Positions 1 to 64,000 of a stretch of 64,000 bases of DNA are shown here, piece after piece. Made by a program: the position numbers and the translations under genes. How positions within the stretch are numbered: position 1 is the stretch's first letter; each line of letters opens with the position of its first letter. Source of the DNA: Panorpa germanica (Eukaryota > Arthropoda > Insecta > Mecoptera > Panorpidae); contig OY783203.1 of NCBI GenBank assembly GCA_963678705.1, positions 46,004,347-46,068,346 on the forward strand, given 5' to 3'. The notes beneath the pieces were generated by a model. That model worked only from the letters and a program-made list of their open reading frames with translations, was not told the DNA's origin and ran no database searches.

Positions 1-2040
1 ATATATACTTGTATAATACGTAAGTGTGTGTCTGTTACATATATTATGCAAATTTTCAAATATTTGATAGCAATAGTCATGTGTGCATTACTCCCATTCG
101 CATTCCCAATCCCCAATCCCCATTAAATGTTACGAGTTTATTCATTAACTTAGTAGACACCGCACACCGACTTGAATTGCATTGATTTGAATAAATACAT
201 AAATAAAAAGAAATATGTTAAATAATGAATTGTTCATATACTTTCACGATGATTTGTAAAATATTATTTAATGGTTTTATTTTACAGTTAATTAATTTAC
301 AAGTGTACACAGCAGTTATTTAAAATTCATATCAAACATAATAACAAACTTTCAGTAATTTATATTAATTTTGCAAATATTAAATTGAAAATCTTGATTG
401 GAAAAAATTTATTAAAATATTTTATAGGAAATATTTCTCTTTAATTTAAATACTACACTGGATCCTTAAAGAATACACAGACGAAAATAATAGCAGAATT
501 ATATTACAGGTACATGGGTTATGTATATTTTACAAAAACAAATACTAAGTAAATAATCATGTAAAGCTTCCGCCTTATTAACGTACATTTTTTACATAAA
601 ATTAAAAGAATTAATACGAGAGCTGCATCATTTTCTTATAAAAAAACGTTCAGTCTATATTAATGAATATATTATTATGTATATTTTACATATTCTTTAA
701 TTTATATTATGACAGTAAAAATGCTATGTTACTGATATGTAAAATATACGTAAATAAAATAAAAGAAGGTGCATTTAAAAATGTTACAGAGTTAATATGT
801 AAAAAGGAGGTTTTTTCCTGTGCATTCTATCTAGATTCACTCACAGATAACTAACAATGTAATAGATAATAACTGTCATAATGTTATTGTGGAACATAGC
901 GACATATAGGTTTCGTTATTATATTTCATATTTAATAAGTGTGGAATTCTTATGAACATCTAATTTACTGTAATTTATCTAGAAAGCATTTGCCAAATAA
1001 CACATGAGACCAATTAAGTGCACTTGTCAACAAACCATTTCACCATGTGAGATTAGTAGCACAAAAGTCAAATACTTCTCAATCGGCTACTCATTCTCTG
1101 TCTGATAATAATTGGTGTCTAGCTGTCTTTGGCCAGACTTGTTTTACGAGTACTCCTGGACCCTGGTCATACAGACACACACTGACACATTACACCTTCA
1201 ATTTAGACAGGCACAAGTGCCGTCAGGTTGTCAAAATCTTTTTTGTTGTTTTTTGATAACAACAATTTAATAATTTGTTAAGTATTTAAGGAAGAAAAAA
1301 GTGACAATGCAGATTATAATTATTGAAGAATTAGAATATAATTTATTACAGTAAAACCACCTATTTTTTCTTTTGTTTCAAATATGTTTTTAAAAAAATC
1401 TTTCGATCCCGTGCCGTCTTAACAGGTGATGTTTTTTAATTTTTTTTTTTGACCGCCTTTAATTACAAAATAATAGACTTAAAATATTATTATAAAAAAT
1501 TATGAATATGTAATGCATATGAATAAATGTTATGAATTTTAAATAATTTTTTTTAACTATAATAATTAAGTGATTAAAATCATACATTGGATTATAAATG
1601 TATGCTAAGTTCCATTGACAAGACTAAATGAAACAATTAAAAGTTTTAATTATAATTAGTTGAAAAAAAGTAATTAAAAGTGAAGACAAAAATGGTGCGA
1701 AAATAATAGATGAAATACTTTAGACTTTAGTGACCAAATATATATTTTTTTAAAAAAGGTAAAAGTAATGTTTCCTATCTTAATCAGATAAAAAAAGTAC
1801 ATAAAAACCTGCATAGATAAAAAATCTAGGAATGAAATCCAAAACTGATTTGGCTAAAATTTGCGCTCAAATACAACACTTAAAACTAAAACACTAAAAC
1901 TAAAAAAAAATTATGCAAAATAATAAACCACGCACTATATTTAATTTTCGCTTTATTCAAATATTTTATTCTATAAGCATTTTAAAAATTCGCACAATAG
2001 TTAAAAGAAAACACTTAAAAAAATTACGCGATTCAAAATG
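1..2040. other. Gene-free AT-rich stretch
   Basis: I see no conserved coding segment, RNA gene or clear transposon here. The sequence is AT-rich with many A/T runs. Short open frames at 663-854 and 1047-1256 (+) resemble no family I know and lack convincing splice signals. A run of C/T-rich words near 90-121 repeats CCCATTC/CCCAAT-like blocks but is too short to classify. Confidence 0.6.
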
Positions 2041-2059
2041 TGTCTTGTTTTTTTGAAGT

Positions 2060-2240
2060 TGCGATGCGCTATAGCCGTGTCCGTCGGAGCCGGCGCGCGC
2101 AGAGCGACTGACTCTGTACTGCTTAGGACTGTGTATTAGGAGTCGGCAGTTCTTGAGAGTCTTGGCTCTTGGTTCTCAACGTAACTACGAGTGCGGACAC
2201 CGGGACACACGTTGTGCGCTCCTCGACACCACGTTCAGAT
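2060..2240. promoter_or_regulatory. CpG-rich patch, candidate promoter or first exon
   Basis: This ~180-bp patch is far richer in G+C and CpG than its surroundings (for example GGAGCCGGCGCGCGCAGAGC near 2085). Such islands in AT-rich insect DNA often mark a promoter or first exon. A 68-codon frame begins with ATG at 2239 and runs to 2445, but it resembles no protein I recognise. The direction of transcription is not evident. It could serve a gene outside the window to the left, or a non-coding transcript. Confidence 0.35.
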
Positions 2241-3098
2241 GAACACTAATGTTCATCGCCGTCGCGAGATCAAATATCTAGCGAATCATCCCATCCAACA
2301 ATTCCATCACATCACATTCAATGAACGACTCTTGCTAACACAGCACGGTTTATTATTGGAAGCAAGCGCAAATAGTTGTGCGATATTTTCACATTTCCAT
2401 TATGTTAGACTAGTGAGCAGATTTTTCAGAGTTCAATTAACTTAAGCCAAATAGCAAAGCATTAACCAGGACTATTTCTGAAGGGCAATTAAACATTATT
2501 GAGTGAGATTTATATTACAACCTGCGTTTACCCCGTCGTAAAGCGACATCTGTTTAGTTTGCATGATTTTATATATTATATTTGAATTTTATATCAAACT
2601 TATTAATATAATATAAAATTTGAATTTTTATTCCAAATTTTAGTACCATTTTTAAATTGAAATTTCTGACTCGAATATAATTATGAACAGGTGCTCAATA
2701 TTAATAACTTTTTTTCATATAAACTAAATATAAAAATATACTTTTTTTAACAAAATAAAAAACATTTTTCATTTTCAAAATTCACGCATTTTTTGACCAA
2801 ACTTTTTTTTTTAATTTTAGAATTTTCTTTTCGATTTGTCAGCTTTCCAATAAATTTTTTAGCCTCGTGGTCCGGAAATAAAAATTTTGAATTTTGAGTT
2901 TTTTTCAATAATTACATACTCAATTATTTCACAATCCAAATTTTGTACTTTCTTCAAATTTTCCTACCGCGCCTTCTCTACGATATTTTATCAATTTTCA
3001 AATATCTAAATTTCTAAATATGTTTGCACTGAATAGTGTAATACACATACAAGTTTCTATCTTTTACGATTTAAAAGTTATACAACAAAAAATTCTTA

Positions 3099-3570
3099 GC
3101 TTGCACGTTGGTGGCGAGCTTGAAAATTTGGTCTTTTCTGATAAAAATTTCTTTCCGGTTCAGCAATATGTAAACAAACAAAACGATAGTATATGGTTAG
3201 AGTGCAAATCAAAAGACAATTTAGACCAGCGAATTGCACTGCGAAAGCAAGCGTCTGCATCAGCGATGGTGCGGCTCGCGGTAACTGCCACAAGACGCTC
3301 ACCACTCGTTTTCATTGAACAGGACGTAAAGATAAATCAACAAATCTGCTGTGAAAAGATTTTACACCATATTTCGTTACCTTGAGCACGTAAACAATTC
3401 GGTACAAACCATTAGACGTTTCAACAAGACTTCCAGTTTTATTTCTTCGCAACAATGGCCACCATATAAGCCCAATGGATTTTTTCATATGGTCCATTCT
3501 GGACCAGACGGTCGACATCTTAAAGATTGCTCTTTGCCGAGAATGGGACAAAATACCATCAAGTTATAGC
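3099..3570 (+). pseudogene. Decayed mariner-family transposase
   Basis: Two overlapping frames read as the middle and end of a Tc1/mariner transposase, the DDE enzyme that cuts and pastes its own element. The first (to the stop at 3382-3385) contains FSDKNFFPVQQYVNKQND and SPLVFIEQDVKINQQ, matching the region of the first catalytic Asp and the following strands. The second (from about 3400) contains FISSQQWPPYKPNGF, the counterpart of the family's WPPYSPDLNP block. A frameshift joins them, the segment expected to carry the second Asp is damaged, and the third acidic residue is lost (PDLNP reads PNGF). No N-terminal DNA-binding domain is in frame. It is an inactive fossil. Confidence 0.72.
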
Positions 3571-3734
3571 GTCCATGCTATTATCCGCGCTAATGGTAAC
3601 TACTAACTATAACAATTATTTTTTATATGTCAACATACTGAAGTTTTTAAATAAAAAAATCAAAATCTACAAAATTGCGGCATCTTTAATTGGTAACACT
3701 TCCAGCGTTGACCTGCATATATAGAGACTAACAT

Positions 3735-3935
3735 AGGTTGGTTAGTTGTTGATAAAGCATTACTGTTTTTATTGGGAAAAAAGAACGTTCAAGCAAAGCA
3801 ATGACTTGACAAGTATTATTTAGACTCTGCTCCATCGAAACAAATTCAGACTTTTCCATTGTTTTAATAATTATAAAACTAGCGTCACTAAAACCACAGT
3901 AACTCGTAAACTAATAATCGGAATGTTCTGAAATT
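3735..3935 (-). mobile_element. Mariner-derived MITE copy A
   Basis: This stretch is a diverged relative of the palindromic mariner derivative at 44.8-45.1 kb. Read on the - strand, both share GAGTTAC, a TTTTAGTGAC-like block, a short leader, and an arm ending GTAATGCTTTATCAA (here) or GCAGTGCTTTATCAA (there). The first hairpin arm is largely replaced here, so it no longer folds fully. It has no coding capacity. Confidence 0.5.
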
Positions 3936-4139
3936 ACACATATCGTTTGAAGATTGGTACTATCTAAAAATCATATAAATTTGTCAATAGTGGCACAAAT
4001 TTTATGTTATTATATTGGGACAACCTTTCATAATATTTTAAGCCAAAAATAATTAGAATTGAAAAATTTAAGTACCGTACCGACATCTATTCTATAAATT
4101 GACTGATCAGACAAAGAAGAAACCCCTTTAATCATCTGA

Positions 4140-4165
4140 TTTCTCAGTGACAATATATACAGGGT
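4140..4165. other. Possible transposon terminus
   Basis: The words ACAGGGTGTTAGATACTCG resemble the ACAGGGTGT-type ends found on some insect DNA transposons. Only one end is visible and no partner was found, so this is a weak hint. Confidence 0.15.
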
Positions 4166-4439
4166 GTTAGATACTCGTACGTCACTGTCAATATTGAAAA
4201 GGATGATGTAGATGTAGAAGGTCAAAAGAAAAAAATCAAAAGATATCGATGAAAGTAAATACTGATAATACTTCTCGGTTGTCGGTGATAGGACTCAGTA
4301 ACTGAAATTGACCGATGTGAAGTATCGAAATGTGATTATTGAAAGTTTGTGTTTTTTAAATAATTGTCCATTTTTAATAGTATCTACTATCCTAAATCTT
4401 TTTAAATACTAATTGTATCAGATGTATTATATTCCATAT

Positions 4440-4830
4440 TGTTTTTCAAACTACTGATCCCTGCGGACATTCTCTTTCTAATACTTTTTCTACTTTATTG
4501 TGCTCCGTTTATATTATTGCTAGTCTTTCATGGAAATAGCTTTCCATCACGGTATATATTTTGACTATGTAATAACCTACGTAGTGCACTAGGACGCCTG
4601 ATAGCGGCAAAGGCACGATTAACATCATTGAAAAGCCTCATTAACTTTACTTTACAGCATATGTATTGCACCTTCTGCTGAGTTCTCTTTTTGAATGCAA
4701 ATTGATTGCTCCTCTTCATCCCCATTAAAATGCATCTTTCTTTTGCTCTGCTTATAATTAGATTTTCCAGGATTTTTCCCTTAATATGGAGTAGTGTTAT
4801 TGGTCTGTAAGAGCTTGAATATCCTTTTAA
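4440..4830 (-). pseudogene. LINE reverse transcriptase fragment
   Basis: Read on the - strand, three parts of a non-LTR retrotransposon reverse transcriptase appear in order. First is SSYRPITLLHIKGKILENLI, matching the YRPISLL...GKILEKL segment. Next is SNQFAFKKRTQQKVQ, the QFGFRKG-like block. Last, after frame damage, are DVNRAFAAIRRPSALRRLL and ECPQGSV, counterparts of the first catalytic Asp region and the GCPQGSVLGP block. Stops and frameshifts separate the parts, and the YADD box is absent. The motif order and spacing suggest the R1/I/Jockey group, but the clade is not certain. It is a dead, 5'- and 3'-truncated copy. Confidence 0.7.
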
Positions 4831-4975
4831 AAATAGTCTGACCTAAAACCTACTTTCAACTGCGACACGTCTCTGATCTAGGCATGCGTTATATACTCTT
4901 AGCAGGTGTTCGGGTTTCAGGATATTATAAAATCCGTTTCCAGGCGGAATTTGAATGGACACGCCAGGTTGCTCT

Positions 4976-5060
4976 CTAACAGACTCTAGGTGTCCTGGGT
5001 CTCCCAGATCGTGGTTTAGTTAATATTAAATCCAATTCTGAATCGATTGAATTGTTGAGC
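4976..5060 (-). pseudogene. Possible GRPR-motif transposase fragment
   Basis: A short - strand frame contains KPRSGRPRTPRV. This resembles the basic GRPR segment that links the two helix-turn-helix parts of Tc1/mariner transposases. Upstream residues in the same frame do not look like a helix-turn-helix domain, so this may be chance. It lies inside the transposon nest, in the opposite orientation to the mariner remnant at 3.1-3.6 kb. Confidence 0.25.
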
Positions 5061-6773
5061 TTCATTTGTGTTTCATATATTGTAATGAGAATCAAAATGT
5101 CGTTTGGCTTCGATCGCAGAAGCGTTCTTTCGATAATACTCGCGAATGCAAAGCGCACGTTGTGCCCCGTATTAGCCGTTCTCGCATTTAATACTCTCCC
5201 CATGCTGTAGTACGTATATAGAAGGAAATTCAATGTCAAAAGTCAAAATGTCAAAAGTTTGTTTCACCGAGAAATACAGCCAAATCCGATTTTGATTGAT
5301 AAAAATATATATAAAATAAAATAAATATCCTATATTATAATGTTCCAAGTGCAAATTTATTTGCTTATATGTTTATTTGTTTATATGTTTACGCGATTCG
5401 TATGGTAGGTGGAAAACGGCTCCGCGCATTTTCTTAAAAATCGTCTATTCCTTAGAGAAATAAATTCTAAGACCTGGGCCTGGTAGGAAACTTTGGAGAA
5501 CACTCAAATTTTGAATTATTTAGTAATAAAGTATATTATTAAAAAAAAAAGTTCAAAACTCAAAAACTTTATTTGGGGGCACGGGGGCAGTTTTTGCCTA
5601 GGTTAAAAATTGAGCTAGAAAGTTGAAATTTTATATATGGGCTAACTTTGATGCCTAATTTACAAATCGAAAAAAAAATCCCAAATTTTGAAAAAAGATG
5701 GTCAATTAACAAATAAATTGAAAATGTTTTACATTTTGTTGAAAAAATTATATTTTTTTGGTCAATTTCATACACACCAAAAAGACGTCGCTTTGCGACG
5801 GGGGTAAACTCTAGGGTATACTCTATACGAGTATATATATGAAATAAATATATTTGAATGATATTTTTATTCTCTCCGACATTGATCCGAAAGTTGGACC
5901 CTGCTTGGTCTCTGCTACGACAGTAATGTATCCTAGATTTCATAACATAAAGTTTAGAAAAAAGCTGAAATAGCAAGTATTTCATATTATGATAATTTTA
6001 ATGTTTACATAACAAAACATTGTGTAGTTACAAAAAGTCGTCATAAGTTATGCCTTATGTCAGATTGCCAACTAATATATCATACATTACAAATGGCACA
6101 TGGACAAATGCACTGGAAATGACAGCAGGCGGGCAGAACACGAACTCAAATGTCCATTCCATACCCAATCACCAATCACCGACCGACACTGCCAATAACC
6201 ACAGAGACGGACTGCTATTGCAGCGTCTTCATGTTGCAAAATGAAAACACAAACTGACAGAAACAATAGATTCATTTCACCGAGATACACTCAGCTGCAA
6301 GCAAATTATATTAATAACTACTGGTAAAGCAAAATCCCCCTTTAATTTAATATATTTTTGTATTTTTTAGTTTAACAGGAATATTACGTTATTTTCAATT
6401 ATTTGGTTATTTCTTTATCTATTGTTATGAATATTTAGCTTTTCGCTCAATTACTTTTGTTGTTTCATATTCAAAAGGTTTGAACGTTCTGTTGTTTATT
6501 AAAATCACTCTTAATACAGCTCTCAAACCAGCAACAACCAAAACAACAAAATAAGAGCAAACTAAATAAAATTAAGAATAATCATCTTTTGTACTTTTTA
6601 TGTATTCTATTATTTAATTGTGTTTAATATAAGTGTGTTAAAATATAACCAGTGCTATTTTCACTTACTAAAACCTAAGCCAACAAGCGAAATTGTGAAA
6701 CAAGCGAATTTATAGGAAATAAAAGAACAGCTGTTAAACCAACGCGTATTCAACACCTACGCCCGTCGCACGC

Positions 6774-7220
6774 TGCAACCGTATTTCAGCGTATTTATAC
6801 GCTGTAAATGTAATGAACCCTCACTCTGCAAGCGACAAAATAGCTCTCATACTGGAACCGTATTTAAGCGAATTTTAACCAAGTGAATACATGCTACAAC
6901 GCTAATCCTATTCGAATCTTTTATATGCAATCAGCCGTCTCAGACTGGAACGATATGGAAGGCAATGCAATAAAATAATCTCTTTCATAACAGTGGTGTA
7001 TCTATAAAAATTAAAGTAAAAGTTTGCTCTCATGATAAATTATGTTAGTGGAAAACAACTCCAATACACAAGTTGCTTGGTACGTATCGGTACGTGGTAT
7101 GTATGTATTGTGACACAAGACATGCAATGAACACAGGAGTTGGATTGCTCTAAAAGTTCTAGCCGCTCAACCAAGCCACCGATTTACGCCCGATTTCGTC
7201 GTCGCTTAAATACGCTTGCA
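6774..7220. mobile_element. Candidate MITE with repeated CGTATTTAAGCG motif
   Basis: An 18-19-bp motif occurs three times: TGCAACCGTATTTCAGCG at 6774 (+), TGGAACCGTATTTAAGCGA at 6853 (+) and, inverted, TCGCTTAAATACGCTTGCA at 7202. A perfect small hairpin AGCGTA-TTTA-TACGCT lies at 6788-6803. Inverted and subterminal copies around ~400 bp of non-coding DNA fit a non-autonomous DNA transposon. The ends and target duplication are not resolved. Confidence 0.35.
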
Positions 7221-9177
7221 ATGTGCGCCGAGCCCTAATCGGCTAAAACATTAAATAAAATAGATACGTACATAACCAACACATGTAAATGATTGCATCT
7301 AGTCTATTAAAAAATCATTCGACGTAGATTTCAGTAAGGATTCAAAATATCTAATATAGCATTAGCTGTTCGCACCTCAATTTGTATAAGCACCTACCTA
7401 AGTAACAAACGCATGACTACAAAAGTATGAATTAAATATTCGTGTTACTTAATAATAAAAAAACGCTTGTTAAAAAATCTGTGATTGATGTGAAATCAGA
7501 GATTGTCAGCAGTGTCGTAGCAAGAGGGGCCCGAAGAGGGGACGAAATTTTCTGGCTGTCATTTCCAACATTCGTTACTGCACATGCGCACTTATTTATT
7601 TTACGAAGGCACCGGTTTTCAGTCGTACAAAAAATGCAAATATGTCAAATTTTTAATAAAGCTATTATGTCTGCTATACGTTAAATTGATAAACTGTTTA
7701 GGTAAATTTATAATATTTATGTTTTTCATGCGTTTATGCAACCTTTTTAAAAGAATATTCCAACATTAACTAAAACACTAAAATTACTGCTTTATTTATT
7801 AAAATAAATAATTTACATTGTATTTTGTGCACAAACAAACATCAATTTTAAAAACTTATCGAAAAAAGAATTTGCACACGTAATAGTACATATTGCAAAG
7901 AACACGTATTAGTGATTGCCTACTTCAGGCGCAATTAAATTAATATCATAGGTTCATAAAAGTTCTGTTGTTTAAAACAAGAAGGGAAAGGAAGAATAGA
8001 TAGAGTTAAGGACGACGGTACTTGTCACACGATCGTCTTAAGATAGTTTGTACGTTCAGTACGGGCCATGGGAAGTTAAGACAAAACTGTAGTGTTGTTT
8101 CTATCTCTGTTGTCCAATGTATTATGGTTTAGTCAAAGACAAAATTGTTTTCAGATTGTCATGTTTCTAGCTTATAACTGGTCTAAAAGCCAGCTCAGCA
8201 TACGAATAGTATAAAGGCTAACTATGCAACAGTTGCATCAGTTAGACATGCAGTTTAAACATATCATATTAAATTTCAATAACACGAAAACAAAAGAGAA
8301 TTTGACAGAAACAATACAGTACTTTTTAAACTTCCATATATAGTAGATCCACCTACAATGTATGAAGATTCACTTACAAGTGAATACAACGCAACAAAAT
8401 ATACATATAGTAACTTTTATTTCAAGCTAAAATTAAAAAAGCGACTCCGAAAAAATGAGAGACTTTATTTACTAAACCCAAAGTTTGCTAGTGATCCACG
8501 TTGTCCGTCTACTGACCCACTTACTCGCCACTTCATGAATTAACAATTTTCTTCAGAAAAAATTAATTGTATCGGAATAATCGTTTGAAGCAAGTATAAA
8601 AGTATTTCAATCATCAAGATACTTGTATCGAAAGTATTCAAGAATACTTCAAACTCTAAGCAGATATAATAAGTACAGTTCAGTTCTGTTGTAGCTCTGT
8701 AGTTAGCCAGATTGTTTTGGATAGGAGTGAAGTGCGTGGTCTGAGAAATTGTACAATACAGTAGTCATGTATTCTAATAAATTAAAACTCTTCTAATACG
8801 CAATTTATCTTTGTAAGTGAATGATCACAGAAGTTTGTCATAAAACTCAGAAAACACTTTTCCTGGAAACAAGTAGCTTAAAGAAAAACTTATGAAAATA
8901 TTGAGGACAATCTTCAAACCACTACAAAAAAGTTGTTATCCAAGAACACTTAAATTACAATCTTTTATTATTCAACTATTAAATTTTACATAATAATGCG
9001 TATTACTCATTGCATATTAATCAGGCGTCTCTCAATATAAATAGAACTTATGGAATATCTAAAAATTATTGAATCTATTTTAAGAACGCAGTATCATCAC
9101 TATCACGAAGGTCAAAATGTATTCAATATATACAAATGTATTTGTATAATTAAACTTTACATTTTTTTCACATTTAC

Positions 9178-9412
9178 CACCCTTTCATGCCTTCTTTTGT
9201 TTTCTTTCTTTCTCTTCTTCTCTTCTTGTCTTTGTCACTCCTTTGTTCTACTTTTTATTCTCTTTCATTACTACTTCATTCTCTTCATCACTATATCCTT
9301 TTCCCGCACTTATCCTTAACCATCATTCTTTTAATTTATAACTTTCTAAAACCTAGTGAATTCTCTTTCCTCCCTTTTTTCCAGAAAGCGTGTTCGTATA
9401 AAAAAACCAAAT
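9178..9412. repeat. Polypyrimidine low-complexity tract
   Basis: The + strand is almost entirely C and T with few purines (TTCTTTCTTTCTCTTCTTCT and similar). The open frames inside it are compositional artefacts rich in Ser, Phe and Leu. It lies about 260 bp upstream of the SNRPA1 start codon. Confidence 0.7.
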
Positions 9413-9499
9413 AACCAAACCCGGACACGCATATGTGAACCTCACATGATAGTAAGCATACGCCATCTACTTTATGTTGGATTAAGTATATATTAAATA

Positions 9500-9671
9500 G
9501 AAAGAATTTCTACTGAAAATTTGATGTCGTTCATACGCTGTAATCAGTAGTAACTTTAGAGAGGTTCATTGTGGTTTATTAGCGTTTATTGGCGTTTATG
9601 TTTCTTCGAGTTTTCATTTATTATTGGCAACAGTAAAAAAATATTTGTTATATTTGAAAATATAATCCAAA
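9500..9671 (+). promoter_or_regulatory. Upstream region of SNRPA1
   Basis: The interval directly before the SNRPA1 ATG should hold its promoter and short 5' leader. I see no TATA box in a convincing position. TTTATTAGCGTTTATTGGCG at about 9575 is a short imperfect direct repeat. The region is placed by position only. Confidence 0.35.
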
Positions 9672-11288
9672 ATGGTGAAATTAACTCCTGAGCTTATTCA
9701 TGCTTCCATGCAGTTCATAAATGCCGCGAAGGAGCGGGAACTTGATTTACGTGGTGAGAATTAAGGTTATGTTTGCCTAAAATGATAGTTATAAACATAC
9801 GTATTAATAACAAATTGAATCTTGCTATACTTTTTCAGCATACAAAATACCTCAGATAGAAAACTTAGGGGCCACGCTGGATCAGTTTGACACCATTGAT
9901 TTTTCAGATAATGATTTGAGAAAACTAGATGGATTCCCACTACTACCTCGGCTGAAATGTCTACTTCTTAATAACAACCGAATAAAGTACGTTATCTGTG
10001 TTAATACATATTATGTATAACTTTTGATGATTGATTAAAGATGTATATTAATGTTTTTCAGTCGAATTGGGACAAATTTGTTTGAGAGTCTACCAAATCT
10101 GCAAAGTATTATTTTAACAGGAAATCTTATTCAAGATCTCTCTGATTTGGATGAATTAGTGAACTTACCAAAATTACAAACACTAAGTTTGCTACACAAC
10201 CCCGTTACTGCGAAACCTCATTATAGACTCTACATCGCACATAAGTAGGAATATAATTTTTGGAACAATGACTATATAAATAAACTTGTATTTTATTTAT
10301 TATAATTTCTTCTTATTTTTTTTACATACATTGTAGATTTCCAGAACTGCGATTATTAGACTTCCGTAAAATAAAACCCAAGGAAAGAGAAGAGGCCAAT
10401 ACATTGTTTAAATCTAAAAAGGGTAAAGATATACAGCGTGATATTGCTAAAAAACCCAAGACATTCGTTCCTGGTTCTAAATTGCCAGAGCTTGTTAAAA
10501 AAGATCATGGTATGTTATTATGATTACGTGACTTACAAGTATAACATCAAGTGATATGTGTATTATTTGAAAATATATATATTTTTTAATAGGTTTGTCA
10601 ACGCAAGAAGTTATGAAGATTCGGGAAGCTATTCGAAAGGCAAATACTTTGGACGAAGTTGAGACTCTAACAAAAATGTTACAGGCTGGCCAAATTCCTG
10701 AGAAGGTCACAGCAAATGGAAGACATAATCATCCAAGTAATAGAGGACAAGACTTTTATTATGTCAATTACAATAATGATGTGTATTACCGCTAGAATGC
10801 TGTTAACATTAAAATATTAGCATGAAGAATTAGTTATTGTCTAACTTTTAGAAAGTTATTATTTTTAACATACTATACATAAGTCAGAATGCTTGTGTTT
10901 GTTGTACGTTGTGTATTTGTTTTAAATATTATAACGTACAATTTTGGCATATATATATATCGTGATATATCACGTACAGCCATTATTGTTTTTTCCCATA
11001 ATCGGTGAGAATGTAAGAAATCAGTTTATATTTTAAATTCAATAATCTATGTTAGTTTATTTGTGTATGCTTGACTTTGTTGCATGTCTGACCTGCATGA
11101 TAAAATAGAACAATGATTTATAATCAAAATCAACGCGAACATTTTAGGTATTTCCAAATAGCTTAATTATCATGTAAACTGCCGTAACCACAGAAATAAT
11201 ATTCAACATAATTTTATATGTTACAGGATTTAGAGGAGGGCACATTGAAGATGTTGAAATGGATGAAGACGATACACAAATGCATTGA
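9672..11288 (+). CDS. SNRPA1: U2 small nuclear ribonucleoprotein A' (spliced, 6 exons)
   Basis: U2A' is a leucine-rich-repeat protein that pairs with U2B'' and holds it on stem-loop IV of U2 snRNA in the spliceosome. The exons are 9672-9753, 9839-9986, 10062-10244, 10337-10509, 10593-10736 and 11227-11288. All junctions are GT-AG and keep frame, giving 263 residues against about 255 in human. The start MVKLTPELIHASMQFINA is the family's N-terminus. LRR blocks follow: LDLRG, DFSDNDLRKLDGFP, LKCLLLNNNRI, SIILTGNLIQ and LQTLSLLHNPVT. Then come KPHYRLYIAHKFPELRLLDF (the LRR cap) and a basic region with EREEANTLFKSKKGKDI. The last exon supplies an acidic end, EDVEMDEDDTQMH, like the human EEEMEED tail. 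The gene is convergent with the kinase gene. Identity is secure; the last exon is the least certain. Confidence 0.93.
10593..10795 (+). CDS. SNRPA1: SNRPA1 alternative terminal exon (read-through form)
   Basis: If the donor at 10737 (CCAA|GTAATA) is not used, exon 5 continues in frame for 19 further codons. It then ends at 10795 with SNRGQDFYYVNYNNDVYYR in place of the acidic tail. The shared part includes EVMKIREAIRKANTLDEVE and LQAGQIPEKV, the conserved C-terminal helix segment of U2A'. Both endings are open, so two isoforms are possible. The acidic one better matches the family, and the Tyr-rich one may be intron sequence. Transcript data would decide. Confidence 0.4.
10956..10977. repeat. 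Perfect short palindrome in SNRPA1 last intron
   Basis: CGTGATATATCACG reads the same on both strands and sits beside an ATATAT run. Depending on isoform it lies in the last intron or in the 3' untranslated region of SNRPA1. No function is evident. Confidence 0.6.
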
Positions 11289-11904
11289 TAATAACAGGTA
11301 AAGTATGTCTTTAATTATATACCTAATTTCTCTTCCAACTAAATTTGATTAAATTCAGAATAAGCAAATTCCAGAGTCTAGGCTCTTATAATATTTTTTC
11401 AGAATTATATTACCATAAATGAAAATGCTATATTTTAAATTAAATTAAATTGTTTTATACCGAACTTTGATTTTATGGTTTATTAGGCTAATACTAAGTA
11501 AATAAATTACATGCAAAGTTCTAATTTTTAGTTAGTAACCATAAAATTTAATAAAACATAGATTTAACTATATTTTTAAATAAAAACTTAGGTATTACTA
11601 CAAAACATAAAATATATTTTTGTAACTATGTATAAAAAACAACTTCTCATATCTAAAATTTCATCATAAATGCCAATTTCAAAGTTTGCTAAGCCATATG
11701 TGATATCATTAAATATTTAATTAATATATATTTGACTTTTTAGGTTTAGCTGGTAAATATATGCTGATAAGGACTAGAACAAAACTACAACTATACTGAT
11801 ACTAATATTGTTTTTAAAACATAACATTTTAGTCAATTGGTACTGAGAAGCGATAATTTTAATTTTACAAACCTATTATATTATTTGATTAACTCAACTA
11901 ATTT

Positions 11905-11918
11905 TACTTATATACATA

Positions 11919-11964
<46 letters not shown>

Positions 11965-11992
11965 GTATGTACATATATAAAGTGTATGTATA
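11905..11992. repeat. (AT)n microsatellite in a larger palindrome
   Basis: About 37 bp of uninterrupted AT (11924-11960) is flanked by mirrored arms. TATACATACACTACAT stands on the left and ATGTATGTACATATATAAAG, then TGTATGTATA, on the right. The arms are inverted copies, so the whole can extrude as a cruciform. Length will vary between individuals. Confidence 0.8.
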
Positions 11993-13186
11993 TTCTTTAC
12001 TTTTTTCTGAAAGTCTTTCTTTATATTAAATGATTAGTTTATTACCATAAACATGGATCAAACAAAATGAAAAATTCTAGTATTTAATTATATGTTTTCT
12101 ATACATATATAAGATTCGTTTTGTTTCGAATACACTTTTGTTGAATTTTTTTTTAAATTGTAATAAACCAATTAAATTAATTTTTTATAAACTTCTTACT
12201 ACTACAATTATTTTTCCTAATCAATATGTATTTCCTAATATAAATTGTGATAACATTTACTACTTGTAATTATTTTTTTAAAACTGCCATCAAATTAAAT
12301 AAGATTAATTCTTTACCGACTGCACAATAATAGAAAATTATCCATTTTGATCGAAAACGTCAAAGTTGTGCCATTGTTTAGCTTTATTTCAGCCAGCTTT
12401 GAAGATCAATTAATTATTTACGTTATTTCATAATATATTTGAATCTAATAGAAATCGCTTGAATAGGCAAAATTGTACCAAATAAGAATTATCTTTGAAG
12501 TACTGTTTTGAACGTTGTGAAAATTTATACATAATTCAATTTTAGTTAACATATAACATACAGTGAGAAAAATATAATTGTTAATATTGAGCTAGCACAT
12601 AATCACACTCAAAAGCTCGTGTTCTAACGTTAAGGTAAATTCTAGTAAATAAGAATGTATCAAATACTTTTATATATACGTTCATGTTTTCTACAGAAAC
12701 TGTTGAATTTAGAGCTTACTAAAATCTTTTAAATCAATCTTGAAGATTTTAACTTGGGTTTGCATTTTGCAGAATAAACTTATACATTCTTTTCTATCAA
12801 TAAAATTCAGAAAAATGATCTTACTAATTTTCACACTTATTAATATGAAATAAATTTACATTATTCAAGTTGTTAAAATTCTGTTTTCGTAGTCCTAACT
12901 TTTATAAAGTTGTACTAAAGTCTTAAAGTTTTTTTTAATGAATCGCAATTTTTATAATATTACAAAAGTATATTAATAAGTAAAAGTGCAGTTAACAGGT
13001 GAACAATTAAATAGCAAAATTTAAAATTGTAATGCATGCACTTTACCAGTTTTGGATTCATGGTACTGTTTCTGCCGTATGTTCACAGTAAATGTTAGAA
13101 TAGCAACCTATCGAAGCCCAAAGTGAATGTGTAACACATACGACGTTAAATCATTAGTGACTCCCATCAATTTCCCAATTTTGAAA

Positions 13187-13370
13187 AATAAGTATTAAAT
13201 TTTATTTTAAATGAAATAGAAAACTACTCTATTCTAGGAAATTTTAATGATGTTGTCTTTTTTAAAAAATAATTCTAAACATTTGATTTTAAAAAAATAA
13301 GTATTAAATATTATTTTAAATGAAGTAGAAAACTACTGTATTTTTTTAAATAATTCTACACATTAATGGG
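13187..13370. repeat. Tandem duplication, ~110 bp period
   Basis: The segment starting AATAAGTATTAAAT at 13187 is repeated from 13297. Both copies run on through TTATTTTAAATGAA/GTAGAAAACTACT with small differences. It lies downstream of the NEK stop codon and has no coding content. Confidence 0.75.
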
Positions 13371-13529
13371 TTTTACATACGAAAAAAAAACAAAAACTTA
13401 ATAAAAATTAATTAGTTTTGTCAATTTTATTTCTAAGCATTAAAATGCAAGCATCATAGGCTATAAATATTTTTCAATTTGTTTTAATTAAATTAAAAAG
13501 AAGGAAAAGGAATTCCTATGGTCGTGAAT

Positions 13530-15315
13530 TTAAAATTTTTCATCTACAGAGTTTGTAATGTACATTGGGAAAATTCTTTTAACAAGGTAAGGATAACACA
13601 TTAATTCTGCAGCACTAGGACGATTATTTGGATTTGCAGAGAGTAGCTGTTGTATCAATGTCCACAAAGATTCAGAGAAATGTTTCATATTTATAGGTTC
13701 CACTTTTGCGTTCATAATGTTTGTGACAAGTCCAATAAGATTCTGCAATGTTAAATTTTAAGTGTAGTTTAAAATTAAAGTCACAGTATTTTACTAACTT
13801 CCATAGTAATATAATTCAAAGTACTTACAACTCCTTCAAACGCTCTACGTAGAGTACACATCTCATATAAAATACATCCTAATGCCCAGATATCGGTTTT
13901 ATAATTATATGGAATATTTTGGCATAATTCCGGTGCTAGATAGTATGGAGTTCCTATTACAGTCATTGCCTTCGAACACCTTTAAAATATTTAGTAAGAT
14001 TCTATATTCGTGTATAGATTATATGTATCATAACAATAATAATGAAAACACTTACTCAATTAATATCTTAGAAATGCCAAAGTCTCCTATTTTTACAGTT
14101 CTTCCTTTTGATAAAAATATATTGTCACATTTTAAATCTCGATGTACTATGTTTTTGCTGTGAATATGGTCGAGTCCCATTAACACTTGAATAAAAAGAT
14201 GTAAGACATCCTAAAAGAATATATATTTTTCAAGAAAATGTAAATCATATTGTTTCAATAATGAGCTAAAATAAAAGCATATAGTTAAGTAAAATAAATA
14301 CCGATTCAAGGAGAAAAGCTTTTTTAATCATTAAAAAATTAGCTAAGGTACCCTCATTTGCAAATTCCATCACAATATAAACGCAATGCTTATCATAATA
14401 ATTTTCATAGTACTTAATAATATTAGGATGATCAAGTTTAGATAATACTGCAATCTCATTGTTTGTTGCCTGGAATAATAATTAAGTTGGTGAAATAACG
14501 TAATGCTGTTACTTATTAACACAAGACACAAAAATTCATATAAGTTAAAGAAAACACAAAAAGTAATAAACTAAGTTATCATATATTTGAACAGAAACCA
14601 TATTTTACAATAAGATAACAAGTTTCACTGCAATTTCAGAAATTAAAATGTCGTAAGTAATGTAAACAAAAGAGCAATCCAAAATCATTATTAATTAAAT
14701 GAACAACAACTTTATGGTGGTTATTAATCTTAATATCTCGTTTGTTATTTGTAAAGAACAACGTATTTAAATACAGATTGAAAGTAAGTTGTATCAAACC
14801 ATTGCTAAAATTCTTAATTTCTAATCATACAAATTTAAGTTATGAAACAGTTTTTTTTGTTTACTTTTTAGCTCTTTTACAAAGTCCTACATAGAGACCT
14901 TTTGTTATGCAGCAGAATGGCGAAAGAAATAAGCATTAACTAAACAAACTAACGAACTGCAATAAAAATTGACATCCATTGTAAAACATATTTAGATTTT
15001 CTCATAACAAACATAAGTGGACATTACATTTTGGTTAGGATTACCTGCGATTCTTTCTCATTCATGTAATTTGTACGAATTTGTTTGATAATACATTTTC
15101 TGTTATCCTTAATTCGTTTGCATAAAAACACAGTTCTAAAAAATATAATAATTTTAAGAGATTTATTTTTATTAGCATAATGGCGTTTATTTCAATATTT
15201 CATCTTTCATATTTCATTATAACATTTAATAAATTAGTAGTTTTTACCCATATGTTCCTTGACCAATTGTGTCCACAGTTTTGTAATTGGGATAATTAAA
15301 ATTATAGCAAGACAT
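13530..15315 (-). CDS. NEK-family serine/threonine kinase, kinase domain only (6 exons)
   Basis: This is a protein kinase of the NIMA-related family, closest by eye to the NEK8/NEK9 kinase domain. The exons on the - strand are 15315-15248, 15135-15045, 14469-14302, 14210-14056, 13979-13829 and 13742-13530. They join in frame to 281 residues. The domain is complete: glycine loop GQGTYG (about 18-23), catalytic Lys40 (CIIK), helix-C Glu58 (NNEIAVL), HRDLKCDN with Asp134, DFGISK with Asp152, GTPYYLAPE (170-178), [11 protein letters not shown], and the closing NRPSAAELM segment. The protein ends just after the domain, so the RCC1 repeats of NEK8/NEK9 and the coiled coil of NEK2 are absent. All catalytic residues are present. 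It is head to head with NDUFB7. The substrate cannot be inferred. Confidence 0.9.
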
Positions 15316-15697
15316 TTCGAAATTTAAATATTTGATTAACGATAATTGATTAAATTGTGATCCGCAGAAAAAGTAACACTTTAGTTAATCTTGAAAAGAT
15401 GCAAGAACAATTATTCTATATTATTCTTTACAATCCGTAACAGAAATTAGAAATAAAAATTAAAGAGACCCGCGGAAATACCAATAAAATGACATATTTT
15501 ACTGTAATATCCTTCCGCTAGGTATCGGTAAATTAGTAAAGTTTCCTAAGTTCTCTTCGTGTTTTGTGTTTTGTCAGTTTATTATCTGTGGCGCTGCTAG
15601 CCTTGGACGGTTTTCGACAGTTTTTATAGGTTAGATTGAAATAAGTTTGTCTATTTCACTGCAAAATTGATTTTTTCTTCTTAATTAATTATAAATA
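15316..15697. promoter_or_regulatory. Shared bidirectional promoter interval
   Basis: Only 382 bp separate the start codons of the - strand NEK kinase (15315) and + strand NDUFB7 (15698), so both promoters must lie here unless either gene has a further 5' exon. The stretch is less AT-rich in its middle (GTGGCGCTGCTAGCCTTGGA at about 15589). There is no obvious TATA box, as is common for housekeeping promoters. Placement follows from gene layout. Confidence 0.6.
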
Positions 15698-16379
15698 ATG
15701 GGAAACGCCTGGGCACTTCATGTAAATCCCGAAGGAACACCACATCCATTGAGGGAGCCAACATTTGATCCAAATTTTGGATTCCCAAAGGGTCGTAAAG
15801 AAAGAGGTTAATATTTTTACATAATATTTTTTTTTACGAACTCTGTACTAATAAAAAGTAACACATTAAACACCTTTTGAATATTTTTTTTATCATCATA
15901 TATACATTTTTAAGTAGTTTTTATGTTTACAGTTATGTAATAAACATAGGTACTGACTGACTGCTGTCAATGTCTTAACTATATACCCCTACTCTCTCTT
16001 ATTATTTTGTTTTCATTTATTAACATTGTTTAATTAATGCATTGTTATTTTTAGTTATGTTAGTAAGTCAAGCAGAATTAGAATCTGCGAAAATTCCTTT
16101 GGAAGCTAGGGATTACTGCGCACATTTTCTTATGAATTATCAGTCATGTCGAGCTGATGTCTGGCCCTTTGCTTATAAATGTGCTCATCAAAAACATGAA
16201 TATCTCCACTGCGAATATGAAGAGTATGTATTAAAAATATTTTTAAAATTAAGTTAAAGTAAGACTTTGTAATATCGAATTTTATTTATAGTTATGTATT
16301 GCGAATGAAGGAATTTGAACGCGAACGTCGTCTGTTACAACGAAAACAACGTATTGAAGCTAGACAACTCGCTGCTTGA
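15698..16379 (+). CDS. NDUFB7: NADH dehydrogenase [ubiquinone] 1 beta subcomplex subunit 7
   Basis: NDUFB7 is an accessory subunit of respiratory complex I on the intermembrane-space side of the inner mitochondrial membrane. The exons are 15698-15806, 16055-16223 and 16292-16379, giving 121 residues, close to the known 115-137. The twin CX9C motif is intact: Cys58/Cys68 (CAHFLMNYQSC) and Cys79/Cys89 (CAHQKHEYLHC). This fold forms two disulphides through the Mia40 import route. The start MGNAW has Gly2, and this subunit is N-myristoylated in mammals. The FGFPKGRKER block and the basic end RRLLQRKQRIEARQLAA fit the family. The exon 1 donor is weak (AAAGAG|GTTAAT). A poly(A) signal AATAAA lies at 16510. 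It is convergent with UBR. Confidence 0.95.
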
Positions 16380-17104
16380 ATTGAGAAATATATTAGCATT
16401 ATATGGTTTTATTGAATATTTAAGAAATACAAGACTTCTTCAATAATGTATTTCTTGATTCAATTGTATTTATGCTGTTGTATTTTGTAAATAGATTTTA
16501 AAATTAGAGAATAAAAGTATAACCACGGAATAGAATAGTTTTCTTTATTTTGTTAATTCTTTTATGAATTACTGAAGGAATCAGCATCACTCTTGACAAA
16601 TCATTTAAAATCAGTTTACATTTAGAACTTAATATAATTTATTAATAATTAAAATAAAACATGTATGTGTACATTTTCGTAAGAACATTTACTTCAATTT
16701 TTTTTATTTGTAACATTAACATTTATATATATATATTAATATATGTCAATTTTAAATTTGGTGATGATGAAAAAAGTATACCCTAGGAATAAATACTACG
16801 TCTGGGTTAACAAAATAATTTCTACTTTATTAACCAAAAATCAATTTCTACTTGAAAGAAATTATACGCATAACTAAAATTGTTACAGATCTGTAAAACA
16901 TATACGTCTTTCTACAATAATTTTTTTAAAATTAGGTTTAAAAATATTTTGATTTTTATAAATTTGCTAGTAACTTGTCATGTATTTTCGTCAAGATGCA
17001 AAATAATGTATGCAGTACAGCTTATTTATAGAATAAATATATTAACTTTAAATAAATTTTGTATGAAAAAAAAGTGAAACAATAACAATCACAATTATAA
17101 CTGT
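16380..17104. other. 3' region between convergent NDUFB7 and UBR genes
   Basis: No gene is seen. It holds AATAAA at 16510 for the + strand gene and TTTATT words (for example at 16825), which would be AATAAA for the - strand UBR transcript. The rest is AT-rich with a short ATATAT run near 16725. Confidence 0.6.
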
Positions 17105-20100
17105 TTAAAGATGCTGCCATTGAGTTGCAACCAAATTATTTGTAGAATCTATAGAACGAGCAATCTCTTCATGAACGCCGTGACTAAGCCATAATAGATG
17201 CAATTTACGGTAACGCTCTTCACACAATTTAAGAGGATTTCCTCGTCGCAATCCCTGATCTGTTTCACCATATTCATCCAGGTACGGTGGTGACATAAAG
17301 CATCCCCTACTGGGACTAGCCAAGAATAAAATTTCACATTCTCGAACTCTCAAAAAAATTCCCACTCCTGCGCCGCATTTATGAGCATGGTAAATGCATG
17401 CACCTACTGATAGCTTGCTCAGTTCTGTTTGACAACAATAACTCTGAGAACAGAGCATTTCCCCACATACTAGACACATGGTGGGATTTCTTGAATCATC
17501 ACGATCACTGTTTGGGCAAGTAAACAATGATACTGTATTTATTAGTTCACTGTAATCGGTGGGCAAAGGAACCAATTTACTAACAACTGGTAAATCCTGA
17601 AGAAGTGGACTATTCTTTGGATCATTTAGAAAATTTATGAGATCTGGATGGTGACACCATTTTAAAATAAGTGAAGAAACATCAGATGTAAGTAGATCAT
17701 CAAAATTTTTTGGTAGACCTAAATATTTACATAAACTATCAAATTCTTCACCCGTCCCCGTTAAATTGGATGGAACAGGAACATCAGTCAAAAAGTGATA
17801 GAAAATGGCACAACATCGCAAGAAAGGACGACATGCTTCTTTTACATGTGTAACTAGTTTTTCTTCTGAGCATGCAAATGTTTTTACATTGATTTTTAAT
17901 TTAACAGCTTCTGTCAATTTCATCAATGCAGATTTATTAGTACCTTCAACGTCATCAACCTCCATAGCTGCTTCAGTAGTTTCACTTGGGATCAATATTA
18001 GTGATTTAGTAATTCTGGCTAAAAGCATTAATTTAAGTGCATATGATTCTTGAGTTCCTCCGGTTTGTATAGGTGGTGCCATGAATGTGCCTAATAGACA
18101 TGGCAATGAAAATGTCAGTATCACAAGAATACTAAAGCAGTCCCATTCGAGGATACAAGTATCTTCATGATCAAACAACATTGATAATAGTGCAAGTACC
18201 GAGTTATTCCAATTTGAGGTTTTACGATGCATTGCCGGAAATGCAGCACAAATACGCACCAAAAATTGAACACAATCTCTTTGTCGACTAGAAAGATCTC
18301 CTAGAAGTGATTTATCAGTATCTCGAAGTAACATTTCAAGCGAAAGAATTGTATATGCACATGATTTCCAAAGTAATATTGCCTTCCTTGGATGTCTACT
18401 ATCAACTTTAAGATCAGTTCCTTTAGTTATTATAGCATCAGTAAATATACGTATTATATGTTCAAGGGTTTCACTGAATTTTACTCTGCTTTCGCCGGGA
18501 TATAATTGTTCAAATTTTGATCCCATATCACCAAGGTTAGAAACTACATCATGAATAGAGGTAGTGTATTTGTTTTCTTTAGCTAATGGGTCGAGTGTAA
18601 ATGACATTTCATGTTCTAGTCGAATTCGTTCAGTGAATTTATGAAAATTATTTGAATCCCGAGATTTTAAATTAAGTGTTGTCTGAAGACCTACGAGCCA
18701 CTGTTCGAATGATATATCAACTGTCACAATTTTCGGTTGCAAAATTTGAAGTGACGGTATTAGGGGAATAACAGTATTACTCAGACACTCACAAAGCGGG
18801 CAAAGGAATTCCTGCTTGTCGACATCGAAACTAGCTGGTTGTCGAAGACGATATGGTCGACGTGTTTCTTTTGATACTACATTATCAAAATACTTTTGCC
18901 AGCAATGGATGTGCATTACATGACCACATGTTCCAGTATGAGTAGCTGGACCTAGGTTGGATGACATTATTATATCTTTTTCCGGTAAGTTATCAAGTCG
19001 TTGTGGTCGCAACACTGTAGATTGTTGCACATACGCAGATAGAACAAGAGCAAGACCATCCTTAGTTGCTATACTATCTTCTTGGCACAAAATACATGTA
19101 TACGATTTCTGTTCAACCGATTTAGATGTTTGTCTAGGGCCCAAACAAACGGGATCAGAGTTATCTGATATATCCATATTGGACCCTTTATATTCACCAG
19201 ATGCTCCTTGTAAACTTACACTTTCTGCTTCCTCAAATAATTCAGCATTTTGTTTAATAAAATTGTTTTGCATTGATGCCATTTGAGCCATCAATTTTTC
19301 ACGTCTCTGTGCTGCCATCATTGCGCGCCATTCTTTATCACTAGTAACGGATTGTTTGGTATTAGGTTCTTGTTTGGAAGAATGCGGTTCGCTTTCAGCT
19401 TGATGTTCAGCCATAGGAGTACTCGAAATGCTTTTAAACTTGTTAATAGTCCACATCAACAAGTCTTTATGCGCTTCCACCTTTAAGAAGAAAACATTCC
19501 TATATAAGTCAATATTCAATTAAATCAATATTGGCCTTCATGCATTAAAAAATTACTTACCCGTTGACTAGTTACTAATTCTTCCATTAAAGGTAATATC
19601 ATCCATTTACCAGCTCGTGAAGTAAACGTGAGAATATCATATCGTTTACTCTCTTCTTCTTGTAAAGCATATCCAATCAAATGTAAAACCTAAAGGTAAA
19701 TTTTTCATAAGACTTGGTAAGACTAATAATATAGAAATAATGTTGCAGTTAAAATATTTACCTTATGAAGTTGAGTTTCGGAAAAGCTTCGAGCTCTTAA
19801 ATCTGTACTTCGTGTAAGTATTGTATTCATTATATGGAGCATAACATCACACTGCAAGACATTGCTCAACATACTAGAACGAAAATAAATCATTACTATC
19901 GAATATAGAAATTAAGCTTATGAAATACAAGTTAAAATAATAACCTAAAAGATGGGGATAATTTTAATAGATCTGGTGGAGGGCAACATTCCAGTTCATT
20001 TGCTTGCTTTCGTCTGCTGCGTTGTGTTTCTTCAGATTTCGACAATTCTTCTCTGGTGTAATGATAAAAGAAAACATTATATTGATTGTATAGAGAGCTT

Positions 20101-23100
20101 TTTAATTCGTATACTCCCTTTCCAGTTGATTGTGTTGGCTTTTTAAAGTCCGCTATAGAATCTATAACATTTTCCATTCCAGTTTCATGGTGTATATCAT
20201 CCGGAAGTGTTTTATTTAATTCAGAATGTGGCATAGGTTTAATACATAATTGCTGTATTAATTCCTTTTTAATTCGCTCATCTTCCGTAACATTACTGAT
20301 GCCAGGCGTATGCCTTTCGCCAACAATTGTAATCAATAAACTAAGAAACTCTTCTACTAAATTAATAGTTTGTCTAATACTGTCTTCTTCCGGACTTCTA
20401 ATTAAACTCCTTGTTTCAAATAATGGACTTATCCAACTCAGTAGATTAAATTTATTTAGCAGATGAATGAGAAATTCATTACTTTCAATTAGTATTGCAC
20501 CAATTTGCAGTAATACAATATCTCGATCTAACATTTCAGTACGACATTTGACGTTATGATAAAAGTACAACTGATTTAAAAGTGCATAACCGTTTCGACG
20601 CCACATGCCCGCATGAACCTGTGATATCATTGACTGAGTTCTAAGAACAGGTTCTATTATTTGCTCAGGCACAGGTTTATCAACAGCAAATTCTTGACTG
20701 TCGTAACTTAAACCAAATTTTTCCAAATGCAAATGTAAGCCCGCTAAGAAACGAGATAATGGCAAATGTATCGAAACGGGTTGATTTGATACATCATATA
20801 CATAGCATGTTGCGCTATGGTCCGCCAACTCTTTCAGTTCACTGACTACACATGAATCTTTAACCAGAGTATCATGTAATCTCTGTAATGTAGCTCTATA
20901 TGCCTTAATAAGAACAACTCGATCAGTACCGCACCACTCAATCACTAGTGTAAGGACATGAGCAAGTTTTATGTGCAGATTGAATGCTGATTCCCATTCT
21001 GGCTCATATTCCATGTGTTGACCTATTTGCCTGGATACAGCATCCATTCCTTGCATTGATGTTAAGAGTTTTAAAATAAGTATAACTCCTTGTAAGAATC
21101 CTTTACGTAATTCATCGGTCCATACTTCCGGCTTAGAGCTCAGAAGATATCGCAAGTCATATAAAATATATTGCGCTCGTTTAAATGCTAAGTTCGAAAC
21201 ATTTCTCTCAAATTCCAATTTACCATCCTTATTACATTTGCGTGAGCATTCCGATATAAAAGTATTCAATAGAATAAATAGAACATCTTGAGAACCAATT
21301 AAATAATGTGCCAACGTAGGTACTGTAAAAATTTGTACACTCAAAGAGGATATAGAAAACGCATGATCATGATCATCTCGAATGAAGTCTTGCATTATAG
21401 ACCCATAATTTTTTGTAAAAACTGTAGCTAAAGCTTTTTTGCTGTGATATTCTAGAAGCATCCCAGAAATGAAAAGTCTGTGCCAGCTTGTACGGGCAGC
21501 CTTCCACAGATAAAAATCTCGAACCATTATTCCTTCTATAATTGAACGTTCCCCTGTTCTAGGTTTCAATGCAACTTCACTAAAAACAATTCTGAAACCT
21601 TCCATATGAGCCAAAGAATTTTGCAACCATGAAAGCAACTTTAATGCATATAACTGATGAGCCATAACGTATGTATGCATAACTAGCACCTTCAAAGCAC
21701 GACTTCCATGGCGAGAAGTATACCGCTCTATTTCCGTTTTAAGTTCATTGCAATGTTGAAATGATGAACATTTTACAACTGCACGGCCCTCTCTATCAAT
21801 ATTGGTCACATAATCGATAGCTTCTTTTTGCGAGCATTTAATTACTCGTGTTAACGTGTGTATCACCTATGAGGAAAATAGAGTTTCAGGTTTGTTCAAA
21901 ACAATAATACTATTGATTGCATTTATTGTACCTGTTCAAATGTATGTGTTTCATCGTTATATAAAACCGTACAATAAGTATCTGGAGTAGAAAGATGTGA
22001 CAGAACTTCTTCATCTGCTTCACGAGCTGGTTGTAGATCCAGTGGTAGTCCTGGAGCATGCTCCAATGTCAGTAGGTAATAACAGTACCAAAGAACTGCA
22101 TCTAACATTACACGAGTACGTTCTGTGACGTCTGGTGGAAATGCTGATACTTCTTTGGAATCATTTTTCGCGCCAGCCTAAATTAATTGTTAGTTAATAT
22201 CGCATAACATTCTTGTATCGTTAGAGAATATTATTTGATTTCAACATACAATATGAATTTCACAGAACGGATCTCTTTTCCAAGCTTCTTGGTCTCCACA
22301 ATCACAGCATCCGCCGCCACTAGACGTCCCCATTTTATATTTATGATGACGATGCTCCGATCCCTTAAAACAGTCAACGCAGAGAACGCAAGTTGCATCC
22401 ATACCTAATATGGGGAAAAAAAGAAATTAATGTACATAACATTGATAATTACCAAGAATAATATGAATGAAAATACCACATAGATCAGAGATAACTGCAG
22501 TCAAGCATTGAAACCTCATTGTACCAAGAGTCTCGGATACGGTACAGACGTATTATAGACAATATAACTAACTTCCAAGAATGAATAAGTTTTTTTTCCA
22601 AGTTAGTATAATCCTGACTGTAGTTTCGTAGGTAGTCGATGATGTTGTGTTTCGGGCTTTAGACGTAAGTACTATATAATAAATGGCCTTGAAAAGTGTA
22701 AATGCATTTTTTTAATTATATTGAAGTGCATCAACCTAGATAAGTTATTAGCACTACATTATGTTGGCAGCTTATGGTGTCATCGCCACGGATGTAGACT
22801 ATACCACTGCCTTTTGTTATTAAAATTATATTGTTATATAACTGATGGTATAAGACAAACAACCCGTGTTACCTATAACACAGCTGGTCTGGGATATAAA
22901 TTCAAAGAAACCAAGCATTGAAACAGCATTGCGTCAATGATCTTAAATTTTTGTTTGAAGTGCATCATCTTAGTGTGGTTGTTAACACAATACCATATTG
23001 ACATCCTACAGTGTCATGGCATCAAATTCATGCTACCCAATTATAATATAAGTAGCTTAAGATTTCGTCTCAGAAAAAGCTAGTCAAGTATTGAAACATA

Positions 23101-24137
23101 AATGCCTCAACAATTCAGGCCACATAACGGATACATTTATAATTCACTTTTGAACTTTTCAAAAAAGGCTACAAAAATTAACACTTTTAATCCTAATCTA
23201 AAACATCAAGAGTGCTTCAAGAACTATAGTGCGACTAGTAAGGCAAATCATTTTTGTTACTACTAAACATTAGAACCACTAAACTTTTTGAGATGCATGA
23301 GTGTCATTTTCTATCTAGAAAGTGCGATTTTTCCTGCCCTGTTATTATAGACATCTATAGTCATAACATCATCAGTTCTATAAGTGCTATCCAGTGCTAT
23401 TGATATCCTTGGAAGAATATGACGTAGCTTTCGTATACACAGCTGTGACATCTAATGTTGTTTTGCATTATTTGTTACTACTTTTTTTTGAATATTTGCG
23501 ATTTGTATAGAAGGGACCTTTAATACCTTTTTCAAAATATATTTGTTATGTGACGTATTATTAAAATTTCAGCAAAGGTAATTGATTCTAAGAAAAACAA
23601 ACCCTTAATCTAATGTAAAATATTATTCTGTTTTTACTTCACTTCATTATGTGAAAGTGAAGCAAATAAATATTAGCAGTGTTTTAAATCTTACCACATT
23701 CTCGGCAGCTGTAAGTAGGTTCACCCATCTTAAACACATGACCACATACAGATGGCTGATTCTGCAGCTGTTTTAACGACTCTTTCACAGTTTTGGGATC
23801 TCCGCCCCAAATATATTCTTCTAAGTTTTCAAAGAGAACTGGACGGGCATTTGTTTCATCGAAATTCCAATCTGTAAAGTAATTTAACATATATATTATT
23901 ACACCAGTTAAAGACATGAATGATAAAATAATTTATTCTACCTAAGCAGCTACAATCAGGTTCTGGAGAATAAAACTTCGGTACTGCATGTTTCCAATAA
24001 TCTTTTATTGTTTCGATTGACATTTCTCCAGTCATTTTTTCCTGCCATAACTGCATGCAAGATGTTCTGAGTTCTGCTTGAAACACGGGATCCTTCACGC
24101 GTTCTACAGGTACGTTCATTTCCACATCGTTGTCCAT
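17105..24137 (-). CDS. UBR1/UBR2: UBR1/UBR2-type E3 ubiquitin ligase (N-recognin, 8 exons)
   Basis: N-recognins bind destabilising N-terminal residues and ubiquitinate the protein (N-degron pathway). The - strand exons are 24137-23942, 23871-23695, 22404-22250, 22177-21932, 21866-19945, 19873-19762, 19689-19561 and 19480-17105. The 5313 nt give 1770 residues in frame, near the ~1750 of UBR1/UBR2. The UBR box (about 108-176) shows [45 protein letters not shown] and FCEIH. The ClpS-like domain (about 244-325) has [13 protein letters not shown] and [12 protein letters not shown]. The RING (about 1108-1209) has [20 protein letters not shown] and CPLCECL. The C-terminal end carries the autoinhibitory-type Cys/His region ([19 protein letters not shown]). 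The ClpS-like part separates it from UBR3. An acceptor at 24145 precedes the ATG by 7 nt, so a non-coding 5' exon lies upstream. Confidence 0.95.
22405..23694. other. UBR intron 2 with degenerate repeats
   Basis: The longest UBR intron (1.29 kb) contains three loose copies of CAAGCATTGAAAC (22502, 22912, and CAAGTATTGAAAC at 23085). Paired GTGCATCA words stand at 22727 and 22960, with similar text between them. This suggests an old, decayed tandem duplication. No coding sequence or small RNA is apparent. Confidence 0.35.
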
Positions 24138-24800
24138 ATTTTGCCTGAAGTAATTGTAGACATTTAGAAGAAAGAAATCTGATTCCAAAACCATTTTTCC
24201 AAGGAAAGATATCACAAAACTTCTTTAATAATAATAATAAATAAAATGTTCATTCATGTGCTTTGTCTTTGTTTCATTGTTGATCTTACTTTGTTTTATT
24301 CGACTATATGCAATGATCAAAACAAAAGCGAACGTAAAATGAAAACAATGCAACTAGATAATATATCTAGTCATTCCTATCAAACAAAATCTTGGCTCAA
24401 ATTCACTGACATATGCAAGTACCTTTCATTATATATTACTCATACTTACATATGCTACCAAGGTTAATTTGTAGATTTCAAATAAAGAAAATAGAACTTT
24501 TATGAAATTTTCAACAAATATTTTTCAGATTTGTGATAAAACAAATATGGTATCACATATATATTGAGATTAAAACAATATTCAATGCAAGTCACTCAAT
24601 AATTTTACGGGTTATAAATAAAATATCTAAAAGTATCCACAGAGCAACAAGAGCTCAGTAGTCAGTTGTCACTGTTCATCCCTACTTCGATGCTATTCGT
24701 AGGTCTCCAACTCCCATTTCACAGCTCGTCCCCGACTCCACTTGCGATCGGAGATGAGTTGCATTGACGATTCACAAATACTTTATTTCTTTGAATAGTG
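24138..24800 (-). promoter_or_regulatory. UBR upstream region, candidate 5' exon and promoter
   Basis: The acceptor CTTCAG (to 24145) just before the UBR start codon means that transcription begins further upstream. A GC-richer patch at 24690-24770 (TCGTCCCCGACTCCACTTGC) stands out from the AT-rich background and is the best candidate for the promoter or first non-coding exon. No clear donor was identified, so the exact exon is unknown. Confidence 0.4.
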
Positions 24801-26724
24801 TGTGTATTGTGGGTGATATGAGAGATGTTGATTAGAATTTATTATTGTAGATGATAATCATATGAGTCTCAGCATTTCAAAATACTCTAGCCGTGAAAGT
24901 ATTTGACTGAGAGTTAGTGAAAATACTTCTTGAAAACGGCGAAAGTTAAACGAATGTGTTGCCCAATAAATGTCATTGTTATATAGTAAAATACGATAGC
25001 ATTTCTAGTAAATATTTGTTTGTCACATCTTAATCAAACATTAGTAATGTCAATCGTTTATACAATAGTACTTACTTTTTACTTGTTCTTGATATAAACT
25101 AATTGATTCATTTCACTGTTTTCAAGAAACTATAGATCTATTTTTCATATAATACGAGACGACAAGCACATAATACACAATTTACCATGAGTGAACGAAA
25201 GCGATATATTAATTTCACACAAATGCGCAGAAACCTTCGTATGACGCAGAATAAGAAAGGCAACAAAACTAAAATAGATGAAGAAAGAAATACACGGTAG
25301 CCAACATAAACAGTTTCAAACCATCTTGGTTAGTCAGTACAGTGTTTAGTACAGAAAGTTTTCCGTAGTCTTTTAAGTAGTCGCAAAAAAAATTGATTTG
25401 CAAAAACTTAATTAATCATGTAATTCCATATAACACAATCCGTTTAATCGCAACGTCATTATATTTAGGATGTTCACCACCCCCTGGTAGATGCTCCCTG
25501 TCGGTCATAAAGTAATTGCAATTCGTAATATATCAGTTACGTGATGATTATTGAAAGAAGAAAGCACGGAAACCACGTTTCACTTTATAACATTCATATG
25601 TTTGCCAACTCCTATTTTATAATTACTTACAATTTGATTTATTATTTTGTATAGTATATAACTTGTAAAAACGGAATAAAATCCCAGTTCTGCTCATGCT
25701 GCTTTGCAATACGTTTTTAACTCGTTACCGAATATATAAACCAATTAAATTTCATAGTAACATATTGTCGTTTTCTACTCATTACTATTTTAACAAAATT
25801 ATTGTTGTTATTAAAGTCATAAAAGGATTGAACTTGGTGGTGCTGCATGCGATGTAAGTGCTGCAGTAAAATAGATGTCTTCAGTTAATTTGTTATGAAC
25901 ATGAATTTTGACGTTTGTTTTATAATGTCACGTCACGTGGCAATTTCTTTATTATTCTTTAAAGCAGTGGTTCTGAACATCTTCTAAATCATTTCACTTG
26001 ATTATAAGAAAAAAATACTGAAACAAAATGCTGTGTTAAAAGCAATGGGGTTTCAAAACTAACTAAATATGTATGAACATATCTTTTATTAAAAATCATA
26101 TCAACGCAACGCAACACAAAATCAATCAAAAGAAATCATATTCGCATTCATCATTCGCATCACATTTGTTGCGAAAAATAATACAGTGTATACTGTGGTT
26201 TAAAGTTTTCTAAGTAACTCAAATGTCTAAGTAAGTTCAAAACGAGAATGATTAAGGATGATATTACTCAGTATCCTTCACGTTTGTGCTGCTCTAATGC
26301 TAGATAAGAAGAAGTATATTTAAACAAAATTTTTACAAGCACGACGTTTTCTGTTCTAGCTAATTCGACACTCAACTGAATTGTAATTACTTTACACTGA
26401 AATAAAATTATGATCCGATTTCGAATGAATATGTATAATGTGTTTAATTGAAAAATTAAATTAGAGCGCTGGCGAGCCGCTAATCGAATATATAAATAAT
26501 AACAAACTATCCAAACAGTTACAATAAAATAAATTCCCTAGCTAAAATAAAATTATGTATTTGTATTAAATTGTTACTGAATACAATAGAACGCAGTTTT
26601 ACAAGGTAGAAAAATGTTGCTAAAAAAGACAGAAAATTTAAAAAAACACCTCACGTAATTTATGGACGCCCCCTAATGGGCTTGTGTCCTCATTTTTTAG
26701 TGGTCGATTTTCCAATTGTTGATT

Positions 26725-27091
26725 GAAATTGATGTTAATAAATGTGTATTGGCTTGTTTATTTTATTAAATATCTAAATGTTGACGGAGATATAGCAATT
26801 AAAAGTTTGAATTGTAGCTTTAGCGCTAGAAATGGTCGACCATATTTGTATGACGTGAAATGCATTTTAACGTAAGTTATTTGTTGAGTAGGTCAGTGCT
26901 ATGGTAATATTTTGTAGCTGTTGGTAGTCGAAATAATCAAGTCAAGTCAAAGAATAATAGGTTTTTATTTTATTTAACCCTGTTACGGCAGATATAATAT
27001 TGGAATTTTATTGTTCCTTGAAATAGCTGTAAATAATATTTGATATTTTGATAGATAAATACATATAGCAGAGATTTATGAGCTGTAAGGT
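26725..27091. repeat. Dispersed direct repeat, copy 1
   Basis: This 367-bp segment recurs in the same orientation at 48732-49065 with only scattered substitutions. This copy has an extra ~33 bp (from GTTACGGCAG) in its latter part that copy 2 lacks. It starts GAAATTGATGTTAATAAATG and ends GAGCTGTAAGGT, and both ends coincide between the copies. There are no inverted termini or frames, so the class is unknown; a SINE, solo LTR piece or MITE are options. Confidence 0.85.
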
Positions 27092-28825
27092 AGCAGCGGT
27101 TGTGATGTCACATGCATTTGGAATGTGTACAACGTTGAATCCCTAAATTTGAATAATTAAAGAGACAAAATGACTTCTTTAATTGTTAATATTTCTTAAC
27201 ATATAAGGAGTTATTAAAAAATAATTGAACATTTGAGGTTCTAGTAACCAACTTTATCAATAAATAGTACACTTTTATAGAAATTAAGACATAGGACACA
27301 AGCCTATTTTCACGACATGCCCTGATCTCACTGTGGTTATTACGTGCATCTGAGTACATCCCACACGCTCGCATAGTTAAGCACTTTAAAAAGTTCTGCT
27401 CGCGCATTATGTGCACAATTGATACCAACTAAATAGCATAAAATGTAAAAATTTCTAGATATTGTTGACAATTACTATTGATTACTATTTCCAATACCAT
27501 TGTATGAATTTAATTAATAGTTTTAATAACAATTTTTATTTTACTTATAAAAATTAGGTAAAAAATTTGGACAATTTTTGAGAATAATACTGAACTGTTA
27601 GTTGTTAATTTCGGTAATGATATTGTGGCTATTTAAAACATACTGAACGGATGTGGTCCTCCCTGTTGCAGGAAGATTTTATTAATTAATTAAAATTACA
27701 TTACGTATAGATAATGTTAAGTTCGAACCTCAATGCACATACAATATTAGAAAAAATATTTTAAAAAGTCAAAAGAAGAAAAATTAGAGTAATAGAATTA
27801 AAGGACCAGTAGGCGCAAAATGTTCATTGAATTAATTTTTATTGTATTATGAAAAAGAGGATATAGTTAAGTTTTGGGTAAGATCCTTAGAAAACATATA
27901 CTCAAACGTATCTTCCTAAAAATAAATAATAGTCCTTTTGTGTATATGGTCGACCCTAACAATTTAATCACAATGACGCAAACCATTTTTGGAATGACGT
28001 CGTAGCAATAGAAAGCTTGCGTCACCGATTGCTCCATAAAATTAAATTTTAAATAGGTGTATATAGCCAATAGCTGTTCGATTTGTTTAATAATTTGAAA
28101 AACAATAATCAATCATATCGAAAAAATAAATATTTTGATGATGATCAAAGAATAATTCACAACTAAACTTGTTTTAAAAGTTTTTGTAATTAATTTTAAA
28201 TTTATTTAAATTTCTATAAATTATTCCATACATCTATTACATAAAGCGATACGGTGGGGTTGGGGGATGTTAAGTACAAAATCCAAAAAAATTAAAATTA
28301 AAATAGAACTATTTAAAATAATAAAGTACAGTTTAATTTTCTCACAATTCAATACAATTTTATGTTTCAAAATTAGCTCTTGCATATAAAATACGAGTAT
28401 AATTCATTTTCTATATAAGTTCTCTTGTGTTCCAAATTTTTTCGTAAATAAATAATTCTATTTATTTTGCCAATTCGATTTTGTTGTTGATGCTTGTCGT
28501 TGTTTGTTTGATTGATGTTGGATATTGGATATTGAATATTTATTATATTATTGAAGGGTTCTGTTAGATATTGAGAATTAAAAAACAAAAGAAAAAATTA
28601 TAAGAAATTACAAAGGAAACATACTGTAACCGTCCACTTTAAATCTAAGACTTAAGCGACCAACCGAAAACTCTTCTATAATTTAGAGCATTAAAAGGTC
28701 ACATGCGTCGTGTACAGGGGACTATGACGGTTTGCCGGCTGACGATGCTGTGTGTTCGGCTTCGATATCCGGACTAGAGTATATTTTGTGGGTTTAGTTA
28801 TTATCAAGTTACATTGATTTTGTAC

Positions 28826-29495
28826 ATATAGTCCAAATAGCGAGAGTTCGGCGGCGACTTATACTTAAAAGAGATTATAAGAGCGGTATAAATCTATGAT
28901 ACGATAATGAATTTTAACTTATTCGTTTCTATATACATTATAGAAAAATAAGTGAGCCAGTGCCTTTTAGTTATATCGGCAGTTTATATCCCACAACTTG
29001 TTTTAAGTATGAGTCACCACCGAACTCTTGTAATTTGAACTATATATAATCATAATCTTATCAGGCAGCGCTGTAGTGAACTTATATGAGACCACGACAC
29101 CATAGAAACTGCCAACATAGCATGAGCTCGCTGGTGATAGGACTTTAGCATCGGAAATATTTATTCAGCAAAGTTTAAAAACAATCTATTATAGAAGATA
29201 TTAACAATTAAAATAACAATTTTTGTAAAATATATAAGAAATCGTTTTGCAGTTAAGTCATGCCTGTATTTACCCTGTACGCCACTGACTAATCTCCTTC
29301 TAAAGATGAGCTTACTTATAGGATTTCTATACACATTTGACTGACATAATACAGAAGAAAAATGCGCGCAGTCGAATTACTGTATCTTGCTCAGCACGTG
29401 ATATCCAGAAACGTGGTGGTCAAACATGGAAACCAGTTTTTAAATATATAAATATAGTTCAAATTACGAGAGTTCGGCATTGACTCATATTAAAT
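28826..29495. repeat. Three copies of a 45-bp motif, one inverted
   Basis: A ~45-bp motif containing GAGAGTTCGG and GACTCATACTTAAAA-like text occurs at 28826-28870 (+), 29001-29045 (-) and 29451-29495 (+). The first two form a hairpin with a ~130-bp loop. This looks like terminal repeats of small non-autonomous elements, one complete and one solitary end. No product is encoded. Confidence 0.65.
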
Positions 29496-30204
29496 GTTGG
29501 AAGTTCAGTTTGAAGTCGTAACACAACTCGATTTGAGTTATCCTCTTGCACAAATGATTTGCAGAAAAGTGATGCGCAGTAATTGAATTTGGAAGTGGTT
29601 CACTATACCTCGAAATAAATTGCGCATGCGGTTTACCACTGACAATAAATAAGCATGACCGACTCATTTTGAAAGCGGAAAACACGTGATTTTTCGTGAT
29701 TTCGAAAAGTGCATGCGTATATGTACATACCATATATTGTCGAAATTGTCTTTCAAGATCTCAGGTTATATGTTATCACGATACAGGTTATAGGTAATAT
29801 GTTGTCACGATATTATAACAGTTAAGCTGACCTTTTAAAAGACACGAAAATTACTAAAAAGTAGAGCACAAACAATACTTTTACATCATTTTTACTGTCC
29901 GATGATATTATGCTTTTCTAGTGACCAGCCATGAGATTTCACGTCAAGAGATTTGCTGCAAAGTATAACCAGATGGAAAATTCACTATAAGGCTAAAAGA
30001 AATGCATTGAAAAATTTGAAATATCTTAACTATTTTGGATTTTATAAGGGGTTCTAAAAATTCATGGATTTTTTTTTTCAAAAGGGAAAATTATTGATTT
30101 CTTAATAATTTTTGATGCAATTATATTTATTTAGGTTTAAGAAGACAAACTGCGTTAAAAATTTTAAAATATCTTAACTATTTTGGAATTTATAAGGGTT
30201 ATAA

Positions 30205-30490
30205 GGATTAGTGGTTAATTGGCTGCATTAATGGCTAATTATTCTACAATTAAACTTTCTGATGATTTAACATAGCCTTGTAAAATTGAAAATTACTAAA
30301 CGTTACGCCTGAATTACATACTTCTATAGTAGCATCACCAAAATATTAGTGGGTAATTGTGCCTGCATTTAATTATTTTATAATTAAACGTTCTGATGAT
30401 TTAACATAGCTTTGTAAAATTGAAAATTACTAAACGTTGCGCCTGAATTACATGCTTCTACAGTAGCATCACCAAAATATTAGTGGTTAA
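30205..30490. repeat. Left-arm ~135-bp repeats (2 copies)
   Basis: Two tandem copies of a second unit interrupt the outer left arm. They include TTTCTGATGATTTAACATAG, ACTAAACGTT(A/G)CGCCTGAAT and AGCATCACCAAAATATTAGT. The same unit appears inverted at 35.8-36.1 kb and 36.4-36.7 kb. This gives the structure an ordered edge, as expected of a defined element rather than a random satellite patch. Confidence 0.85.
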
Positions 30491-30499
30491 GTAAAATTA

Positions 30500-32998
30500 G
30501 TAGTAAATTCATGGACTTTCTTTTCAAAAAGGAAAATTATTGATTTTTTAATAATTTTTGATGCAATTATATTCATTTAGGTTTAAGAAGACGAACTGCG
30601 TTAAAAAAATTATAATATCCTAACTATTTTGGATTTTATAAGCGGTTCTAAAAATTCACGGACATTTTTTCAAAAAGGAAAATTATTGATTTCTTAATAT
30701 TTGTTGATGCAGTTATATCCATTTGTGTTTAAAAAGACGAACTGCGTTAAAAAATTTAAAATATCTTAACTATTTTGGATTTTATAAAGGGTTCTAAAAA
30801 TTCATGGACTTTTTTTTCAAAAAGGAAAACTATTGATTTCTTAATATTTTTTGATGCAGTTATATTCATTTGTATTTAAGAAGACGAACTGCGGTAATAA
30901 ATTTAAAATATCTTAACTATTTTGGATTTTATAAAGGGTTCTAAAAATTCATGGACTTTTTTTTCAAAAAGGAAAACTATTGATTTCTTAATATTTTTTG
31001 ATGCAGTTATATTCATTTGTATTTAAGAAGACGAACTGCGGTAATAAATTTAAAATATCTTAACTATTTTGGATTTTATAAGGGATTCTAAAAATTCATG
31101 GACTTTTTTTTCAAAAAGTAAAATTATTGATTTCTTAATATTTTTTGATGCAATTATATTCATTTAGGTTTAAGAAGACGAACTGCGTTAAAAAATTTAA
31201 AATATCTTAACTATTTTGGATTTTATAAGGGATTCTAAAAATTCATGGACTTTTTTTTTAAAAAGTAAAATTATTGATTTCTTAATACTTTTTGATGCAA
31301 TTATATTCATTTAGGTTTAAGAAGACGAACTGCGTTAAAAAATTTAAAATATCTTAACTATTTTGGATTTTATAAGGGATTCTAAAAATTCATGGACTTT
31401 TTTTTCAAAAAGTAAAGTTATTGATTTTTTAATATTTTTTGATGCAATTATATCCATTTATGTTTAAGAAGACGAACTGCGTTAAAAAATTTAAAATATC
31501 TTAACTATTTTGGATTTTATAAGGGATTCTAAAAATTCATGGACTTTTTTTTCAAAAAGTAAAATTATTGATTTCTTAATATTTTTTGATGCAATTATAT
31601 TCATTTAGGTTTAAGAAGACGAACTGCGTTAAAAAATTTAAAATATCTTAACTATTTTGGATTTTATAAGGGATTCTAAAAATTCATGGACTTTTTTTTC
31701 AAAAAGTAAAATTATTGATTTCTTAATATTTTTTGATGCAATTATATTCATTTAGGTTTAAGAAGACGAACTGCGTTAGAAAATTTAAAATATCTTAACT
31801 ATTTTGGATTTTATAAGGGATTCTAAAAATTCATGGACTTTTTTTTCAAAAAGTAAAATTATTGATTTCTTAATATTTTTTTATGCAATTATATCCATTT
31901 ATGTTTAAGAAGACGAACTGCGTTAAAAAATTTAAAATATCTTAACTATTTTGGATTTTATAAGGGATTCTAAAAATTCATGGACTTTTTTTTCAAAAAG
32001 TAAAATTATTGATTTCTTAATATTTTTTGATGCAATTATATTCATTTAGGTTTAAAAAGACGAACTGCGTTAAAAAATTTAAAATATCTTAACTATTTTG
32101 GATTTTATAAGGGATTCTAAAAATTCATGGACTTTTTTTTCAAAAAGTAAAATTATTGATTTCTTAATATTTTTTGATGCAATTATATTCATTTAGGTTT
32201 AAGAAGACGAACTGCGTTAAAAAATTTAAAATATCTTAACTATTTTGGATTTTATAAGGGATTCTAAAAATTCATGGACTTTTTTTTCAAAAAGTAAAAT
32301 TATTGATTTCTTAATATTTTTTGATGCAATTATATTCATTTAGGTTTAAGAAGACGAACTGCGTTAAAAAATTTAAAATATCTTAACTATTTTGGATTTT
32401 ATAAGGGATTCTAAAAATTCATGGACTTTTTTTTCAAAAAGTAAAATTATTGATTTCTTAATATTTTTTTATGCAATTATATCCATTTATGTTTAAGAAA
32501 ACGAACTGCGTTAAAAAATTTAAAATATCTTAACTATTTTGGATTTTATAAGGGATTCTAAAAATTCATGGACTTTTTTTTCAAAAAGTAAAATTATTGA
32601 TTTCTTAATATTTTTTGATGCAATTATATTCATTTAGGTTTAAGAAGACGAACTGCGTTAAAAAATTTAAAATATCTAAACTATTTTGGATTTTATAAGG
32701 GATTCTAAAAATTCATGGACTTTTTTTTCAAAAAGTAAAATTATTGATTTCTTAATATTTTTTGATGCAATTATATTCATTTAGGTTTAAGAAGACGAAC
32801 TGCGTTAAAATATTTAAAATATCTTAACTATTTTGGATTTTATAAGGGATTCTAAAAATTCATGGACTTTTTTTCAAAAAGTAAAATTATTGATTTCTTA
32901 ATATTTTTTTATGCAATTATATTCACTTAGGTTTAAGAAGACGAACTGCGTTAAAAAATTTAAAATATCTTAACTATTTTGGATTTTATAAGGGGTTC
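30500..32998 (+). repeat. Left arm, 147-bp array (~17 copies)
   Basis: The landmark AACTGCG falls at 30594, 30740, 30887, 31034, 31181, 31328, 31475 and so on to about 32944. That is a steady 147-bp step with one 146-bp step. Variants cluster locally: adjacent copies at 30887 and 31034 share GCGGTAATAAATTT, and the ATCCATTTATGTTT form returns every few copies. This is the mark of unequal exchange within the arm. Confidence 0.95.
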
Positions 32999-33020
32999 TA
33001 AAATTCATAATCAGGATAAG

Positions 33021-35795
33021 GAACCCCTTATAAAATCCAAAATAGTTAAGATATTTTAAATTTTTTAACGCAGTTCGTCTTCTTAAACCTAAATGAATAT
33101 AATTGCATTAAAAAATATTCAAAAATCAATAGTTTTACTTTTTGAAAAAAAAATCCATGAATTTTTAGAATCCCTTATAAAATCCAAAATATTTAAGATA
33201 TTTTAAATTTTTTAACGCAGTTCGTCTTCTTAAATCTAAATGAATATAATTGCATCAAAAAATATTAAGAAATCAATAATTTTACTTTTTGAAAAAAAAG
33301 TCCATGAATTTTTAGAATCCCTTATAAAATCCAAAATAGTTAAGATATTTTAAATTTTTTAACGCAGTTCGTCTTCTTAAACATAAATGGATATAATTGC
33401 ATAAAAAAATATTAAGAAATCAATAATTTTACTTTTTGAAAAAAAAGTCCATGAATTTTTAGAATCCCTTATAAAATCCAAAATAGTTAAGATATTTTAA
33501 ATTTTTTAACGCAGTTCGTCTTCTTAAACCTAAATGAATATAATTGCATCAAAAAATATTAAGAAATCAATAATTTTACTTTTTGAAAAAAAAGTCCATG
33601 AATTTTTAGAATCCCTTATAAAATCCAAAATAGTTAAGATATTTTAAATTTTTTAACGCAGTTCGTCTTCTTAAACATAAATGGATATAATTGCATAAAA
33701 AAATATTAAGAGATCAATAATTTTACTTTTTGAAAAAAAAGTCCATGAATTTTTAGAATCCCTTATAAAATCCAAAATAGTTAAGATATTTTAAATTTTT
33801 TAACGCAGTTCGTCTTCTTAAACCTAAATGAGTATAATTGCATCAAAAAATATTAAGAAATCAATAATTTTACTTTTTGAAAAAAAAGTCCATGAATTTT
33901 TAGAATCCCTTATAAAATCCAAAATAGTTAAGATATTTAAAATTTTTTAACGCAGTTCGTCTTCTTAAACCTAAATGAATATAATTGCATCAAAAAATAT
34001 TAAGAAATCAATAATTTTACTTTTTGAAAAAAAGGTCCATGAATTTTTAGAATTCCTTATAAAATCCAAAATAGTTAAGATATTTTAAATTTTTTAACGC
34101 AGTTCGTCTTCTTAAACCTAAATGAATATAATTGCATAAAAAAATATTAAGAAATCAATAATTTTACTTTTTGAAAAAAAAGTCCATGAATTTTTAGAAT
34201 CCCTTATAAAATCCAAAATAGTTAAGATATTTTAAATTTCTTAACGCAGTTCGTCTTCTTAAACATAAATGGATATAATTGCATCAAAAAATATTAAAAA
34301 ATCAATAATTTTACTTTTTGAAAAAAAAGTCCATGAATTTTTAGAATCCCTTATAAAATCCAAAATAGTTAAGATATTTTAAATTTTTTAACGCAGTTCG
34401 TCTTCTTAAACCTAAATGAATATAATTGCATCAAAAAATATTAAGAAATCAATAATTTTACTTTTTGAAAAAAAAGTCCATGAATTTTTAGAATCCCTTA
34501 TAAAATCCAAAATAGTTAAGATATTTTAAATTTTTTAACGCAATCGTCTTCTTAAACATAAACGGATATGATTGCATAAAAAAATATTAAAAAATCAATA
34601 ATTTTACTTTTTGAAAAAAAAGTCCATGAATTTTTAGAATCCCTTATAAAATCCAAAATAGTTAAGATATTTTAAATTTTTTAACGCAGTTCGTCTTCTT
34701 AAACATAAACGGATATGATTGCATAAAAAAATATTAAAAAATCAATAATTTTACTTTTTGAAAAAAAAGTCCATGAATTTTTAGAATCCCTTATAAAATC
34801 CAAAATAGTTAAGATATTTTAAATTTTTTAACGCAGTTCGTCTTCTTAAACATAAACGGATATGATTGCATCAAAAAATATTAAAAAATCAATAATTTTA
34901 CTTTTTGAAAAAAAAGTCCATGAATTTTTAGAATCCCTTATACAATCCAAAATAGTTAAGATGTTTAAAATTTTTTAACGCAGTTCGTCTTCTTAAACAT
35001 AAATGGATATAATTGCATCAAAAAATATTAAGAAATCAATAATTTTACTTTTTGAAAAAAAAGTCCATGAATTTTTAGAATCCCTTATAAAATCCAAAAT
35101 AGTTAAGATATTTTAAACTTTTTAACGCAGTTCGTCTTCTTAAACATAAATGGATATAATTGCATCAAAAAATATTAAGAAATCAATAATTTTACTTTTT
35201 GAAAAAAAAGTCCATGAATTTTTAGAATCCCTTATACAATCCAAAATAGTTAAGATGTTTAAAATTTTTTAACGCAGTTCGTCTTCTTAAACATAAATGA
35301 ATATAATTGCATCAAAAAATATTAGGAAATCAATAATTTTACTTTTTGAAAAAAAAGTCCATGAATTTTTAGAATCCCTTATAAAATCCAAAATAGTTAA
35401 GATATTTTAAATTTTTTAACGCAGTTCGTCTTCTTAAACCTAAATGAATATAATTGCATCAAAAAATATTAAGAAATCAATAATTTTACTTTTTGAAAAA
35501 AAAGTCCATGAATTTTTAGAATCCCTTATAAAATCCAAAATAGTTAAGATATTTTAAATTTTTTAACGCAGTTCGTCTTCTTAAACCTAAATGAATATAA
35601 CTGCATCAAAAAATATTAAGAAATCAATAGTTTTCCTTTTTGAAAATAAAGTCCATGAATTTTTAGAACCCCTTATAAAATCCAAAATAGTTAAGATATT
35701 TTAAATATTTTAACGCAGTTCGTCTTCTTAAACATAAATGGATATAATTGCATAAAAAAATATTAAGAAATTAATAATTTTCCTTTTACAAAAGA
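33021..35795 (-). repeat. Right arm, inverted 147-bp array (~19 copies)
   Basis: The inverted landmark CGCAGTTCG recurs from 33069 (33069, 33216, 33363, 33510 and onward) to 35714, again at 147 bp. Arm-specific variants occur: three neighbouring copies with AAACGGATATGATTGCAT (34.55-34.88 kb), and two alternate copies with TATACAATCC plus AGATGTTTAAAA. These are absent from the left arm, so the arms have diverged independently. Confidence 0.95.
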
Positions 35796-35799
35796 AAGT

Positions 35800-36700
35800 C
35801 CATGAATTTACTACTAATTTTACTTAACCACTAATATTTTGGTGATGGTACTATAGAAGTATGTAATTCAGGCGCAACGTTTAGTAATTTTCAATTTTAC
35901 AAGGCTATGTTAAATCATCAGAACGTTTAATTATAAAATAATTAAATGCAGGCACAATTACCCACTAATATTTTGGTGATGCTACTATAGAAGTATGTAA
36001 TTCAGGCGCAACGTTTAGTAATTTTAAATTTTACAAAGCTATGTTAAATCATCAGAAAGTTTAATTGTAGAATAATTAGCCATTAATGCAGCCAATTAAC
36101 CACTAATCCTTATAACCCTTATAAATTCCAAAATAGTTAAGATATTTTAAAATTTTTAACGCAGTTTGTGTTCTTAAACATAAATGGATATAATTGCATA
36201 AAAAAATATTAAGAAATCAATAATTTTCCTTTATGAAAAAAAAGTCCATGAATTTTTAGAACCCTTTATAAAATCCAAAATAGTTAAGATATTTTAAATT
36301 TTTTAACGGAGTTCGTCTTCTTAAACATAAATGGATATAATTGCATCAAAAAATATTAAGAAATCAATAATTTTCCTTTTTGAAAAGAAAGTCCATGAAT
36401 TTACTACTAATTTTACTTTACCACTAATATTTTGGTGATGCTACTATAGAAGTATGTAATTCAGGCGCAACGATTAGTAATTTTCAATTTTACAAGGCTA
36501 TGTTAAATCGTCAGAACGTTTAATTATAGAATAATTAAATGCAGGCACAATTACCCACTAATATTTTGGTGATGCTACTATAGAAGTATGTAATTCAGGC
36601 GCAACGTTTAGTAATTTTCAATTTTACAAGGCTATAAAAATCATCAGAACGTTTAATTGTAGCATAATTGAGTGCAGCCAATTAACCACTAATATCTTGA
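35800..36700 (-). repeat. Right-arm outer composite (135-bp and 147-bp units)
   Basis: From the centre outward come two inverted ~135-bp units (35800-36112), then two 147-bp units (36113-36395), then two more ~135-bp units (36400-36700). A degraded third copy fades by about 36840. The left arm has only the inner part of this series, so the left end is either truncated or the right end was extended by duplication. Confidence 0.85.
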
Positions 36701-36840
36701 TGGTGATAATAGTTTGTAATTCAGGTTCAAAGTTTATTTTTCTATTAAATTTTCAAGACTATGTTAAAATTAACATCCCACTAAACTTTTATTCATTTTA
36801 TCATAGGCTACTATAATATTTACCGTAAAATTTTCAGTCT

Positions 36841-38016
36841 AATGAAAGTAATAATATGCAGTAAAAATCGTTAAGTGCTTTTTGTTAAATTCTCAAAATG
36901 TCTAAACAATATCATGTAGTAAATAAGGACTATCAAACCAATTTTCATCGCTCTAGTAGTTTCTATAACAAACGTATAATAAACACCCATTGCCATGCAA
37001 TGGGGCGAATATTTAGTATCTGTATAATTCTCTGCAGTATCCAGGTATGTGTATTACATTAATTTATTGTGGTGTCTCTGCTCACAAACTTATCATACTA
37101 GCTGCTGGACCTGATGTGATATGAATATAATAGACATGGTACAAAGTATATGTTTGTTTTAATTTTGTATTATTTGGTCGTTAGGGCCCGCTAAACACAA
37201 TACGTAAACTTATGAATTATTTAATGTAATATTTTTTACATAACGTTACGTTTCATTTTTTACCGAATTTTAACATGATTTTGTTACAAAGTCATTAAAG
37301 GCATGCAAAAGAGATTAACAATATTTTACTAATATATTAATTTAACATGTAATATTATATAATCTTGCATTAAAAGTTTTATTAACGTCAGAAAACATAA
37401 ATTTATGTAAAAATATATTTTTTGTTATGTAATTAAGTTATGTTAACCAAAAAAATGTAATGTATACCTTATACCTTTTACATAACAGTTTACGTAAACT
37501 TTGTTTATCAGAGGGTGACTTTGTGCATTGTATAAAACAAAGATAGATATTTGGATACATAAAGTGATTGTAAGTGAACAAACTATACATGCCTCCTCTT
37601 TGTTCCCCCGCCCCATCAAATGAATTTTCAGTTGCACTCTTTTTGTCCAAGAAATAGTTGATCACTTTAAGACATTCCAGTAAACATTTTGGAGTCACTC
37701 TGCCATCATATTGAAGATGCGTATGATTTTCTTGTCATGAAAGAGTTCATTTACAGTTCAGTTTCTCACAGTCGTTCATATAAAATGTCTATTTTATCGG
37801 CTACAAATGGCGAACCCACTCCACCTGTCGGAATACAAACGAAGATAAAGTTGATGTGTCACAAAACAAAACGCTTCACCAAATTGTTTACTGGGATATA
37901 GCATTAAAGTATGATCAAAGTAGTTATTCCGAAAATCTAAAATATCGAAAACATATTCTATTACTTGTTGCTTGTTGTTTGGTTCTTTTTTTATATAACT
38001 TTTACTCTCTTTTGAC
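36841..38016. other. Gene-free flank of the foldback
   Basis: I see no gene. Open frames near 37438-37901 lack codon structure, conserved motifs and splice signals. One copy of a ~97-bp dispersed repeat lies at 37161-37257. Confidence 0.5.
37161..37257. repeat. Dispersed 97-bp direct repeat, copy 1
   Basis: AATTTTGTATTATTTGGTCG through ACGTTACGTTTCATT is repeated in the same orientation at 41059-41154 with a handful of differences. The inner part contains GCTAAACACAATACGTA and TTTTTTACATAACGTTACG. Class unknown. Confidence 0.85.
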
Positions 38017-38436
38017 CAGAGGCGGTCTTAGGGGGTGGCAAGCAGGGCAACCGCCTGGGGCCTCGCATTCTCCCGCAACTACCCAAGTAGAAAAAATTCA
38101 TTACTATATATACGAGTATATATTTGAATCTCGCGCCTCGCTCCTTAGAAATGCCACTAGAATCACTGCGTATATCTTTTAAGGTATTCATGTACCTTAG
38201 TTTATCATCATTAATATTTGTCGTCTTTATGCTTGTTAACTTTTATAAAACTTCCAATATAAAATTTAATTTCTCGTCAATTATCATCAAAAATACTTAC
38301 TTACAATTTACATAAATTATACAAAGAACAAGTGCCTCGCAAAGATCTGCCATCCTGGGGTCTCGCAAAGTTCTGCCGCCCGGGGCCTCGCAAAAATCTG
38401 CTGCCCTGGGCCTCGCAATGGCTGAGGCCGCCTCTG
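38017..38436. mobile_element. hAT-like MITE (420 bp)
   Basis: The left end reads CAGAGGCGGTCTTAGGGGGT. The right end, inverted, reads CAGAGGCGGCCTCAGCC, a typical hAT-type terminus. The interior is non-coding. The right end carries three 25-26-bp subterminal repeats (38334-38419). The flanking 8-bp words do not match well, so the target duplication has decayed or the exact end is off by a few bases. Confidence 0.75.
38334..38419. repeat. Subterminal 25-bp repeats of the hAT-like MITE
   Basis: Three tandem copies of CTCGCAAA(G/A)(A/T)TCTGC(C/T)... are followed by a partial CTCGCAATGG. Each copy ends in CCTGGGG/CCCGGGG-type text. In hAT elements such repeats are transposase-binding sites; that role is inferred here. 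Confidence 0.7.
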
Positions 38437-40180
38437 CTCTGTATCCAATGTATATTTTTTAAATATTTATATTATTAACAAATAATTAGATAGACAACCT
38501 TATTAATATCCAAAAGACTTTAATTATTTTTAAAAAGTACTTTGAATAATATTTTGAGAACCACTGCTGCATTCTTCAGCATACGCATTTGATTTCCCTA
38601 GGTCCATTCTTTAGGAAATTCATAAAATTAAAACCTTTTGAATTCAATACTAATATATAAAGGTATAATAAATATAAATGTTAAAATTATTCTTAAGCGA
38701 ATTTAAATCTTTACTTTGTATTATTATTTATATAAAATGTAATAATGTAATGAAATATTACTATTCATTGATGATTCAAACCATTTAGGTTTTTACATTA
38801 TCTACAAATTGTTAGTACCACCACAGAATTACTAAAGCTTGTCCGATTTATGTTTTAATGTTAATATTTTTCAATTGAACAGTACGGAAACATAATCCTT
38901 TAAAACATATAATAAAAACAGATTACGTTGATGAAGCAAATATTTTTAATTTTACATCAAAAACATTATTTTCTATCATTAAGTTGGTATATCAAGTATT
39001 CTTAATAAACCTGCTGTGAACTAATCGATTTAACTTAACTTTTCTATCACTAGGTGACAGATAATATTTTGGGAAGGGTGTAGTCAGACGTTTTTGAGTC
39101 ATTTCATGTAAGTTATAATAAAAATAGCAGAAAAAGTCATGTTTAAGTGATATTTGTGTGATTTAAAATTTAATATATTTATTTGGATCAACTGTTTTAC
39201 TAATAAATCAATATATATTATATGAAGTGTAAATTGTTTGCCAAAAATTGGTGATTTATTTGATTACTAAGCAATGCAACATGATTATATGGTAAATATC
39301 TAAAAAGATATTTTGGATTTATAGTGCAATTAAATAAAAATTTGAATTGAATTATTGCCTAATCTTACGTATTTATTACTACATATGTTTGTTGTTTAAT
39401 GTAGATATGGCTACGTATATCATACATGTACACAAATACAGTGAATATGTATACTTAATACATCAGCAACAAAACAAATTGAAAAAAGTCAAAAATAAAC
39501 ATAGTGTAATAAATTTAACACATTAAAAGTAAATAGAATCTTTTGTATTTATAAAAATTTAAATGGCACATTCACTCTATTTTTTTATTCATTTAACAAA
39601 TATATATAAACAAAATATAACCCCAAACATAACAGACTAATGACATTCTGTAATACTTCAATGTGAGGTTATATATGTATTGGTTTTGTTTCAGAAATTA
39701 ATAAACAAGAAATCACCTGAAGAAATTTAATAATACTTTAAAATCTGAAGAAATAATATTTAAATATTCAAGAAGCTACCAAACTAAAATATAAATACAC
39801 AAAAAATCGTACCTTTCAAACTAAATATATTTATTTATTTTAATTTAAGAATTTTTAATATATTTAAAAGTCAAGCAACATGATTGATTTATGTAATATA
39901 AATTATAATATTTATTAAATTGGTTAATATAATTTATAAATTACAAGTGAATTATATTTTTTATATTCCTATACATCAGTTAATTTTGAACTTTATTTTA
40001 ATAATCACTGTTACTGTTTATGTAAATTAAAAGAAGCTTATTTTACGAAAAATCGTGTATATAACTTGTTAAATTATTAAAAAGAAGTATAAGTATTGTA
40101 AAGATAAAATCATAAGGAAAAGTATTAAAAATTGATCCAAAAAGCAACTACAAATTGCAACGAAAGTTTCAAAAAAAAGT
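38437..40180. other. Gene-free AT-rich stretch
   Basis: No coding, RNA or clear transposon signal is seen. GAGAACCACTG at 38563-38573 looks like a lone hAT terminus facing left. The remainder is AT-rich with short A/T runs. Confidence 0.5.
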
Positions 40181-40186
40181 CAGCAT

Positions 40187-40336
40187 AGGGCAAAACCTGT
40201 GTGAATTGGGACAGTCTGTACAGAGCAACGAGGTCAGCCCACGGCGGCCCCATGCGCTACAAAGAGCCCCCGCCAGTGGGGCGGCCGCACCCTGCCACGG
40301 ATCCATTGGACCACGCGTCAGCGCGAACCCCAGCGG
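40187..40336 (+). CDS. Candidate GC-rich exon, product unknown
   Basis: A ~150-bp island of very high G+C ends in a consensus donor (CCAGCGG|GTGAGT) inside DNA that is otherwise about 70 percent A+T. Two frames stay open across it. One has an ATG at 40251 in fair context and would begin MRYKEPPPVGRPHP and run to the donor. It could be the first coding exon of a gene whose other exons lie far downstream, or a GC-rich 5' untranslated exon. I do not recognise the protein. A GC-rich transposon scrap is the main alternative. Confidence 0.35.
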
Positions 40337-40339
40337 GTG

Positions 40340-43300
40340 AGTGCCCCCCGGGATTGCTAACGCTAGGTAGTTGAGGTATTTGTTGTGTCCACTTTCATTT
40401 ACTTTATATGGTTTGTTTTACTTCGTAGTTTATCTTATTTTTATATGCGGTTTCTATATTAATTTTTATATTGTGGGATAGTTTGTTTTCTTTTGGTATT
40501 AAAAAAAACAGGAATATTTTTTAATGTCTCATACAATCCAGAGATAGACGTTAACTTTCTTGATAGAGAACAGTAATGTATTTTAAGTAAGTTTCATTTT
40601 ATTTCATTTTAACATACATATCAAGTAGCTCTTAGTTCTTAATTAGGCATGACCACGGTAGTATAAAATAATGACAGCATATACAGCACCCGATATTAAC
40701 CCTGTTAGTAGGTGTTTTAAAACATATTCCTGATTTGTCATGTTTAAAACCAGCTGAATTTGTTAGATTGTTATTTTGATAGAGAAAGGTGTTGGTTGCA
40801 TCCACTTAGTTCTGTATAATACATTGATTGCATGGTGAATTCTATTAAGGGTTAAAGTATCTTACATGAGTATGTCCGATGTATAGTTGAACATGTAATC
40901 TGAATAGGCATAATAGATTCAAACATTTGCATTTTCTCTTATTTTGTTATTTTGATACAAAAGTCACATTATATATGAAATGATTATGGATTTTAGAAAA
41001 GTTCACGATTGCCATTACGGTAATGATTAGAATAATAAGCCTGTTTAATAACGTGAAAATTTTGTATTATTTGGTCGTTAGGACCTGCTAAACACAATAC
41101 GTATGCTCATGATTTATTTAATGTAATATTTTTTACATAACGTTACGTTTCATTATAAAATAAGTATTATCATATAGCTCTTTGTAATCCATAGAGTTAT
41201 GAAGCTATTAAAACTCTTTTGCCAATGAACGTATCAATTAATATAAAACTTACTAATGTCCTTACCATATGCTGAAACACGTTACTGAAATTTAATGTTT
41301 TGCCTCTAAATACGTATTAGGTTATAATTATGTTGATAACATAATTACTTTGGTTATAATCAGAGCTGCAGATGAGTCCAACGTGGGGAGGGGAGTTGAT
41401 TATGTAATTTTTTAAAGAATATACATTTTAATTATGGACTTTGCTATTTGAAAATTCTTTTGAAGAATTCACAGAATATGATATAATATACAATTGTTTT
41501 TTCAATATAACGGTTGTTTTCAACAAACCATTGTTAGCCCAACAATATTGTAATGATTTATTTTTACGAAAAAAAATATTTTCTTATTCGTAAAGTTATT
41601 TTCAATCAAAATACTCTCTGCCTATCGCTATCAATTTTACTAACTATTTTTTTGTAAACTAATTTTTAGTGATCCAAATGTAATTCTGCAAAAAACAATT
41701 GTTTGTTCAAATAAGTTTATTATTTGTATCTTTTATCAATAAGAAATTATGAATTTAAAAATGTAAATAAATAATAAAATCAACACAATTGATTTGGATT
41801 ATAGTTTGTTTATCGAATACCTCATAATATTGCATTTCACGCTTAATATAAAATGCTTTCAAAATATCTTTGTTTTCGAATTATCATTTTTAATGGTATT
41901 TTATATGATTAGAAACGATTCAGATTCAGGCTCGCTTTTGTTTCAATTTTTATTACACTTCAGATTTCAGTTTACACGATCTGATCGGAGATCAGTTCAC
42001 TATTACCTATACAATGTCTTGTTTGGTACTATCTAAGACTTTCAAATTTTAGGGTTTGCACATACGGTACATGGAGAGTTGTCTGAATCTGAATAAAATC
42101 TGATCTTGTAAAACGCACTTCATAAGAGTTGTAATTATATATAGACTTTAAATAATATTTCAATGTGAATACACCGTATAGGACTAGGTATAGGAAATAA
42201 ATAAGAACATTAAAAATAGCTTGACTTTACTTTTTAGTGCCTGCAAACTGTGAAATGCAACTACTGTAACGTTAAATTATCATTATTATATGATACGCAG
42301 TTAAAAATATTTAAACACATACGAATGGTGTGATAAATATTATCGGTTTATTGTATTAATGTGTTCATTATTAAATTATTATTAAATAGGAATAGTTTAA
42401 TGTGAAATGCTACTCAAAAAATTAATAATTCACGTAAAACATAAAATTAAAACATCTATAATGAAAGTATTGCATACTGTGGGGGGTGTATATAATACGT
42501 ATTCCAAATAGAGTAATATAGGTATATATACTCATAAATAAAATATGTGACCTTTCTTGGTTTTAAAATAATTATTAATAAATTATTTAGTTCCATAATG
42601 ACTTGTTTTTAAAGTTTATATACAGTATATAATTCTACTTTTCATATTTTTAACTACATTCTATATGCAACTCCTGTGACATGCTTTTTTTTATTTAATG
42701 CGTTAAGTACCTGAACGTGAAATGAACCTTTGATCAATATCAAACACTTACTGCCAAGATAATATTACATTTAAATTAAATTTATATACCTGCTTATAAA
42801 ACAGATAAATTGTAATTTTAGATAGATTTATTTTACTAACTATGCTAAATATTCTGCGTGTTTCATGAATTTGGCAAAAAATTGCCTATTTCACGTAATA
42901 GCCACGTTCGTTAGTTCAGCGTAACATATTCTCCATTTATTTCTTAGCATGGATTGTGAACTACATATTCCACGATTTAAATTGTTGGTCTAAGTGAATG
43001 CGTATTATATTTTGTATAATCATTGTTTTGTTCGGCGGCATGGCAGTATGTTTTAATTGTTATTAGTCATTTGGATCATTTGGAATTAAATTTATTCTGT
43101 TGTAATAGCTTTGAATAGCATTTTAAACTGTACCGCAACTGAACAAGAGGCATTCAATATTAGATTTTTAGAAATTTAGTTTAGTTTATTACCAAACGAC
43201 ACGATCTGTTAACTCTAACAAAAAAAATCATTACAATTATAAGGCAGCTGAACTCAAAAAGAAATAAAATTTAACATAAATTTGAAATAATTTCTAACTG

Positions 43301-44810
43301 TAAATTATTTAATGGTAATTTAATATACACTAATTAAATGTCTTAAAAGCAACATTCACAAATTTATGTAGATTTTAATTTTTGTTGTTTAAATTAATGA
43401 GCAAACTTTTTTTTATATTTAATTTAATATGGAACAGTAAATGACGTTATGTTATGTTATGTTAGTTTCTTACCTTCTAAGGGAAAACATCTCCAGACTA
43501 CAGCACAGAACTTGTGTCTGTTTATAGCGATGTACAGTACTATATTAAAAGTGATTAGTTCTGTTTTTAAGTCACTGTTTAACACCTTAATATTAGGAAA
43601 TGATTGTGGGTGGTGTGCTATCACATGCTGTTTTGATATATGTTATTATCATTATATTCGTGTTGAAAATTATTTATTGAATTGTTATACTATCAATAAA
43701 TACACGAATATAAATTCTTGTATCCTATTTTAAAAACTTCAAATATTTAAAGTGATGAAAATCAGGATTGCAAAGAGCTAATGTTGAAATAAAGAACTGT
43801 AATTAGAATAGTAGAATTCAAATATTGCCTTCGAGATTTTATATTGTAGAAAATTGTATGAAACTATGAGAAATATTGGCTCTAAATTAAAAATTATACA
43901 AAAATTGCAAATTTGTTGTTAATCTACTGGATTGTAAATCGCATAGATCTGCTTCATCCCGAAAATAAGTCCTTTTCATTTACTTTATCAATAGAGCGGT
44001 TTATTCTACGATATAGAACTGGCATAAACTTAATAAACCACGCGAAACATCTAAAGTGACTCGACTTCATAAAAACGGTCAACTTGTAATAGGACAATGT
44101 TAAATAAAATGAATGAAAATATTTAAGTAAATAAATAAATCAATATTATCAGTGATGCAACATCAATAATGCAGTCCTTCTTACTATCGATTTCCTTAAA
44201 GATGTGCGCCTAACTTATCATGAATCCAATTGTATTTAGTCAATATTTAATTATTTTTTTCGTTCTTGGGCCTTTTTTTATTTACTCTCACGTCACACTG
44301 TTTTTGCTTCACGCAGATACATAGATACCTAGTACTACAACCACAAAGTGGGTCTTGCGAAAGTTTTTGGTGCACCCCCAATAAGAATATGGTGTGGTAC
44401 TTGTTAGTAGTGTTGCCGTTTACAGGCGTTTGTTAGTCATTAATAAATTTATATTACATGATTACGTAAATGCAATTTGTTTTAAGAATGATATGTAGCA
44501 TTGATAACAATAGCAAGTATTGTTATTAATTACTGTATTTGATAACATTAAATTAAATGCTTAAACACGTCCTCATATTGACCAATCAGTTTATTTGTGT
44601 AATTGTTGGTTTTGCATTATTAAGGTACGATTATTCCTATATGGTTTAATTATAATTGAACATTAATGGTTAGATTAATAGCGTATTTGACATGTTTATA
44701 TTCTTTAATCTTTTGTTCACTCCGACAAGTTTATGTTAGTGGCTTTAGACGCAGTATCTACAGTATCTTATGGTACACCTACACATAGCCAGCAAATTTA
44801 AAAAAAATAT
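40340..44810. other. Gene-free AT-rich stretch
   Basis: I see no conserved gene. It contains copy 2 of the 97-bp repeat (41059-41154) and a short GTTAT run at 43447-43464. Open frames at 41794-42036 and 43449-43733 have no recognisable features. If the GC-rich exon at 40.2 kb is real, this would be its intron. Confidence 0.5.
41059..41154. repeat. Dispersed 97-bp direct repeat, copy 2
   Basis: Same segment as at 37161-37257, with changes such as GGACCTGC for GGGCCCGC. Text outside the segment is unrelated, so the repeat edges are sharp. Confidence 0.85.
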
Positions 44811-44819
44811 ATTATTGTG

Positions 44820-45110
44820 CGGGAATTAGTATTAGTATGCAAGAACGAGTGAGATTTCTCTGAGATTTATGGATTACTTTTGTAATTTTCAAAACAATGA
44901 AAAAATCTGAATTTTGTGTATTGATAAAGCACTGCTTTTGAATGGGAAAAAATACCGAATCCCAATAACACTTGTCATGCGTTTGCTTTGCTTGAACGGT
45001 ATTTTTTCCCATTAAAAAGCAGTGCTTTATCAAAACACGATGTTCAGACTTCATTGTCTTAAAAATTACAAAAGTAGTGTCACTAAAAGTGTAACTCATA
45101 AACTAATGGT
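44820..45110 (-). mobile_element. Palindromic mariner-derived MITE copy B
   Basis: On the - strand this begins with a leader, then ATG and an N-terminal mariner-like transposase piece (MKSEHRVLIKHCFLMGKN, then QAKQTHDKCYWDS). The sequence then turns back on itself: TTGATAAAGCACTGCTTTT (44921) is the inverse of AAAAGCAGTGCTTTATCAA (45014). It is thus a snap-back derivative made from the first ~100 bp of a mariner gene and its inverted copy. It cannot encode a transposase. A relative lies at 3735-3935. Confidence 0.75.
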
Positions 45111-46615
45111 CGAAATGACATGAAACAGTGGCGCCATTTATATATTATCGTATCATTGGTGTTACACGTATTATTCGCTTTGTAATGTCGAAATGTAATC
45201 TATGTTTCAGTTAGATGAACGCTAGAAACTGTCTCTTAGTTTTAATGGATTACTAATCTTATTCTTATGGCAAGTCACATCATGTTCAAAGTGTGAATAA
45301 GGTTGCCTCTCATAAGTTTCAGGCGCTGTATATGACATATTTGTTGAGCTACATTACTTGAAGACTTGAGTTGATTTTTTATTTTCGTGCCACGTAATAG
45401 ATACTCAGAGTTATTATGTATTCTTCATGGTAATTTATTCTTAAGATTTTGTAATAACTTATTTACACTTAATAAAATGGAAACTCATTAAGCTCGCGAA
45501 AATATCATCACTTGGAATTTACATTGGTTAGTATTAAAATTTTACAATTTTACAGACGCCTTTGTACCTCGGGCCAATGAAACAAACATGTGATACTTCT
45601 CAAAACTTCAATGTATTATTAAACTTATTATTCTTTTATCTCGATTTAAATCCTTAATGGATTAGAGTTCAGAAACATAAAAAATAAAAAAACTTTGCTT
45701 TGACCTTTGCAATAACACTGTATAATATTATACAGAGTAATAGAAATTAATTGAAAAAATTAAAGTTTAAAAAGAAATCTTAAAAAGAAAAGCAGTCTTC
45801 ATTTTTTGGAAACCTTATTGTTTCGTTATTACTTTATTTTGGATGCCTTCTAAACAATTGCTTAGACTTTTCTAGTTCTACTGTCAGTGAATGTATATTT
45901 GCATAATTCGTATATTTGAACGTGCGAAAACCAGTCATATGACTAACAGAAGAAAAACATCAATAAAATCTTTGGAGAACATAAGTTTACGTGACCGTTT
46001 AGAGTTATTGTTGTAAAACTAACATAGACTGCAACGTAACTTTTTCTACTGTTAAACAACCATCAACATAGCGTCGTTGTCGTCGGCTTTCGTCTGGACT
46101 CATTAACCCTTGCTAACGATGCGATAGTGCCTAAGAAGGAACAACTCGAACTATTCTAGCTAATGTTCAATAATTGCGTAACTCATAATATGTAGACCAT
46201 ATTTCTATTACCTCGCTAAACACAGTCACGTGTTGCTTAATTTAACATTACAAAAATTAACTTTTATGTAACAAATACTTTGTTTCTTTTTGAAAAATAA
46301 ATCTACTCTTTCGGATTAATAGAATCATAAAACTTCACTGAAGAACTTTTCAAGAATTAAGGACCTTAAGACTTTAAATTATTAAAAGATTATATAGTAT
46401 TTTGTTAGTGCCATCCAGATATCCACAGATGTCGCCTTTAGACTGTTGACTACTTATTTATTTATTTTTTGTTTTGTGCCAGATTCTATGTTGCTATCTT
46501 CTAGGGAGTATTTTGAATTTTTATGAATTCCTAGTGAAAAAGTTCTCATATTTATCGGTTCATTCAGAGAGTTAATTTTTACACACGAATCCTAAGGCAA
46601 CTTTTCACTGTAAAG
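45111..46615. other. Gene-free AT-rich stretch
   Basis: Nothing supportable is seen here: no conserved frames, no RNA gene, no clear repeat. The patch near 46065 (GCGTCGTTGTCGTCGGCTTT) is slightly GC-richer but carries no motif that I can assign. Confidence 0.5.
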
Positions 46616-47138
46616 CCTCATTCCCACTCACTGTTTTGATATTTAATTTACTGTTTTTATCTAATATTTTAATCTAGATTTCAGGTTTTCAGAACAGGCA
46701 TTAATATTCACATTCGTGTTTTAATTTGAGTTTAGTTAATTTAGTTGGTGCGCATGCGTCTTAAGTAATATAAATTTTGACAGTTCGACAGTTGGACAAA
46801 ATTGAAGGTGAAATAATTAAAATTGCTGTTTTTAATAACAATTAGTAATAGAAATTGTTTTTATTTCTTTATTTTTGACAAAATGACATTAAATTTCTTT
46901 TACATATAAATTCTACTGCATTTTGACAGGTTGTCACATTTTGGAGGTTATAATATAATATAGTTTTTTTTAATTTAATACTTTGGACCTTGTAAGGTTC
47001 TAAAAGAACTAAGAAAACTTAAAAAACAAATTAAATTAAAAATGGTACTGTGATTGACTACGCGTATTGCCATATGCTGAACAATTTAAATTAAATACAA
47101 AATCAAAAATTAAATTAAAGCAGAGAGTGGGAATGATA
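46616..47138. mobile_element. Candidate MITE with CATTCCCACTC termini
   Basis: CCTCATTCCCACTCACTG at 46616 is matched by the inverse of CAGAGAGTGGGAATGATA at 47121-47138, giving ~18-bp imperfect inverted ends around 523 bp of AT-rich non-coding DNA. No coding sequence or clear target duplication was found. Confidence 0.5.
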
Positions 47139-47406
47139 CTTAAGTCTAAGATAGTCATTGCTGTTTAGTGAGTGCAGAGGTAATAGGCGCGGTTGCCCTT
47201 ATTCAATATTTTGTATATTCAAATAAATAGTATCTGCTCACCAGTTCAGTCGTGCCATAGGTGTCGTTTTAAAACGTATTTTCATGAGTTAACATTTTCA
47301 ATAATATTGTAACTAATTGAACAAATAATTAGACTTCTAAGGTTCTGAGAGACAATTTCATCGGTATATGGTAAAATTATATACATTAAGTCTACCCAAT
47401 TTTGTA

Positions 47407-47501
47407 ACCATTTTGTTTTTATATAAAAAACAATGTACCATCACATCATGGAGAAAATACTGGACTATACGCATTGTTTTTTATAGAAAGATAAAAATGG
47501 T
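47407..47501. repeat. 95-bp hairpin
   Basis: ACCATTTTGTTTTTATATAA with AAAACAATG pairs with GCATTGTTTTTTATAGAAAG and ATAAAAATGGT across a ~35-bp loop. The size and shape resemble a small MITE or a microRNA-like hairpin. The very AT-rich stem makes a microRNA unlikely. Confidence 0.5.
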
Positions 47502-47530
47502 ACTCGAATATTAACATACAAACACTAGAG

Positions 47531-48013
47531 CAGTGATTCTTGACATGTTCGAAATTGTGAAAATGCATATAAAGTAAAGCCACACAAGACAATTGTTTAA
47601 GTACTAAGTTCGGTAAAGTTTTTATATTAATTATTTATTGAATGATTCAAAATTTATTGATAAGTTAAAAATAAATTGATTGCAGATTGTAATCAATTTT
47701 TTAACCTTGACAATGGATTCAGTAGAGTCCGAAACAGCAAGGATTACTGATAATCCTAAAAAATAAGAGTACTATTATATAACTTATTAGGTATACCTGC
47801 GGTATTACGAAAGTACGCGAAAGGTCAATTATTTATTTTTATTAAAGGTCAATTATTTTATTAAAATTAATTTAAAGAAGTTCCATGCTTATAAAATAGT
47901 TTCTTTAACGAATTCTATTTTTACTATTATGTGCTGTGCATTCTACAATTTTGAATAAAAGGGGACAATCTCTACAACATGCTTTGTGATTTCGAAAATG
48001 TTAAGAATCACTG
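47531..48013. mobile_element. hAT-like MITE (483 bp)
   Basis: The left end CAGTGATTCTTGACATGTTC is mirrored at the right end (inverse CAGTGATTCTTAACATTTTC), and the match continues into CGAAAT. CAGTG-type ends are typical of hAT elements. The flanking words CACTAGAG and TTCTAGTG agree at 5 of 8 positions with a central TA, plausible as a decayed 8-bp target duplication. The interior is non-coding. Confidence 0.65.
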
Positions 48014-48731
48014 TTCTAGTGCGATACGCATCCAATGTTAAAATTGTACAAATCAGAAAATCATATTTTGTCACTTCACTTTCATTTCATATGTCCACGA
48101 ACAACTAACAATGCCAGAGTGCTTCACCAAAGTCGATCGTCATATTAGGTAGGCTGAATATACCTGAACAACGCACATTTTTCTGCTTTTTTAATAATTA
48201 CTGAATTTTATAGAAAATTTTACTTATTTTTTGAGTTCAATTAATTTTATATCTTAGATTAATTGATATGAAAATGCACGTGTAGATACGTTTATAGTTT
48301 CCTTTTTAATTAATATAATATGAATTATGTATATAGAGTATTGTTTGTTTTCTTAACTGTTACGCATGTGTATTGTAAGTATTATAGTAAGATACTACGT
48401 ATGATAAATATTACTCTTGTGAGTAAAATGAATTTTTTTGACTAAATATTTATATATAAAAAATGGCTTCGTGTGAAATATCAAAAATGTAGTGTGAACG
48501 ACACCGCAGTGTACAAAGTTAAAAATATTCTGTGTACAAGAGAAGATATGGAGTTTTCTTCGCTCCAAAATGTCTTACATCTTCTTAGCTACTTATATAA
48601 GAGTTGAAATAAAGCGCCAATTAAAGTAAAAGGAATAAGCTTTTATAAACAATTTAAGTAATTACAAAATTTGCCGCTTTCAGTTGCTATACTCGAGAAT
48701 ACATGATATATTAATTTTTAGAATAACAATG

Positions 48732-49065
48732 GAAATTGATGTTAATAAATGTGTATTGGCGTGTCTGTTTTATTAAATATCTAAATGTTGACGGAGATAT
48801 AGCAATTAAAAATTTCAATTGTAGTTTTAGCGCTAGAAGTGGTCGGCCATATTTGTATGACGTGAAATACATTTTAACGTCAGTTATTTGTTGAGTAGGT
48901 CAGTGCTGTGGTAATGTTTTGTAGCTGTTGGTAGTCGAAATAATCAAGTCAAGTCAAATAATAAAAAGTTTTTATTTTATTTAACCCTTCCTTGAAATAG
49001 CTGTAAATAATATTTGATATTTTGATACATAAATACATATAGCAGAGATTTATGAGCTGTAAGGT
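48732..49065. repeat. Dispersed direct repeat, copy 2
   Basis: This is the same segment as 26725-27091, in the same orientation, lacking the ~33-bp insert present there. The copies share sharp outer edges, so they were inserted or duplicated as a defined unit. Confidence 0.85.
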
Positions 49066-51212
49066 TGGTAACCTGTAAACTTGTCAGAGTTCTGTCAAAT
49101 TTTTTTTAGAAATTCAATCAAATTTAGGGCATACATTTATGTTAGAATACGAAGATAAAAAAAGAGGCAACATTTTCTGGAACAACTGTCAATAAATAAG
49201 ATATTGAAACAAAATAAAATAATAATAATATTGTTGTTATAACTTCCGGCCGGATTAAGGATATTGGATATCTGTATTAGCCACTCTTGGAATGGAGGAT
49301 ATCAATTTACCATCCTACACAATCTTTTGGTATAATAAATAACAGTTTTGTAAAATAAATATTATTTTAATAAGTCGGTCCTATTTCGAATATTATTCTG
49401 CTACTATTACTATTATTTTTGAATGATTATCTGTAGCGCTAAGTAAGTAGATAAGTAGGAATTAAAATTGACAGCGAATATCAAGACGTTTTACAACATT
49501 GGAACCAATTTCTTGTTGAGTGGGAGACGACGACGGTGTACGCTACGTAGTACATACAGTCAACCATTAGGTCGACATTTCGATTATTCAATTATTTAAT
49601 AACGAATTAAGTAACATACTCGTATTATAGCACTAGCCGGTGGATTTCAACACATTTAACCGCTGCGGGGTGTGGGGGTGTGCAAAGATTCAGTTATGTT
49701 CTTTCAATCGTTGTTGTCACTGCAACATATTTTGTTCTTTTCATTTTACTGTTTTACGTTCATTCAATACAGTGGATATATATATTTTTTTTTATATATA
49801 TGTAAAAATTGTATATATGTATTACATATGTAAGAAGAAGAGGTACGTATTTTTTTTGATTATATAAAATAATTTTTTTTCGGAAATAGCTTAATATTTT
49901 TGTGAGAAACGAAATCATAATAAAATAAAAAAGAAAAATATCTCAGTTTATATCGCAGAAAAGATTTGAAGATAATTAATTAAAAGATAAGATTTGAAGA
50001 TAGGATAACAATTAAAAGTGCGGGCGTGCTATAAACGAAAATTTAAAAAATCTCTATCCTGAACAAAATATAACTGACACAATTTTAGAAAAAATTTAAT
50101 AAAATGACATAATTATTTCAGTAGTAGCTCAGTTTATGAAACTGGCGCCTTGAACGATTTTACCGGCAATCAAGATTTATTGCATATATTTAGTGTTCTT
50201 CAGTCGATTGGGCTTTTGAATTCATACCACGGTTTGATTGTTATTAACTTTGAATTGTTTGACTTACGTACACCGTTACATTACGCTAGTTTTTGAAGAT
50301 CCAGTCTATCAAAGTTGAGTAATAAATTGTAAAATATTTGTATTTAAAAAATGTAGCTTTACGCTGAATTTTTTTACGAATTTTCTCTCAAGTAATTCAG
50401 AGGTGAACAAAATGACAAAACTGACTTATTATTATTATTTATTGATTAAGTTATTTATAATTAAAAGCATGTATCATTCCAGATATACTCAATAAACAGC
50501 GAATGAAGCTCAGTAGCAGGATTCCCTAATTTTATTGGCAAACAAGGGACTGTTTACCAAGAACAATGTTGTTAGAAATAAGAGTTTTGAATAATACATA
50601 CTTTGTTATATTTATGGATTTCAACTGTTTACAAATGTGTGTAAATTATTGAAAATTCTTATCTCGTACAACAATGTTGTCAGTTAATCAGTCAGTTATA
50701 GTTAGTTACAATACAGTTAGAGAATCGCTCTACAATGGATTAGGATTGTTTAACAACGTTTTTAATAGAGTGTCTTAGAAGATATTAAACAGAAAAAATT
50801 GAAGAAATCGAAGAAATCGTCATAAACAATATATTTTTAATAATAAGTATTCTGTGATGGGGAATATCAAAATGTAATGTAATATAGTTGTTATTGGGAA
50901 TCCTGGAAAATAAAATCAACTTACAAATTAAGAAAATAGTGCAAACCAGTAAAGTAAATTGTCTTGATAGTATTTATTTTAAGGTACTGTACCGGGAAAG
51001 GAACATTATTTTTCAAAATTCTTTCCAATTTAATTGCCTATTCTGTCCAGTCCGTGATATAAAGTTTTGGGATACCATATGAACTCCTTTTTTCTTCCTA
51101 TATTTATATTCTTCCTGTTTTGGTACTAATGGTTAGTTTACCCATTCGTAAATGCCAATGTAGAGTAAATGAAGCTTTAGGCCTTCCGCACACGACGCGA
51201 CTGGTTGCAAAC
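49066..51212. other. Gene-free AT-rich stretch
   Basis: No conserved coding or RNA gene is visible. Frames at 49640-49867 and 50888-51082 lack recognisable motifs. CACACGACGCGACTGG at about 51189 resembles the ends of some insect DNA transposons and adjoins the inverted element that follows. Confidence 0.5.
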
Positions 51213-51663
51213 CTTAGCCCCGAATCTGCCAGAACCGAATGTGATTACAACTGTGTTGTTAGTAAAAGAACGAACGTGTTTACGAGTGACGGCACGAACG
51301 TAACTAAACTGATTTGAAACTGGTTTTGAGCATATATTCAGTGACTTTATTTCTCGGTCGCAGGGCACTGTTGGTTTTCATGCTTTTGATGATGATTTCA
51401 TCAACAGAGATGTTTATGAAAAGTATTTAAATACAGACATACAAACAAATAATCCCCTGTTTTGCTTGTGTTAAAAAATTTATAGAGTCACGATACACGG
51501 CTCAACATGGCTCGTGCTCGTTTTCATTGAAAACTTCGTTTCTCGTTTGCAATTAGTCGACTCGTGTGCCTTTCCTCGTGTTTTATCTCACTCGCATACA
51601 CGTTCGATCTCTCACTAACAACATAGTTGTAATCACATTCGCTTCCGGCAGATTCGGGCTAAG
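51213..51663. mobile_element. MITE-like element with ~75-bp inverted arms
   Basis: The left arm (51213-51290, CTTAGCCCCGAATCTGCC, then GAATGTGATTACAACTGTGT) is mirrored by the right arm (about 51588-51663) with a few mismatches. About 300 bp of non-coding DNA lies between. The arms are GC-richer than the surroundings. The superfamily is not certain; no transposase is present. Confidence 0.7.
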
Positions 51664-54600
51664 ACGCCCGAACATACGACGCCCTAAGACATACGAGTAT
51701 AACTAAATGCGTGAAGTATGCGAACATACGGATTGGTTCGGATTGAATGTCGCTCTAACATTCACGATTAGTCAGCGCTTGTTACGCTTTGAGGCATATT
51801 CGTAGCACATTATAATAGTCAATAAATCACAAATAAAGACAGGTGAGCTTATAGGAAACCCGGTGTTACTGCTAGTCCCAATGCTGTTATGTTTACAAAA
51901 GTGAATGAAATTCTCATTTCTTTACAATATACAATGGAATATTTTAATGTTATTTCTTTGGCTAGGATTACATTATGAATAAACTAAGAACAATTTCCCC
52001 CATCAAGTTCTCATTAAATACCCTGTACGAGTAAATGTAATAATATTTGCGCGTTATCAAAGTCAGGGCACCAGTTGCATTGTTTGCGTACGCTTGGCAG
52101 CTACCCAGTCCCATTCCCATTCCCATTATACGAGTACTTACTACGTACGGGTACATTTTGTTATGTACGAGTATTTACAACTTGACCAATAAGCTTGACC
52201 ATTTGTGTTTCATTCAGTGCAGTGTTTCTGATTCCTGGTTCCCGGTTCCAGGTTTCCGACACTGTCTAACAATCATACATTTCCAATTGTTATTGAAACT
52301 TTTTCATTTTGATTTTTATTCAAAGTTTCAAGGATTTTTTACCAAAAGAAAGCTTCATGCATATTTGTGAGGAAATAATTTTGTTCAAGGGGTATGTCTT
52401 ATATTTAACTGTTTTTAATTATTATTAATTAAGTAAGCTGTCATAAACTTAATCATTAAAATATTTGATAGTTAATTAACAATCCTTTATTAAATTTAAT
52501 ATTTGTTTAAATTTCTTTAAACTTTAAATTTAGTTAAAGTATCTTATAATTATGTATTTAATTGCTTTATTTAATTAGATTATCTTTTCATTAATTGTTT
52601 TTATCTTATTTGAACCGAAATCATTTTGTTGCGTTTCTTATTAAAAGGAAGAAGTCTCGTTAATCAAATTGCACCTTCATGGACTAAATTAGGTAGATCT
52701 AAAGTGGTTATTCTGATTTGTAATCTCCAGTTATCTTATGTAAAATCGTTCTTGTAAATTATGATATTAACCCCTGTCTTAAGACTCCGAAGTAATTCAT
52801 AGTGGTAAGATCATAGGAAATTACAAATCAGAACAACTTCCTTAATTGCGAAAATAAGGCGCCATGTTATATCATCTTATTTTTATTTGAAAGTGAACTT
52901 TTTTTATGTAAAATTTGTTCATTTATTTTAAACTGCAGATAATTTACTTGGTTCTGGTTCTTGGTACTCAAAACTGATTTATTTTTTATTTGAATTTACA
53001 TTGTTTAAATATAGAGAAATTTCTTGCTAGATGTCGCAGCATTACAAAATTTTCTACAGTTGAATTTTGAATATTCAAGCCATGTATAAATGGTGAACTT
53101 CATTTTTAGTTTTGAATTCTTTAGTCTGACTACCAGTCAGTTTACCAGTGTAATGTTAATTTCTATGGTACCATTAAGTCAGGTAATAATTTTACTGTAT
53201 ATTGACTCTTGTTACTTTCATAGTCACCGACATATTTGTTTACATATTGAGTGAGTCATTGTGAAAGAAATTGTTTAATGCTAATAGACTTCAAACAATT
53301 TCAATGTTTTGAAAATTACTATTTTATGGCGATTTCAATTAGGAAGGTATGTTACCTGTGTGTAGCCATAGTATTAAATTACGAGTATATTGATTATGTC
53401 TAAATGTCCAAATTTTTACAAAGATATTAGCAATTGTACGAGTATGTACAGAAACGTACGTCATTAGGTGACGAATTCCCGTTTATTTGTTGATTTTTTT
53501 TAAATGTAAGAACAACTTACATAACTTTGATCATGTTTAAAAATATTAAATAATAAGAAAATAGTGTTTAACCAAATTGCATATTCATTTTTAACGTTAA
53601 AAGTTTTGTGGTCACACATACTTGAACAAGGACCGCACGTTTTTATTTTTTTAATGGAATCAGTCAATAGGGTTGATGATGATTTCATAAATCATTAAAT
53701 ATTTTATAAATTATGTTTTTATTTTGTCTCACTAAACTCACAACATGGATATTATCTTAAATATAATAAAATTGTCCACAATTTTTTATCGTTTTTGCGA
53801 ATGTCATTGGGTATATATGATTATATTTTTTTTATCGGATTAGGAAAAAATTATTGACATATTTACTAACTGTAGATAAAATTGAGACATGTACATTTTT
53901 AAAAATTGTTACTATTGCGTTGATATCGTAGGTGACGTCGTTAAGACACTGGAGCTTTAAAATTGGATGCGGATCCGTAATATACTTTCAAAATACTGGT
54001 ATACTTTTCACATAAAAAAATGTACTATAGAGTGTAAACCATTTTAATAAAATAAATTTCGTTAATCATTTGGCATCTACAATCATTTCTTTCGGATCGG
54101 TTCTTTATTTCGGGGCAATACCGGACAATGTTTCCTGATTATTTCAAACATTTCTGGTACATTACTTAAATATTTAGGAACAAGCAGTGTCAAAATAAAA
54201 TTCCGTAATTTTTCATAAAAATGTGGAAGTGCGAATTTTTGAGAGCATCTATTCTTGTTTTAGATAATTATTGACACATTTACGAATACTTATCCAATCC
54301 CGTTTTGGAAACAAATATTCATGGTCACTAGATGATCTATATTTATAAACTAGTGTGCACTTTTATTTGCGTTTATGATCGCCTGATATATAAAGACACT
54401 GTTTTTATTCAACTCTTATTTGAACGTGACAAATCGAAAGGTCAATGGTCCGGTATCGGAAATAGTCGGAATTCTTAAATAAAATTGTTTTATCTTATTT
54501 TACGTTAGTTCACATTATCAACTCGGGTTATTAAGATTGTGTTATGCAATGCAGCTCAAACTACACTACTACTTTTATTTAGCCCAATTTTTTTTTTCTA

Positions 54601-57600
54601 ATAAATTGTCGATGGTTGTTTCCATGAAATTTAACATTAGTTTAACGAAACAGTGACCAAGACCGTTGAGCGTTTATATTCGTACAGTGGTAGTGTAGTA
54701 CTTATTTATGAGACCTCCACACTATTCAAAATACCGACATAAGAGGAGGTTAATAGAACTACCATTGGAATTTATTTAAAAGATAGATGTTAGAGTTGTG
54801 CCAGATGCCCGGCTTAATTTGCGCGTTTGTAACGTGCCAGATATTAAGCAGTGTCGTTTAGCCAGGTATCAGGTTATTGAGATAAGAAAATTGAATTTGA
54901 TATTAGTTGTTACTAATTGGACAACACAAAGAATGTTGACATGAAATCTAAGTGGCATAATTAAACAAAACAGTGAAATGAAGTAAAATAAAGACACTAA
55001 GAAAAAAAGAACATTTCTGTCTTACATATTTTTTAAGCTACAAATTTAAAAGAGTCCGTAATGTACAACAATGCAGTTACAAAAGTATGGTATCATCAAA
55101 CTAGAAATGAAAGAAAAATTTTAATTCAAAGAGCTTAAATATAAGATTCGACTTAAATAAAATTATTCACAGACTTTCTTTTGCACATTTTTTAATAAGC
55201 TTTTTTTCATAAATGTTGCCTGAAATTTTGATTTTTACATTTCTTTAAAGATAAAAATTATCTGAGGTTTTTTTTTATAGTTTCCTTAAAATGGAAGTAT
55301 CCATTAATTAGTAAATGGAAGTAAGACTATTGGAGTAAGTATATTGGATAACCGAATCTTGTTTATTTAATTATGAATTTTTGTGAAAAAGATATTACTT
55401 ATAAATTTAATATAAGTAAAAATTAGCAAACATTCTGAAATAATAATAAAATTTTTGTAACGCAGTAAGTTAATACCTACTGAGAGCATGTAACTTTAGT
55501 ACTTGGATGCGATAAGCTGATAGACCCCACGAAAGTAAGCGTCAGATTCATGTAAACAAAAACTAACTTAATTACACATTTTTTCTGACTCGCCATTATA
55601 GTTTTGTGTCTCCTTGAAACAGGTGAGCTAATCGAGTATTATTTATTTAGCGCACTTTTTAATTAAATGCATATTAATATAATAAATATATTATCACATG
55701 GAATAATCGTTTGAATGCGAATTTATTTATGGTATTCTACAAATGTCGATCTCAATTTTGTTTTGAAAGACAAATAAGAAGTAAAATATTTTTAAGAGTA
55801 TTTCTTTCAGAGAAAATTGTGAATTTTGTTTATTTTATTTTCATTCATATACTCGTATGTGTAGATCTATTCATTGAATTATTTAATTGAATGATTGTTA
55901 TTGTACTATGAAATCTTAGATAATCGAATATTAGAGTATGAGGGGGAGGGGGTTACAAATTGATTATTTACTAATGGTTTACTGGTACTGATTAATTCAT
56001 TTTAGAAGAATTTAAGGGGATTTCATATTTTTGACAATTTCTTTATAAATTAATTCCTATTAACCGCATTTATGGCTTTATCTATAATTAAGACTAAGTA
56101 TTTCTGTTTCTAATTCTGGAGAAGATTGATCGTTAATCGTTTTAATTACGAGTGCAATAAATATGTCAAATTGCCCAAAAAAATAGTTAATAACATATAA
56201 AGTATTCAAGAGATAAAAGGAGTTTCGGTATAATGGTAAAAATATATGTTTTTGTCGTTTTGTTCGTTTAGTTATTTTGTTGTATCTACAGCAACAAATT
56301 TTAGAAAATCTTTGAAATAATTTGAACATTTTTTATTCTGAAGTGTTCTCCAGCCACTATAAAAATAGTTTTCACCTTGCTTGATGTAGAAGAGGTTCAA
56401 ACCTGTTTCTTTTTTTTGAATTTTCGGAATTTTTAAAAATTCTTGACTCAATTCAAAATTTGACTCAATTTTAGTAGGGGTCTAAAGAGAGATATATAAA
56501 GAAGGTATATAATAAATTTCATCGGTCCATAGCAAAAGGGTTCAGGCATTTTTCGGAAACGTTTTTGTTTTGAGTAAGTTAGTAGCCGCATGACTAAAAT
56601 AGCTATAACTCCATAAATATTTTGAACTTTGAAAAATACTTTTCGGAACATATTCTTAAAAGTCTAAACTTTCAAGATATGAAAAAAAAAATTCAAATAC
56701 AAACACTAAATAGCAGAGTTTCCTTAAATTGGCCTCTTATCTTTAATAAGTTTACCGATTCATTAGACAAACTATTTGGAGCCTTTCGCGTTGAGAAACT
56801 TTGGTATACTACATACGAGTTCATATATTTTTCATTGATATATAGTGGTAGAAATAATGTATTGTTTTGATTTTATATTAATTGATTAAACAATAAAAAT
56901 ATTTTATTGGTGTTGATTTTTGCACACGCCTTGTGTTGTTTTAATAATATTGGCTGTTATTTTCATAGTAAATAGGTTAAAGTTTTTTGTCTTTTTGTTA
57001 TCAAATAATATACACGTTGATTAAATGCCACAGTCCATTAATTAAACTTTTAATTATTATAAAACTTGTTTATGTCAATCTTGTTTACGATACGACTGTC
57101 CCTTATGTAAGTCTAGGTATCGTTAGGTCCTTTGTGTAAGGGACCAGCTTTTATGAAAATGTGAAAAGTATTTTATAATAGTATCGAAACAAAACTAGAT
57201 GTGTTTAAGGAACAAAGACAAAGACAACAATTTTAGTGGAATATATAGAGTCATTCAAGTTTATATTAACCAAAATAGTTTTAATACGGCATTATTTATG
57301 AAAATATTGTTTTCATTTTGTATCTTCAATAAAACTTAATACAAATTGAAACACATTTGCAATAGAACACAAATATTACTACATTAACTAAAGGAGAAAA
57401 TGCGCAACGAGTAAAACATTTTTTATAGATATAAATGAACGAATACACCCCCCATACAGTCATCATCTGGAATTGACATTTAGAGAAGTTGCTGAGAAGA
57501 GTAAACGTCCTTTTCAATATTTCTTTTCTTATGGAACATTGCAATTTATGTTAATTTATTATACAAAAAGCAGAAGTAATGAAAACCACTGTATGGTCTG

Positions 57601-57956
57601 GGTTGTAATACTATAGTTCAATTTGTGTCAAGATAGCAATGTTATTCATGTGAAACAACATTCTAGGAAGATCATTTTTCTATACAAACTTTGTGTATCC
57701 AAAATTAAGAATCTTCTTGAGAGATATGGTCTTTCGTGACGGTTCACTCTTTTTATGTGACCAGAGTTAGAAAAGCTACTTGCTAGTTAGTTTGGACGAT
57801 TTTTAAATAGTTTGTAGCAATTTTTAATTGTTTTTGCTACCACTTCCTTCGTGAATCGAATATTTGTCCTTTTTCTCATCAAAGTGTTTCTGACTAACGC
57901 TGACGTTCACGATTGCTTGTAAAACATTCGATTGAAATTTTTTTGAGTGTCTCAAT
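51664..57956. other. Gene-free AT-rich stretch
   Basis: Apart from the hairpin at 52.7 kb I see no supportable feature. The open frames at 52047-52370, 53500-53688, 56448-56651 and 57326-57544 show no domain or conserved motif. The frame at 53500-53688 (-) ends near a GTAAGT donor but has no acceptor that I trust. CCCATTCCCATTCCCATT at 52109-52126 is a tiny tandem repeat. Confidence 0.45.
52706..52838. repeat. 133-bp hairpin with 23-bp stem
   Basis: GGTTATTCTGATTTGTAATC followed by TCC is matched by the inverse of GGAAATTACAAATCAGAACA at 52816, with two mismatches. It resembles the ends of a very short MITE, or possibly a small structured RNA. No other support was found. Confidence 0.5.
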
Positions 57957-58097
57957 CAGAAGCGGATTAAGGTTGAGGCTTCGGGCACAGAATTAAATAT
58001 AGGCCCACTTAAAACAAACAAAATGTAATAGTCGTTAGAAATTAGTAGAAAGTTAGGGTATTGTCTGTGCGTCCGTTCGCTGTTAAATCCGTCTCTG
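57957..58097. mobile_element. Possible short hAT-like MITE
   Basis: CAGAAGCGGATTAAGG at 57957 is similar to the inverse of the right end (CAGAGACGGATTTAAC, ending at 58097). Both resemble CAGAGGCGGA-type hAT ends as in the element at 38.0 kb. The match is imperfect, and no target duplication is seen. Confidence 0.35.
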
Positions 58098-59562
58098 ATC
58101 TGTTGTAGATGTTTGTGGTTCGTCACAGTTCAATACCATATATTCAGATTGGCCTTAGTATGATTTGTACCCTTTCTAAAGAACGTACCTGTGTTCTCCT
58201 GCGATTTGTCCGTAAGCCAGTATACTTTGCTACACCAGGTTCTTTAAAGATATGGTATATAGATAATAAACCAGTGGATAGAACGTTTGGAAATGTAGCA
58301 GCAAAGAGAATTGTTTAAAAGTGTAGTTTTATAAAGAAATAAATTTACTTCATCCAATATTGCGTGCAATATTTCTGATTAGTCACACTGCAGTTTAATT
58401 TTGTCATTGACTTAAAATGTGGGAGGCCCCCCGTAAGTTCTCCACTCATTTTTGGGAACGTACCTTATTGATAAGTAAATTAACTAAGTGTTGCCAGAGG
58501 TAAGGTTTATTATTAAAAATCACTATATCAGGCAATAATAGTGTTAACTTTTATACTCGTACTTGTCCAATTGGCTATTGAGCAACCCTTCTTAACAATC
58601 GACCAATACAGACTCTTTAAATTTTTTTTCATGCATCAAATATGAAGTTGGGTGCGTACCCGTATGTTCCAATTATCTCATGAAGAATTCTGTGAGATAA
58701 GGTATATTGTGATTTATTCCTATATTGTTCTTATAAATTGTAATATTTTATCAACTGTTATTTTAGGTAGCACTGACGGATAAATTCGTCATTTAAGGAT
58801 TTTTAAGTTTTATAAAGGATTAATACATTAATATGTGTTACACGGAAATTGACAAATTTATTTTCAAAACAATAGTTATTTGTTGTTATTCATCGTTGAA
58901 TGTTTCGTTTATAAACATTCGGTAAACTGAACTATTAACAGGAATTCTGTCGGTAAATGTATTTCCGGTGTTGCTAAAACGACTAGTATTATGTTTCGCC
59001 ATTGTTTATTTATTTCTCCCCCCATACCTTTACTTATGGCTTGATTTAATTTAGGTTAGTTGAGGTAAGGTAGTTTTGTTAAATATATCTGTCTTTAAAG
59101 GATCTAATATTCTTCAGGTTATGTGTCGTCTACGACTATGATGGAGCCCTTTCAATATATTTTATTGGAAGCTATAGAAATGTACACCGAATATACTTAA
59201 TAGAGTTTTGGAAGAGAGCAATTAGAAGTTATCAATTACGTGTTTTAGAATTTTCTCTATTTCTTTTTTACTATTTGTATATTTTATAATTATTTAGAGT
59301 AACAATTAAATTGATTACTTTTGTGTAAAGATTGTACCAAACAATATAAATTGTACGGACGCCACTGATCACTGGAAACATCATGTTATAATATAGATGT
59401 TCATTTCTTAACTTATATTTCGAGTTAAATTTAAGCGTTCCACAAAAAAGTGAAATTAAATATTAAAAAAAAAACTGTTACACTGGGGAAGGAAATTTTC
59501 AGTTAAGGTGGCGTAGATTATTTCAAAAGCTCATATTAGTCATATAAAAGGCTTATAGAGTG

Positions 59563-59830
59563 AGATCCCAGAGCCGGCAGACATCACTTATTTTAAGAGT
59601 AGTGTTAGTATGTACAATAATCATATGCCTACCTGCTAACTTGACCAGGCGGTCATTTTCCAGGTATCATGTAATCAAGGTTTATGTCTCACTCACTCTC
59701 ATGCGCACGGATAATGCCCTCTCGCTCCTACTCTTAGCGAATACGATACGATCGTTGTACATACTAACACTACTCAATCTTACACATTTTGTTCATCAGA
59801 AAATAAGTGATGTCTGCCGGCTCTGGGATC
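59563..59830. mobile_element. 268-bp MITE with perfect 31-bp inverted ends
   Basis: GATCCCAGAGCCGGCAGACA followed by TCACTTATTTT is an exact inverse of the right end. An inner block GAGTAGTGTTAGTATGTAC (59596) is mirrored at 59757-59775. The left arm lacks ~25 bp that the right arm has between the two blocks. The open frame across it is a by-product of the palindrome. Perfect ends suggest recent activity. Superfamily unassigned. Confidence 0.8.
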
Positions 59831-61698
59831 TTCGACTATTATCCATTGAACACCTCACGTTTTTATGAATATTGGTCAACCATTCCCGATAAAGATATAC
59901 AAAAATAAAGTCATGTTACGTGCAACGTGACAACTCAGCCACTGTCAATAACATGACATTTCTGTTACTCATCCCTCTTCTATAACTGCGTCATTTTTTC
60001 TAAGAAAATGCAAGCGAAGGTGATTTATTTTTATATAAAGGTATTTTTTCTAAATGACTCCTCAAGCTCGTAACCAAAAGATGGAATTTGTTATACTGAG
60101 CGGATACCTTCGCCTTAATGTTGTTATTTTAATTAGATTCGAAACTAAAACTTTTAAATTCTAATGTTATATCACCTGTTGATAAGTTTTAACAACTATG
60201 ATGTAAGTTTTATTCTCTTTTCTTTAAACCTATTTTTAGATGATACTAGATTTGAGACTAGCTATGTTAGCAGTTATTATGGTGTCTACGTGATAAGAGG
60301 GGAATTACACCCCTACTTAATACTTTTATGATTATATTGCAATGTACTATACATTAAATAAAAACCACAACCTGAAAATATAGTACTGATCGAATCGATA
60401 CCGAAGAAACATATCATAGCTTTTCGAATTTCTAAAGCCAATCTTTCATTTTCGCTCGCAATTTTAATACTCGTCCTGTTTAGATAACTTTATGGACGGG
60501 CTAATATTCTTAGATCTATGAAATACGGTATTTTTATAGAAATTTTAAACGTTGTAATGTTTAGTGTAAATTCACAACAGCGCAGCGCGGCGTATTATTG
60601 GAGTTCTCCTTATTAAATATCACGCATCAGTAGTAAATGCATGAATGCACTGAATGCAAGAAACAACATGAATGATCATTTTCAGATGTTGCTAAATTAA
60701 TAGTTTTAAATGTGTAACCTGAACGCAATGAATGTGTCCCGAGTTCAAAAAATCACGATAAAGGCGTGTGTCGAGGCCTATAGATGTGTGTTTGTTTACG
60801 AGTGCGAGTATGTATTTATCTGTTTCGATGTTTCGATACATCGTGATACTAGTATGCGTACAGTTAAGACTTAAGAATCTCTAAGATATAAAAAAGATAT
60901 AAATACGTGTATGTGATAAATACTGTGTTTTGTATGATAAAATTCCTATAATTCCAAATGAATTTATCGCGGATTATTATGCCGATAACTGTACTACGTA
61001 TAACACACATTATTAGGAAATTAATATATTAATACTGGAGAATTGGAAAATCACATTGTTATAATGAAAACTGTGTCATTTGAAGATAAAGCCAAAGCCA
61101 AAACTAATGGCAAGTGTTTAATAGCGCAAGACATTCGTTTTCGCATCACTCTAGTATTCATATTAAATAGAAGTTATAGTTTAATTAATATATTAATTTG
61201 TGACAATTAAGAAAAACAAGTTCATGAAAATGTTTCGAGCTAACGGAAACGATAACAGGCTACAAAAAGGTACATTTTAATTCATCGTTCACTAACTACT
61301 TTGTTTTTAAATATATTATGGAAACATCTCAGCAGAATTTGATCATTGTCCCTTAAGGCAGATTGTAAACTACATTAATCTTAATAAAAAAAATGTTATG
61401 CATTATTAGTCATTTTTTAGTCATTAGAATGCTAAAATTGACTGTTGTAGGATGTAGCTAACGGTAAGCGGTAACTAACTACCGTTATTTATCAAATTTT
61501 AGAAAACCTAGCCGCAAACAGGAATGAAAATATATTTTTCGTTAATTTCAGTTACCCTAATGCATTAGTTACCGATTTTATGTGACATAAAGAAAACTAG
61601 TTTTTGGTCTGAACAAAAACGATCAGATTAATTTCGATTACTAAATCAAGTCTCAAATCTGATATTTGTGTGTAATAAAACTTTAAAGATTAACTTAC
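59831..61698. other. Gene-free AT-rich stretch
   Basis: No conserved gene is seen. If the two-exon candidate at 61.7-62.4 kb is real, the next exon should lie here or further left, but I cannot identify it. CTAACGGTAAGCGGTAACTA at about 61457 has related GTTACC words nearby. Confidence 0.45.
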
Positions 61699-62425
61699 AT
61701 TAGGTGCAGGTGGATACTGTTGATGCGATCCATGGTGTCTTCTGGGTTATCCGATAAACTGCTTATTAGCACAATTTTGACAAAATTTGTATACTTTTCA
61801 AATGTTAGTTATAATTGATTTTTCTGCATCTAAAAGAAAAAGTTAATGTTGTCATTTATTTTAAAACACAGATATATTAATTAATTTAATTAATAAATAT
61901 AACTAGTAATTAGCAAAGAATCATCGAAGAAGCTGTACTAATTATATATTATATTATTTATGTAGAACACAAGAAATTCTAGTAGTAATATGACGAATAT
62001 CTGCTGAACATTAAATAGTGAAACATTGTTTATTGATTAGACAATACCATTAGATAATAAATATATATTTTTCCTGTTGTTTTCGGTAAATTACCAGAGT
62101 TAGAAATATCTTTATCATGTTAGCAGAAGTTAAATTACTCTATTAGTAGTGAAGTAGTAATTTAGACAATATAGAAACTAAAGTCAATAAAGTAAAATAT
62201 AATAACCAGTAAACATAATGCATATAAACTTAAAGTAAACGTAACTGCCTTTAAGGGGGGTATTTATTTGTGTTACTATTAGCCTATTGTTTATGTTTGA
62301 ATACGACAGAAACTTACATTTTCAGCTATATTGCTGATATTTGAATTCAGAAATGCATCTATCACCGCTGAAATGTCCTCGCCATCGAAAAGTTTTAGAC
62401 TACCATAAACGTTCAACATTGACAT
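61699..62425 (-). CDS. Candidate two-exon 5' gene portion, product unknown
   Basis: On the - strand, a 36-codon segment from ATG at 62425 to 62318 ends at a consensus donor (GAAAAT|GTAAGT). It reads MSMLNVYGSLKLFDGEDISA and continues to NISNIAEN. A second segment, 61793-61699, keeps the frame for 31 codons (containing FVKIVLISSLSDNPEDTMDR) and ends at another GTAAGT. Its acceptor (GAAAAG) is weak. A stronger one 39 bp upstream (TTTCTTTTAG at 61832) would put an in-frame TAA into the exon. An ATG in ideal context (GACACCATGG) also lies in exon 2 and could be the true start. I do not recognise the protein and found no further exons. Confidence 0.35.
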
Positions 62426-64000
62426 TGTATTGATATAAAGAATGTAATATAGAATTAGGACCTTTTACAAAAAAATTTCACTGTTCACTTGGCCTCTTAC
62501 TTTCTCGTACTCTCAATGTTTTTTTTTATTCTATCATTTTGGAAAATTAATTACGGATTCAACCAATTTAACATTCGATTTATGTATTTAGTTGACGAAT
62601 GGTTTTCTGAATCGGAATTAAAAAATTTTATAAGAAATATGATTAAATTTTTCGTTAAAGCACCATCAAAATTTAACATCTTTGAACACAATAGAATGGA
62701 ATGCAAACAAAAAACAAACATTTACACAAAGTTCGTAATTCTAAAGGGTAGAAGCTCTCTTTATATAATGGCTTCTAGTTGTCTTACTATCGTTTTCTTA
62801 TTAATTGCTAATTGCACTAAGTAGAAACCTGGTCCTTCTAAGAACACACGCTCACTTCTATTTCTTCTTCTACTTTTACTAACGTCATTTCAATTTTTAA
62901 ATATCCTTTCTGAATTTATCAGATATTTTTGAATATGCGTTATAGAGGATATGGATAGTAAATTAAATTTGCCCGAGCTATTTGGTGTCAAAGTATTGAC
63001 TTACCTATTTTAGTATCAACATTTTTTTTATTCTTTGTTTTGATATGAAATTTTAATGTGATTGTAGTCGTGCATATTACAGTAATGAATTTCTGGTTTC
63101 TTGATTTATATTAAATTTCGGAATACATGTAGGAAATAGAATGAATTAATGACAAGCTACATTTGTTATAATATTCGGTTTGATTTTGTTTCAATCATGA
63201 TTGTACAAATTTCAAAATGTCTTTCTATTATTAATGCCAACATATAAATAATATCACTTCATAATGCATATAGAAAAAATATGTTTTTTTCTTAATTTGC
63301 TGTCAACAATAATGAAGTTAAAAACGCGGGAAAATTTGAAAATGAAATAGATTATTGTAAACAGTTAGGCTTTATGCGCTGCGCATATTTTTCAATAAAC
63401 AATCAATCCGCCATTACGTAAATATACAATTACAATTTATTGATAAACAATCTGGTAAATACACATTTATTAGGAAATAGCAACTATATTATTAATAGAT
63501 TATCCGTATACTTCATACCTCACATCAGCAGTATTTTGAAATTTACAACAATACACACTGATTAATTAAAATGAAACAATTTGACGAAAAGAATTATGAG
63601 TAAATCTTGACACCAGATTTCGAATTCAACGAATTTTGTACAAAACAAATGCTTTTAGTTACCCTTACAGGAAAGCAGTAGTATTAAAGTTTCACTTGAA
63701 ACAGTAGAATACTTTAGAAATATCATTTTTTAAAATTTTTTTTTTTTTTTAAATATTTGTAATAAATCCCGCTAAAATGCGTTATGAGGTTGAGTTGTTT
63801 TTAGTTCGAATAAGAACTTATTATTTGCATTGTACAACTTTCGGGCGGAAGAAATTAAGGGCATCCGTTTAATATATACTGCAGATATGAGTTAGGATGT
63901 AATTTTAAAAAACAAACCAAAAACTCTATAAAGGATTCTATGTAAAGTAAACTTCAACACAGAAAAAATAAAAGAAAATTAAATGAGATAGACTCGTAGT
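62426..64000. other. Gene-free stretch to window edge
   Basis: This is probably upstream DNA of the candidate at 61.7-62.4 kb. A 111-codon frame at 62489-62824 (+) has hydrophobic ends but no known family, and its composition follows the background. Nothing else is supportable. Confidence 0.45.

What the first reader, a model, noticed from the sequence alone, without database searches (positions are those of the whole stretch)
30011..36700. 6.7-kb foldback made of 147-bp units, with ordered outer repeats
About 17 copies of a 147-bp unit face about 19 inverted copies across a 22-bp spacer, and both arms then pass into mirrored ~135-bp repeats. A plain satellite has no reason to be symmetric about a point and to have matching edges. 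Foldback-type transposons (for example Drosophila FB and Galileo) do have long termini built of internal tandem repeats, so a non-autonomous element of that kind is the leading idea. I know of no described family with this unit, but I could not search.
Basis: partly seen in the sequence, partly recalled or inferred. Interest (0 to 1): 0.8.

Follow-up and report, generated by a model that had tools for sequence, protein, structure and literature searches.

The report
Jumping gene carrying mirror-image repeats
The mirror-image block of repeated DNA is built from the inner repeat of a rolling-circle jumping gene (a Helitron) that carries two long arrays facing each other and sits at many places in this genome; the copy in the window looks like a rearranged remnant of that kind, not a Drosophila-style foldback transposon.

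Summary
In detail: about 17 copies of a 147-bp unit face about 19 inverted copies, and 495 bp of flank is mirrored at 96%. The FB/Galileo-type reading fails for the related copies. The 147-bp unit is the internal repeat of a non-autonomous Helitron family. Of 20 other loci fetched, 17 hold an A-type array facing a diverged B-type array across an 82-bp spacer; all 17 have a Helitron 3' end: hairpin, then CTAG before T. Most 5' ends read A|TC. Empty copies of L039's target repeat show insertion between A and T without duplication. In 6 of 32 loci the core is flipped relative to the 3' end, as if the arms recombine. The window copy is a derivative: both arms are A-type with identical consensus, a Helitron 3' end lies at 36921-37016, no 5' end is joined to it, and the "edge" 134-bp repeats are internal blocks found at four C21 places. 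Best reading: a palindrome formed inside Helitron-derived repeats. I found no description of a Helitron with paired facing arrays in the open-licence papers searched: a new variant of a known kind.

The parts
29999..30204 (+). outer 147-bp units of the left arm (about 1.4 copies); left limit of homology, DNA unique in the genome search to its left
30205..30504 (+). two 134-bp units with their junctions; mirrored at 35810-36109
30505..33008 (+). left array, 17.1 copies of the A-type 147-bp unit, starting at unit position 34
33009..33020 (.). centre of the palindrome between the two arrays (inside a 20-nt loop in the fold)
33021..35809 (-). right array, 19.0 inverted copies of the A-type 147-bp unit; arm consensus identical to the left arm's
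35810..36109 (-). inner right block of two 134-bp units, mirror of 30205-30504 (342 matches, 7 mismatches over the slightly larger block 35794-36142)
36110..36402 (-). two further inverted 147-bp units; mirrored on the left only as far as about 36303
36403..36768 (-). outer 134-bp block (two units plus one 76% unit), no left counterpart
36769..36920 (.). tail sequence; in the genome search listed elsewhere only at C21:46778k
36921..37016 (+). Helitron 3' end: shared with 38 other listed places, hairpin CCCATTGC-CAT-GCAATGGG, ends TTTAG before T (CTAG in the family)
5328..5814 (+). separate Helitron 5' end (A|TCCTATATTATAATGTTCC) and pieces of the family leader (74-96%); a host UBR-like gene lies between it and the foldback, so it is not taken as its 5' end
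26698..27308 (.). repeat copy without insertion that serves as an empty site for the Helitrons at L039 (26698-27053) and L047 (26972-27308)

Best explanation
The 147-bp unit is the internal tandem repeat of a non-autonomous Helitron family whose body is two facing arrays (A units, an 82-bp spacer, inverted B units) between a Helitron 5' end and a 3' hairpin end. Shown: the ends, insertion between A and T without duplication (where testable), at least 32 dispersed loci with spacer and tail, low divergence among the fetched copies, and flipped cores. Inferred: movement by rolling-circle transposition using RepHel proteins of other Helitrons in the genome; array length changes by unequal exchange or replication slippage; cores flip by recombination between arms. 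The window copy is a derivative on C21: an A-type array with its 134-bp blocks was inverted-duplicated (or kept alike by conversion) next to a Helitron 3' end, giving a palindrome that lacks a 5' end and is probably immobile.
For: 17 of 20 fetched loci are A-array/82-bp spacer/B-array, and 17 of 17 have the Helitron 3' tail (12 seen in the stretches; 5 by genome position). A search for the hairpin alone, not asking for the end, found it in 12 of these loci and all 12 read CTAG then T; L032 does too. The hairpin has an 8-bp stem, 12 nt from the end. 11 of 17 have a TCCTATATTATAATG-type 5' end (L042 with a 2-bp variant), 10 after A and 1 after C. L039 sits at GACATAATA|TTGAAATT; the join aligns through in 8 other sources (10 rows), and the four shown letter by letter, the window among them, are exact at the join. 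Of 39 spacer places counted from the listed rows, 32 have the tail on the expected side, 26 in the same orientation and 6 flipped. Twelve fetched tails differ by a median of 0.4% (66 pairs). Window arms have identical consensus and lie 6 or more differences from each of 14 other arms (8 loci) compared; the mirrored 134-bp blocks match each other better than either matches the outer block. The Helitron_like_N domain has 893 candidate places, 150 scored, with open frames up to 1489 aa.
Against: The window copy itself has no 5' TC end joined to it, and its 3' end reads TTAG, not CTAG. Sequence before its 3' end (36660-36920) occurs at C21:46778k without that 3' end following it, so the 3' end may be merely adjacent. 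L031 and L049 show facing A arrays with no recognised Helitron ends. No autonomous element with the same ends was found: 0 of 23 listed Helitron_like_N places on C1 and the start of C2 had a listed exact 5' end within 12 kb upstream. Only 2 of 9 testable elements gave clear empty sites. Fetched loci were picked from the best matches, so low divergence is partly selection; tails down to 78% exist. 5' ends vary: L036 and L047 have another type, L034, L045 and L046 none.
Confidence: 0.82

Rival explanations
1. FB/Galileo/Tetris-type foldback DNA transposon with long terminal inverted repeats made of tandem units, moved by cut-and-paste.
For: Facing arrays at many loci with shared edges; Tetris is a precedent with about 220-bp units in its TIRs (PMC4079207, abstract and outline seen).
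Against: In the A/B family the arrays are internal: 5' leader and 3' tail are different sequences. No target-site duplication at L039. No shared boundary word of 4 bp or more at 29999/37016 in the window or at L031; L049 has a 5-bp word (ATAAA) several bases off its limits, probably chance.
Confidence: 0.06
2. Plain local inverted duplication (palindrome) of a satellite on one chromosome, with no relation to a transposon.
For: Window arms share a private consensus; the palindrome includes 134-bp flanks found only at C21 places; C21:46778k is likewise mirrored including flank, 98.7% over 236 bp.
Against: The unit is the core repeat of a dispersed family with Helitron ends, and a Helitron 3' end lies at the window copy's right limit.
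Confidence: 0.1
3. Hairpin-RNA source: the facing arrays are transcribed into long double-stranded RNA that yields small RNAs, and this keeps the arrangement.
For: Long near-identical inverted arms in the window; in A/B copies the A and B arms stay 20 of 147 positions apart although fetched tails differ by a median of 0.4%.
Against: No expression or small-RNA data; no target was looked for; dispersion is explained by transposition alone.
Confidence: 0.05
4. Assembly artefact (false foldback of reads).
For: Inverted repeats can be misassembled (general knowledge).
Against: The same 82-bp spacer recurs at dozens of places; A and B arms differ by 20/147; flanks differ between loci and empty sites exist.
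Confidence: 0.02

Closest known systems
Helitrons (bat Helibat/Helraiser type)
   Same: 5'-TC, CTAG-3', 19-bp palindrome about 11-12 nt from the 3' end, insertion between A and T, not absolute (PMC4778049, passages seen)
   Different: Non-autonomous; body is two facing satellite arrays; 5' ends are mixed between families
Helentron-type non-autonomous elements with central tandem repeats (Cg_HINE of oyster)
   Same: A satellite-like array between two end modules (PMC7492417, passages seen)
   Different: HINEs are described there with subterminal inverted repeats and a 3' palindrome; that they lack a CTRR end is recalled. A review mentions central arrays 'oriented in different directions' in oyster Helitrons (PMC12628747, passages seen); the passages do not describe a conserved facing pair with a spacer
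Tetris foldback element of Drosophila virilis
   Same: Tandem units in inverted arms that also feed satellite-like arrays (PMC4079207, abstract and outline seen)
   Different: Tetris arms are terminal inverted repeats; here the arms are internal and the ends are Helitron ends
Tandem truncated Helitrons of plants (Xiong et al. 2016)
   Same: Helitron-linked tandem amplification, several 5' ends with one 3' end (as reported in PMC12628747, passage seen; original paper not seen)
   Different: Arrays of truncated elements, not facing arrays of a short unit

Membership tests
Helitron (A/B family at the other loci) | 5' end TC preceded by A | tested here: met
   11 of 17 loci have a TCCTATATTATAATG-type end, 10 after A, 1 after C; L035 has TCATATATT after A; L036 has TCTTACT after A; L047 has TCTTACT after T as first placed, after A if its empty site L034 is used; L034, L045, L046 have none
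Helitron (A/B family at the other loci) | 3' end CTRR followed by T | tested here: met
   12 of 12 hairpins in fetched A/B stretches are followed by CTAG|T with neither asked for. One search repeats this with a pattern that included CTAG; 33 genome matches of a longer pattern included CTAG and T by design
Helitron (A/B family at the other loci) | hairpin about 10-12 nt before the 3' end | tested here: met
   8-bp stem, -8.9 kcal/mol, z -3.5, 1 of 200 shuffles as good (one element folded)
Helitron (A/B family at the other loci) | no terminal inverted repeat, insertion between A and T without duplication | tested here: met
   of 9 elements with both ends in the stretch, L039 clear, L047 clear with a few bases of length variation, L043 one weak match, L042 unclear, 5 no match
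Helitron (A/B family at the other loci) | encodes RepHel, or has an autonomous partner with the same ends | tested here: inconclusive
   the bodies read as arrays, spacer, leader and tail, with no room shown for a RepHel gene (not scanned protein by protein); 893 candidate Helitron_like_N places in the genome, but 0 of 23 tested have a listed exact 5' end within 12 kb upstream
Helitron (window copy) | 3' hairpin and CTRR end | tested here: inconclusive
   hairpin present (z -2.9, 2 of 200 shuffles as good), end is TTAG before T
Helitron (window copy) | 5' TC end joined to the body | tested here: not met
   the close 5' motif is at 5328, beyond a host gene; none at the left limit 29999
FB/Galileo-type foldback transposon (features recalled) | terminal inverted repeats at the element ends | tested here: not met
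   A/B family: leader and tail are different sequences
FB/Galileo-type foldback transposon (features recalled) | target-site duplication | tested here: not met
   L039; window, L031: none of 4 bp or more
Helentron/HINE | subterminal inverted repeats | not tested
   not searched for
Helentron/HINE | 3' end other than CTRR (recalled) | tested here: not met
   CTAG ends
hairpin-RNA locus | transcription and small RNAs from the arms | not testable with these tools
   no RNA data

The most novel reading that the evidence does not exclude
A Helitron lineage that stably carries a pair of facing satellite arrays, so that its single-stranded intermediate is a kilobase-scale hairpin; the facing arrangement of the same unit arose more than once (A/B with an 82-bp spacer; window, L031 and L049 with different centres), which would mean that Helitron replication itself makes or favours inverted arrays, for instance by snap-back synthesis.
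Probability: 0.3. Interest if true: 0.62.

Novelty: new variant of a known kind. Interest (0 to 1): 0.48.

Why it matters
Helitrons are thought to move by rolling-circle replication, with a small 3' hairpin acting as a stop signal. A widespread Helitron that carries two facing arrays of about 1-7 kb each tests how that machinery copes with a huge internal hairpin, gives a natural assay of arm-to-arm recombination (flipped cores), and links rolling-circle transposition to palindromes and satellite formation.

Tried and rejected
A single 31.7-kb Helitron from 5328 to 37016 was considered and rejected: a host UBR-like gene lies between and 5328-5814 carries its own leader pieces. A boundary word (TSD) at the window limits was looked for and not found. 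Mirrored flanks were looked for at L031 and L049 and not found; only 254 bp of left flank was available at L049. The unit order of the two window arms was compared for a register: inner units are mixed, and the two outermost left units are closest to the outermost right unit. The midpoint of the C21:46778k palindrome was fetched, but it holds one-direction, A-like units, so its turning point was not seen. Which chromosome is the sex chromosome, and which species this is, was not settled. Searches use only units with at least 139 aligned bases; shorter ones were dropped, and one search compares 16 arms of 9 loci (window included), not all.

Papers behind 'no description found': searches, of an open-licence library only; passages; abstract and outline.
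Full report
What is there. The window lies at C21:46004347-46068346 of a 464-Mb genome. At its middle, 17.1 forward copies of a 147-bp unit (30505-33008) face 19.0 inverted copies (33021-35809). The mirror continues outward through two 134-bp units and into further 147-bp units: 30010-30504 matches 35810-36303 inverted at 96.2% over 495 bp. The right side then has material with no left partner: the rest of a second 147-bp unit, a second 134-bp block (36418-36669), a diverged 134-bp unit, a tail, and at 36921-37016 a 3' end that matches 38 other listed places at 77-88% (40 of 177 candidates were scored, so this is a lower bound). That end carries the hairpin CCCATTGC-CAT-GCAATGGG and stops TTTAG before T.

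The unit elsewhere. A genome search with the 147-bp unit gave 534 matches from 40 scored of 715 candidates, so counts are lower bounds. I fetched 20 places of 10 kb, chosen from the best-listed matches, so they are biased towards units like the window's. Of these 20, 17 are facing arrays with an 82-bp spacer, 2 (L031, L049) are facing arrays with almost no spacer, and 1 (L032) is one-directional. In the 17, one arm consists of A units and the other of B units, apart from L039, L045 and L050, treated below; the two consensus sequences differ at 20 of 147 positions. Where the standard edges survive, A arms start at unit position 84 and B arms end at position 34.

They are Helitrons. Outside the arrays, copies share a 5' leader (about 900 bp in the commonest form) and a 3' tail of about 260 bp, after which flanks differ. 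The 5' end is mostly TC after A, and the 3' end is CTAG before T. Of the 17, 11 have the TCCTATATTATAATG-type end (10 after A, 1 after C), two (L036, L047) have a TCTTACT end, one (L035) a TCATATATT end, and three (L034, L045, L046) none. A search for the hairpin alone found it in 12 of the 17 stretches, and all 12 go on to CTAG|T; the other five have the tail at genome positions outside the stretch. The hairpin has an 8-bp stem and lies 12 nt from the end; the bat Helitron Helraiser has a 19-bp palindrome 11 nt from the end and the same TC/CTAG and A|T rules, with some exceptions to AT targets (PMC4778049, passages). The strongest test is the empty site. L039 sits in a repeat, and eight other sources carry that repeat aligned through the join; the four shown letter by letter (L034, L046, L032 and the window at 26698-27053) read ATAATA|TTG there with nothing duplicated or lost at the join. 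L047 agrees, with a few bases of length variation between empty copies. L043 gives one weak match (79%, 105 bp), L042 matches 147-like units where the join is unclear, and the other five of nine gave none.

Spread and unstable cores. Twelve fetched tails differ by a median of 0.4% in aligned bases (66 pairs, maximum 2.3%), but tails as low as 78% are listed genome-wide, so there are older copies too. Among fetched copies whose tail is 99% or more identical to L041's, full A units per arm range from 8 (L037) to 27 (L042); over all A/B copies from 8 to 49. So array length changes fast relative to sequence. From the rows listed by the spacer search I counted 39 places with the whole query matched (129-131 of 131 bases), keeping the better strand of each; 32 have a Helitron tail or 3' end within 12 kb, each on the expected side; in 26 the spacer and tail have the same orientation and in 6 opposite (three of the tails come). 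For 7 no tail was in my lists, which were capped; a later pattern search puts 3' ends near two of them, one in the same and one in the opposite orientation (C14:14172100, C2:27651993). For the weakest of the 39 (about 76-82% identity) the orientation is uncertain, because the spacer is itself partly palindromic. In the one flipped copy I fetched (L039) the arms read A9-B3 and A15-B1, the pattern expected from one exchange between the arms. L045 and L050 show two and three units of the other class next to the centre without a flip.

5' ends are borrowed. The exact 5' end (with its A) occurs 950 times in the genome, and the 3' end 211 times with up to two mismatches; reversed-pattern controls gave 0 in both cases. 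The leader has 6079 candidate places, 40 scored. A second Helitron-like 5' motif lies 113 bp before the array, and L035 starts at it. So the commonest form looks like a chimera that gained an outer 5' end (inference). Helitron_like_N domains are abundant (893 candidates, 150 scored), but none of the 23 tested places on C1 and the start of C2 has a listed exact 5' end within 12 kb upstream: the partner is unknown.

The window copy. Both arms are A-type; their consensus sequences are identical and differ by at least 6 positions from each of the 14 other arms compared, from 8 loci. The mirrored 134-bp blocks differ by 7 of 349, less than either differs from the outer block of the right arm (22-23 mismatches and 25 gap positions). 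L031's arms also resemble each other most (1 difference), but L049's do not (5, against 2 between one of them and L031), so in-place duplication is not shown for L049. The 134-bp unit was found at four places, all on C21 between 43.4 and 46.8 Mb. It is bordered by 147-bp units on both sides in the window and at C21:46481k (L054), on one side with the same junction at C21:43414k (L053), and on one side with a different junction at C21:46778k (L052). At C21:46778k it also flanks a Helitron 3' end (CTAA) on both sides in mirror image, 98.7% over 236 bp. So the 134-bp repeats are internal blocks of a C21 composite, and a C21 palindrome can include flank. The best account of the window is an inverted duplication (or conversion) within Helitron-derived repeats that end at a Helitron 3' terminus. 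Whether the whole composite ever moved as one Helitron is open: there is no 5' end and the 3' end is mutated.

How the facing arrays arise is inference. The left arms break at unit positions 31-41 in the window, L031 and L049, while the right arms begin at 30, 45 and 65, and the three centres and the A/B spacer have different sequences, which suggests several origins. Snap-back synthesis on a single-stranded intermediate, or template switching at replication, would do this; neither is tested.

Novelty. Helitrons with central satellite arrays are known (PMC7492417, passages), and foldback elements with tandem units in their arms are known (Tetris, PMC4079207, abstract). A review notes oyster Helitron arrays in different directions (PMC12628747, passages). 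A conserved pair of facing arrays inside a dispersed Helitron was not found in my searches, which cover open-licence papers only.

Noticed in passing
window 17105-21866, minus strand (perhaps on to 24224): Exons of a UBR1/UBR2-like N-recognin E3 ubiquitin ligase (Pfam PRT6_C, UBR1-like winged helix, ClpS), a host gene between the 5328 Helitron end and the foldback. The frame at 23856-24224 was not scanned.
   Followed up: yes
window 38000-38420: GC-rich repeat with a 25-bp tandem unit at 38334-38418; by eye, a similar sequence follows the 3' end of element L034.
   Followed up: no
G000 C1:11817161-11817287 and similar: Two or three exact Helitron 5' ends in a row at 48-56-bp spacing, several times in the listed part of C1, like the multiple 5' ends reported for plant Helitron arrays.
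   Followed up: no
G000, Helitron_like_N places: Many places with the same score and an open frame of 1119 aa among the 150 listed, which lie mostly on C1, C2 and C5: autonomous Helitrons may be active in this genome.
   Followed up: no
L051/L052 (C21:46777900-46785300): Helitron 3' ends point outward on both sides of one array region, with mirrored flanks: an element with two 3' ends inside a palindrome.
   Followed up: partly
L050 (C21:40601700-40611699): B arm differs by 12-14 positions from the three other B arms compared: an older or separate lineage of the same element.
   Followed up: no
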